Positions 1-64,000 of a DNA stretch of 64,000 nt are shown in pieces. The position numbers and the translations under genes are program-made. The DNA lies in the NCBI GenBank assembly GCA_006384855.1, contig VCJN01003484.1:1-64000 (forward strand). The letters are read 5' to 3'. This DNA comes from Tetraselmis striata. Its lineage: Eukaryota > Chlorophyta > Chlorodendrophyceae > Chlorodendrales > Chlorodendraceae. Numbering within the stretch: position 1 is the first letter of the stretch; every line of letters starts with the position of its first letter. The notes beneath the pieces are model-generated. The model saw only the letters and a list, made by a program, of their open reading frames with translations, ran no database searches and was not told the origin of the DNA.

Positions 1-1439
1 CTCCATTCGAGGTCGCTTGCGTGCGCAAAAGGTGTTGAGTACGCCGAGGTCGACGATAACACGGAAAAGGTTGTCGCCGGGTTTCGGGACGAAGAACGCC
101 CGGGACACCCACCATGCGCACTTCGACTTCTCAAAACACGCGCCGGCCGCCGTAGAGCGTCTTTGTTCGGCGGTAAGGAACTTGAGTTGGGGAGGGGTCG
201 CGTTGTTGAACGAGACGCCCTTGTTGAACTGTGGAGGTGGCCGGTCGTAGCGGAAAGGCACGCGTACGCCGTACGCCCTCCCGTATCCAGCTCGTCACTT
301 GCGCGCTCGCGCCGATGTCTTGCAAGTGCCGCCAACTCCGCTTTACGCGGTGACGCATATAGCCGGAGTGAGGGCAGCACCTGTCGGCGCGGCGGCCCAC
401 ACCGTCAGTCTCGGGTATTGTCACCGGTCTTGCCCCCGTTATTATCGTGATTCTTGACTTCCACCTTGCGGCGTTGTTGCTCCCGCTTCTCGCCCACCGC
501 CTTGGCCTTCTCCTTCCGCGACTTGTCGCGGTCGGTGTCGCGCTCCATTGCATGCCTCTTGAAGGTCGCTGACGCATGTGCCTTGGCCGCAGCTGCGAGG
601 CCGACCTCGAGGCGCTTGTCCTCGAGCGCCGCGAGGAGGCCGTCGATGAAGTCGACGGAGCGCTCATGCTACTCGGCGGTGTCGGAAACTCCGGAGTAGA
701 CGAGTCGCTCGGCGACTTGCTCCTCGGGGGTGGGGGCCTTCTTGGCCTTGAAGCGTCGAAGGTAGGTGAGCATGGCCTCATCCACGTCACCCACTGCTTC
801 TAGCGTGCAATGCGCGGTGTCGAGTAGGTCAAGAGCGTCAATGCGGTCTTGGGTAGGGGTATCGGGCGAGCGAAGCGTAGCCAGAACTGTCTTAGCCCCC
901 CCGTTAGCAGCGGCGGCGCGATAGACGCCATAGCATGGCATGCAGCGGTACTCGTCACGCGAAGTAGTCTTGTGCGTATGAGTTAGGTAGCAGTCGGCCT
1001 CGTCGTTACGCCACCGCCAGAGGCCCGGGGGTGTGGCGTTCAAAGGAGAGGGGCAGTCGTGGTATGTATGGGGCAAGATGTCTTACTAATCCCGCGAGTC
1101 GATGTAACGCGCTCCCGTAGCAACAGCAATCTGGGCGTCGTGCTCCGGCTCCTTGCCACCCTCGCCGACTTGGTCGTTGTCCGAAGGAGTGTCGCGCTGC
1201 TCTATGTTCTTGTTGTCGTCCTGTTCGTCCAAGCGGGTCGATAGGGCGTCCACCTTCAACGCCAGCGCTTGCACTAACGCAAGCGTTGTCGTATCCCGTA
1301 TCGGCTCCGTCGGCTCTGCCGGGGTTTTGTCCGAATTGTCGGCCGGCGTTGCCTTCTTAGAGTCCGCCGCCTTCTTGCCGCATGTCATCGTAGCGTGCGT
1401 AAGTGTGTTGGCGGAATATTTGTCGCCGAGACTGTCCAC
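1..1439 (-). mobile_element. DIRS-type retroelement remains (Gag-like and start of RT)
   Basis: Read on the minus strand, two Gag-like stretches (about 1086-1439 and 669-1076) are followed towards base 1 by the start of a reverse transcriptase. The RT start shows the FVPKP and VDL-VLN pattern typical of DIRS/Ngaro elements. The preceding segment (PPPQFNKGVSF) closely parallels the start of the RT at 42.6 kb (PPAPFHQGVSM), so both belong to one broad family. The element runs off the left edge of the window. It is a broken fossil with at least several breaks. Family assignment rests on motifs read by eye; no tyrosine recombinase is visible for this copy. Confidence 0.65.
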
Positions 1440-3294
1440 ACCTAGAGATGTTCACACATGCACACCTACGAGAGGTGTGATGCCGTCGCGCTAGCTAAAC
1501 TGCGGGCGCAAAGGCGGAAGGTGGAGTCCCCTCGTGGTGCGGGTGCGTCATGTAGCAGGCGGGTTGCCGCATGCTGTCGCTAGCGCCGTTGGACATCGGG
1601 GAGTCCAAGCGGTACGCGTACGAGTGAGTACAGGTACCTAACATTGAACGAAACAATAATCTTAACGGTACCAGTATCGGTGACGGAATAGCCCGGTGTA
1701 ATCAAATCTCTATATTACCAATATGACCACAAATGTCGACGTTTCCCTGAAATTAATGCCATGCTGGCATGCCTTGCCAAATGCAAGAAACGCCTTGAAT
1801 GTGGTACGGATTAGTAGCCGGTCTATCACCACTCGCGACACCTCTCCGGAGGCCGCTTGCCGCACCCCCCTCATTCAAGAAGCTGTCGACCAAACGGACC
1901 ACAGCTCCCCCCCCTCCCCCCGCACACGAGCGAATCCGCATCGCAAAAAGAATCGCCTCCCTCATAACGGGCGGCCCGCTCCCCTCCCTCACTCCTTCCC
2001 CCTCAGCCGCTCTCCCTAGCGATGATTAGCGGATGGCCGACGACAAACACGACTCCGGCGTCGACCTCGACGACCTGGTCCAGGGAGAAGACTATCTGGA
2101 CGCATACGTGGAAGGCCTCAGAACCCCCCTAATCACACAAACCCTCTAGCGCCTCGACGGCGCACCATTCGCAACCCTCCACTTGGCCTCGGGCCACACA
2201 ACGTACACCCCCCCAATCACACCCACCACTGCCACATCAGGCTTGAGATGGCACCTCATCCGGTGGGGAAGACCCCGGTACGGGGCGCAGGGCAAGGCGG
2301 GACGCTTCGGCTGCCTCAGTACGCATGCACTTCCTCTGCGGGACATACCCCTCTAACGGCAATTGACGGCAACATGGCGCCGCCCTAAGTAGATGCCTAT
2401 CCGAGCAACGGGTCGAAGTTACACGTAGCGAACCAAACACACAGAGGCCGCTTGGGGCTTTATAATGAAGTGGGCGCTGAAGGAGATGCCACAAAGTCAT
2501 AGATAGGAGACATGAGAGGCAGCCCAAGCAAGGCTGCGACGTAAGGAGGCGGGGATATGGACACGGAAGGGGATGGCCGGTAGCTTGAGATGTTATACAC
2601 ATATGTATCCCTAATATGGTTTGAGCTGGCAGGCCCTCACAGCGACACGGTCCGGGCAGCGGGGGAGAGGAGCGGACTAGCAGTGGTTAATAAATTTCAA
2701 TTTCGATTTAGCGGGTCTTCCCTCTCCCTCTTGTGCGGAGCTGTGCCGATTCATCCGAGAATTATTGGCAGTATGTAAAAATTACGTGTATTTTGCCGGT
2801 CGAAGACCGGCATCCGGGGCGAATTAGACGACCTGGCAGTGGACCGCGCGGGCGGCAACATCATGCTATTCATACGCAAGCAAGAGCAAGGGCGACCAAC
2901 GTGCCGGAATGGCCGCCAAACCGTTATTACAACTCCCGATCGAGTGTCATCCGGAGCTGGTGGATCTGTTGGAGAACCACATCTGCTCATGATTGGAATA
3001 TAACCGCGAATTCTTCCACACATAACGGCGTACCGGAGTGATATTGGGCGACCTCGCATTAATATTATATTCCCCGTTGCGTATGCTATGTAGTGCGTCG
3101 GCTCAGCCGGCAAGATTCTAGCAGGCTGAGCCGACGCGCACGTGGACATCTTGTACGCTGTGCCATTAGTGGTTATGTTTACATCATCCCGTGGTACTAA
3201 CCCTCGTACTCAATTATGCCGAAGATATCGCGTGACGGGTTACAAAAAGTATAACTGACACGCCAGCTCCGACGCGACCTCGAGTAGCGGCGAG
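1440..3294. other. Stretch without a recognisable gene
   Basis: I recognise no host gene here. A 38-codon reading frame from the ATG at 2033 (MADDKHDSGVDLDDLV) looks acidic and Gag-like, and may be the start of another retroelement Gag, but this is a guess. Two hairpins are present: a short one at about 2803-2820 (TGCCGGTC, 3-base loop, GACCGGCA) and a longer one at 3095-3137 listed separately. The remaining open frames are low-complexity or antisense shadows. Confidence 0.4.
3095..3137. repeat. Perfect 14-bp inverted repeat (hairpin)
   Basis: GCGTCGGCTCAGCC at 3095-3108 is exactly reverse-complementary to 3124-3137, with a 15-base loop. It lies about 150 bp upstream of the DIRS RNase H remains. 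It could be a remnant of a small inverted-repeat element or a recombination site; no function can be read from sequence alone. Confidence 0.8.
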
Positions 3295-4110
3295 TTGCGG
3301 TCCATGGGCACATCAACGGCCGCTCCATCTACAACTAACTCCGTCGCGACCATCTACATGCACGTCGACAGCTCCGACTACGGGTGGGGCGCCGTTCTTA
3401 ACGAGACCACGAGGCGCGCGGCTTCTGGTACGACGGCGACCGCGATTTGCACATCACCTACAAGGAGCTCAAGGTTGTCCGGTACGCCGTGCTCACCTTC
3501 CTCTCTTAGCTGCGAGATCGACAAGTGCTGCTCCACGAGGACAACATGGTGGTCCAAATCCTCGCCAACCTCACCTCCCACTCCCCGCGGTTCACCACCG
3601 AGCTATATAAGCTATGGTTCATCCTCAACACCAACGACATCACAATTCGTGCGCGCAACATCAACACCACGGCGAACATCTACGCTGACCGCCTCAGCCG
3701 CGAGATCGACTACGACGACTTGGCGTTCAACCTACGCCACTTATTTAACCACCTCGATAGTATCTTGGGGCGTCCATCGCCTAGCTACCACCGAGAGCGC
3801 ACGGCTCCCACGATACAACTCTCGATGGCGCAGTGACCCTTGCAACGAGGCTACCGACAACCTGCGTCTCCCCGACGGTGCGTGGCACAACTGGTGCAAC
3901 CTTCCCTGGGGCCTCATCGACGACCTCTTCATCAAACTCCACACCTCTGGCGCGGCGGCCACCGTCATCGTGCCCTATTGGCCCGACTAGAGCTGGCACC
4001 AACGCCTCTCGGAAATGGCGTCCGAAGTGGTTGTCTTCCCGCCCTCCCCGGACCTATTCGCGCCCGGCCGCCTAGGCATGCGCGGTGGCGTCGGTCATCC
4101 CAAGTGGCCC
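3295..4110 (+). mobile_element. DIRS-type element remains: RNase H and methylase-like tail
   Basis: The strand reads an RNase H pattern (VDSSDYGWGAVLNE near 3363; ITYKELKVV; LLHEDNMVV; later RARNINTTANIYADRLS). This is followed by a segment with NLPWGLIDDLFIKL and VIVPYWPD, then FPPSPDLFAPGRLG. RNase H followed by an N-P-P-[WFY]-type, methylase-derived tail is the usual order in DIRS/PAT-type tyrosine-recombinase retroelements. No RT or recombinase of this copy is seen. It is a fossil with a few breaks. It is followed within about 170 bp by repeat R, which also occurs at 41.6 kb just upstream of a DIRS RT. Confidence 0.75.
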
Positions 4111-4282
4111 GTGGTCTCCTTTCGGCTCCCCGTCCGGACCCGGTGCCCGGCCCCGGCTTCTTGACCGTCCCTTGTCTGCCCCTTGGGCCGGTCGGCGCCC
4201 TCCTGCGTTGTGCCCCAAGATCGAGCTCGGCAAACCTCCATTTGAAATGTTTACTACCATTAGTTATTGGGGTTTCCTTCTG

Positions 4283-4710
4283 CATGGCGCGCGCTGCGCG
4301 CGTTCGCCTGCGAATGCGTTACACTACAATGTGGCACACGCGCATACAACGCGCGCAGCTACACATCGTACTAACACCGCGGTAGGACGAGTGTGCTTCA
4401 ACACCCAACATTTGATTGAGAGAAACTGCCGTACAAGCGAGCACGGTCAACCCCAACACGACGTTGTGAATCGACCGCACTCGAAGTAGAATTCTTATAA
4501 AAACTAGCGGGCTATCCGCTGTCCCCATCTTCCATCTTCCCGCCCCGCCTACCATGTGGCGGGCCGCGTCCGTCCCACCCTCCCTAGCTACGCACTTCGT
4601 GAATTTCTCTTCTTGCGGGTTGAGAGCAGGCTCCCCCCTCAGAAAACACAGCTACCCAAACCAAGGCGCCTTTTCGGCAAACACAGCCCCCTCCTTTTTG
4701 AAACGAATTG
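4283..4710 (+). repeat. Dispersed repeat R, copy 1 (promoter-like)
   Basis: This is one of three related copies (others near 41557 and 59164). It opens with a self-complementary GCGCGCGCTGCGCGCG core and contains a TATAAAAA box at 4496-4503. Next comes the shared CTGTCCCCATCTTCCATCTTC tract and then an ATG (4554) opening a MWRAASV frame that is also seen in copy 3. The layout resembles the 5' control region of a retroelement (terminal repeat, core promoter, start of the first reading frame). Which element family owns it is not settled by this window. Confidence 0.75.
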
Positions 4711-5013
4711 GTTGCATACACGAGGATTGGCGGGAGTAGCCCGCCTCCATTTTTCCAAGTGGACATCGCGCAGCCTGCGGAGCGGCGCCGCATCAGCAAA
4801 ACCTCTTTGGCAAAACCGTGCGCACCCGTCGGTAAACTACGAGATGATACGACGGCCACTTAGCAGCTGGTTATCCGACAACCCAAAACAAACGAAGGAT
4901 TATTCGAAACCTACTTGGCATTTTTGAGTCCTTCACATTTTCAGGGATCGGCATGGTTTTCGTGGCTCTTTCTGGATATGTCCGCCTTGAAACCATGTGT
5001 CTAACTTTATGCT
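4711..5013. other. Spacer without a recognisable gene
   Basis: I see no coding pattern, only short open frames. It separates repeat R from the tandem duplication that follows. Confidence 0.4.
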
Positions 5014-5731
5014 GCTGTTGGATGCCGCACTTTGGGGCAACACTGCACACTTCATACATAGTTTTATAGAGCAAGCCAAATGCCGAGGCATTCCGCAAGA
5101 CTAATTGGAGCAGCGCCGTTGTTTAGGAGAGCACTGCCTTATTCGCCTAAAATCACACAGATTCGCTTCATTCTATGCTGAGCTTGTAGTAATTGCAAAT
5201 ATATGGTACTCGTAGCACAATCCTTACGTTTTTTGGATGCGTATAGTACGAGAACTTTCTGTTCCCACTGCGTGATGCATGTGCATGGTCATCTCTCCCG
5301 TTGCTTGTGAAACCAGAGCTCAGAAGTACTGGAGTTCACTGGAGCTCAGAATACTGGAGCTCAGAAGTGTTGGATGCCGCACTTTGGTGTAACACCGCGC
5401 ACTTTATACATAGTTTCATAGCAAGCTAAATGCCGAGGCATTCCGCAAGACTACTTAGAGCAGCGCCGTTATTTAGGAGAATACTATAAGGAGAATGTAG
5501 GTGCTAATAGGAGAATACTAATAGGAGGATATTTTAGGCCTTCTTCGCCTAAAAACACGCAGATTTGCTTCATTCTGTGCTGGACTTGTATTAATTGCAA
5601 ACATGTGGTACTCGTAGCACAATCCTTACTTTTTTGGATGCGTATAGTACGACTATGCTGTTGCCACTGCGTGATGCATGTGCATGGTCACCTCCCGTTG
5701 CTTGTGTAACCATAGCTCAGAATTACGCAGG
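5014..5731. repeat. Tandem duplication of a unit of about 360 bp
   Basis: Unit 1 (about 5014-5368) and unit 2 (about 5369-5731) start with TTGGATGCCGCACTTTGG. They run in parallel through the same landmarks: ATGCCGAGGCATTCCGCAAG, GCAGCGCCGTT, GTGGTACTCGTAGCACAATC, TTTTTTGGATGCGTATAGTACG and GTGCATGGTCA. Unit 1 ends in a short internal array of CTGGAGCTCAGAA. Unit 2 has a different internal array of AGGAGAATACTA-type repeats. No protein is visible. It may be part of a non-autonomous element or a local satellite. Confidence 0.85.
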
Positions 5732-6739
5732 TGCTGACACTCGCTACTACACTACGTGCTGCGGGCGCGGTGCGCTTTGGCGGCTAGGTGGAGCCTTGCC
5801 CTCCGTACATAGTGAGTTTATTAAGAATCTGCATCCCCGCCAAGTCCTTCTGACTATGCAGATCTTATACCGATGCTGTGTACACCGCTGGATATGCGAA
5901 AGATGCCAACAGCCCATGCCACCGCTCGCAAGAAGGTGACATGCACATGCACGCTGTTCTCCGGGGACGGGTATCCCCGTAGACAGCCAAATGATGAGCT
6001 GTGGATGTAGCCAGACAGCGAGACGCACGAGATGGGCATTCCGGTTTTCTTAATTTGCATTGGAGAAATCCGCTTCACTCACAGGGGACTGGAAACTGAG
6101 GGTGAACCCCCCCCCCCCCCCCCCCCCCCCCCCCAAACACCCATTCCAATTGTGAACCCGGGACATGAAATCCTAACGAACTTCTCCTGCCAGTGGGGAG
6201 CTGGCGGCCCGTGCTGTGACGCTGTCGGGAACAGCGCAAACCAGCAGCGACACCAAAGTGTTCTCCAGTCGGCACAACTGCCGGTGTATATGGCAGGACA
6301 TGTGCCGCAACTATATGGCAGGACATCTGCCGGGCATCCCCTGTATCGCATGTACGCTGCAGATCAAGGAAATATCGTACGGAGACGAGCACAATGCTTT
6401 CCCCCATGCTGAGGGAATCCTCCATTGGAAGCACGCGTAATCCAGGGAGCTGATGCAGCCCACTCTCCCCACATTACCCATAAAGGCGTGTATATGGGGC
6501 ATGATTACGTGCACTATTGCCACTCCCCGTGAAGAAGGCCTCACATGGACGCAGTCCGTCCCTGGCCTGTGCATCGCCTAGCTGGCTGACAGGCTGGTTG
6601 GCGTGGCTGATCGGATCTGACCCGGACTTCCAGGATCGCGGACTCCTAAGCGCTATGGAGCCAGGTTAACCTACAGGCAAGTGCTGGTGAAAGGGACGTG
6701 ACATTCTAGTCAGCGCATGTTCCTCGCTCACTGCCACCC
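5732..6739. other. Intergenic region downstream of the EF-hand gene
   Basis: No supported gene. It contains a run of about 28 C at 6107-6134. It also has a short duplication of about 25 bp around 6287-6335 (TATATGGCAGGACAT, twice). It forms the 3' flank of the minus-strand EF-hand gene. I did not find a clear TGTAA polyadenylation signal, which is the usual one in chlamydomonadalean algae. Confidence 0.4.
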
Positions 6740-7502
6740 TCACCGCGTGCTGGCTGCGGCAAAGACAAACTTTGGGAAGTCTAGCGAAACCGTGCCAGTG
6801 CCCGTGGGGTCGAAGGACGTGAAAATTCCTTTGGCGCTCTGCAGGAACAGAGTCATTGCGATGAACTCGGGCTCGCCGAGCTTGCCATTGCGGTCAGGGT
6901 CAAAGGCCTTCACGGTGGCATAGAACGCGTGCTGGTCCAGCTGGAACCCGGCCCGCGTCAAGCTTTGGTGCACCTCATTCAGATCCAGCTCCCCGGACCG
7001 GTCCGCGTCAAAATGCGCAAAGCTGGCACGCATGTTGCTCAGGAAGGTATGCAGCGCGCCAAACTCGTCCAAGGAGATGGAGCCGCTATTGTCGGCGTCG
7101 TGCAGCCTGCCAACGGCAGCAGCAGTAGCATTACTCTTCAGCCGGAAGCCTCCCATCCTCACTGCAGGTGCGCGCGCGCGCTTGTGCTTCGTAGGTGGAG
7201 TGAGGGGTGAGAGCGCAGGTCGGCCAGCGTCGACCGTACCGAATCATTTGTGCTACTGCCGCCAGCGAAAACACAAGGCCGCTCGGCGACAGCGCCTTCT
7301 GCAGCTCCGGCGCGGTGATCCTGCCGCTGCCGTCCGTGTCCACTGCGCTGAACCACTGCAGGGGAAGGCGTGCTCAGAGGGAGGGGTAGAGACGGATCGG
7401 CGGCGAGTTGCGCGCGAACTACGTGGGAGATGTAGGCGGTGTTCTGTACGAGCTGCATCTGGTACCCAGATGAACGTGGCGGGGGCGGTTCACCCTACTT
7501 AG

Positions 7503-7536
<34 letters not shown>

Positions 7537-7682
7537 GCCCCCACTTACCCCGCCAGCTGCCTCGCTCACCCCGCGGCACACCGCCTCCATATGAGGTTGC
7601 TATTCCCTTCAGCACAGAAAACACCGCCCGCCGACCCGCGCTCCCTTACCTGTTGAAGCTGTGCTCGGGAGGCCTGCGCCAT
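6740..7682 (-). CDS. Penta-EF-hand calcium-binding protein (sorcin/peflin-like), 3 exons
   Basis: A small calcium-sensor protein of the penta-EF-hand family, which binds Ca2+ and then membranes or partner proteins. Exons on the minus strand are 7682-7650, 7355-7240 and 7106-6740 (stop TGA). Donors GTAAGG and GTACGG and acceptors TGCAG and GGCAG join in frame to give 171 codons, the usual length of a penta-EF-hand core. The first loop is DTDGSGRITAPE (residues about 17-28), the second DADNSGSISLDE (53-64), the third DADRSGELDLNE (83-94) and the fourth DPDRNGKLGEPE. The fifth, around DPTGTGTVSLDF, is degenerate, as is common for the dimerising hand. There is no long Gly/Pro-rich N-terminus (MAQASRAQLQQ only), so it resembles the short algal and protist members. 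Intron 1 contains a run of 32 G in the transcript sense. I chose the ATG because it is the first in exon 1 and splices in phase. The family call is firm; the partner is unknown. Confidence 0.88.
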
Positions 7683-8356
7683 GGTGCCTCGAAGCTCTGA
7701 GTACCGCTGAGAAGCGCCGCCGAAGGGTGCGCGCGGATAGGCTCGGAAAGGAAGGAGAGCGCGCCGGGCTGAGAAGTCGGTCAGGCAGGCTCCGCTGACA
7801 TCACAGGCGGGGACGGCAGGCGAGGGTGCAACACGGCCTGTGATGAAAGAGCGAGGTAAGGTTCAGCGCGGTGCACTACGAGGTGGCGTTGGTGTTGAGA
7901 TGGCGGCGTCGGTGTCGAGGCTGCGGGCGGCCTGTCGTGGGGTCGTCGAAACCGACTAAAAGCCAACAGCGCAGCGGAGATTACCGGTTTTAATAGGAGC
8001 CTTAAAAGTGCCGATACGAGTAGCAATATGTCAGCATAAAAGTATATATATCCCGTACGAGTCGTACTAACTAAGTCCGGGTACCGGTAATGATATAAAG
8101 TAGCGACTACAGTAGTTTACTGTGGGTTTCCCAACAATTTAATTGTCATAGTGCGACCCGCACGGTCTGTTGCGACCTAATGGTGGTTTGGTTTCAACGT
8201 TTCAACCGGTGAAGATACCGGTACCATCAGGTTTCAGTACGGGCTGTCCCATCACCGCCCGCGAGCCCTGCGGTTCCGCCGATTGGGCAGTGGCCAGTAC
8301 GAGCGATTACCGCTGAAGACCGATGAAGTTGGTAAAGATTGGACATAATTTTTCTG
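7683..8356. other. 5' flank of the EF-hand gene, no gene seen
   Basis: This region should hold the promoter of the minus-strand EF-hand gene, but I see no convincing TATA box close to its ATG. The rest is AT-richer sequence with no coding pattern. Confidence 0.4.
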
Positions 8357-8434
8357 AAATTACAAATGCAGTTATCGTCCCAGCCCCGAAAGGGCTTTCC
8401 TGTTCAATCATTAATGCACAGGTACCGCGCAATT
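8357..8434 (+). repeat. Dispersed repeat S, copy 1 (copy 2 at about 10873-10950)
   Basis: Reads ATTACAAATGCAGTT, then CCCCGAAAGG, then AATGCACAGGTACCGCGCAATTT. The same order with scattered differences recurs at about 10873-10950. The two direct copies bracket the RNase H part of the DIRS remains and may be terminal or internal repeats of that element. Confidence 0.65.
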
Positions 8435-8909
8435 TAAGCTCGCCGTACTTGGAGGCCGGGGGTGGCTAAACTCCCTTTCCTGCCTCCCTTTGAAATGTTT
8501 AGAGCTGTGTTCTTGAGCTGTTTTCTTTCCCTCCTCCAGCCCTAGGGTATGCGGGTTGTCGACACCTGCTGCCCGTGGCCTCCGCGCCACGCCAGATATT
8601 GATGTGGCGGCCACAAAGCAATCGCACACATGTACGGGCAGCCGCGGTGCGTTGAACTAATGCCGTCCTCGATATAATCATCTCATCACCTCAGTACCCG
8701 CCGAATCTTATTAAACCATCATCGTCCGCTAGATGGGGCCACTGATGGACCACGCTCTTAGTTTTGTGTTGGCTTCATGTCTACAAAAGTACAAAACACG
8801 CCCTCCCTCCCCTTTTTTTGGCTCGTTGCGCAAGTCCTCCTCGCATTCCGTGTAGCTAAGCATGCGCACTTTTCGGCTAAGCTCCCTTGCATACCTCCCT
8901 TTGAAAGGT

Positions 8910-11900
8910 ACATTTCGTCGACTTCGGAACTATGGTGACAGTGGCTGCGAAAGTTGTTTCTTGGAAGGGGCGGAGCGGCCGCGTGCGCCGCGCGCTCTCC
9001 GCTTAAGCATGCGGCGATACGAATAATGCAACTATTTATTCAACGCCTACCGGCAGCTGTTGCGACAATTGAACAAGGCGGAGAAGCGTTGCCCTCCAGC
9101 CAGGAACCGCAGGAGCAACGGAAGAGGAAGATCAAGCGACACTAGGTCATGGTGTAGTGGGCCGCGGGTCGTAGGAACCTCATCTATCCCATTAGAAATT
9201 GTTAGGTCTTCAAAATCCGGCTCAATTCCGGCATTTTCATCGATGGTGGCTGGATTTGCTACGGCGAGGGTGTGCGGTGCCGTCTGATTGTGGAGCACAA
9301 CCCGAGCGAGGACGTGGTGCTCGCGCCGCCGTTTCTGTGGTGGGATGTTGGCCGAGTACGCTGTGGGACAAGTCGATTTTACCTTTGTTGCCGGACGATG
9401 CGGAATTATTGCAACGATTGGTTCGTTGCCATGAACCCGAGGTACCGGGGATGCTGCAGCCATGTCACGATTTCGAGGTTATTTACTTCGGACGCATCAT
9501 ACATCTCTGCTGATTTTTGTTGTTAACACCGGCGGCGGCTCTTCGTGGCATAATGAACGGATGCATTCTGGCTTTACTCAGCAGCAACTGACTCGTACGA
9601 ATCTCGGCGGATCATCGAACATGCGTAAATTGCATATAGTTCCGGACACATACATTACATCAGTATTGGCCGCGGTTACGCGGTAAACGCATTTTGTTTG
9701 GACTGGACAATGCAGCGGCCGTAGGCGCGGTTAACATGCCCGGTTCGACGTACCCTCACATCAACAAGTTGTTGCTCGCGTTCCACAAAATTTGCCAGAC
9801 GTAGAATCTGGACGTAATGGCACGACATATTCCGGATAAAGACAACAGTGTGGCGGACGGTATGTGCCAGCTCGAGGGGCAGCTGTACGATTGGGAGATG
9901 TTGCTGGCTAGCTTCCGGCGCCTCCTCACCGAGGTCGGCCCCTTCAACGTGGATGCGTCATCCGACCCCCTCGGCCGGAAAGAGTACGGCGCGGTCCATC
10001 TGTCCGTCGGCAATCGAGTCCTGCCTTTCACATCAGTAGCGGAACCGGCATGTTTACTGCAACCCGCCGTTCGCGATTATCAAAGCGATTCTCGAACATT
10101 TTGGGGGCGAGTTTCATACGGCCCCCACCACGACGCATGTTTGTACTGCCGAGGTGGTTATTCTCCGGAATCTGGCGGAAACTGCTCGCCGGGGCATACG
10201 TCGTCGGTTATTTTAGGCAGGGTAAGGACATGTTGACGCGCCCGGACTGGCGCCTCGCGTCGCGAGAGCAACCGATACCGCATCAGCAACGCGTTTCTAG
10301 CGCCCCCACATAGCGGGGCGTCGCACTAATTCATTCTCCTACTGGGTTGTTGGAGGGCAGCCCCCCGAAGAACGTCGACCTGCCGCGCATGTCGGGCAAC
10401 AAATATGCGGACTTTCTATTATTGAGCACACCGTGGGATGGCGTTGTGCGCAAGCTGAGCGGGGCGAAGAGACACCGGTGCGCATGAATGGTTTATATAC
10501 ACATCGTGCAGTTTGCCATTTGGAGCACCATGTCACGCCGCATGATGGACTAGACTGGGCCGGTGGTGGACCACCGGGAAGCATTGCGCTGAGGACTTCG
10601 TTCAGGAAAACCTATTGAAATTGAAATTGAAGTTGATTACAACGTGCTAGCATGCTTATCTCCGCCGCTGAGACTGAGTTGTTCTTTGGGCTTGCCATCT
10701 TTATTTTCAGTAGGAAACACATATAGTGTAGTTATAGCTCAAGCTTCCGGCCTTTCTCTTTCGTTTCCAAGGCTCGCCTCCTTCCATCACGTGATCAGTA
10801 ACGCTGTAATTCTCCGGATATCTACGGGTAGTCGCCAATACAAGCGACGACTACCGGTTATTGGCAGTACGGGGATTACAAATTCAGTTCTCACAACACC
10901 CCCGAAAGGTTTTTCTTTTCCATGAGCAATGCACAAGTACCGAGCAATTTCGGTCGATGTGCAGCGACTTGGCTCTACTTGCCGCCATCGTTGAAAATAT
11001 CTCGCAGGTCGCGGCGCTAATTACCCCGCCGCGCCGGCTGTGGCGGTCCGCCGGTCTCGGCCGCGGCCCGTCGATGCTGCCTCCATTTGGCCCGCCTGGG
11101 CCTTTGCGTTAGGATTCCAAGGGAGGCTGGAGGGGAAAAGGTGGGCACCCCCGCCCCCCGTCCGCGTGTCGTCGCTACGTGGTCGGCGGGCCGGTCTTGC
11201 TCGCCCGCGCGCCGCTCGCCTCCGGAGCGCGCCTCGTCGCTGTAGCCACCCGTCAAGGGTTGGACCGAGTTGGCCGCCAGCTAATTAGGTAGGACCGAGC
11301 TGGCCGTCCAGCAGAGCTAGACGTGCATGGCCGCGACTCCCATTATGGCACTCCGGATCATGTCCCAGCCCCTGAATTGCTGCCATGCCCGGCCTCTCCA
11401 TCCCGAACGCCCGCCCCGCCTCTACGTGCCGGGCTCTCGTCTCATCGCGCTCGCCGCCTTCTCCCGATTTCACGGAGCGGCTGAGGGTTTCCCGGGTGTT
11501 TCGAACGGGTCGGCCGCAGAGCACCGCCAAACACTCCGCCATAGTAAGCCGGGGTTCGAGTAACTCACAGGTTGAACACATACGGGTGGATGGGGGGGGG
11601 GGGGTATACGCCATACCTTCTGCATATCGGTCCCGGGTCGTACCGAGGTAGGAAAACACGATTCTATTTCGAACAGCCCTCGCGAGTAGGCTGCCCCCGT
11701 CCAAGTCGTACACATGCCCTTCTCCGCCCGTAGGTGGATCTCGGAGAGGCCGACGCAAGGCCGAGGTCGTACATGCTGCATAATTTCTAGCAGCCTCCCG
11801 TACATGGCTGCTGCCCGTCGGCGCTAGCAAGCGTTGCCAGGACTGCGAGTATTATTTGAAAAGCCCCCCGTAGGGCTCCCCGGTCGTCGCAAGATCCGAG

Positions 11901-13040
11901 GACCCGCCACAACCGGGCACCCCGCTCAGCCCGCTGCCGCACCCACCCGGATACGGGCCTTAGAGGATACCGGCGCCCACCACGTGAAGATGGGAGCGGA
12001 GCCGCCGGGCCTTCCGCACCCAGGATCCTCCGCTCTCGGTGGGCCGCTGCATGGCGGCAGGCGCCTAGGGAAGCCTATGAGGCGTCGCGGGCCATTTTCC
12101 AGCGCTTTTGCAATGCCATAGGCGGGGCACCCCTTCATGCAACGGTGGGAGTGTTGCGAACATTTTTTGCATATTGCATTTGTGACCTAAAGGATCAATC
12201 TACAACGGTAGGCGCTAGATTGGCATGGCCGCCACCATCGATCGCTGTCACGCGCCGGATGGTCGCTTGTCAACCCATGCCAGGAGGCGGTTGTCGGGAA
12301 ATTATTAAAGATGGTGGCCCAGCGGGCTTTTCGCAGGCCCGACACAGGCCAGACCCTCGCATTGGGCGAGTTCCGCAGTATCTACCTTTGGGGTTTCAAC
12401 CTCAGTCGGTCACATGGTTTCCAACTGTGGTTGTGCCTAGTTCTTTTGAGCCTAGGTTGTCTGAGGAGAGGTGAGGTAGCGCATCTTCGGATAAAATACC
12501 GTATCCTCGGGGAAGATCCTTGACATTTGGTCCACCTCACACGTGCAAGTTTGCAGAGATGCGTACTCCTCACACCCATACATTTGCATCTGCGCTAATG
12601 TCGATAAAAATGTGGACAGTAGGCAAGAGGCTTTTTGCTTATATCCCATATGAAGTCGCATCATTACATGTAAGAACGGTGCAGCTGCTAAAACAATTCC
12701 TGAAGGTATTGCGGCCTCCGACAGGGGGTTTCTTGTTCATACCCCCAAACCACACTGGGGTTGGGGCTAGCTTCCTTTTCGGGTAGGCCTTGGGGTGGAT
12801 TTTCAGTGGCATTCAAGCAGGCGCACGTCCGGGCGTATCCCAACGCGTTGCATGCCGCACCGAGGACTCGTCCGAGTGTCCAACCGTTTGGGCCGGAAGT
12901 CGCTCGCCACATGGTTTTGGAATGCATACCTTGGTCGACGTCTGATCGCGGACGTAGGCCATTGGGCCTGCCGGGAGGATGCGATGTATGCATATTTTCG
13001 CACATCTGTGACACATATTTTGCGGTTGATTCGTTTCTAA
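8910..13040 (+). mobile_element. DIRS-type retroelement remains: Gag start, RNase H, methylase-like, tyrosine recombinase
   Basis: Parts in order on the plus strand: a Gag-like start (about 8935-9210); RNase H (about 9690-9880, with FGLDNAAAVGAVNMPGSTYP and ARHIPDKDNSVADGM); a Dam-like methylase segment (about 9945-10130, with FNVDASSDPLGR and VYCNPPFAIIKAILEHF); and a tyrosine recombinase (about 12310-13040). The recombinase shows the first catalytic box LRRGEVAHLRI near 12450 and the second box region KSLATWF, IADVGHWACREDAM and YFRTSVTHILRLI near 12900-13040. RNase H, methylase and tyrosine recombinase in this order are diagnostic of DIRS/PAT-type elements. No RT was recognised. It is a fossil with many breaks, apparently old. 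The GC-rich stretch 10.95-12.1 kb inside it is unassigned. Confidence 0.75.
10873..10950 (+). repeat. Dispersed repeat S, copy 2
   Basis: Second copy of the repeat at 8357-8434, sharing ATTACAAATTCAGTT, CCCCGAAAGG and AATGCACAAGTACCGAGCAATTT in the same order and orientation. Confidence 0.65.
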
Positions 13041-13509
13041 TAATTACAAGCTAGCATTTAGCGCCGCGGCACGCAGCGCGCGGCACCCGCCCCAACTGTA
13101 CCCTCGCACAGTCGTGCCGTGCACGATCGCGTTGCATGAGCCTGCACGGGTGGAGCTCTCCGGCGGGTGAATTCTCGGTTGATGACGCCCCGCCGTGCGG
13201 AGTGCGTACACGCGTGCCTCATAGGTCATGCGAGGGTTAGTTCATGTGGGGGCCCCACTAACATGCCGAGCATACGCATTTGCAGGGATCGGTGGTCAGG
13301 TCGGAGGTGCACCCAGAACTAGCTTCCCAGCGGCGATCACGCCGCTGATAACGATGTGCGTTACGCAACCGCGTACGTATACGCCGGCGTGCACTTAGCT
13401 AATCCAAAGGGTGTACGTAAAAACAGGCGCCGTTAACTTCGGCGTAATCTAAAGTTTGCGAGTGGAGTTTGTTGGGAGTCATGTCTAAGAGATTGACTGC
13501 TCTTCGATA
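13041..13509. other. Spacer without a recognisable gene
   Basis: GC-rich sequence between the recombinase remains and the next Gag start. No coding pattern or repeat was recognised. Confidence 0.35.
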
Positions 13510-13960
13510 ATGTCGAATATCGATGCATCTACAGCCGGCACCTCAGACTGGCTAGGACTATCTATTGCGCGGCATGGGCCACTTGGAGCAAACACTGTAA
13601 TGTATTGTGTGTACATCTCACTTGTATCTGGGCCTAGACCCTCCAAAAAGGTAGATTTTGTCGATTTCGGAGATGTGGTGACAGTGGCGGCGAAAGGTGT
13701 TTTGGGAAGGAGCGGCACGGCCGCGTCCGCCCCGCGCTCTCTGCCTGCAGCATCCGGCGTTACGAATAATTCGACTACTTATTCAACGACTACCGAAAGT
13801 TGATGCGATAGCTAAATAAACCAGCAGGAGAAGCATTGCCGCCCCTCCAACTGGCAACAACCGCAAAAGCAACGGAAGAGGACGATCAAGCGACACTAGG
13901 TCGGGTGTAGTGGGCCGCGGGGATCGTAGGAACCTCGGCTATCCCACGATTTAAAATTTG
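13510..13960 (+). mobile_element. Second copy of the DIRS Gag start
   Basis: A reading frame from the ATG at 13510 (MSNIDASTAGTSDWLGLS) runs into a segment, about 13645-13960, that repeats 8910-9210. Shared landmarks are GTGGTGACAGTGGC, GGCACGGCCGCGT-type sequence, ACGAATAAT, TTATTCAACG, AAGCGACACTAGGTC and GTAGTGGGCCGCGG. It is the beginning of another element of the same family. Only the Gag start is present, and it is followed about 300 bp later by a LINE. Fossil. Confidence 0.6.
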
Positions 13961-14261
13961 TTACAAATGAATTAAGTTTTAGTTTTGACAAGCTGTCTTT
14001 CCCCAACACATGGGACGGTCCTGCCCGTGATCAACCCGCATAGGGTATGCTTTATTTAAAGAGCGTACGGCGGGGCCTCTGTAGGCCAATTGGCTATGTT
14101 GCAGTACATGCACTAATTTTGCATCGATGGTTCGGTACACTACACGGGAGTCATACGGGGAGTTACGCTCGTACTACAAGGGCGCCGGCATGTACTCGAT
14201 ATCGCCACGCCACCCGCCCTCCCCCTCCTCTCCAACCCTCGCCCTTCCCCTTCCCTCCCAT

Positions 14262-16010
14262 GGTGCACCTGTGCGTTGCGACGCTTAATGTGATTGGGTT
14301 TACTTCTATGGTGGAGGATGTTGGCGCGCTGCTGATGGAGCGATCCGTAGATATTCTGCTCGTTCAGGAGACCACGGTTAGGGCTACTGATCTGCGAGTG
14401 CGTTTTAATGTATGTGTACTCTGGCTACTATTCGTTCGGTGACCGCGTTGCATCGGAACGTGCGTGTGTGTTGTGTGTCAGTCCGGTCGCCGTATCGGGC
14501 GCGGGCAGTCGGTGCGCCCCACCCTTGTTGGACATGTGTCCGGGTGGGGGGAGGCTGCAGCGCCTCCGCGGCCACTATATTTATCTTGGCCTATTTGCCC
14601 ACCGGCTGACAGGAGGAAAAACCGTATCGAAGAGTTGCCTGCGCGAAGAGTTGGCGCGGCTTCGCGCGAGTTATCCGAGGGATATGATCGTGGTGTGTGT
14701 ATGTGGGTGGGGGGGGGGATTGGACCATGGGTGAAAGGGAGTTGGCAGTGCTTTCCCGGCGGTAAACACATGTGGCCGCGGGATGTATCGGCGTGCGAAC
14801 GCGGCACTAGCCGGAGGGACATCTGTCGCATTCTCGACCACTTCATCTCATGGCCCCCCACCATAGTCCCCCCCTCTCTCGTCCTCGGCATGATTGGACT
14901 ACTCTTGGGACACCTCCGATCACTTTCCTGTCATGTCTTCTTTCCGTGTGGGCGCCATCCGTGCTGAGGATACCCGTCCACCTCCCATGCATGAACGCAT
15001 GTCTGCAAGGTCCGTTCCCAAACCGGCCCACGGTGACTTTCCATATGAATGGCCGAAGCCGTTCCACGATTTCGTCACCGCTAATTCATTCGCATTGCTC
15101 GCCCCTCTGGATGACCTACATGTAGACGGCAGACCTTCGGGAAGGGGGGTCCCTAGACACCGGCGCCGACCACTTTATCCAGGCAATATGGTCGGCGGCG
15201 CGAGGGGTAGGGGCTGTTATCAAGCCCATGCGTTGTGGCCTAGGGCGCCGCTGCAACGGTCTATCCTAGGTGCGATTAATCGTCGGCGCATGGCCTTCAT
15301 GGCGTGCCGGGGGACTAGAGGCCCTCGGGATGCCGCTCTAGCGTCGGCACAATATGCTGCTGCACGGCATAGGTCTAGACACTAGTACGTAATAACCGCC
15401 GCCGCCAGAGGGAGCGGGCCGTGCAAAAAGCAGTTCAGGGTTTTAAGAAGGGTGGTGGGAAAAGAGTGGTGAGAAACGGGAGTTCTGGAAGTGGGCGCGC
15501 TCTCTTCGTAAGGGGCAGGGTTCATTCGAGGGCGCGAACGACCAGCCAATACGCGAGCCGGTATCGAGGGGCACTTCATACCGAGCTGGGCGATATAATG
15601 CATGCTGGGCGCGGCACTATCGGGAGTTGTTGCATGATCCCCACCCCCTAGCACAACGGGTTGCGATATACCGGCGGCGTGGGATCACCGCCACGGTACA
15701 TCGCCACCCAGCATTGCCCCCGCACGAAACGGGATTAAGGGCCTATAGCATGGGAGGAACTAGTCAAGGCTCTTGGGCGTTCAAAAAATAATACAGGCCC
15801 AGGGGCAATATGGGATTGTACTGCAGAGGCTTTCAAATTGGCGATATACGTCCCGAATATTAGATAGCCATTTTGGCAAGGCATTGCTGGCCGTAATTAA
15901 CAAGATATATGACCTAAGAACTATATCCCCCAGCAATGACGTAGCTCGGCCATAGTATCGGTGCCCAAGAAAGGCAACTCGACCGTAATGGACCGTAACA
16001 GCGGAAAGGA
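14262..16010 (+). mobile_element. LINE (L1-type) fragment: APE endonuclease and first residues of RT
   Basis: Starts at the ATG at 14262 with MVHLCVATLNVIGF and DILLVQETTV, the first two motifs of an apurinic-type endonuclease (the N and the QE catalytic residues). The terminal SDHFPV motif lies near 14915. A linker follows (AINRRRMAFMACRGTRG near 15275). Near 15885-16010 comes LLAVINKIYDL and then AIVSVPKKGN, the typical start of a LINE reverse transcriptase. The rest of the RT and any 3' tail are absent. The reading frame shifts several times between the motifs, and a G run (14708-14717) sits in the endonuclease. This is therefore a decayed copy whose 3' part is missing. The sequence 16010-16140 is unassigned, and a different element starts by 16140. 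Confidence 0.7.
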
Positions 16011-16139
16011 AGGGAGAGGGTGCTCAATGCACAACGAACGGGGAGTTGACCGGACCAGCAACGACATAAGACGCCGGTGTCCATGTCGCCATGCTCCTTT
16101 GCGGCGGTGGCAGCACGGGTGGGACCAAGCATTTAGATT

Positions 16140-18484
16140 TTGGGTGCCGCTAAGAAAGTCCTTATGACCGTAATTACCCAACGCTCGCAAAACGTCTGCC
16201 AGGCTAAAGAGACAATCCGCCGTTGGCAAGCGCGTTTTATGCGGAATGAGGAGGGCCCCATGCAAGCCGCCAGCTTCATCCGACTGCCGGGAGTCTTCCC
16301 CCTGAGCACCGACCCAACGAACGAGTACCTCAAGCAGGATGACCGGCGTCTGCCGGCCCATGAAGAGTATCTATGGATGTCGTGTTTCGGCGCCCACATG
16401 GCCGCACTTTTCGTAGCTCTCGACGATCTGTTGCCCTACGTCCCTGTTTCTAGTCATAACTTCGCCCCCTACCTCGCGTGAGCTCGGAACCACGCTGAGG
16501 CCATCGACAAGGCGTTTCGCTTTCGTTTGGCATTCCTACGGAGGCTTAATGAGGTCAAGCGTGTGCACGGTGACCAAGGTGTTTTGGACGTGCTGCGAGC
16601 TCAGCATTTTCAGCCGGCTTCGGAGCATATGTGTTCTGCGATTTTTGTGGATCTCATGAGAGACTACGAGCGTCGCGTCTTGATTCGATGCGACAGTTGC
16701 CAGCAGCGCAAAAGCAACCGCCACTGCTCGAGTAGCGGCAGCGGCTGCATGGCGCGGGCGTGGACGAGGACGTGGTGGTGGACGCGGGCGTGGCCGCGAA
16801 GGTGAGCACGAGTGACGGTGTGGGGCACCTTTCGTCGGAGCTGCTTGAGCTTTGCGAGGCCACCTTTCGGTGACCGCCGCAAAGCGTACCCTTGGCAGCG
16901 CAACGACGGGATGAGCACCATGTGTCATGACCTGACCCCCCACCTTACAGACTTCATTTAGACATTCCTCGGTGCGGCGCTTCTTACAGCTACAGCCGAG
17001 TGCGGCTCAACCATCCGCACACCTGCACATGGCGACTCAACCAAGCGCCTCCCGTACCATTTCATCAATGCGTCCGTCGGTTGTCACACTGCGTGTTACA
17101 ACTGGTTCGCAACGACCAAGCTTCGCGCGTGTACGTTACGCGCGTGACATGCGCTACGAGCGCGAAGGGCGCGCGGGGCGGCCCTCTTACCTGAACCTAG
17201 CCCCGCAAACCCGTACTGGTGCTGCTGCAAACCCGTCCAGCAGCTACCGGCCAACCGCCGAAAACCTAACCGCTGTTGTCGAGTACTTTGCTAACATTAA
17301 CCGCCCCCCTGTCACTCTGTCGGCAAAGCGCCGCACTTACGTAATTGATGAGCCCGAAGCTGTCGCCCCTTGGGCTGCTTCGCTGCGATCCCGGCTCCAG
17401 GATGCCTTCGGCTCAGACGAGTCAGGGCAGCGGACGCTCGACCTGCTTCCTAGCTCCCTCACCGCTCATACACTCAAGACTTACGCCGGCAGACTTTCCC
17501 AGTTCGCGGAGTTCTGCCACGACTCCGAGAACATCAGCCCGCTGGAGGGGACCACTGCTACTGTCGTCATGTACGCTGCTTGGATTGGTGAGCGGGGGCA
17601 CGTTGGGGCTAAGTCGTTGCAGCCCTACATGTCTGCAATCAACACGTTCTTCGAGCTGCACGACGTCGACCCAATCGCCAGGGACAATCTGCACCTTACT
17701 GCAGCTCGGCGTGGGCTGATGCTGTGGCAGCGCCGCCTGGAGGCTGCCCCTTTACGAATTCCTCTGCATGCTGATGTAGCTTACAGCTTCGTCGAACGGG
17801 CCGAGTTGATTGTGTCTGCTCCCACCACAAAGTACCAATATAACTTCCAAGCCCTCGTGACCTCGGTTGTCAACGTCATGTTCTTTGCCAGGGGACTTAC
17901 TGGCGTGTCCTGCCGAGTGCGGGACATGTACATGTCGACGATTACAACATTACCCTGCATGTGCACCTCGAGAAAGGTCTGGCTCGCCGAGGGGGTCCCG
18001 ACGACCTGCGCATGCTGATCCTTCCAGTGTCTGAACACCCCCGCGTTGCACGCACGTCTCCTGCACCACTTCATCGACCACGTACATTCTGCCCCCTAGT
18101 TCCTGTTGCCTTGGCTGAAAACAAACTTCTCGGCGGTCATCCCAAGCGAGCAGTCCAAATCTTGGACCGCCGCTACAATGTCGGACTGGCTCTCTGCAAC
18201 CGTTCGTCTTGTCGGTGCTGCCCCTCCCGCCGGCACTTCCTGGACCTCAAACAGCCTTTGCAAGGGAGAAGCGTCTGCCGCTAACGCCATCGGAGCTCCA
18301 TTGTCCCACATTCGCTACCAAGGCGGCTGGGTCACTAACTCCGACGTCGTTATGGACTACATCGACCCCAACGTTCTTCCTTCACCTGGCGCGTGGTTCT
18401 TCTTAGGCCACATCGCGCCCCTCCGCCACTTCCAAGTCCAGCAGGACTCCGCAACGGTGGCCTTCCCGGTGCCTCCTTCATGAC
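16140..18484 (+). mobile_element. Tyrosine-recombinase element remains (Gag-like plus recombinase)
   Basis: A Gag-like part spans about 16240-16860. It has a charged helical segment (LAFLRRLNEVKRVHGDQGV), a CDSCQQRKSNRHC cysteine cluster and an Arg/Gly-rich tail. A tyrosine recombinase covers about 17440-18390. Its N-terminal core-binding part includes AHTLKTYAGRLSQFAEFC and LQPYMSAINTFFELHDVDP. Its C-terminal catalytic part includes LSHIRYQGGWVTNSDVVMDY, with the histidine-arginine pair and terminal tyrosine region. No RT or RNase H lies between them, so this is either a DIRS-type derivative or a recombinase-only relative. Broken, with a few breaks. The Gag tail resembles that of element C at 61 kb. 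Confidence 0.7.
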
Positions 18485-18538
18485 CTGGCGCTACCCGTTC
18501 TCCGTCAATGCACCGCTCTCTCCGTTCGTTCATGACTG

Positions 18539-18893
18539 GCAAAACCAGACTCAGACTTTGAAATGATCTAAACTAGTTTATGGGGTTTCCTCCCTTGACC
18601 TAACCGCTTTTCGGCTACAAGTGCTGCTCAGTGGTACGGGAACTAGGCACCTGTCGTTGCGCCCTTTTTGGGTGCAGCACGAGTAGACATAAAAGCAGCC
18701 ATAGCAGCTGAGCCTGCCACCTTCCAGTTTTCGCTGCGTACACGCAGCGCCCCCCCCCCCCCCCCCCCCCCTGACTCCGTTTTCCCTCCACGCTTTCACT
18801 TTACCTTTCTGCGTATTTCGGCTCTTTACCGTGTAAATAAGCCTGCGAGACCTTTTTGGCAGAACCAGACTCAGACTGTGAAATCCTAAATAG
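18539..18893 (+). repeat. Direct repeat pair downstream of the recombinase
   Basis: AACCAGACTCAGACTTTGAAAT at about 18542 recurs as AACCAGACTCAGACTGTGAAAT at about 18863, roughly 320 bp apart. A run of C at about 18751-18772 lies between. Short direct repeats just after the recombinase would fit the split direct repeats known in PAT/Kangaroo-type elements. The assignment is inferred from position only. Confidence 0.55.
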
Positions 18894-19089
18894 ACGACGC
18901 GGATGACTAGGCGGGGCGATGGGCGACGACAAGGCTGCCGTCGCTCCCCGTCGCCGCGAAATCGGTGGCTGCGGAACTCCTTCCGACCACACTCGCTTCC
19001 CTCACGCCTGGCAGGCTTTCCGTGTCCAGAGGTCTCGAAATAATCCTCTCGGCCATCTTCAGTGACCTACACATTCGCTCCCAGCCAGC

Positions 19090-21830
19090 ATGGCGGCGGC
19101 GGTGAAGGCGATGCTCCGCGCGGCATCATCAGCGGCGGGCCGGCCCTTCCGACAGCTGCCCGCACCCACCCGCCGCCGCCTCGGCCCCCCTACCCGGCTA
19201 CCCTGTATTCGGACCCTGTGGCCCGCAAACCCGGCGACCGACCCCGTCGCACAAGGTGACGTCTCCATGTCTTAATCAATCGGACCAGTCTCCTCCCCCT
19301 TCTCGATGCTGCCGAGCGGAGGGCACTCACCCCACCTCAACGATGGGGGCCCGAGGTGGGGGGGGGGGGGGGGGGGGGCAGCAAGGTCGTTTAGGAGACG
19401 AGGTAGAGGATGGCTGGACGAACAGGCACACATGGAAAGTAAAAGTAGGCGAGGGGATTACGCGGGCATGCGGCTCGTCATCTGGCACCTCATACCTTTC
19501 CATGCGTTCCTTTGGTTGCACCTCCTCGTGATGCTGCAAAGTTTTGCCCAGGGCAATAGCTACAGCCCTCTTCTCTTCATCTGTGCCAGTCTGTGCAGGG
19601 AGAATTTGTGGAATCGAATAAGTGTTGCATTCCGTATGCAGCGCCGTCTTCGTTCACTTGCATCGTACCCTCTCCCCCAACCCGCAATAGGAGCGTATAG
19701 CCACCACACAATCCAGCCCCCGTCACTCGCCGCCTCCCCCCCGTTACTCACCCCCATCCAGGACCCCGGGTGCGATGCGCTGACTTGGGGTGCCTGAGCG
19801 GTGGCGGTGGTCCGCCGCACCTGCTGCACAGGCTTCGTGCGCTGGATGGGCAGCGGCCGGGCGGTGAGCTGCGTGCGGGCGGCGGAGGGCGGCGGCGCAC
19901 AGGAGGTGGACGTGGAGATGGGCTCCCTGTACGACCACCCCGAGCTCTACGAGGCCGCCTTCTCGTTCCGCGACTTCGAGGCCGAGGTGGGATGCCCATT
20001 GATGGATGGCTTACAACGAGCGGGCGCGTGCGGCGATGACCTGGGTGAGGAGGGCGGGGCACTGATACGGCATGACACTGACCCAGATGCCCCGCCCGCC
20101 CCGCCCGCATTGAGCCGACAGATTAAGTTCCTGACGGAGCTGTATGCCGCAAAGGGGGGCGCCGGCCAGCTGGGGTCCGTGCTGGACCTGGGGTGCGCCC
20201 CCCGCTCTGCCCCCTTCCATCCCCCTCTGCCGCATCCGCACCGCCCACGCCGCCCCCCATGACCTGAGTCGCGCGCTCCGCGCCCCTCGCAGCTGCGGCA
20301 CCGGCCGCCACCTGATAGCCCTGGCCCAGGCGGGCGTGGCTGCGTGCGCGGGTGTGGACGCCAGCGACAAGATGCTGGCGCACGGCGCGGCCCGAGCGGC
20401 GCAGGCGGGCGTGAGCGTCAGCCTCGCCACCGGCGACATGCGGACCTACACGCACGAGGTGGCCCCGTGACCGCTACGGCCGGAGAGGTCATGTCAGGCC
20501 TGGGTGTGGGGGCTCCCCCGCTGACCCGGCTGCCCCCCCCCCCCCCACTGCGCGTCCCTCACGCCGCCTCCAGGGCTCGGCGGACATGGTGCTCATCCTG
20601 ATGGGCACGCTGCAGCACATGCTGACCAACAAGGACGCCCTCGCGGCGATGGGATCGGCGCGGGACGCGCTGCGCCCCGGCGGCCTCCTCGTGCTGGAGC
20701 TCGCCCACCCCTGTGCGCGCCCCCTGGCACCTGCGGGCCGGCCCGCTGTCTGAGGGCGGGCGGCGGGGGAGGCGCGGCTGCGGGCCCCGGGGGGCAGCGG
20801 CTTTGCAACGTGGCGGAGGGCAGCATGGGGAGGACGGTTGCGAAAGCTCGCGGGAGAATCCACCGCCACTGTTTTCTGAGCCAGTTTGCACTTGGGAACA
20901 GCATCACATTCCAACTTTTGATGAGCCAGGTCACATTGCGAGACCCGCCGACCGGGTCTTCACCTTCGTCTTTATTCAATAAGGGCAGAGTCATGGTTTG
21001 GGTTCGCCATGTCGTACTGTTTACGACCCCCTTCCCAGGAGGGACAAACCACAACTGTGTGGAACCATATGAGAAAATGACACCTATCGCAGAGTCTCCC
21101 CGCGGATGGCACAAATCGGCACAATATTGTTGAGCCCCGGGATCCCAATTAAAGGCTGTGGGGGTTGCCCGGCTGCTCGTTGGGCTAGGCCGTCCAAGAT
21201 GAGGCGTTTCCGGAGTAGATGGCTTGCCGTGGTCCTCATGGGGGGGGGGGGGGGGGGTCTCCTGACGCGCGGCGCTGGCGCGTGTGCGCGCAGACGACCT
21301 GTGGGACGGCACGCTGGCGGGGAGCGAGGAGTACAGCGAGGTGTGGGACAGCGACCTGGGCGGCGGCCGCAAGCTGTACATCGAGTGGGGGCGCGAGGGC
21401 GACCCGTTTGACGGCCTCACGCAGGTTCCTCGCCCCCCCCCCCCCCCCCCCGCCCCCCCATCCAACACCAACCCCTGCCTGACTAACCCCATGGCCCTCC
21501 TTGCTGTCTGGAACCCGGCTAGGATGGGTTAGTTGAACAATGTCGGCATCGTTCGGCATGTTGGCACGGGGGAGCACACAGTCTGAGGGCATATATATAT
21601 ATATCTCATATCTCTCTCCCTCTCCCTCTCTCTCTCTCTCTATATATATATACATGTGCGTATGTGTATATGTATGTATACATACATACATATACTATAT
21701 ATAAAAAATACATATATTATAGATAATTATATAATGAATACAATATACAAACTTAGAATACTTATATAATTATATATAAATATAAGACATAATATAATAT
21801 ATAATATAATATATATTTATATATATTTAT

Positions 21831-21862
<32 letters not shown>

Positions 21863-23081
21863 CTCCTTCCTGCCCGCTGCATGCCACGCAACCTGCCAAG
21901 CCGCCGCGGTCCGCCGGTATCCGCCTTGCGCGATGAGTAGCGGCCACGCTCTGGTGCAGTAGGCCTGCGCCGCATGGGCTGCCGGCTCCTGGGCGATCTG
22001 TCGCTCGGCCTCCCTGCATGGGTTGCGGGGCTCTCGCTGATTCGGAGGGCGCCGGTGGCTCAGGTCCTGGAGCGCACAGTGTGCGCGACGATCACCGCGG
22101 ACAACCAGCACGAGCGCTCGATGTTGGAGGTCATCGACATGCGCCAGTTCTCCATGCAGGAGCTCGTGCTGATGGCGCAGCTGGCGGGCCTGGAGGTGCG
22201 CCCCCCCCCCCCCCCCCCCCCCCCGGGCTAGCCCCTGTCCGGGGTGACGGGGTGTCGGGTCACGTGCACGGACTCTCGCCGTACCTGTCGCACCTGCGCA
22301 TACGAAAGCACCCGCACCGGCATGAGGATCACGGTGACCACGCTTTGGGTGATGATCAGGCATTACGATCACCTCACAAAGAAAGGGAGACTGTGTATAA
22401 CCGGATGATATAAAGCAGGTAACACGGCGAACGAAGCATGGAAACTCCGAGCCGATGCTGCAAAATATTACACTGTTATTACGACCCGCACACCGAATCC
22501 AGTGGTGCAGTTAGCCGGCGCGAGTGCTTAGGTTGCGCTCCTCTAGGCGCTAGCTGCCGAGGTGTCATCCGGCATGTGGCTGAAGCCGAACACTGGCAGC
22601 GCAGCGATTGACGGTGCGGTGGAGACATGCCACGCCGGCACTCTCTGCTCCTGTCCCTCGGAGTCGTGTATTGCGCATCCACCGGCCCTGCGCCGGGGTT
22701 GCAGCTGTCGCCGTCTTTATGCAGGAGCAGCCTTCCCCACCCTGGCATGAGCACCAAAGTATCTGCTAGGTACTCACAGTCACCGAGTAACGGCTTAGAT
22801 ACAGCCTCATACCGCACCATCAACTCCGCAACTAGGACATGTCCCCGTCTTGTAATGCCCCCCCCTCTGCGAGTTCTGTCGGGGTAATGGGCTTCAGGTG
22901 TGTAGGCGGCTGACCCCCTCCCCCCCCGGGGCCGGAACGTGCCCACTCTCCTGGCCCCGACAATGCGGTCCGCTGTACCGCACGGCAGGTGGTCGACGCG
23001 TACGGCGAGATGAACATGGCGATCGCCGTGGACGACGACGAGGCATACCGCCTGGTGATGTGCCTGCGCAAGCCTGCATGA
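19090..23081 (+). CDS. SAM-dependent methyltransferase, 8 exons, organelle-targeted
   Basis: Class I methyltransferase (Methyltransf_11/25 type) of unknown substrate. Exons: 19090-19255, 19832-19986, 20122-20192, 20293-20458, 20574-20712, 21294-21424, 22064-22195, 22989-23081. All junctions are GT-AG and phases match, giving 350 residues. Residues 1-55 (MAAAVKAMLRAASSAAGRPF) are Ala/Arg-rich without acidic residues, like a mitochondrial or chloroplast transit peptide. The core starts at about 91 (YDHPELYEAAFSFRDFEAE). The SAM site follows: motif I SVLDLGCGTGRHL (split over two exons, about 125-137), GVDASDKML (about 151) and GDMRTY (about 178). Next are MVLILMGTLQHML and ALRPGGLLVLELAHP, then a C-terminal beta region ending VMCLRKPA. 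Several introns carry C/G homopolymers touching splice sites. The exon 1 link is an inference from phase and targeting character; the rest is firm. It could act on a small molecule or a protein. Confidence 0.87.
21585..21860. repeat. TA/GA microsatellite cluster in methyltransferase intron 6
   Basis: Alternating TA, CT, TATG and GA tracts: a TA run near 21592, CTCTCT near 21610-21640, AT-rich middle, GAGAGA at about 21832-21852. They fill much of the intron 21425-22063. Simple-sequence DNA, not coding. Confidence 0.9.
22196..22224 (+). repeat. Run of 24 C directly at a 5' splice site
   Basis: Exon 7 of the methyltransferase ends at 22195. The intron opens GTGCG and continues at once into 24 C (22201-22224). 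A similar run of 19 C follows the exon 6 donor (21433-21451, donor at 21425). Confidence 0.85.
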
Positions 23082-26000
23082 AGGAGGGGAAGGGGGCGGA
23101 CGTGCCCTTGAGTTGCGGCTTTGACGGAACTCGGCATACAGACGACTCGTGGAGGGCATTTTAGTCGGCAGCATGGATGCTCCGTGATTTCATGATGTAA
23201 CTTGATTTTGCCTTGGCACCATCCTGCGTTACCCTCCTGGGACGTATTGGTGTGATTTGATACATTTGACATACTTTTTCGGCGACTTAGATAAGTTAGA
23301 TATCAAAGATAATGCTTCACTTCAAGACAATTGATTTAAAAGTGTATCACAAGTTCCCTGAGAGGATTTATGTACCGTAAAACAAAGATGAAACGATTGT
23401 TTGTGTTCTTCTAAAGACTATTAAAGGGCCTCGGGCTCTCGGCTTGGCACTCTGATAAATGCTCCCACTGGGCGTACTGTATCGTTCTGCACACCTGCAG
23501 CCCATTTAATCCGCGCGAGTTCTTCTTATTTCGGTGTGACATAAACCAGTAGCGACTATAGTATGAAGTGGTTATTCCCCCTCCCCCCCCCCCCCCCCCT
23601 CCCTTAAATTCCAGGGCATGGTACGTTCGTTTAAAGTGTGGCAGGGCGAGGACAACGGGTCCCAAGGTCGACAATGGATTGGTGTACTGGAGGCAGGTTT
23701 GGCCGTATCGATGACACTGCGAACGCAGCCCACTAATTGGGTATCCTGGCGATGCTGATGACTGCGGAGGTGCGCCCTGCGGAGGTAGCACAGGTGCATC
23801 AGCAGGTTTCCTCACGAGCCTGGAAAAATTTGTGGATGCAGTATATCGCCTGCCGAAACGAGTAGTGGTCGTCGCATTTTTACATATAAAATCACATATG
23901 TAAAAATGCCAGCATACTTTATGGACAAGTATATCATCCCTGTAACACAGCCTGTAATAAATCGCCAGCATATCCGTGAGGCGCGCGCCGCCGCATGCGC
24001 TACTGCTTCGCTGTCCGCCACGCCGCGCCGCCGCCCGCCACGAGCGCACGCGCCCAGCACTGCCGACAGGCAGGTGCGGCGCGACGACGTACAGCGCCGC
24101 ACGACCACACGACAATGACAAGGATGCCTGCGATGTGCGGCGTCGACACCACGCAAGGTCGCGGGGCATGGGGGGTGCATCATGCGGCATGGATGAGCTC
24201 CTAAGGCAAGTCGGGACGCGACCGTCGACCGCGCTTGCGAATTTATTCATTTCAGACTGACTAAAACCGTCCGAGTGTCCTGGCACGAGCCGACATCTAG
24301 TGATAGCGGCACGGGAGTTTGATTATACCATGCGACTGGTGATGCAGCAGGTGCCATATATGGTGGGCACCCCATTCTTAGCACTGTAAACGGGTTCGGA
24401 GCATGCACAAATAACGGTTTTTGGCGAGTACAGGTACGATTTTCTTCACAATTCGCCGACATGGTGGTGTCATGCGACGACTCCGTGTTTTTCGATGAGT
24501 AAGAATGAGCTCTACGCGACAGGGTACATGAATCTGAGCGCCATCAGTGCTGGGAAAAATGTTATAATTGCAGTCTTGGAGGTGTGCCAAGAGGCATATA
24601 TTCGCAAAACGGTGTCGGCTTGAGGCGTACGAGGTCGCGTTGGAAAAGCGCATGGAAAGTGCGCTTTCATGCGGCCAGGTAACTTGCACTGTCCAAATTG
24701 TCGCGCTCAGAATTGCCATTTGCTAGCGTATAAGGGGTCTCTGAGCACGAAATCATGTTTTCAAATTTGGAGCCCAATATTAGGCCCCGTAATGTGCACC
24801 TAGGGGCGACCCATAGTGCCTCAGACTAGAGCCCACAACAGGTCTCAAATAGAGAAACAACTCTGCAGCATATTGTAGTGTTTCCCCGAATTTGCACATT
24901 CTTTTGCTCGCAATGCGTAGAAATTCTGCGATTTCGCAGTAATCAGTGTTTCGGCACTATGCCTATCTTTCCTCCCCCACCTCCCGCGCTGCGTCGTGCC
25001 AGCAGTGCATCGGAAGGATTTTGATATGGGCTATCAACATGGTGAAGCTTGGGCCATATGTATAGAGCGTCGCGCACTATGCTCCCGATGGATTGCAATT
25101 TTAGGCCCTTTCGAGCACTGACCAAACTGCAGGGGTAGTGGCGCGTCCACGGCTGCAATGCCACGTCATCACCCAAATGGCACAACATCCCCACAATTTA
25201 TTCATTTACTATCATACTATCCGTGCGGAAAAGCTTGCGGGCAAGCGGAAACGCGTGCAATCGCATTATGCAATTTTCTGTCGACATGTTTTAGGGTTTA
25301 AAAACCCGAAAAACCCGAACAATTATTGAATAGCGGCATTTTTTTAACTTTGAGCCGAAAAAGAGCACTGTAGAAAATTGTGCACCTGCGCGATGTTTCG
25401 CAGGGTGCGCTGCAACCAAGATCGTGGAAGCTAATAAGCTAATGAGCTTCGGTATAAGTAAAAGACTATATCTGGTTTTGGCTATATGCTAGTGCGCAGA
25501 GGTGCGCCCACATCCACATTTGTGTAGGGCTGAACTTTAGTGGGAGAGTGTATTACATCGGGGCCAGCATCAGGACGAGGCGTCTGCACGCCCAACGAGT
25601 GTCCGGTGGACCACCAGCGCCGCGATGCCTTCGCCGACACATGCAGACACATGCATCATGGGCCGCGACCCCTCGGGCTACGAAGTCACGGAATGGATCC
25701 GGCAGCCGTTGCCTGCGGGGACCGCATGCGTGCAGCTCGCCCGAGTCCACGATTGGCCTGGTCCGAGGAACCACCAGCCCGGCCGGCTGCTCCGCGTCGT
25801 GCTCCTACGGCGACCTGTGCTACTCGAGCAGCGCGGTGGGCGTAGATGTCGACAAATGCGGCCCGGAGTCGTGTGAGGACGTTTGCTATGGAGTCGGAAT
25901 ATTACGTACCGCATTAGATACCCGTTCTGGCACCGCTTGTTGCGGGTGCAAATATTGAAGGTCAGAACCATTCGTCGCAAGTACCAGTACCGAACATAAC

Positions 26001-26414
26001 ACTACCCCCAGCAGGCCCTGTCGGCATCCTTGCCTCGCACTGACTGCCATTTCCGCCACTGCTGGCCACCGCCCATGCTGCCGGCGTGCTTATATCACAC
26101 CGCACAGATGCCATTGTTTGGTGTGGTTACACAGTCACGGGAAGCTATACATGCTGCAGCCAGCGAGGGAAGAGAAGAGGGTGTCTGGGTTTTTTGATCT
26201 CTTTAGTTTTATAATTAGGGGCAACATCAAAACCTTGTAGCTTTTATATAAAATCTTAATTCAAAAAAACGATCGATGTGATACAATACCCTTTGCAGCC
26301 TTGTGTTTTTCTTTCAGGGGGGGGGAGGGGGGGGGGGGGGTGAGGCGACGCATGGCGGCGTGGCTCGCTGTCGCATGAACACGTCTCGTCGCCAGTGGTT
26401 CGTCGTGGTGCCTC
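23082..26414. other. Convergent intergenic region, no supported gene
   Basis: Lies between the 3' ends of the methyltransferase (plus) and the receptor kinase (minus). It holds C and G runs (about 23583-23599 and 26319-26340) and a perfect hairpin at 23874-23909. A GC-rich block spans about 23975-24110. A 136-codon cysteine-containing frame at 25548-25958 (CSASCSYGDLCYSSS) could be chance. Its exon status cannot be decided here. I recognise no transposase or other protein family in the AT-richer 24.2-25.5 kb part. Confidence 0.4.
23874..23909. repeat. Perfect 14-bp hairpin
   Basis: GCATTTTTACATAT at 23874-23887 is the exact reverse complement of 23896-23909, with an 8-base loop (AAAATCAC). 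It may be a relic of a small inverted-repeat element or a structured 3' flank. Confidence 0.85.
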
Positions 26415-26924
26415 TCACACAGCGTTGGGGGCCTCCGAGCCGCCGCCCGGGGCGGCCTGTGTGGGGTCGAACAGAATCACGGTGTTGCCGCTCTCACTGC
26501 CGCCGTCGTCGTCGTCGTTGTCATCCTCCTCATCGACATCGACGTCGTCGGCGGTCTTGGCGTCGCTGCGGTGGTAGTCGGTGCGATCCGGCTCGGAGCG
26601 GCGGTCGCCAGAGAGCCGCGAGATGCGCCTGCTGGGGCGCGCCATGCTGGCCGCGGAGAAGCTGATGGAGTGCGTGGTGCCTCCCTGTAAGGCGCGCCCA
26701 CCCTCAGTGGCGCGCACAACGGCAGCCGGCAACAGCAGGGCAGTGGATGTCTGGATAGGGCATGTGTATGTGTGCATGGCAACCGCGCGGTCTGAAATGT
26801 AACTGCGATGATATAACGCACATCCATCAAATCATATCTACAGGAACTGCCAATGCATCATAGACACATCTATACCAATTACACACATACATACATACAC
26901 ACACATACATACTTAGATACAGAT

Positions 26925-26964
<40 letters not shown>

Positions 26965-29042
26965 TATATGTGTGTGTGTGTATATATATAGCACATATAT
27001 ATATATATATATATGTGTATATATACATATATGCTATATATATTAATAATATGGAACCAGTACCATAATACTCAAATTGAGCTTGCATGCAGCCCATAAG
27101 AACATTCCCTATAGTTCAGCTATGGATTTCTCTAGAGTTAGCCGCTGGCAGGCAGGGCGGGTTCTTACTCGCAATGGCCTTGCCACCGCGCCGGCAGACA
27201 TAGTAAAGAAGGTATGTGTTCCACCTACGGATTAGTTTCATTACTGTTTGTTGTGCCGTTGCGGCTGTACCTCAAGTTTCTCATCCTGGCTTCTGCCAAA
27301 CAGCATCGTCCGCGACCCATTTCCGAGACAAATTCGATTGACCGACAGCGTGAACGGCGTGGCAACGGGGTGTACTAGCCAAGAAGGTGCTACTCCGAGG
27401 TCGATCCGGAAGCCAACCACCATTCGGCGCACACTGCAAGCAGCTCATTGGCACTAGGGATATACCTGGCGCGCGGTGCGCTCACTGGCTAGTTGGTACC
27501 TAGCGGCCTGATCGCCCCCAACCATCCCCGGCCATCGACGAACCGCGAGCACGATGGACACGACATCCCAACACCGCGTGCACTACCCCGGGTCGGTTGC
27601 CCCGAGCGGCCGGGTGGAGATCTGCCGGCTGGGTGGCGTCCATCAGGCGGGGCGTGTCCTGAGCGCCACCCAATCGGCTCAATGGGCCATCGCCAGATTT
27701 TCGGAGGTGTTTGCTCAGCCCCTTGACAACAACTCAGGGAGCTTGGCGATGACTGTTTGCGTGCATTGGGTCGGAACTTCGAAAGGATGGCGGTCCATGG
27801 TTGGAAGGAGGCGGAAATGGTGGGGATGCGAGGAAATGTTTCTCACGATGGCATATGGGCGGATGCAGCACTGTTGAAATTTCGTAGGAGAAGGTGTTGC
27901 GTGGACAGCCAGACTCAATCGCCTTCGTGAAACTCGTCAGGGCGAGTTCTACGGTTGGTGTAGGCGATTTGGTACACACCGGCGAGTTTTAACCCTTCCG
28001 GGGCCAAGGCGTGGGTATCCTGTGTATTTTTACGATGCCGATATGATTCGCGGGGTCGAGGGGCTGGAATACCAAGTTCGCTGGCGTAAGCGAGTGATCT
28101 GTCGATCAGTGCCCGCCCGACTGATGTTCATTGGGTGATCCAGCGGGTGCGGGAGCTCGTGTTGCAAGCCGACAGCGGCGCCGCACCTGCATCTGCAGCG
28201 CCTTCACGCCCAGCTCCGAGTGGTCCCCAGAGGTGAGCCCGCTCCCCGCCGAGTCCGCATCGGTGGACTGCCTTCCCTCGCTCTTCACGCCCGACCCGGA
28301 GCATTGGTCCCCCAGCAGCAGGACGCCCGACGAAAACTTGTTCTGCGCACACACACGCACTCGCACTCGGTCAGCATGGGGAGCTTCATGAGAGTGACCT
28401 GAGCTGACAGTCTCCTTTGGTACTGTGTGTGGGGCCGCAACGATGCAACATGAATGCAGCATGTACGTTGCCACCGCGCGTGGGCACGCTCGCCACCACC
28501 GGGCAATTTCACCCTCAGGGCACATCCAGATCCCATCCACCCCCTTGGAAGCTGAAATGCTCCGAAACCACCTTCCTTTCCGGGCACACCACCTACGAGC
28601 TTGGAACATCTCGACGACCATTGCTGGACAGAATGCGCGTGAGTGAGAAATTGGGTGTATGGTGCCCAGCGGGGGGAAGGGGGGGGGGAGTGTATACCCT
28701 AGAATTTGGTAGGGTTTAGACAGTTGGTGTAATATTGCACACGTTCCGTTCAGTTTGAAACCTGAATAACCAGAAAACGGAGCTTGATGCCACAACTGGG
28801 GTTCGGGTTGTGTGTGTGTATGCGTGTGTCTGTGTGAGAGAGGGAGAGAGAGAGAGAGAGAGCTTTGACGGGGAAAACACGGGGGAGGGGGGTGTATACC
28901 CTAGAATTTGATAGGGTTTAGACAGTTGGTGTAATACTGCACACGTTCTGTTCAGTTTGAAAATTGAATAACCAAAACGGGGGTTGATGCCACAACTGGG
29001 GTTCGGGTTTTTATGTGTGTGTGCGTGTGTGTGTGTGTTTGT

Positions 29043-29085
<43 letters not shown>

Positions 29086-29132
29086 TGGGAGAGAGTGAGC
29101 TTTGACGGGGAAAACGGTGGAGGGAGGGGGGG

Positions 29133-29167
<35 letters not shown>

Positions 29168-31420
29168 AGGGGCACACCAGCTGCCCCGCCTGGTGCAGGT
29201 TGATCATCTGCGTGACGTCCTCCATGATCTCATCAAAGTCCGGGCGCTGCTCCTCGGCCTGCTCCCAGCACTTGCAGGCCAGCTGCACCACGCGCGTGGG
29301 CGTGCCGGGCGGGAAGGTGGGCCGCCGCTGCTGCACGATGACCGCCTGCGTGATGGCCATGCCGGTCATGCCGTCAAAGACCTTCCGCCCAGAGAAGATC
29401 TCGTACAGGAACATGCCGTACGCGTACACGTCCGTCTTGGGGGTCATGCGGCCCTGCGGAAGAAAAGGGCAGCAGCGCGTGTCAGGAGGCCATCAAGGGC
29501 TACCGTGGGATTAGGGGTTTTAGGGTTTTGGGAATTTAGATCGTTACCCATCAACCTCAAGCCCCTGAAACCTCAAAAACCCTAAATTCCAAAACCTATA
29601 GCCTGTTATAAAACCCTGGTCACCCACAGGGTTACTCCCAGCTATCACCTAAAGCCCTAAACACGCAGATCCGGCCAGCGACCGACGCCGACTTAGGGCT
29701 CTTTGCAGGTAACACGTGTCAAGGTTGTCCGTCACTTGTCACGGTTGACACGGACGCAACACAATCACGACGTTGCTCACCAGGTCATGTCCTAACAGCG
29801 GGGTAAGCCCCGGTGCGTCAGAGCCTGCTCTACTGACACCGGAACAGCTTTGTATGATGCAGTTTCTTCCTTTAAATATCGGAAGCCACAATCCCACCTA
29901 GGGGGGGAAATCAGCGCCCCCGGGGAGGGGGGGGGGGGGGGGGGGGGCGGGTTCCTCACCGTGAGCAGCACCTCAGGCGCCATGTGGGTCACGGTGCCGT
30001 GGGTGATCCCCGACACGTGCGTCTGGTCGGTGCCCATCAGGACCGACAGCCCAAAGTCCGCCACCTGGGCGGCGCAGCCCAGCATCCCACATCCGTCAGG
30101 CCAATGAGGGAGTCAGACCAGCGACCCGCATACTCCCCGGACACGATCGCGCAACATAGTCGCTCTAAACGATCCCCACCATGGCACTCCCTTCATGTTG
30201 AGCCAATCACGCAGGGATTGCAAAGCCGCCACATTCGTACGCTGCGGCCATGCGCGGCGATCGGATGAGATGTGCAATAACAAGGGGGGACGGCGCCGCT
30301 CAACAGAGGTTATGGACCCTTCACGAGGTTGCGCTGTGTTGCCCCAGAAGAGAATGGTGTTGCTCTTCTGAGGCAACACCATTCCGACCCAGTCCCTCCG
30401 CCACACCATACACAGTAGAAAGAAACTGCAGCGGGAAGTGGGTACGAGTCGAGTCGTTCACACGAGCTCCGCCGTGCCTCACGCCAGAAGTGCCCATAAA
30501 GCAATGACACGTGACGGGAAGCTGGAAGCTGGAAGCGCGACGCACGGCCACGTCCACCGCCGCCGCAGGAGTGTCCGGTGAATAGGCGACAAAGGGTCGA
30601 GAGGACGGCCGGATCCATGGAATCATTTGCTCAGCATGTCAGCATATCGGCACACGTCAACATCATCATACCTTTTTCATGTATCATATCCGCACTCGGC
30701 GTGAATCAGATCCAAACGGAGTTCCAAACCCCAAAAACTCAGACCCAAACCCTAAAACTCTGAATTCTGCGGCGACGAGGGGCACAGTAATGGCACAGCA
30801 CCCTAGGGAGGGGGGGGGGGGGGGGAGAGGGGGGCTTCGGTCGATCACGTGTTCCTCACTAGCGTCGCTGCCGTCATCGCAATCGGCCGCCGTACCTTGG
30901 CCAGCATGTTGGTACCGGTCTCGCGCTCCATGGCGGTGAGCAGCACGTTCTGGGCCTTCAGGTCGCCGTGGCAAATCTGTCGAGGGGTGGGCACCGTGTG
31001 TGTGTTGGGGGGGGGGGGGGGTGAGGAAGCGTGGGCGCAGTGTCCACCTCTGTCCCCCTCCACCCAAGAAGAGACACACAAACACAAAGACACAGCAGCG
31101 GAGAGAAATAGTTTGAGGTGTATGATGCGGACAAGATGAAAGAATAAGGGAATAAAAGCGCAATTGAAGGAACACCGGCACTGTATGTCAGCGCTAGCCT
31201 CAGACGCCTATGTTCATCAGATTGCTGCGGGCCCTTGTGGCCACCCGGTACGGGCGCAGCCGCCAGACACGAAGGAATGGATGCGCGCCTTGGGATTGCG
31301 CGGATTGGAGGGTCGCCAGACGCGCCAGACGTGCAGTCATGCGGAGCCCCTCCATCATTGGAACATCACCTAGGCAAGGACAATCACATACCCACATACA
31401 TCTACAATCATACCAGAAAT

Positions 31421-31452
<32 letters not shown>

Positions 31453-31785
31453 GATGGGTGGAGCCTGTACCGGTATTGTATCACCACCGCTGTACCTAAG
31501 GATTTGGCTTTGAGAGGCCCGCATGCTATGGGCTACGGCGGGCCCTATGCGGGTTCATGCAGCCGGGCCGCAAGGCAGCTGGCCTGTGCTTTGTTCGTGG
31601 AAGACTGGCAGGGACAAAGTTGTAACAAATTTCAAATATCTACGGATGAGCTATGGAATTATTGCAGGTGCATTGTGAGGCACGGCACAGCGTGACACCT
31701 ACAGACACAGACACACAGAGACAGAGACACATATACAGACACACACAGAGACACAGACACAGACAGACACACACACAGACAGACA

Positions 31786-31837
<52 letters not shown>

Positions 31838-34800
31838 CAGAAGGTGGCCTAATAAAGCCACTGCGAATAGGAGCCAGCCCTGCCTGCCAGAGGTCAAATC
31901 TGGACGAAACTGTAACGGAACTATAGCGAATGCCCTCATGGGTTGCATGCAGGCCCAAACTTGAGGCTGTATAGTAAGGGTTATTGTTATATAGCGCACC
32001 CGCACCGAAAAATATATACTAAATATGTCTTAGTCTATCTGTATAGAGTCACATGCATCTCAGATATGTCTAGTTGATACATAGACTTAAAACAGACCAC
32101 ACTCTATTATGTACATAATATATTTTAAAAGTTTATAGTATTGTAGTTTATAATTTAGTTCAACAGTTCAGTTGACTATAGTTTATGGTTCATAGATTAC
32201 ACGATGTAATCTATATATATATATATATATATATAAATATACAAATCTATATATAGACTTACAAATGTAATACAGATACAGATAGCGGTATAGAGTTACA
32301 TGTACGGTCACAAAGAGGTGAGAGACCGAAGACATAGATACGATACGCCCCCCCCCCCCCCCCACACACACACACCCTCTCACGGTCGGCGCGTCAAGGG
32401 GTTGCCTTACCTTCATGGAGTGGATGTGGTGCATCCCGCAGGCGACGTCCAGCGCCACCTGCAGGCAGAGCATGACGTCCGGGGGCGTGCGGCGCCCGTT
32501 CTGCCCCGACAGATTCCCGCTGGCCAGCGCGCTGTAGAGCGACCCGCGCGTGCAAAACTCCTGGATGATGCGCACCTCCCACAGCTGCACCTGCGTTTGG
32601 CGCAGCGGCGGCGGGGCCTCGGCGATCGGGCGCTAGATAGCCCTAACTAGGGCTAGCTAGAGAACCCTGCCCTGTATGGCTGAAGCTGATAAGGAAGGCA
32701 AGATCACCAGCTTTTTAGGGTCTTTGGGTCTGTGCTAACAATGTAGCAGGGAGCCCTGTAAATCTTAACACCTAAACCCTAAATCCAGCCGCATGTCCAA
32801 GGCCCCCCCCCCCCCTCCCCACACACACACACACAAACACACACCAAAACGCACGCACCAGGTCATCCCACTCGGCGCCTGGCAGCGTGCCAGAGTCGGG
32901 GTTGTCGCTGCAGAGCTCCGTGGCGCTCATGACCGCGTCAGGAGCCGCCCGGACGTCAATGCCGTGCTGCCGGGGCGGGGTGGGGGGGGAGGGGGAAGGG
33001 AAGTGAGTCCCCCCCCCCCCCCCCCCCCCCCAAAATAATAATAGAAGGGAACGGGGTTTAAGGGTTGTGAATTTAGGGTTTCAACTTGGGCGAATGGGAT
33101 CTGTTGGGTGGTACCTACCCGTAGAGTAAGAATGTGGGTGCATATATTGTGGTAGGGTTTTCAGGGTTTGGAGGGCGGGCCCTCACCGCGGCGCCCTGGT
33201 ACGTGCTCTTCAGCGGCACCATCTCGTAGCTGAACGTCTGCACCACGTTGGGGTGGCGCAGCGCCGTGGAGATGGCCGTCTCCATCGCCATCTTCTGCTG
33301 CTCCTTCTCCAGCTTGCTCTGCTGCGGCGGGAGCTGCACCACCTTGAACGCCACCACCACGCCCTTCCAGTACCCTGCGCGGCACCCGCGCGCGGAGGGA
33401 GCACCGTCGTCAGCGCACGCCGAGGCACTGCAACCAGGTGTGGAGCGCTGCGCCAGGGCGCCGCCCGTCTTCTGGTATGTATTACTCTACTCTCATCTCC
33501 TTATCACTGCTGACGTTCCGTCGTGACAGACTGTTTGGACGCGGTACTAAGGATTACTAATCTTTCACGCCTGCAGTAATATTGCTGCAATATCATATCC
33601 TACCCGGTAACAACATACCATCTGACACTACCTGTACCAACGAATATCAGGCGTACTCCTGCGGATACGCGTAACCGCGTTCCAAGTGAAGTACAATTAC
33701 CGTCATCTTCTCGGTGTGCGGTGGTCCGCATTCCTGAATCTACCTTCAAACAATGCACGTGTACTTTTTTCTGAATAAATGGGCAATGCACACTAAAACA
33801 ATTCGCTCAGTGCTTTTCGAATCAATTTGCAGTACGACTGACATGTATCTCTCAGCTTTCTTTAAAAACAATCCAAACTATCAGTAAATATTCTGCTTCT
33901 ATTTATAATAGCCGAACTTGCATCCTAATAGACTGTTGAGTTTGCGGTGATAACACCACATTGGGGAGGGGGGGGGGCATAATCGGATGAGATTCATACA
34001 GCCAAAGTATTAAAGACAGCAACAGATAGGGGACTTTGATAGCGGCAGCACCACGTGATGCTGCGTGTGGTTTGCTGTGGTCTGGCGGCTCGAGCTTCAT
34101 AGCTGGGAACATGTACCTAGGTACGCTTGCTTCCATGGCTTCAAGGCAAGAACTAACGAGAACATGCAAGACGCCACAAGCCTTGCGAAAAAAGGTACTT
34201 ACGGACAGCGCTTCGCGGTGGTTGATAAATAACGGTGAACAGACTGGGCTTAGGCTGCTGAGGCTTAGCAGTTGGGACTGGCTAAGGGTAAAGCCCGCTC
34301 CGCGGAGGCGGCGTGTTGCTACCGGAAGAGCTTTAGAGCATCCGGCATCCGGGCAGGAGCGTCCGCGGGGATTATTCCGCACGGATTAGCAACAACGGGA
34401 CTGGGTTCACTTGCGCTTAATGGGGAGAGGCGAGGGTGGGGGTGGGAGCCCACCTCGGTACACCTTGGCGGAGCCCCCTGCGCCCAGCAGCTCCAGGATC
34501 TGCACGTCTGCCTTGGCGCTCTTGTGCTGGCTCACGTTGGTGATTGGGGCGCCCAGCTGCTGGTTCATGATGGAGGCCACCATGCCGTGGAGGGAGCCGC
34601 TGGCCGGCACGGGCCCTGGGGGGGGGGGGGGGGGGGGGGGAACTCAGCCGCCACAACCCTAAGCAACAAAACCCTGATGATATGAATCACAAAGCCTAGG
34701 AAAACCGCGACAATCAAATGACAGAAACAAGCGGGGGATAATTGGTATTTTATGTCCTCAGAATAGCATTGGGTTATTGTATTGACCTAATAACCGCATG

Positions 34801-37800
34801 GCGCGTGTGTGTAGGGCTCACATACCCTGAATGCAAATGCATGATGCATGGTAAGACACCCTAAAGATGAGACACCCTAATAAACACCCTAATAAGGCGA
34901 CCATGGCCAATCTTGCGCAGCAAGATGCAAACAGGCGGCGGCATCGGCAGCCTTGTATACCCCACCCGAGCTGCTGCCAAAGCTGCTATCACTGTTGAAG
35001 CTGTCCTTCCGCCGGCCGCGCCGCCTGACGTAAGCAAACGCGCCCACCGCTGCAACGGCCACCGCCAGGAGCACGGCGATCAGGGCGATGGCCCAGGCTT
35101 TAAGCCCGCTGCCCCTGTGCAGCTGGTCGAGGTAGCTGCTCGTGGTTGTCACCGTGATGGTCTCCAGGGTGTAGGAGCCCGACGGGTAGACCCCTGTGGA
35201 GTGGGGCACGCCGGCAGGGCGGGCGGTCAGCATGCGGGGGCGAGGGCGTGCCCTCATCTCAATGCTAGGGTTTGCCCTCACAGCGCACAAACCCAGCCCA
35301 GCGCCAAACAGCACCTCTCAACCTACCAAGCATGTCAGACCCAAGTGCTTGTCGCCAGGCTTGCGACAAAGCCAAAGCAGGCGCTTATCACTCGCTCAGT
35401 TGGGGGAACAGCAAAAGGGTTTGCGGCAGCGGTCGGCCCTGCCATGCCACGGCATGCTCCTACCTTCACTAGGGTTTGGCTCCACCAGGTAGGGCCTACC
35501 CTTCACGCAGGCGGTGGTGTCGTCAATCAGAAAGACGGACCCGTTGCTGTCGAGGAACGCCTGCGCGAGGATGGCGTCCCACGGGTACACGGTCACGGTG
35601 GCGCAGTCCATGTCCAAGCCGTCCAGCCGGAGCTGTCCCCCGTCCCTGACCGTGAAAGGGTTGCGCGGCTCCCCCGCCTCCGGGACCTGCGCAGCAGGAC
35701 AGACATGCGCACGCGCGGGATGAGGTCGAGCCTCACGAGGTAGGCGCCACCCGCATGACCAGACCACTCCACACGCCGACACCCCTTGCCAGGCGGATGA
35801 CGTCGGATGGCTGCGGGACGACGCAGGGCCAGCGTGAGGCGCGCTGCACCCTCGACCTCCTCAAAGCGGCCCTTTGAAGCAGCGCCACGATCACCGGACC
35901 AATTCGCCGTACCACAATTCCACGGTATGTCCGGTATACACAACTCCCTGGCAGCTGACACCGGCCGACACATCACCGTGCAGTACGAAAATACTTTACA
36001 AGAAAACAGCGGCCGCGTACCCTGGTGGCAACCATCAAAGGCTGAGCACACGGGGCGGCTCCGGGATGGTGTAGTGCCGTGTAAGCGATGAGGTACAAGC
36101 GGTGACATATACGTATACGAGTACTGTACATATATACATGCTATCTCACGAGACCGCAACCAAATGCAATCTTGGTTGTACCTCATGAGAAATTCACGAC
36201 TGAGAAAATGACCGCCTTTATCAGTTTTCAGTTGGACGAATATATCACGATGATACTGCGTATTATAAGAAACAGCGGCGATCCTGTCGCACCTCGAACG
36301 ACAGCGTCAGGATGCCCTCGATGACGAGGTTGCCTGCGCCCTGCACCATGATGACGTCTCGCCGTGCCGGGATGGTGAGCGCGTGCCTGCATCACACGGC
36401 AGCAGCGGGACGGCGGCGGGCAGCGTGGTCAGAGCAGGCCGGGCTGCCTATCTACACGGCAACGAAAGCCCTGTGCAGGGCGCATGTGCTGCTCCGCGGC
36501 ACCCATGGCTGCACGCCCGCAGGCGGCAGAGCATGGAGGACAGCCAAGAGCATGCAGCGGTCGCTGCCCCATCTGCCAAAAGCCCTATTTCCCCCCCCGC
36601 CCCCCCTCCCCCGTCCCCCTGGCGCCGGCGCCGCCAGCCATAGCCTGCCGAAACGCACCTCTCGCAGCTGCGGATGATGAGGTCGCGCTCCACCGTCACG
36701 CTGTCTGTCTTCCAGTCGCGTATGTCCATGCCGCTCCTGAGCTCGATGTGCCCCAGCTGCAAAGCGCAGCGCGCATACATGCGTCAGCGGCAGCGGCAGG
36801 CAGGATGGCTCAAGAGGGTTGACCTGCTTCGTGCTATTGGCAACAGGGAGGGCAGGCAGAGCCGCGCCGATGCCGAGCACAATCCGCACTGACAGGAAGC
36901 AGGGGTTGAGGAGGGGGGAGGGCAGCAGGGGTAGCTCCACCTCAGGATCACTTAGCGCGTCCAGGAGCTGCTGCGCGGTGGTCACCACGACGCTGTAATC
37001 CTGCAGCACGAGCGCGACAGGAAATCAGTCCGGCGACAACGCGCCCAAGGGTGCCGACGAGCTTTGAAGATTGCGCACAAAGTTTGCTACACAAATCGGG
37101 CTGCCAGTCTAGCGCTCGTAGATCACTGAAACAATCGCGATGAATCCATATATCTTTGAGTCAGAAAGGGCATGGCACGTGTTTACTAAATTTGTTGTTC
37201 AAAGTGACTTGGTACCCGCAGGCATATTGGGCGCCCCCCCCCCCCCCCCCCCCACACACACACACATCCCACCTCCAGGCAACCACAAAAACACACCGCC
37301 CGATTTGCTGTCCTGTCACTGGCAAGGCCTTGCGAATGATGGGGCAAGTGGCGCCATGGCTGTGTGCGCGCCATCGTCGGTGGATGCGCCAAAGGCTGAG
37401 CTGGGCAGTGCGTGTGCAGAGCCGGGGGCGCCGCCCACCTCAAAGCACGACTCCGTGGGTGAGGTCACCACGTGCGCGCCCACGTTGTCAAACATCCAGA
37501 ACCCAGTCTCTGGCAGCACGTTGCCGGTGCTGCCGTACACCCAGTCCGCCTTGGGCAGCCTCCATGTCAGCTCCATGCTGCTGGCGTTGTGGTGGACGAG
37601 CTCGCCCTCGGTGCAGCACGGCAGAGGCCAGAACCTGGGCGGGTTCAGGGTGATGTCCTCGCGGTGGAGAGCGCTTGGCACCGAGGAAGTGATGTTGAGG
37701 TCCTGCGGCAGCACAGGTTCGTAAGTGCCGGTGGAAGACGGGGAGGGGGGATATGGACATTGTATACAGCTACTGGAAGTGGGTGTCCTGCCTACTAGAC

Positions 37801-40800
37801 ATATTCAGCGAAGGAGGGGCTTTGCGTGTGTGTGGGAGGGGGGGGGGAGGGGATGGGATACTGGGAGGGTTCCCGACCTTGAGGATGACGGAGCCATTGG
37901 CCTCCACCGACAGGGCGCCAACCATCTGCCACACGTTGCCGCGGCGCGGGGTCGGCTTGGAGTTGGCGATTGTCATGTTGTTGTGGCCGTCGATCAGCAT
38001 GTGGCCTCCAGTCCACAGGAAGATATTCTGCGGCAGGTAGTTGGTGTCTAGTACGACGCCGCCGCAGGCTGTGATGTTGACTGGCCAGTGCACGTGCGTG
38101 CCGTTTTTGGGCCACTCCGCGCCCTGCATGGTCACGTCCTCCACGATGTAGATGTTTGGGTTGGGCGCGGACAGAGCGCTCTGCAGCTCCTTGCCATTGG
38201 ACACCACCAGGCCGCTCGCGTAGCAGCCAGGCACGTCGCGCACCAGGCTCACGTCCCACAGAGTCCAGTTGCCCTGCGCATCGCTGCCGCCGGCGCAGCC
38301 TTCAAAACGTTTGACAAAGGCTTTGCGCGAGCCGATCCGCCAGACATCCGCCGCGCCGGCACCGCCCTCCGCCCCGGTGAAATCCGCCAGCGCGAGGCCT
38401 GGTGGCGGGGCAGCCTCCGCGGAGCAGACGACCTGCGAGCCCTGCAGCACCACCTGGCCGCCGTCCTCCACCTCGATCACGCCCGGTAGGTACTCCGACA
38501 CGCGACAGGCGGTGCCGTCGCCCAAGGGAGGGCAGCCCACAAATGTGACAGGGCCCTGGCGGAAGGCAAACACCGCATGAAACGGTGGGATGGCCTCAGT
38601 CCATCAGCCGTCACGCCTCTTCCAGCTTCATCCCCATTCTGCCCCCTCCCCCCGCCCGGGCCCGTTCCAAATTAGAATGCACCGCGCACACCCACGTCCA
38701 GTGTGTTGAGTACACACTGTACCTTACACTGTGTCTACATGTCATCCAGTACATGCCATCAATTCCAGGCTCAGGCCTCCATAGTAACCCTATGTGTGCA
38801 CTCACCCATGTTCACTTCCATACCCTTGCCATCTACTGCGACTTAATCGGATTAAAAACAATGACTTGTTTTCCAGCGACGAGTTATGCTACCAGAGCAG
38901 GTACTATGGCTTATTCGGATGCATGAGGATACCTTCATCGCAGAGTGGGTCCAACACAATGTCATGCAGAAAACCCAGAGCCCGCTGACATGCAGACGCG
39001 GTGGCGGTGCATTTGGCCATGCACCAGCCTGATGCCGCTAGCAGTGGACGGACTACGCGGCGCATCAGCGAGCGGCCGCGGGCTGTGCTTGTTCGGGGCG
39101 AGTGAAGGGGTGTTAGGGCGCGCGGCGCACCTTCACTGTCAGGACCCCACCAGCACCAACGCGGATCCTGCCGGCAGTGCCAGCCTGATCCCACACCACA
39201 TGCGGCACTCCTGGGGCAGGGGCCAGCACGACCTCCCGGTTCACCAGCACACTGGGCCTGCACACACGGGGCTCCAAAGCGCGGGTCAGTGTCCGGGGGG
39301 GCGAGGGAACTGTGCTGTGCTGAGCTGTGGGGGTGGGGGTGGAGTGGGGGTGGGGCCACATGCACGTGCGGCTGCCCAGCAGCCCGAGTGCGAGTGCACG
39401 TCATCCGGTGTTCGTACGACGGACCATCGTTCCTCCGGCCCGATCCTCCGGGCGGTCTCGGATTGCGTAGACATGCTATGCTGTAAACCCCATGTATCGT
39501 TCTCGGAAACAGCAACGCCGTTCTTGTGCCAGTTCACATGCGGGTGTGGTCATCCATAACTGCGGTGCCAGAAATCTCCACTAGTGCCAGCGGAGGTGCA
39601 AGAGCGGAATACATGCAAACATGCCCTACTCGCCTACATCACTCCTGCGATTTCACTAGACGGGAAAAGCGTAATAACCATCACTGAATAATAACAATTT
39701 GCTGGCACTCTTGATTGTGGGAAATACACTGATGCGGGTTCAAAATATATTGACTACATAACATTATCGACAGAATCGTGCAGATGGCGCCTCATAACTG
39801 TGTAATTTGAGGCGCTGTACAGTGACATTACAAGGGGCACTTCGAGTAAGTTCTAGGGGGCATGTGACCAGTGTCGGATGCCGGTGCGGTGATGAGATTG
39901 CTGCAAACGAGAACGTGCCCTGCCTGCGAAAGCCCAGAGGTGAAAATCGAGACGAATCTGTGGGGAATGGTCCTATTCTCCCACAGGTTGCATGCAAGCC
40001 TGATCTGAGACTTATTTATAGTAGCTGATATACATGTCGTAGTAATGCCCTTACTTACCTATACATAGGTGTATACATATAATATATATGTATATGTATG
40101 CAGTAACTTATAACTTTCATCCTTCGGGTGTACGAGTTCAAGTAGGAAGTACGGGCACATATGGGTATACCCGGGTCAGCTTATTCCAAACTGTGGGTAG
40201 GCGGTGATGCCCTCTAGCTGCCTACCGCTCCAGCAGGGTATATATATAGCGACTATATATGCCCTGTATTTACGACGACGTAGCACGAATACGAGCAGTC
40301 GAGCTTTAAGAACCCTCTATATAGCCCTACTTACGCGAGTAGCCTACTAATACTGTACGATGTACTAGAGACATATAGTGGATAAGAAGCAACTCGAAGA
40401 TGCAACTGGTAGATAATTATGAAATAATTAATGTTTTTACTACATCTATCTATTAAAAACTACTATCTACACTGCTATAATATCACTGTATTACCATCGC
40501 CGCCTGCCATGCCCTGCGGGCATCACGGCCTCACCCAGCAGCACCACTACGATCTACGGGTAGCACTGCGCGGGTACGCATACGGCGGCTGATGAAGGTA
40601 AATACTACTTTCCCCAATCAGTAGAGTCACAAAGTACTGAACACTGGAGCGGCGGGGGGCTCGCTAGTATGCTCGCGTGCGCGGTGCGGCCGGGTGGTTG
40701 GCCGGACCCACCCTTCTGCCGACGTGAGCAGCTCCTCCGTAAGTCCTATCTCCGCTGCGTCTGTGCTCGCCAGGGCGGCAAGCAGATCCTGGAAGGTTGC

Positions 40801-40902
40801 TATCGAGGTTGGCTGGGCTCTACAAGGGGCGAAAGATCCAACGGACAGCACGGTGGACAGTAGCAACATGCCGTGCAGGCGTCTCTGCGGCGACGAAGCC
40901 AT
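26415..40902 (-). CDS. Receptor-like TKL protein kinase, 18 exons, with glycosylated repeat ectodomain
   Basis: A membrane receptor kinase. Minus-strand exons: 40902-40712, 39257-39131, 38555-37878, 37702-37439, 37000-36941, 36756-36659, 36386-36293, 35686-35500, 35193-34966, 34615-34454, 33374-33187, 32966-32859, 32590-32411, 30976-30896, 30064-29960, 29453-29178, 28342-28187, 26684-26415. Every junction is GT-AG with matching phase, giving about 1150 residues. A signal peptide (MLLLSTVLSVGSFAPCRA) precedes an ectodomain with repeated LQxAL units (FQDLLAALAS, AQQLLDALSD, KELQSALSAP), several N-glycosylation sites and a beta-helix-like look. One membrane helix (WAIALIAVLLAVAVAAVGAF, about 600-622) is followed by RRRGRR. 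Kinase motifs: LLGAGGSAKVYRG, VAFK, ICHGDLKAQNVLL (HGD instead of HRD, so non-RD), DFG, APE, and RPDF near the end. The last two exons are less certain. Reading through the exon at 28342 instead stops at 28106 (1087 residues). The terminal exon adds a very acidic tail. Confidence 0.85.
26880..27050. repeat. CA/TA microsatellite in the last intron of the kinase gene
   Basis: Tracts of CATA, then CA (about 26930-26955), then TG and TATA alternate over about 170 bp. Open frames here are simple-sequence artefacts. Confidence 0.9.
28679..29116. repeat. Tandem duplication of about 200-235 bp inside a kinase intron
   Basis: Unit 1 (about 28679-28880) and unit 2 (about 28881-29116) share, in order, GTGTATACCCTAGAATTTG, TAGGGTTTAGACAGTTGG, GCACACGTTC, TGATGCCACAACTGGGGTTC, a TG tract, a GA tract and GAGCTTTGACGGGGAAAAC. 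Both lie in the intron between the exons at 29178 and 28342. Confidence 0.9.
29134..29166 (-). repeat. Run of 33 C (transcript sense) just after a 5' splice site
   Basis: The kinase exon ends at 29178. The intron opens GTGTGCCCCTTCCC on the minus strand and runs into 33 uninterrupted C. A comparable C run of 21 (29947-29927) begins about 12 bases after the donor at 29959. Confidence 0.85.
29511..29595. repeat. Telomere-like TTTTAGGG motifs arranged as an imperfect inverted repeat
   Basis: GGGGTTTTAGGGTTTTGGG at 29514-29532 is mirrored by CAAAAACCCTAAATTCCAAA near 29573-29592. More CCCTAAA/TTTAGGG copies occur in other introns of the same gene: about 30738-30762, 32770-32785, 33056-33085 and 33153-33172. 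TTTTAGGG is the telomere unit of Chlamydomonas. These are degenerate internal copies. Confidence 0.7.
31690..31836. repeat. ACAC/ACAG microsatellite in a kinase intron
   Basis: ACAGACACAG-type repeats lead into a pure CA run at about 31790-31836. A GT run at about 31428-31453 lies in the same intron (30977-32410). Confidence 0.9.
34616..34640 (-). repeat. Run of 23 C forming the polypyrimidine tract of a 3' splice site
   Basis: In transcript sense 23 C (34640-34618) are followed directly by AG and the kinase exon that begins at 34615. The homopolymer is therefore itself the polypyrimidine tract. The exon encodes the glycine-rich loop. Confidence 0.85.
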
Positions 40903-41556
40903 CCTGGCTCCCAGCGCTGCTCCTCGGCTCCCCGCAGGCGCCCCCAAACCGGGCCTTTCTGAGTTAGTGCACGGAGATGACTGCTCGTCCGCTGGGCAAT
41001 TTTTCTACTGAGTTAGGCCGCCTGTGGAGGGTTGCGGTCCAGTAGCCTCCCAACTGTCCGGGGAGCGGCTTGCGAGGAGTGCAAGGATCTCATCGTCCCA
41101 GGAGTGCCTAAATAAAAAGCAATGCACAGAGGATACCGGTGCGAGTACGTAGGAACTTTCCCGCGCCAATAATACCCCTTATACGGGTAGGGATATTATT
41201 GTCGCGACATCAGCTCGATACGGGCGGGACCTCCGGACCATACCTAATCCTTTGTAATGCTTAATAATGCTTAATAATCCTATTATTTTCCTTCATCATC
41301 GGTCTTAGCGAGGCGGTAGTCGCTACTGGTACTCGTGCTCATCGTGAGCATAATTTTAAATAAAAATTGTGCCTGCTACTACTGGTTTTTTCCCGTCCCC
41401 GGGACAGAACTGGCACTAGTGAAACCCTTGAAGCGTCTCTACGCGACGGCCGTTTGGGCAGCGATCCTGTCACGGAAAGCCCTGCCTACTCGTCGCTACT
41501 CAGGATTATTGGTACCAAAGTACAGTAGGTAGCAGCAAGGTTAGGCGGGGTTTCCT
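40903..41556. other. 5' flank of the receptor kinase gene
   Basis: Upstream of the minus-strand start codon at 40902. The frame stays open a further 45 bases upstream without another ATG, so 40902 is taken as the start. No clear TATA box was picked out and no other gene is visible before repeat R copy 2. Confidence 0.4.
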
Positions 41557-41960
41557 TTCGCTGGGCGCGCGCTTCGCGCGTTCGACACGCTACACTATTG
41601 TGGCGCGCATTCAGCAAAGCGCGCAGATACATGACGTACTAAGACCGCGGTGTACGGGTGTGCGTCAACACCCAAAATCTGATTTAGAAAATTTACCGTT
41701 GAAACGAGTACAGTCAACTCCACCCAGACGCAATGAGAGCGTTTTTTCTGCAACATACAGTCATGCGTCAACTGCAGCTGTTCGATGCACGTGTGGCGCA
41801 CTGGCGCCACACTTCCACGACGGCTTACTCGACCCCCACTCGAGGTAGAATACTATAAAAACTAGCGGACTATATTCTATCCCCATCTTCCATCTTCGCG
41901 CCCCGCCTACAATGTGGCGGGTGCGCATCGATGCTCGCGGGTTCGTCCCGTGCAAGACGC
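41557..41960 (+). repeat. Dispersed repeat R, copy 2
   Basis: Same order of landmarks as copy 1: a GCGCGCGCTTCGCGCG-type start, GTACTAAGACCGCGGT, TATAAAAACTAGCGG at 41854 and TCCCCATCTTCCATCTTC. Then comes an ATG near 41911 opening MWR. It also holds a segment of about 60 bp that the other copies lack. About 600 bp downstream lies a DIRS-type RT in the same orientation. Confidence 0.75.
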
Positions 41961-42399
41961 TTTGGCTTTTTCACGCACGCCATACCTACGCGTGAAGACT
42001 CGCTGTCCTTTGACCGCCGGTATCGTCATCTTGGGTGCGAATAGCCAGCCTCTGCCGGCCTCCTTGACAGTTGCCGACTTTAAATCGCACGTTCGTAAGG
42101 CAAGCGCTTAGACATCGCGCTTCCCTCTTCGCCTTCCGAGCCCCCATTCCGACCGCGCGTGCTGCGCGGGTTGGTGGTACTAGTGGCCCCATTTGCGTGC
42201 CCTTGTCTACCTGGCACGCTCCATCTTGGCGCCGATTGCTCGGCGCCTCGGCCCGGCCGTTGGTCGATTCAATAACCTACCCCGACACTGGTCGCGATTC
42301 CGTACCCGGCTTGTGGCCGACTCGACTGCGTGACCAAACGAGCCGCCCCCTATGTTCGACTACTACTGCCTCGGCGCGCCACGAGTACGTGGCATAAGG

Positions 42400-43470
42400 C
42401 GGTCGACGTGCCCCCCGAGCGGGGGTTAAGACCTACGCGCCAGGCACGCAGCCATGCGCCCCCTGGTCCACGTCCCAACCCGTGCACTTCCGAGTCTAGC
42501 TACATGCGTCACAGAATGCGACGCAACTGGCGGGCCTAGGCGGACATCGGCGCCGGATGTAAGGTCGTCGACATGATCCGCAACGGCGTGCGCATCCCGC
42601 TCAAGGACGGGCCGCCCGCCCCCTTTCACCAAGGCGTCTCGATGGAGGACCCTACCCCCGACCAACTACGCTTCATGGACGGCGAGCTGGCGTGCTTCCT
42701 GGCTAGCGGAGCGTGGGAGGAGGGCCACTGCTCGCCAAGGGTCTCTCGGCCCTTCCTCGTCCCCAAGCCGGGTGTCAACAAGTGGCGACTCAGCATCGAT
42801 CTACGACCCCTCAACCGGAATTGCGAGGAGCGGGACCTGAATTTCAAGACCCTCACCCGGCTGCGTCTATCATGTAGCTCGACCCGGCGACTACATGCTC
42901 TCCATGGGCCTACATGACGACTTCTACGCCATCGGCATTGCCCCCGAGGACCGCGAATACTTCACCATCGACTACCGAGGCAAGCTCTACCGGCTCGCGG
43001 GGCTCCCCATGGGTTGGAGCGTAAGCCCCTACTACTTGTGCTCCTTGACAGCCGCGTTCAACCACCACATGCGACGCCCTGACTTCACAGTAACCACCCA
43101 CGGTGTGCGTCGGTCCAAGGTCACCATGGGACGACGCCAGGCGCCGCGCAGCCATTTCCGCGGCTGCCGCATGCTCCCCGACATGGAAGACTTCATGTTC
43201 TTCGCGCCAAGCAAGTCGAGCGCAGGCCTACGCCGTGCGCGATCGCATCACCTCTCTACTAGGGAAGCTAGTCCTCAGCCGACAGCCCGACAAGGGCCAA
43301 TGGGACTGGAGCACCTCGGCATGGAGTTCGACTCGCAGAACGGTACGATTCGCCCCCCCCCCCCCCCCCCCCAACGGAAACTCGTCTCGAGTCGCTCGCT
43401 GCCACATCCCTAGGCCTCATCCGCCGGGCTAAGCGCGACAAGCGATGGTTGCCTGTGCGAAAGCTCGCGT
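42400..43470 (+). mobile_element. DIRS-type reverse transcriptase remains
   Basis: Reads PPAPFHQGVSM and FLVPKPGVNKWRLSIDLRPLN (about 42615-42820), then YAIGIAPEDREYFTIDYRG and GLPMGWSVSPYYLC (about 42930-43040), and further on WLPVRKLASLAGQFMFLAIM (about 43450-43510). These are the fingers and palm blocks of a DIRS-type RT. The LPMGWSVSP block corresponds to the LPFGLSSAP region of other RTs. A C run lies at about 43358-43372. It is a fossil with several breaks, probably continuous with the promoter-like repeat R just upstream. It ends where a foldback element begins. Confidence 0.75.
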
Positions 43471-43530
43471 CTTTGGCAGGTCAGTTCATGTTCCTCGCCA
43501 TCATGCCGGCGCAATTCTACCTTCTGAACT

Positions 43531-44985
43531 ACGATGTTATATACTCTACACTTTTGTACTGTGTACTGCTGGAGCCGATGAAGGAGCAAAGAGCTGGCGA
43601 CTGAGGCGAACGAGGACGAGTACAAGCCAAGCGAAGTATGAGTACGAGCACAGCGAGTGCGAGTACAAGCAAAGGCGAAGTACTAGTACGAGGACGACGA
43701 GGCATCAGTACGAGCGACTACAAGGCGACTAGTAGTGCATGACAGTATTACGAGTACCCGCCGGGTACGAGTAACCTTTACGTACGCATGCGTACCAGCA
43801 GCGGCGATTGTCATACGCTATTGTGAGGAAAGGCACCTCCTGACAGCTACGGTGTCACCTGCTAGAGGATGATGATACCTAGCGTTAGATGGAGCGCTGT
43901 CCTATTAGAGTATTAGTAGTAGGTACTAGAACCTACTAAAACCACCTCGAACGCTATGGCATGTGCGAGTGACTTCTCGTATGTGCATAATAGCGAAAAA
44001 TTACAGCTGTGATGCGGACATACGAAGGTGCTAGGAACCTGTATGTAGTTAGGTGTGTGTTACTAAAATAGCGACGGGCCGCGGGTTAGGACCGCACACG
44101 TAACTACAGACAGGAAGTAACTCGCACATGCCATAGCGTTCTAGGTGGTTCTAGTAGGTTCTAGTACCTACTACTAATACTCCAATAGGGCGGCGCTCCA
44201 TCTAACGCTAGGTATCATCATCCTCTAGCAGGTGACACCATAGCGAACGACAATCGCCGCTGCTGGTACGCAGGCGTTCGTACATGTTACTCGTACCCGG
44301 CGGGTACTTGTAATACTGTCATTGTGAGGATATATCCTATACCCTCACTAGCCCTAATCACCATAGCACAATAGGCGCGTAGCGCGCGCCCGTCAGATGA
44401 CGGGCTGCTCCCGCGCCCTGCCGGCCGCATCGCGCCGCCTGATATATCAGGCACAGCGCCTGACGGCATGTAATCAGATCATATTTCAACCACCACCACA
44501 GTGGAATAGCACTGTCTCTCACCACCACGCGCATATCCCCTCGCATTTGGTGCTTCTACGGCGTTGAGAAACATGTAATATGGTATGATATCCCGCAATG
44601 CTGGACGACCCGGCCAATGCGGATCGCCACCGAATCCAAGCCGAAACGTTGCTGGAGGAGGTCCTTCATCCCATGCATGGGGGGGGGGGGGGGGGGGAGT
44701 GTAAGGATATGTACCACACAAATCCCCATGTGGGTACCCAGTGCATGGTGAGTTTTGCGCGGTATCCTTACAGTCATGCACTACTAGTCGCCTTGTAGCC
44801 GCTCGTACTGACGCCTCGTCGTCCTCGTGCTAGTACTTCGCCTTTGCTTGTACTCGCACTCGCTGTGCTCGTACTCGTACTTCGCTTGGCTTGTACTCGT
44901 CCTCGTTCGCCTCAGTCGCTAGTTCTTTGCTCCTTCGTCGGCTCCAGCAGTACATAGTACAACGGTGAAGAGTATATAACATACG
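43531..44985. repeat. Long foldback (inverted-repeat) element
   Basis: The left arm 43531-43976 is mirrored by the right arm 44113-44985, leaving a loop of about 136 bp. The right arm is split by a 450-bp insertion (44323-44772). Matching pairs include GCTATGGCATGTGCGAGT against ACTCGCACATGCCATAGC, TTAGATGGAGCG against CGCTCCATCTAA, and TACTGCTGGAGCCGA against the reverse at about 44940. The arms carry GAGTACAAGC/GAGTACGAG micro-repeats near their outer ends. No transposase is visible, so it would be a non-autonomous foldback transposon or the product of an inverted duplication. Confidence 0.88.
44323..44772. mobile_element. 450-bp inverted-repeat transposon inserted in the foldback arm
   Basis: Flanked by a 5-bp target duplication GTCAT (44318-44322 and 44773-44777). 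The intact left arm of the foldback (GTGCATGACAGTATTA) shows the empty site, which confirms the boundaries. The ends are TGTGAGGATA and, reversed, TGTAAGGATA, a 10-bp terminal inverted repeat with one mismatch. It contains a run of about 18 G (44680-44697) and no coding region, so it is non-autonomous. Superfamily uncertain: a TG...CA solo LTR with a 5-bp duplication is a possible alternative, but the terminal repeat favours a DNA transposon. Confidence 0.85.
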
Positions 44986-45002
44986 AGGAGAACGACATCA
45001 CC

Positions 45003-45546
45003 ATGGAGGTGGACACCGCCCAGCGCGGAGCAGCGGAGGCACCATGTCTGGCCGACGTTACCCTCGACTCCCCCCAATGCTCAATAGCGCAACGCACGTT
45101 CCTCGAAGGCACACATGAAGGCGCCACATAACGACTGGTCGAGCTTCGGCACCTCACCAGTCACCACCGAGACCACAGAGCTGCTCGCCTTGTCCTCCCT
45201 GCCAGTCAGCCTGCACTCGCGACCGAACTCGCCAGACTCACAGCGGAGTCACATCGAGTGCGTAACCCCCAGCGCCACTCAATCCGGCTCGAACACCACC
45301 CCCGCCAGCCCCTCCCAGCATGCAAGGGCAAGGCAACCGCATCTGCCAAGCACAAGAAGAAGCATCCCAAGCGTCGTAGCCGCTCAGGTGGCGCCATCCG
45401 CAACCGCAGCAGGAGCAAGCCGCGCCTCTCGGGCACTCGCGACTCCGACACCGAATGGGAAGCGGACGACGAAGCGGCCCAACCACCTGGTAGCTCGCAT
45501 CAGTAACGGCCGCGCGATCCACCGCTGCGACAAGCATGCCAGCTGA
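45003..45546 (+). mobile_element. Gag-like fragment
   Basis: An ATG at 45003 (MEVDTAQRGAAEAPCLADV) lies about 30 bp after a TATATAA box (44973). Further on is a very basic stretch (KHKKKHPKRRSRSGG, about 45350) followed by an acidic one (RDSDTEWEADDEA, about 45440). Basic-then-acidic composition is like the DIRS Gag of element C (KRFRDDSDSDSEEDAE). No RT follows. Treated as a retroelement fossil; a host gene cannot be excluded. Confidence 0.4.
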
Positions 45547-45699
45547 CTCAAGAACACCGGCCACTACAAACCCCCGTGACCGGTACAGCTACTATGCTAT
45601 CACACAATCATGACAGTACCGCCCGAAACATGAGACATCCCCATCGCTGATTACCGCAGCAAGTAAGTTATTCCCCGGCACATATCACAAATACTTGCT

Positions 45700-46870
45700 C
45701 CAGTGAAAGAGGGCATCGCAGCCCCCACTAATCCTACTAGCCGGCTCAGCGGTGGATAAATACTGAGCAACACGTAGCTATTCCAGGCAGCTCCCTTCCC
45801 CCATATCACCTTGGTAGCTGTAGGCGGGAATAAAACTGCAGCTAGCCCTACGTTGGACTCATATGTCGCTACGGTGAATAACGTCACATCAATGCCCACT
45901 TCCGGCATGGTCGGACAAGGTGCGGAAATCAAACGTAGACGAAGAGTCTCGAAGCTTCCTGGTTGGCATGACTCCAATCTACAACGGCAGGTTTTGAATT
46001 ACGCAAGAAATAAGTCAACGGGATAGTCAAATCACTGAAATGATGGATAATAAATTTAGAGTAGAGATATTGCAAAATGTACAAAACTTCGTACTTCACT
46101 CTGAGTTTTTGAAACGGGCCAATCTTGAATTGCAGATGTTTTCGAGTTAGATACCTATATTTTGCAATCAAATGCATTATAACGAAAATAGTCCATAGAC
46201 GTCATCCTAAAGAAACAATTCTTTAGTTGCAAACGCGTAATGTTTAGGTAGTTTTGCTAAAACCATACGAATATGTTACATGTGATCATCATAAATATCT
46301 GAACATATCTTGCGTTTGCAACTACAGAAATTTGGGGATGACGTCTATGGAATATTTTGGTTATATTATATCTGATGGCAAACTACACGTATCCGAGACG
46401 AAAATATCTGCAGTTCAAGATTGGCCCGTGCCCAAAATTTAGAGTGAAGTACACAGTTTTGTACAATTGCAACTTATACTCTAAGTCAGTATATCCATCA
46501 TTTCAGTTATTTGAATACCTATTGACTGATTTGTTGCGTAAGTCAAAACCTGCCTTTGTATAGATTGGAGTCCTGCGTGTCGGAAAGCTTTCGATACTCT
46601 TCGTCAACGTTTGATTTCCGCACCTTGTCTGACCATACCGGAAGTGGGCATTGATGTGACGTTCACCGTAGCGACAAATGCGCCTAGCGTAGGTGTTAGG
46701 GTTGCGCCTAGCGACTACCCTAATACCACCACAAACTGCGATGTTTTATGTCCAAGTAATCATACTGCTATACTGATATTTCAGCATGCGTGTTGTTACT
46801 GGTACAGCCACAACCAGACGCCAGTAATATTCCCTGTAACATACAGTACGCGCTACAACTCCTAAATCAT
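45700..46870. mobile_element. Two Ty3/gypsy RT fragments in head-to-head inverted repeat
   Basis: The minus strand at about 45850-46190 and the plus strand at about 46310-46700 carry the same RT-to-RNase H boundary piece. Landmarks on the plus strand are FGYIISDGKLHVSETKI, QDWPVP and LLRKSKPAF, and a DWS, LRLRLISAPC and PEVGIDVT set occurs on both. The arms mirror each other base for base over roughly 380 bp (CCATAGACGTCATCC against GGATGACGTCTATGG near the centre), around a spacer of about 60 bp near 46245-46305. Both pieces are fossils. Confidence 0.8.
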
Positions 46871-47175
46871 TAGGATAGCGCTACTAGCTGCCTATCCGCG
46901 GTACCGACGAGTCGGACAGCTACATGATAGATATGTAATGCCACCGGCATATTGTATCATATTACATCCAGCAACCAACTCAATTCGCCAAAATACTACG
47001 AGTAGAGCCATGTATCATTAAGTACTGCCACGAGTACTTACACTAGTTTCGGCTTCCTGTTACGATCCATCTCCACCTGCCGACCCACCGCGACCTGCGC
47101 TCGCACGCACGACGATACATTCGCGATTTCGCTGGTCCTGCCGACCCTTGGTAACGATTCTGAACCCTTTAACCT
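46871..47175. other. 5' flank of gypsy element A
   Basis: No gene. It should contain the 5' LTR end or leader of element A, but I could not match it to any sequence at the 3' end and cannot mark LTR borders. Confidence 0.35.
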
Positions 47176-50100
47176 TTGTCCGAGTCGCGTATCACCATGT
47201 CATCGCAGCGAAGCGCCCGTCAAGCCGGCTATCCTCCCGGTGGTCCAACCGCCGAGCAATCTATGCGTCAAATTGTCGAGAAGAAGATGATGGAAGCCCG
47301 TGTTATGGCACCAACTCAGAACATCATTCACAAGCTCGCCGACGTTCATGATTTCCCAGCAGTCGAGGCCTTCCTGGAGAATGTCGACAAGGAGATTTCC
47401 GACCGCAACAAGCTTTGGGTTCCTGAGATGGAGGCATGGCTCGGTCGCCAGTTCAAGACTGATTCTATCGCGGCTCACACCCACCAACTTGTGCTCAACA
47501 GCCATGAGCTTCAGGGTCACATTGTCATGGGCTGCGAGGTCCTTACTCATTTCGCCAACTATCAAGGCTGGAAACAATCTTTCTTCAAGGCCGCTTTCCC
47601 CAACGGCATTCAAACAGCCGTCGGAGACTACGCGCGTGACATTTGCATCAAGCCGAGCGACCCCAAGATGGCTACTTGCTGTGTCGACTTGCAGCGCAAG
47701 CTACAAGCTGCATTTGCTTTGCTGCATGAACCTTTCGTTGTGCCTGAGTACTTGCAAGTGCAGCGTATTTTGCAGGCGATTCCCAAGCACGAGAGAGCCG
47801 AGGTGCAAAAGATGGCTAACCACGCCAACGAGGCTGTCTCGACTCATGAAGTACTTTTCAGACATCTCTCGGCTATCAACGAGGAGCACCGCCTCGCTGT
47901 CGAGATTGCCCAAAAGGAGGCAGGCCAACACCAAGAACCACAAGCGTCGCTACGAGGAATATTCAGGTCGTTGCCACATGCCGACCTCCACAAACCCGTG
48001 GTCACGCAACAACGGAGCATCAACCCGCTCTTCCCCAAGTCGTCATGCTGCTCACAACAGCTTCCCCAATCGTCAACCAAAAAAAAGAGTCGCTTCTCTG
48101 GTGAGTGCGCCAAATGCGGCAAAAAGGCCACTCAATTTATGAATGCCGCCATGCATCTGAACATGACAAAGAACAGTTCAAAGCAAAAGTGGCTGCTAAT
48201 AAGCTAGTCAAGCAAGTCGACAAGATCGACTTACATAAAAACAAATGATGGTGTTAGGCGGCATGCCAACCTGTGCCTCTCAATGTAATTGAGACAATTG
48301 ACACTTACATGTCGCCGAGTCCATGCAAACACGCATGCACTGCTAAACTGCCTGCTCAGCCCCTGCATGAGATCGAGGAAACAGATGTCGATATGGTTGA
48401 GCATTGCGCTCCCGCAGCACTGAACCCCTCCGACTCACAACCGGAGCAAGAAGCTCATGGGTGTTCCTGTGCTCATTCACACCTCGTTGCCGACATCGAG
48501 GACGAGACAGGGTGCAGAGAAAATGTCGACAAAATGTCAAAGACAAAAGATACATGCTAGACTGCATGCCAAACTGACTATCATGCAAAAGAGATCTCGA
48601 GTGCCCAGAATGCGTACCAAAAACAATAATCAAAAGAATGACACTGAAATTAACAAATATGCAAAACCAAATGCATGTCCAACTGACTCTATCGTGTTTG
48701 ACCAAGCAGAATTCAAGAGACTGAATTATGCCTATGGTCCATTCACTTTTGATGCATGTGCCTCAGCATATGATGCTGTCTGTTCAGATTATTGCAGTGC
48801 TGAAAAACCATTTCTGCAACATGATATCAAAGGTAAAACTGTGTTCATCAATCCAGTTTATGATGACACCGCCCTGCCTATCGTGCAGCATTTTGAGATG
48901 CAAAGATAAGAGTCACATTTTGACACAAGAGGTATTATCGTTATGCCCAGATGGTCCTCACAATTAGGACAACCCTGGAAGCCGCGGCTTTCAAAATATA
49001 AGAAAATTCACGGCTATCCGCCTGGAACATATCTGTTTCACACACCCAGTTCAGCGACTGATATTGAGCCTATGGGACCCAGTGAGTGGTATGTTGATGT
49101 CTACCTGGCTGACTATACTGTAGAGGAACGTTCAGCCCAGGCAATTAATGACGTCGTTACCACTGAAGAACTCAAAACCATGCTGGCTGAACAGCAAGGT
49201 AAGGAATATAAACCAAAAACCACAAAGTCCCATCAGTCACGCATGATGACAGAAAAATGCTTTGTTACCAGCAAGTCTGATCATGATTTATTGCTGTTAC
49301 ACCCCACATATGCTGAATTTCATATAACACCTTCAGTACTGGCTGACAGCGGTGCTACTTTGAACTTTGCCAGCACCAAGTATGTCAAAGAGAATAAAAT
49401 ACCAACTACACCACTTCAAAATAAAGGAAGAGTTATTCTTGCTGATGGTAGAATGGTTCTCGCTTCACCAAAAATCACCCTTGAATTAAATATAAACCAT
49501 TACACAATACCCATTGACTTCACAGTCACACCGTTATTGACTAATTTCAAGCTGGTTTTAGGGATGCAATTCATGAAACAACAAAATCCACATGTTGATT
49601 GGGAATCTGGTCTAATGACATTTCCCACAGGACTGAAAGTCCAATGCCAAACAGAGCCCCGCCAGGCTAATGTCAGAATAGTTCATGCTAATGCCATGGC
49701 CAGAGAGATTGCCAAGCATGACCCTGACACAGTTTATTTCTGCGCAATTGTTAAACAATACAATGCCACCAAAGAAAGCAATGAGCTAGATAATGATGAT
49801 GAGATAAATACAATTGACACTGACCAGTCTGCAGCTTATACCGCTCAGATCAGATACTTATTGCTAAAGCATAAACCAATATGCTCTCCACTGGACAACC
49901 TTCCACAATAACGCCCTGGTCTTGATCATGAGATCCCTTTTGTTCCTGATGCTCAAGTTCCTGCAGGAAAAATATACAGATTGTCACCTGCGGAATTAGA
50001 GGAACTAAGAACACAACTGAATTCTTTTCTTGAGAAACAGTTTATACAGGAATCCTTCTCTCCATATGCAGCTCCAATTCTCTTCGCCCGCAAGGCCAAT

Positions 50101-52123
50101 TAATGGCGGTCTGCGCGTGTGCATTGACTACCGTCAATTGAATAAATATACCAAAAAGGTTGAGTTCCATGTTCCACCCGCTGATGCATTACTTGGTATG
50201 CTATCTGTATGCATTACTTGGTATCTGCTATCTGGCGCTACTGTCTATTCAGCTCTTGATCTCGCCTTATGTTATCACCAACTTCGGATTAATCCACCTG
50301 ATGTTCCTAAGACAGCGTTCAGAACTGTCTATGGTAAATTCGAGTGGTTAGTTATGCCATTTGGCCGCACCAGTGCTCCCTCCTCTTTTCAATGCTTGAT
50401 GACATCTATACTCCAGCCACACAAGCATACCTTTATACTTGTATACCTGGATGGTGTATTGATTTTAAGCAAAACTCTTGAGGAACATTTGCAATATTTG
50501 GACACAGCTCTTACTATGCTCGAGTCTAATGACATTAGACTACGACTACAGAAATGCTCGTTTGCCAAGAATGAACTCGAATACCTCGGACATGTGGTGT
50601 CTCAGGCTGGCCTCAGACCTTCGCCTAAAATTATGGCTGTTCAGGATTGGCCCAGGCCTAAAAGCGTTTAGAATGTCCAACAATATCTTGGGTTCTGCAA
50701 TTTTTACCGACGCTATGTGCGCAATTATTATGCTATTGCAGCACCTCTGTATGCCCTCACCAGAAAAGATAATATATTTGATTGGACAGTTGAATGCCAA
50801 GCTGCATTTGTGAAACTGAAGCAAGCCTTGTGCCAGTCCCCAGTGCTAGCAAGCCCTGTCACTGGCAAAGATGCTGAGTTTGTAGTGGCTATTGACGCCA
50901 GTAAATATGCCTTATAGGTGCAGTTCTGCTCGTTCCAGGCTGATGCTGATGGCCACTTACACCCATGCAGCTATTATGCAAAGACATTGCAGGCTGCACA
51001 CACGAATTATCCCATCTATGACCAAGAGCTCTTGGGTGTGGTATGTGCTCTGAAAGAATGGCGCTGCTATTTGGAAGGCAGTCGCCGTGTTGCAGTTATA
51101 ACTGACCATGCCACATGAGACATTTGCCCACACAGGAAGGACTATGCAGACGCCATGTTCTATTGCTACATGATATTTCACCATACATGGCAGTCAACCC
51201 ACAGCGCATGTGTTGAAGATACGAGATCGCAAAGCGCTGACAATGAGGCAGGCCTATGCCCTCTCCTGCCGCCTTGACCTGCACTATGCATTGACTGAAT
51301 ATGAAAACCAGTTGGTCGAAACTGATGACCTCGAAGATATGCATGACTATTTGTCAGCAATTTTCTGCCTTGCAGATTGATAGCAAGCTGATCAACAAGA
51401 TCAAAGCTGCCTACATCACTGATGTTGCCTACAGTCATGGACGTACCCCTAACGGTGTGCGCCAAGATGAGACTGATGGTCTCTACTACATGGCAGATAA
51501 GGTCTGTGTACCCAATGATTCTGATCTTAGAAAACTCGTCATTGAGGAGTATCATGTTGGTAATGGACATCCCAACCATACCCGCACTCTTGCCAACATA
51601 CTGCGTATGTTTTGGTGGCCACGCTTGAATACCACAATTTAACATTACTGCAAACACTGTGATACTTGCGCCAGAATCAAAGCGGCTACCACCAAGCCTT
51701 GTGGTTATTTATTTCTCTTGCCGAAGGCAACCAAGCCTTGGGAGATAATCTCTATGGATTTTATACCCAACTTCCCTGAGGTGGATGGCTATGATGCTAT
51801 AATTGCTACGTTTGTTGATACATTCCCCAAACAATCACATTTTGTGCCATGCAATATTAAGATCGAAGCGACACAGTTGGCCAGATTATATTTGGACGAT
51901 ATTTACAGACACCATGGTCTCAGCAGATGTATCATCTCCGACAGATCCCAGGTTCACTTCAGCGTTCTGGAAATCAGTGTTTTCAGCTCTGCAAACAAAG
52001 CTAAATATTTCCGGCACTTACCACCCGCGGACGGACGGTCAGACTGAACGCACCCACAGAACTATTGGGCAAATATTACGTGCGTTTGTTCTCAAGCAAC
52101 ATGACTCTTGGTGAAGTCATTTG

Positions 52124-52474
52124 TGTTATACTTCATTTCCCTTCTAGCTCTATTGTCCCGCTTTAGTAGTACGACTACGCATCCCTGCGGAGTCCCTGTA
52201 TATATTAGCAGTGCATGTATATAATAGTAGAAGGTCGAAGACTGTTCTGGAATTTTCTAGATTTCTCTGACCTTGGCCTTACGTGACTAACTCAGCACGG
52301 GTAGGACTACAACTTCGGCGGGTATAAATACCGCCTCGGGTCTACCAGAGGTAGACAAAAACAAACACAGACTAACCAGGAACTCTGTAACAAGAATACG
52401 GATTGGCTAGACTTTCTAAATCCTTCCGTTGCATCCTAAAGGGCCTGAACTATTGGCTAAAGCATAGCCTGACA
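52124..52474 (+). repeat. 5' LTR of element B
   Basis: 351 bp, starting TGTTATACTTCATTTCCC and ending AGCATAGCCTGACA. Contains GTATAAATACC near 52320, a likely core promoter, which is also present with changes in the 3' LTR. Confidence 0.93.
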
Positions 52475-54299
52475 TTTGGTTTCGGAGCTGAGACAACGGC
52501 AAGCGACGTAAAGATGGCTACAGAAAGAGATGCCACCTGCTAACAGAGGGAGCTCTTCGGCAGCGGCCACTGCCGGCGGAGCGCAGCCGATTCCGCTTGA
52601 AGGAGGTTAAGAGGGCACGCAACCGACCCTCGAGAACGTGATGAGCATGCTTCAACGACTAGCTGACCGAGTCGAGACAATGTCGACGGAGCAAGCGAAG
52701 ATGCCCGAACTAGCGCGAGCTACGACGGCGGCAACTGCAGATTCGACTCTTGGACGAGTACTTACGACAAGGCTTCAGTCACTTCGATGACCGAGTAAAC
52801 CGGAGCCGAGTCGTGGAGCAGCAGATGCGTGACCAACTTCGTTCTACTCGGACCAGTGACATGCTTGGACTGAAGCCGAGCGATGTGAAGCCAAGGAAGA
52901 TTGAAAAGCTTTCGACTACGAATATCGACGAACTAGTTTCGTCATGCGCAGGGTTACCTGAAGTATCACAACGTAAATCTGGAGGAACCTCGTAGCGTGT
53001 ATTGGGCATCTGGCTACTTTCACGGACCTGTATCCAAGTGGTGGTATGCGCATGTGGCGAGTACGCACGACGAGATTGGCGGCGGTTTTACCGGTATTAC
53101 AGACATGCAGGCGGCATTGAATACCGAATTTTGTGGACGTACACTACCGGCGAAACAAGCTCGGTTCAACCTGGATCGCGCGACACGGACAACTACGATA
53201 CAGAAGTACGCGAATTATTTCCGCGAACAACTAATGGAGCTACCGCATCGTCGTCACGAGGAGGACAACGTACATGTCTTCCAGCGCGGACTGAAACCAC
53301 ATATTCGTAAGGAAGTTGCCATGAAGAACCCGAATATCCTAGCAGCGGATGTACCGGCGGCTCTGGCTGTCGAGGACGCAGAGCGAGAGACAAATGTACA
53401 CCGCGAAATTCGTCACGACGTGCGCCTGAACATAATGGACGACGATGGCGACGACGACGAGCAGTACTACAGCAGCGCTGAGGCTGAGACTACAGAATTT
53501 GAAGAAGATATGCTGATGGCGCGGCACTTGACCGAGGAGGAGGTTGAGAGAATCAAGAAACAGGGACGCTTGTTGTATCTGCAGGAAGAAGGGTCATATT
53601 GCACCCGCGTGCGCAAGCAAGAAGAAGATTTCCAAGATAGAGTTCCGAAAGACAAGGCAGGGAAACTAAGACGTGAGTCGGCCGTGCGCGGCGCGCGACA
53701 GGGTGAAGGACTGTCCCCTACCACGGCTCGCGAGACGATACCTGAAGTACAACCCTCTCATCCTTGAACGACACTAAGGCATGATTTCCTCGCCAAGGAT
53801 TTCATTGACTGGATGGTACATCGCGAGTTATTTCACGAATACACGAAGAAGTACGGAAACCGCGACTTAGACGGAGCTTGCGACAACGACGGCCGGAATT
53901 CTCAAGTTTCTGGAAGTTTCTGTTGTCCGGCGCGCCCGTTTCAGGAACATGATCTCGGAGAATATTGGCGTATATGGCTAAATGCCCCGTACAACCGAAT
54001 TGAAGATTTTTGGGGCCACTACCCTCGGCATAAGTTATTGCATCCGCATCTACGAGCAATTATTGTGGTCCCAAAATGGTCACATTAACCGTGGTTTCGA
54101 ACTACTGAGGAATTTTCGCCTGGTGGACGAGTTACCGGCGGAGACTTCTGTGTTTACGTGGCCTACAAACGACGGAATATAAGGTGCGAGACAAGATGTC
54201 GGCCCGACTCGATGGGCGACACAGATCTACGTCGACGATGGCGCCGGCGTACGATTACTACCGCAGCACCTGAGAACGCCACCGAAGCCCGAGTGGACG

Positions 54300-54660
54300 C
54301 ACTCGAATGTGCTAGTGACCGATGGAAGGCGAGTGCTCTTGAGTGTAGAAGACAACGGACTGACCTGGTTTCCAAATGGCAAGCGCGACGCTACTGAAGT
54401 GACACCGGAGACAGCAGCAGCACGAAGAATATCCGAGAAAACTGGGTATCGAGTACAAGAGAGCAATCTACGGTACCTCGGCACTCAGCAAGTGGAAGAC
54501 AACCGATGCCATGTATACATGTATCGCGTTCGCCATTATACTGTACCGTCAAAGAGTGCTTATGATCGTGCATTATGGACAACATGGGAAAAATTACTGG
54601 AAGCACGGCGTACGGGTTATCTAGAGACGGACACAGCACGCTACCCGCTACGGTACGAGA
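54300..54660 (+). mobile_element. Nudix-hydrolase-like domain within element B
   Basis: Reads VLVTDGRRVLLSVEDNGLTW, then FPNGKRDATEVTPETAAARR with ISEKTGYRV. This is an imperfect match to the Nudix box, which has the pattern G-5x-E-7x-R-E-hydrophobic-x-E-E-x-G. Strand and helix elements expected after the box follow (LRYLGTQQVEDNRCHVYMYR; ALWTTWEKLLEA). Nudix enzymes hydrolyse nucleoside diphosphates linked to another moiety. In a retroelement this could act on nucleotides, but activity is only speculation. It sits between the Dam-like module and the protease. Fossil copy. Confidence 0.72.
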
Positions 54661-57600
54661 GCTTCGGAGAACATATTGATGAGTATGTTAACCATTACGT
54701 CCGACTACCTAGCGAAGACTCCAAAGAGCGTTTATTGAACGTATCTTCAGCGAAGGGTACCCGACTGCTGACCGTATCTGGCGAGCTACGAGGACAACAC
54801 TGTAAAATACTGGTGGACTCTGGTGCAACCGAGAATTTTGTGAGTACCGATCACTTTGTGAGTACCGATAGCGAGTGGGTGCAAAGCATCAGCGCCCTGC
54901 AGTATCCGGCGGTAAATATCGCATTAAACTGGAAGACGTCAGCACGAGTACGAGTACCGAGCAGCCGAGGAGCGAAATACTTACCATACGAGTCTTCGAC
55001 TACAAATTGGACGCTACAGCTACGAACTTGGAGAAATTCGACATTATCCTCGGACAACCGTGGCTTAAATCGGTTAATCCTGACATCGACTGGACTGCTA
55101 AAACCATAAAACACCGGAAGACTGGACAGCTTATCGCTACCGCAAAACAGTACACTACGACGGTTTACCACTTGGACGCGGCTAAGATGGCGAAGGAACT
55201 TCGAAAGAGTTGCGGTGAAGAACTGTTTGATGTTGCAGTACGCGAGGTGCTCGATGCAGTGGCTTAGCTGCGTACGGACCAATCGACCGAGCGAGTGGAC
55301 TGAGGAGCTGAAGGAGTCCCTTACTGAGCTTGCGGACATCATCGCGGAGCATGCTGACCTACCACCGGAGCGCGAGTTCGACTTTGAGATCAACTGGAGA
55401 GCAACGAACCCCCAAAAGAGCGGACGTACCGTATGTCACCAGCGGAGTCGCAGGAGGTACGGTCGCAATTGGAGGATTATTGTCTAAAGGCTGGATACGC
55501 CCGTCGAAATCAAGCTACGGCGCCCCCATTTTATTCGTTCGTAAAAGGACGGTACTCTGCGTATGTGTGTCGACTACCGCAAACTCAACGACCTTACGAA
55601 GAAAGACCGGACCCCGCTTCCTCGTATCAACGAATTAATGGACTCACTACACGGAGCAGCTATTTTTAGTACTCTAAACCTGTACAAGGGCTGTCATCAA
55701 GTGCGAATTAAACCGGAGGACATCCACAAAACAACATTCCGGACGCACTATGGACTCTACGAGTACTGCGTGCTACCTTGCTTCCGGCCCGACAAACGCT
55801 CATGTTGGATTCCAAGCGATGATGAGCTGTGTTTTGAAACCTTACCTTGGAAAGTTATGCGTAGTATACCTGGACGGCGTGCTGATCTATAACAAGACAA
55901 TTGATGAGCATCTCGAGCATATTCATATTGGTGCTACGGGAGCTGCAACGACGTCACCCGCGTATCAAGTTGTCGAGGTGTTCGTTCGGCCGTGCTAGCG
56001 TCGATTTCTACGCCCTATCGTCGAAGGAAGACAGATCAAGATGGATCCCCGGAAGGTTGAAGCTGTTCAAAAGTGGCCCGTGCCAAAAACCGTAAAGGAC
56101 AAACGAGGTTTTTTCTGCCTTGGTGGCTATTACCGCAAGTTCATCCATAACTTTGCGGCAATTGCGGCGCCACTCAACGACCTGACGAAGAACCAACCGG
56201 AGTTTGTCCGGAATCCTTTTAGTGCATTTCGTGCATTGAAGGACGCAATGGTACGAGCACCCGTATTGAATATACCGGAAACATCTCCGGACGCCCGTTA
56301 CACACTGTATACGGACGCACCTGGATTTGCAGTGGGACCTGTGCTACTGCAAGATCAAGGCTCGGGACTACGGCGTGTTGCGTATCATGCGCGCAAGATG
56401 AACAAGCACGAAGTTCACCACCCGGTACATGAGCAAGCAATGTTGGCGGGTCGTGATGCACTTATCAAGTTCCGGTGCAATCTCGATGGAGCGGCGGGCT
56501 TTACTGTCATCACCGATCACGGCACGCTACGAGACTTCTTTCGCCAACGCAATTTGTCGACTCGTCAAGTGCGATGGCCGCAAGTCTTTGCGCCTTATCA
56601 ACGACATATGGACATCGTCTACAGGCGAAGAGATGCGAACCATGCGGACGCTCTCTCTCGATGACCCGACCTAAAGGATGCGCTACAAAAGCTGGAGCTG
56701 CCAAACGATTGGTCAGAAGACGAGGCTGACTGAGTCATTATTTGCCATGGAGTCGCGACTATACGCGGACAACAAATTCTACGGAGAAATCAAGACCGCA
56801 TACGACTCCTTACCACCCTGGCTAGTACGAAACAGCGACGGCCTGTTGTACGCCTACGGCTCGCGGCTTTACGTAACAAATATGGCGGACCTGCGACAAC
56901 GAGCACTGTACGAGCCACATGATGCGCCTGCTTCTGGACACCTGGGAGAACGACGACTGCTGGCGCGTACTGTGGAACTGTACTGGTGGCCCCGTATGAA
57001 ACAGACGGTCACTCACTACGTACGATGCTGCCCTACATGTCAACGTACTAAGGCGGCCCGACACAAGCCATACGGTTTCCTTCAGCCTCATGACGTACCA
57101 TCACGGCCATTTGAGGTAATATCCCTGGATTTAATCACGGACCTTCCAGAGTGCCATGGGTATGACACAGTAGTCATTTTTGTATGTCTACTGTCCAAGC
57201 GAGTAGTTATTGAGCCAACTACAAAGACAATTACTGCTGAAGGCTTGGCGGACATTATGCACCGTTCAGTTTTTCGTCATTTCGGCCTACCGGCAAAGCT
57301 CATTTCTGACCGAGACCCGAGATTTATGTCTGACTTCTGGCAAACTTTGTTCAAGACCATGGGTACCAAGCTAAACATCTCTACAACTTTTCACCTGGAA
57401 ACTGATGGCCAGACGAAGCGGACTAATCCGACATGGGAGCAAGTGCTACGCTGCTACGTGCACCCCTTGCACGACGACTGGGTTAATCACCTCACCAACG
57501 CGGAGTTTGCGATCGACGCTGCTCAGTCAACTTCGACTACTATGTCCCCTTTCAAGGAATTGATGGGATTCGAGCCGACTACACATGTTACTGCTCAACT

Positions 57601-58333
57601 CGCAGCGGAGTTTACTCGTGCTCTTCCTGACCACGTACGTACTGGCAATACATGCAGGAGCTTCATCGCTCCCCACATGATTGTGTACTGGAGGCTCAAG
57701 CTCGAATGCAGACTGCAACTAATCGTAAGCGACTACCCGTACCATTCAAGCCCGTCGACATAGTTAAGCTGAAGGACTCTCATATGAAGTTCATTCAGCA
57801 GCCATGTGCTAAGCTACGTGACCGCTTCGTGGGACCCTTTGTAATCGCGGAGCAAATTTCACAAGTTGCTTTCCGATTGCAACTACCTGCGGGCGTACAA
57901 GTCCACGATGTGGTACATGCTAGTATGGTGGAGAAATGGTACGCCGACCCCAATCGACCAGCAAAGCCAGAACGAGTACCGATCGTCCACAATGCGAACC
58001 GATTCCACGTTAAAGATGCGCTCGGTGTCGCCTTCAACAACAACGGCACTGGACTACTATTTTGAGTATGATGGGCGTTGTCATACAACGTGCCAAGCGA
58101 AGACACCTGAGAGGCCCTACGCGGAGTCAAACACTTGGACACTTTCCGACCGTTTCTGCAGTAACTGAAATACTGACATACCGACAGTTTACTGCAAGCC
58201 CGGACTTCATTCGGTTCCGTAACCGCTACCCAGCCCGAGTACCTTCCGCCTGAGCGTCAAAACCAAGATCAACGTTTTCCCTAGTTCTTTGAAGCATGCA
58301 CAGCGAGCACGCTTGTGCTTAAGGGGGAGAGAG

Positions 58334-58687
58334 TGCTATACTTCATTTCCCTTTTAGCCCTAATGTTCCGCTGTAGTAGTACGACTACGCATCCCTGCGG
58401 AGTCCCTGTATATATTAGAAGTGCGGGTATATAATAGTAGAAGGCCGAAGACTGTTCTGGAATTATCTTGTGTTCTCTGACCTTGGCCTTGCGTGACTAA
58501 CACAACACGGGTAGGACTACAACTTCGGCGGGTATACATACCACCTCGGACAGCCTACCGGAGTTAGCGAGAAACAGACACAGATTAACGAAAAACTTTA
58601 TAACCAGAATACAGATTGGCCAATCTTTCTAAATCCTTCCGCTGCATCCTAAAGGGCCTGAACTATCGGCTAAAGCATAGCCTAACA
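58334..58687 (+). repeat. 3' LTR of element B
   Basis: 354 bp, starting TGCTATACTTCATTTCCC and ending AGCATAGCCTAACA, directly after a purine tract at 58321-58333. Matches the 5' LTR along its whole length with scattered differences. Confidence 0.93.
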
Positions 58688-59163
58688 ATTTGGCTCTTGC
58701 TGAATTTTCTTACAACAAGTCAGTCCATTCGGCAACACATTGTGCCCATTTTGAGGCAATTCATGGCATGTACCACTGACACCACCTGATATGATTGCTA
58801 CTGCCAACCAAGATTCACACAACACAGTTGCAAATATTCAGGATATTCACATACTGATTTTTGAGCAATTGAAGCTTGCCGATGAATATCAAAAGGTCTA
58901 TGGCCGACCTCAAAACCAGCTCTGTTGAGTTCGCAGAAGGAGACAAAGTCTGGATCTCGACGGAGCACATGCTTACACGCAACCAGTCGACACGCAAGTT
59001 CCGACAGCGCTACATTGGCCCGTACCCGGTCACGGCCAAGATCTCCAGCAAGGCGCATCGTCCGCGCCTGCCGCCGACGTTCGACTGCCACAACGTGTTT
59101 CACATCTGTCGACTTTGCCGGTGCGTCAACCCAGACGCACAGCCTGATGCAGCCCAGTCCGCG

Positions 59164-59582
59164 TGGCGCGCGCTGCGCGCGTTTGCCGGCGACACGCTAC
59201 ACAAATGTGGCGCGCATGCAACGCGCAGCTACATATCGTACTAAGACCACGCTAGTACGGGTTTCCGTCAACACTTTAAACCTGACTTAGAAAAACTACC
59301 CTATAATCGAGCACAATCAACTAAAGCACGACGATGTGAGTCGACCCCCGCTCGAGGTGGAATTCTATAAGAACTAGAGGGCTATCTGCTGTCCCCATCT
59401 TCCATCTTCGCGCCCCGGCTTCCATGTGGCGGGCCGCGTCCGTCCTCCCCCTCCCTCACTTCGTGCTTTCTGTTCTTGTCGGTTGCCGACAGGCTCGTGC
59501 CCTAGAAAACACTGTAACCAAGCCAAGACACATTTTCGGCGAACCACACAGCCCCCTGCCTTTATTGAAACCTCGTCGTCGG
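59164..59582 (+). repeat. Dispersed repeat R, copy 3
   Basis: Starts TGGCGCGCGCTGCGCGCG inside the end of the element A coding region and runs in parallel with copy 1 to about TTGAAAC. It holds TATAAGAA at 59366, the TCCCCATCTTCCATCTTC tract and an ATG at 59424 opening MWRAASV. Its abrupt start inside integrase sequence means it was inserted into, or joined to, element A after that element arrived. Confidence 0.78.
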
Positions 59583-59671
59583 CGGCGCGAGGCGCGTCTT
59601 AATTCGGTCAGCCTGTACCCGTACATGGACCCATATCCGTATGCGATAATGACGACGATTATTATGACATA

Positions 59672-59832
59672 AAGTGACACTACCTCTATAATGAATCCCC
59701 CTTTAATGAACCTACTCATGTAGTGAACGAGGGGGAAGGGGGCACAAACGTGAGTGTTCGTGCTTTAATCCATACCCTATAGTGAACAGGGTGGAGCGGC
59801 CCCGAACGTTCATTGCAAATGCAGTGTCACTG
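59672..59832. mobile_element. 161-bp MITE with TA target duplication
   Basis: TA dinucleotides (59670-59671, 59833-59834) flank ends AAGTGACACT and, reversed, CAGTGACACT. Subterminal sequence TACCTCTATAATGAA and ATAGTGAACAGGG resembles the ends of pogo/Tc1-mariner elements. There is no coding capacity. It belongs to the class of non-autonomous elements mobilised in trans by a Tc1/mariner-type transposase. Confidence 0.75.
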
Positions 59833-59904
59833 TATATGATTGAGCGCTTTCAGATACCGTGGATATGTAGCTGTACGCAGCTTGTGGAGTACAGCTGAGG
59901 ACCG

Positions 59905-60010
59905 GTGTCTAAAAATGCCGGTTTACACTGCTCTCGGCCCGCCTAAATAAGGAGGCCGCTACTGAGGTCGCATTCATTCTCTCGTGTTATACCGGCACGG
60001 TCCACTATTC
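59905..60010 (+). repeat. Terminal-type repeat T of element C, copy 1
   Basis: CTCGGCCCGCCTAAATAAGG, GGCCGCTACTGAGGT, GCATTCATTCTCTCGTGT, TATACCGGCACGGTC. The same series recurs at 63846-63950. It lies about 50 bp upstream of the first reading frame of element C and so sits where a leader or terminal repeat is expected. Confidence 0.85.
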
Positions 60011-61527
60011 CCCCTTTTCCGATTTCGAATCTGTCTTAGCCGGTCATAAGTTCGGCACCATGAATCACTCTCTCTTGTGCACGCTCTTGACAGGTCTTCT
60101 GCTCAGCACCCTCGTGCTAACTATGTCACTCATCGCTGCCTCCGAAGGCGCGGGTGGGTCCGGCATCCGTGATGATTTCCACGATGAGGCTAGTCTTTCG
60201 CCGCTTGAGCGGCGTATTCACCAACCGGAAGACTCTATCTACAAAGTCCAAAACTCTATAGGAGTTTCACGCTTCGACCCCGCCCTGAGCAACGTCGTCT
60301 TCATAAAGCTGAAGCCGCTCAACTTGAGCCCCGTCTCACGGCCTTGGAAGCGCAGCTCAACCAGATGATCGTCGCGCAAGCGACGGCGGCGGCGACGGCG
60401 AGTGCTTCTCGCCCGACCAACCGGAGGTATGGCAAGGAACGCTGACGGCAGTCGTCGTGCTTCCAAGCGCTTTCGGGACGACTCGGACTCCGACAGCGAA
60501 GAAGATGCCGAGTGTGGCAAGGACTTCGGGATTTCGCTACGGGTGCTTCCCAAGCATGTCGACGGCTACAAAGAAGTCTTTTACACGTCTTTCGCGACCA
60601 GCAATTATAATTTCTTTCGTTGTTTTTAAGTGCGTGACAGCTTTATGATGCGCTTCTTAAGTCGTATTCGGGCGTTAGGAAGGATGTGAAAGCTGGTCAA
60701 CGCGTCTCTGTTTCTGAGCTAGCTAGTGGTACTTCCGAGTGGTCTGCTCTTCGACTGCTTAGAATTGTGCTTCCTGCCACAATATAAAAAAGCTATGGTG
60801 TTGTACATTCGTCATAAGTATATATATTGCCGAGGCTGCTCGGCAGTATAGAGGCGAGGACGTATGCGGTCCCGATATGTCTCTGGCTCCTAAGGAACGA
60901 GCTCGCAGGGCCATCAAGCTAGCGAAGTCTCTGACTACGACTATCAACAATGCCGGCAAAGAAGGATGTTTGCGGTGGTGGCCGTGGCGGCAGCGGTCGT
61001 CACGGAGGTGGTCGTAGCAGAGAAGGCGGTCGTCATAATTTGTCTCACTTCCCTAGTGCTGGCCATGAGAAAGATTGAGGTGGCTTCTGTTTTCAACTTT
61101 GAAGTGCAATAATATTATTTGTACTCTGTCATACCATTGACATTTTGATAATGCCTTGATACATATGTAAATGGGCATATTGTGATCCCTTCAGCAATGA
61201 GTAGCTCTATGACTGCATATGTTTCATATGGCATATTTTCTTGTAAATGAGGCCTATGAGGTTGCTGATCCTTATCAGCTTTTGATTCAAATTATGGCTC
61301 ATGTGCTTTGCACCCTTGTGCTTCTGCTTATGTTTATTTATTTTGGATTCAAGTTTGAATTTTCTCTGCTTTTACTATGCTTAGCTTTCTATTTGTTTAT
61401 GTATTCTATGTTTTTGTTCTCTCGTTCATTAAGCTTCATCATCTGTGCGTCGAGTACGATATGACTACGGAAATCAACTGGGTTCCCAGGAAGGCCAACA
61501 TATGTGCAAACGTACACTACTCCACAT

Positions 61528-62802
61528 AAGTCTTTGCACATAGAAATCCGCGCGTATCCTCGCCTCGGTGCGCACCCACGGGGCCTTGTAATCCAGTGTA
61601 TGCAAGCCTCCTACGCCAAGGAGGCAGCCGTTTCTCCCGTTTATCGCACTTTTAGAATTGTTCTTCGGCAATGGAATTGCTTGGCACATGGCTAAAACCA
61701 CAGAAAAATGGGCGATGAATAGGGGGCAACTTGTTGGCGGCGTAGCTACCATCCTTCGCATATGCCCGCGCGCTGCCGGGGGTGGGTGGACGTATGCATA
61801 TGCTGTAAGACCACCGAGATTGAGCCCAATCCATGCACGCTACCGATGCAATGCATGGCATTTCCATGATAGTGTGCCAGTAATCCCGTCGTCGTGATGG
61901 GGCCAATCATCCCACAATTTTCCAAGCTGCAAGATAAGCGCCGTTGGCCGCGCCTCGCTGGGTGAAAGCAGCACACATAAAGTGCCTTCGATGCATGCTT
62001 TTACGGCCCGCACCGTAGGCTAAGCGCGGGCTGCCCCCCTCGACAGCAATGTCGCCACTGCTGCATAGGTCTGCGCGCATGTTGTCACACATGTCACCCA
62101 TCATCCAGAGGGAAAAGCCAAAATGATGACGGGGTCCACGCGACGTGGAGACCTATCCAAGGGGTCCTCGCGCCTGGGAGCTTGCGTGGAAGGGCACATT
62201 ACATGCCCCCATCATGCGCCCCCACCCACATTGAGTGGGCTGGCTGGGATACCAGAACAGGGGGATAAGTTTGACAGGCCATAACATTTCGGCGTTTTAT
62301 CAGATTGGGCTGAAAATTGGCCCGTTGGAAAGCGCAGGTTGCGGGCTCCCCGCACTTATTTGCAGCCCAATCTGATAAAACGTTATGAATTAAAACGTGA
62401 TTGCAATAGTACTGCTTATTGCAGGGTAAATAGCCAGTTTGCGAACGTCGTGTGTAGCCCGCTAGCTGACCATAGACTCCAAACCATGCGCCGCGCGGCA
62501 TGGGGTAGGTGGCCAACACATGTATCTCGGCGGCCATGGGAGAAAACACGGTTCTTTATGTCCAAATGTCGGCGTGTGGTGCGCTCGAACCCTTCACAGC
62601 CCGGCCGTGCGGCACTTCTTACACTGGTACTGCTGCATAACAGGCGACGCGCAATGTGCTAGTTCGCATTGGCCCTAGCACACCATGTGCACGCTCTTTC
62701 ATGGTTATCCTCGCAATGGCTGCAACGGCGTAGACTATGCGTGGGTTTACCGACTAGAAGCGATCAAACCCAAATCAGACCCATAAAAAGATGCAAAGAC
62801 TT
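61528..62802. mobile_element. 1.27-kb insertion with 11-bp terminal inverted repeats
   Basis: AAGTCTTTGCA at 61528-61538 and its reverse complement at 62792-62802 bracket a block that interrupts element C. RNase H sequence ends just upstream, and the expected continuation (KYKDTNEWMMNEK) resumes just downstream. No transposase was recognised inside. It contains a perfect 20-bp hairpin. A target duplication is not clear, so the exact borders are uncertain by about 15 bp. Confidence 0.6.
62293..62382. repeat. Perfect 20-bp inverted repeat with 50-base loop
   Basis: CGTTTTATCAGATTGGGCTG at 62293-62312 is exactly reverse-complementary to 62363-62382. Outside it both sides continue with an AACATT/TTATG similarity. 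It lies inside the 1.27-kb insertion. Confidence 0.88.
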
Positions 62803-63845
62803 CTCTGGGCTGTTGTAGTTAGTAAATATAAGGACACCAATGAATGGATGATGAACGAGAAATATTTTGGTTTGTTAGATGCTACATGGGTCCCCATACT
62901 GCGGATCTTTTTGTTAGTTGCAGAACCTTTCACTGCGTTCGATTTTTCCCTCGGTTATGATGCCTTAGTACCTCAGGGGTCAACTACCTCTGTCATGATC
63001 GGTCGCAGTTTAACTGCTGGATTAATCCTCCCTATCGCATGATTGGGGATGTGCTGAGGCACATGATGAGGGCATGCCGTGCTACCGGCACTCTGAGTCT
63101 TCCTTTTGGAATACCTCTCCTCGGTGGCATCTAATGGCTCTCGATGGTGTGCACCTTACTGATTCTGCGGCCGACTTTTTGCGGTTACCAGGGAACGATC
63201 CTGCCCTCTTCATTCCGGGGCAGAACGGTGGGAATGAGAAGCCGCATGAACCGCCGGCCTGGGATATTCTGGCCATTTGGCTCTACTTCTCAAGCGAGAG
63301 CCCTTTCCCCCTCCCGCTCCGAGAGCGGTGTGTCGAAGGTGGCTGCCGCCAGTGCTGCCGGTTCCCAGGTTATTGGTCTTAGCCATGATCTTTCAGCTAC
63401 TCCTTGGGATGCATTCGATGAGAACCCTAATGACCATGTCGCACGTGAACTACTGGCTCACCTTCAGCGTTTCGCTTGCAACACCGTTGCTGAGAGCACT
63501 GTCTCCGGCTATGGGTACTCTTGGAAGCGATCCCTCCGATAGTGCGCGGCTCGCCTGAGCCCTCGCTCGCCGCTGCCGGCTTATGGTGGCATTGTGGCTC
63601 GATATCTGTAATCAGTGGCCGACACAGCTGAGCCTTACGCGGTTGTAAAAAACCTTTCTCTGCTGCTATTGCATATAATCAGAAACTCTATATCTCCAAT
63701 CACTTGCCAACCCTTTTGCCTATGGCTGCTACGATTCGTGAATCCGCGAAGCGCAGCATCGGCACTAAGGTGCTGAAAGGCAGAAAGGAACGTTTTCTTT
63801 GGCCCGATGTTGTCGCTTTCGCCAACGCTTATACTATGGGCCCAG

Positions 63846-64000
63846 ATGTCTGAAATTGCCAGTAGTCATTGCTGTCGGCCCGCCTATATGAGGCGGCCGC
63901 TACTGAGGTAGCATTCATTCTCTCGTGTCATACCGGCGCGGTCTACTATGTCCCGCCCGCCCGCCCTCGAGTGGTCTTCGTTCCATTCTACGATTCGACA
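63846..64000 (+). repeat. Repeat T, copy 2, to the right edge
   Basis: GTCGGCCCGCCTATATGAGG, GGCCGCTACTGAGGT, GCATTCATTCTCTCGTGT, CATACCGGCGCGGTC matches 59905-60010. It is either the second direct repeat of element C or the leader of a neighbouring copy that continues beyond the window. Confidence 0.8.

Follow-up and report, generated by a model that had tools for sequence, protein, structure and literature searches.

The stretch of DNA analysed here, called the window, comprises 64,000 nucleotides of Tetraselmis striata (contig VCJN01003484.1, positions 1 to 64,000) and contains two Ty3/gypsy elements, A and B, each with a Dam-type methyltransferase domain between gag and protease. The initial annotation had presented them as two different gypsy elements. 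Two elements are indeed there, but they are not mere neighbours: B is nested in the integrase of A, flanked by the 5-bp target-site duplication ATTTG (52119-52123 and 58688-58692). The LTR stretches of B (52124-52474 and 58334-58687) are 87.9% identical. Both window copies are broken, and the domain order of A was taken from the open pol of L049, a family A copy elsewhere in the genome. The features are as follows:

46694..52123, + strand, element A, 5' part: LTR, gag, Dam, protease, RT, RNase H and integrase start (92.2% identity to L049 1448-6844)
46694..47042, + strand, element A, 5' LTR (84.8% identity to the L049 3' LTR)
47173..48204, + strand, element A, gag frame, lost inside the zinc-knuckle region
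48246..48248, + strand, element A, TGA separating the gag and pol frames (putative read-through position, by comparison with L049)
48697..49131, + strand, element A, Dam-type methyltransferase domain (PF05869), in one frame, with a TAA at 48907-48909
49324..49602, + strand, element A, aspartic protease (PF08284, 9.7e-7; residues 139-231 of the 48910-49911 frame)
52124..58687, + strand, element B (Ty3/gypsy), within the integrase of A, with ends TGTTA...TAACA
52937..53764, + strand, element B, gag, capsid region (PF03732, 1.1e-5; PF19259, 7.1e-5)
53816..~54239, + strand, element B, Dam-type methyltransferase domain, with a TAA at 54086-54088 and the C-terminal part in another frame
54309..54596, + strand, element B, NUDIX domain (PF00293, 5.3e-8, 33.4 bits against a cut-off of 21.1), catalytic box degenerate
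54774..54851, + strand, element B, start of the aspartic protease, a broken piece with a weak match (PF13650, 0.17)
58688..59148, + strand, element A resumed, integrase C-terminal region (90.7% identity to L049 6840-7300)

The NUDIX domain between the Dam and the protease of B was absent from the initial annotation. The window also holds host-like coding pieces on the minus strand, a protein kinase domain at 28719-29492 (9e-15) and EF-hands at 6743-7243 (7.7e-17).

In the same genome (224 Mb in 2903 contigs) the A Dam had at least 152 matches and the B Dam at least 150, and open frames of at least 1500 aa were found in 56 of the 150 B matches listed and in 12 among the A matches listed. In L049 the LTRs (353 bp) are 99.7% identical, and the gag frame, which has a sub-threshold C-terminal zinc knuckle match (1.3e-4), is followed by one TGA (2999-3001) and by pol in the same frame. 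In L050, an open family B copy with LTRs of 413 bp that are 99.3% identical, pol lies in the -1 frame and overlaps gag. Pfam searches gave the pol order Dam, protease, RT, RNase H, integrase and chromodomain (1.6e-7) for L049, and Dam, NUDIX, protease (PF08284, 4.7e-8; PF13650, 1.5e-7), RT, RNase H, integrase and a weak chromodomain (0.022) for L050. A and B are thus Ty3/gypsy elements by their LTRs, by the target-site duplication of B and by the protease-RT-RNase H-integrase order. The placement of the module between Gag and protease, proposed at the outset for both elements, was borne out by Pfam in the window frames as well as in the open copies. Downstream of the A copy, at L049:9287-9496, there is a GC-rich 30-bp tandem repeat.

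A PF05869 search of this genome gave at least 122 matches among the best 150 candidates scored. Two additional Dam-bearing gypsy lineages were recognised, A2 (L079; open in L083) and A3 (L082); with L079 as query at least 150 matches were obtained, the weakest among those listed being B copies. The protease of L083, in a frame of 1529 aa, has DSA (IDSAAQREF) instead of the usual DSG. DIRS-like elements also carry the domain, in the order RT-RNase H-Dam in L077 and L078, with RNase H in L074 and with RT in L053; as for a tyrosine recombinase, two of four downstream frames had sub-threshold SAM-like matches (0.016 and 0.079) and the other two had no match. Faint RT/RNase H fragments within the window, at 42841-43410 and 3259-3987 (RVT_1 0.065 and RT_RNaseH_2 0.057, far below cut-off), are possibly DIRS-like. 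Region searches of a protein database yielded one A-like protein (P0001, 49% identity) and two B-like proteins (P0002 and P0003, 57% and 43%), and a profile search seeded with five pol proteins yielded 23 proteins. A gypsy-Dam HMM matched four of 25 collected proteins: P0001, P0002 and P0003, which had been included in building it, and P0025, which had not (1.7e-14). P0025 is a Ty1/copia polyprotein (RVT_2, 1.5e-47) in which the Dam-like domain (residues 733-861) follows a protease-side Pol_BBD match (555-635) and precedes the integrase (941-1041). Among the best 150 own-genome matches to this copia Dam no copia element was identified, some short matches being without assignment.

Several lines of evidence identify the domain as a Dam methyltransferase, as had been suggested from its motif order. 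Both window pieces match PF05869, the pre-stop piece of A above the curated cut-off (4.4e-7, 30.2 bits against 28.1) and the first piece of B below it (4.1e-4, 20.5 bits); the N-terminal pol piece of L050 gave 2.9e-6. When whole open pol frames were searched, the matches of A (1.6e-4) and B (4.6e-5) were both below the cut-off. B, A2, P0002 and P0003 gave significant matches below the cut-off, L079 scored 33.0 bits, above 28.1, and P0001 gave 0.026. The A3 and P0025 cores did not match PF05869, so the P0025 row in the trees described below rests on its HMM match and on visible GNPPY and IFTCP...GTPW features. Profile-profile comparison with 12 phage Dams gave probabilities of 99.1% for the gypsy A group and 98.3% for the gypsy B group, against maxima of 6.7% and 2.7%, respectively, in 100 column-shuffled controls per group. 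NCBIfam equivalog cut-offs were not reached, and a sequence search of the PDB gave no match for the A Dam and weak NUDIX matches (best 0.042) for B. The Dam of a B-lineage relative was confidently predicted to adopt a methyltransferase fold (pLDDT 88.8), in a model whose likeness to phage Dams is partly built in because the alignment contained 51 of them; its best match among solved structures is an enzyme for RNA caps, not DNA. AlphaFold2 on the whole of P0002 with three sequences was uninformative (pLDDT 36.5).

The consensus of motif IV in this type of enzyme is (N/D/S)PP(Y/F). Canonical forms are present in A2 and A3 (NPPF) and in the copia protein (NPPY), and in three of the five DIRS-like tree rows (NPPF; the others have NPPS and NAPF). 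By translation, the window copies read NPVY in A (48850-48861) and NAPY in B (53981-53992), and these are the prevalent forms in their families. Six of 8 A matches have NPVY, with two of them from one locus, and 37 of 39 B matches, counting duplicates, have NAPY; one B copy has NPPY. Protein-database relatives show CPPF (P0001), NAPY (P0002) and HAPY (P0003). The first residue, N, is retained in A and B. With the catalytic motif altered in both, the domain may or may not be active in the window's own families. B, the family with the most long open frames seen here, thus retains the domain with a drifted motif. The catalytic box of the NUDIX domain, REUxEExGU, is fitted by P0003 (RETFEEAGV; domain at residues 230-332) but not by B (RRLLEQTGY) or P0002 (RALLDGTGY), and PF00293 scores were 33.4 bits in the window copy of B, 25.5 in L050 and 50.4 in P0003 (cut-off 21.1), with no match in P0002.

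The Dam domain is under purifying selection. Its dN/dS ratios ranged from 0.13 to 0.36 in the seven A copies differing from L049 by more than one base, the window copy included, and those of the protease from 0.07 to 0.29 (n = 5; no protease was matched in L003 or L006), all of them ratios that include post-insertion decay; L002 and L051 are one locus, almost identical to L049. Between A2 and A3, dN was lower in the Dam (0.29) than in the protease (0.52). For the window copy of B against L050, dN and dS were 0.071 and 0.309 in the Dam and 0.119 and 0.342 in the NUDIX domain. Pfam, the profiles compared with shuffled controls, the predicted structure and selection all speak against these segments being ordinary Gag-protease spacer with a chance likeness to Dam, a reading that could appeal to the sub-cut-off Pfam score of B and that we reject.

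Phylogenetic trees were used to place the domain. The largest had 77 rows (7 gypsy, 5 DIRS-like, 1 copia, 63 phage and 1 stand-alone), free bacterial Dams being outside it; 12 of the phage rows came from tblastn with A or DIRS queries and the other 51, diversity-filtered from 66 usable IMG/VR translations, from scans with two phage Dams. In this tree the seven gypsy Dams form one clade (98/96), and gypsy, DIRS-like and copia Dams group together (100/99.7), apart from the 63 phage Dams. Smaller Dam trees agree, one of them setting copia beside gypsy (96/97); long branches were flagged in this one and in the 77-row tree. The DIRS-like rows as a group received 37/0 support in the 77-row tree, and DIRS elements as the donor of the Dam are suggestive only. 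Viral-contig scans with P0003 and with the Dams of A3, DIRS-C and a Pantoea phage found no relative, whereas those with the two phage Dams did. A C-terminal segment, (L/V)F-T-x-P...GPT-x-W, is common to most gypsy Dams, DIRS-C and copia, with A2, A3 and P0003 deviating from it in part. A stand-alone Dam frame of 193 aa with VNPPF, found on several contigs (L060, L062, L064), falls on the phage side of the trees and is possibly a viral or DNA transposon gene.

In the RT tree, which left out A2, support is strong both for an A group of A, A3 and P0001 (99/98) and for a B group of B, P0002 and P0003 (100/99), in agreement with the claim that the Dam occurs in two distinct gypsy lineages. The initial annotation had further argued from this for an old module rather than a single capture, and here the Dam tree points the other way, favouring one origin of the gypsy Dams. 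Its term phage-type holds for the family, but the nearest sampled relatives are the Dams of other retroelements, not of phages. Dam-bearing gypsies as one RT clade were neither shown nor rejected (AU p 0.554), so that vertical descent and module exchange are both possible. Separate captures by A and B from phages or bacteria would accord with their distinct RT clades, whose sisterhood was not demonstrated; however, the sampled gypsy Dams form one clade inside a retroelement clade, set against 63 phage Dams, and we regard such captures as very improbable. Separate phage captures in particular are opposed by the 77-row tree.

Computation establishes that the domain is homologous to Dam, sits between Gag and protease, persists under selection and belongs to one clade; for a lineage-B relative it also supplies the fold. 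We propose, at about even chances, that the segments are a genuine PF05869 Dam domain in gypsy Gag-Pol, belonging to a retroelement-specific clade and methylating the element's own cDNA in the particle. The gag/pol recoding point, an in-frame TGA in A and a -1 frame change in B, precedes the Dam, which would therefore be made only within Gag-Pol. It would then be carried into the virus-like particle alongside protease, RT and integrase, at Gag-Pol stoichiometry, and there could methylate adenines of the newly made cDNA before integration, a mark that may shield the cDNA from host nucleases or from silencing. Where the motif has drifted, to NPVY in A and to NAPY in B, the domain is retained, its catalysis perhaps weakened or replaced by binding of SAM or nucleic acid.

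Methylation of cDNA would be the simplest use, with methylation of RNA and a non-catalytic role as live rivals. A catalytically dead domain in A and B, kept for SAM sensing, nucleic-acid binding or particle building, would account for NPVY and NAPY in abundant families, for a NUDIX box in B that likewise lacks catalytic residues, and for selection that is nonetheless purifying. We find it doubtful, given that A2, A3 and copia retain NPPF or NPPY, that one B copy has NPPY and that A and B still have N as the first motif residue. It is unlikely that the substrate is RNA, with N6-methyladenosine placed on the genomic RNA of the element or on its cap and altering packaging, translation or sensing: sequence families group the domain with phage DNA N6-adenine methyltransferases, but the fold is common to DNA and RNA enzymes and a fold match therefore leaves the substrate undecided.

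The finding bears on the source of adenine methylation in eukaryotic genomes, and the natural motif variants NPPF, NPPY, NPVY, NAPY, CPPF and HAPY offer material to test the need for methylation. As relatives of the Dam domain occur in three retrotransposon classes, such a DNA-modifying part has apparently circulated among selfish elements and been retained by them. A wider, quite tentative proposal is that this is a private DNA-modification module of retroelements: one Dam lineage that would have moved among DIRS, gypsy and copia elements into three Pol positions and been fused to NUDIX in one gypsy lineage, so that the particle would methylate cDNA and clean nucleotides.

Dam in DIRS elements is known; in the literature searched, which left Repbase and subscription papers outside, no clear precedent was found for a Dam in gypsy or copia elements, or for the NUDIX domain. 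DIRS1-like retrotransposons have a PF05869 MT (Dam) domain of unknown function in Pol (PMC3266345, PMC3783388), and the DIRS-like Dams of the present genome fall into a single clade with the gypsy Dams. In DIRS elements, however, the Dam follows RNase H and integration relies on a tyrosine recombinase, whereas in A and B it precedes the protease in an LTR element with a DDE integrase. The same module at a different place in LTR elements, and under selection, argues that the Dam aids retrotransposition itself and not one integration mechanism. PMC5890265 describes KnitGypsy-Dnmt3 of Klebsormidium nitens, with a DNA methyltransferase domain within gypsy Pol that is of the cytosine Dnmt3 family and structurally unrelated to Dam, and proposes cDNA methylation for the cytosine methyltransferases of DIRS elements. 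Other additions to gypsy elements are NADAR in Pol (PMC12477816), the extra domain of Ectocarpus elements, which is neither Dam nor NUDIX, and an m6A demethylase in orchids (PMC9289625).

Phage DNA N6-adenine methyltransferases (TIGR01712, phrog_111) share the core layout, with the D-x-x-A start and an NPPY-type motif, but are free-standing, form a separate clade and carry, in front of their core, a WxTP segment that was not seen ahead of the gypsy core. Betaretroviruses encode a dUTPase, a nucleotide-sanitising pyrophosphatase, upstream of the protease, and reach it by a -1 frameshift. The NUDIX domain of B occupies the same polyprotein slot after the same type of frameshift, although its fold differs and its box is degenerate. 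If the wider proposal is true, the gypsy module would be a eukaryotic counterpart to phage self-modification and to the retroviral dUTPase.
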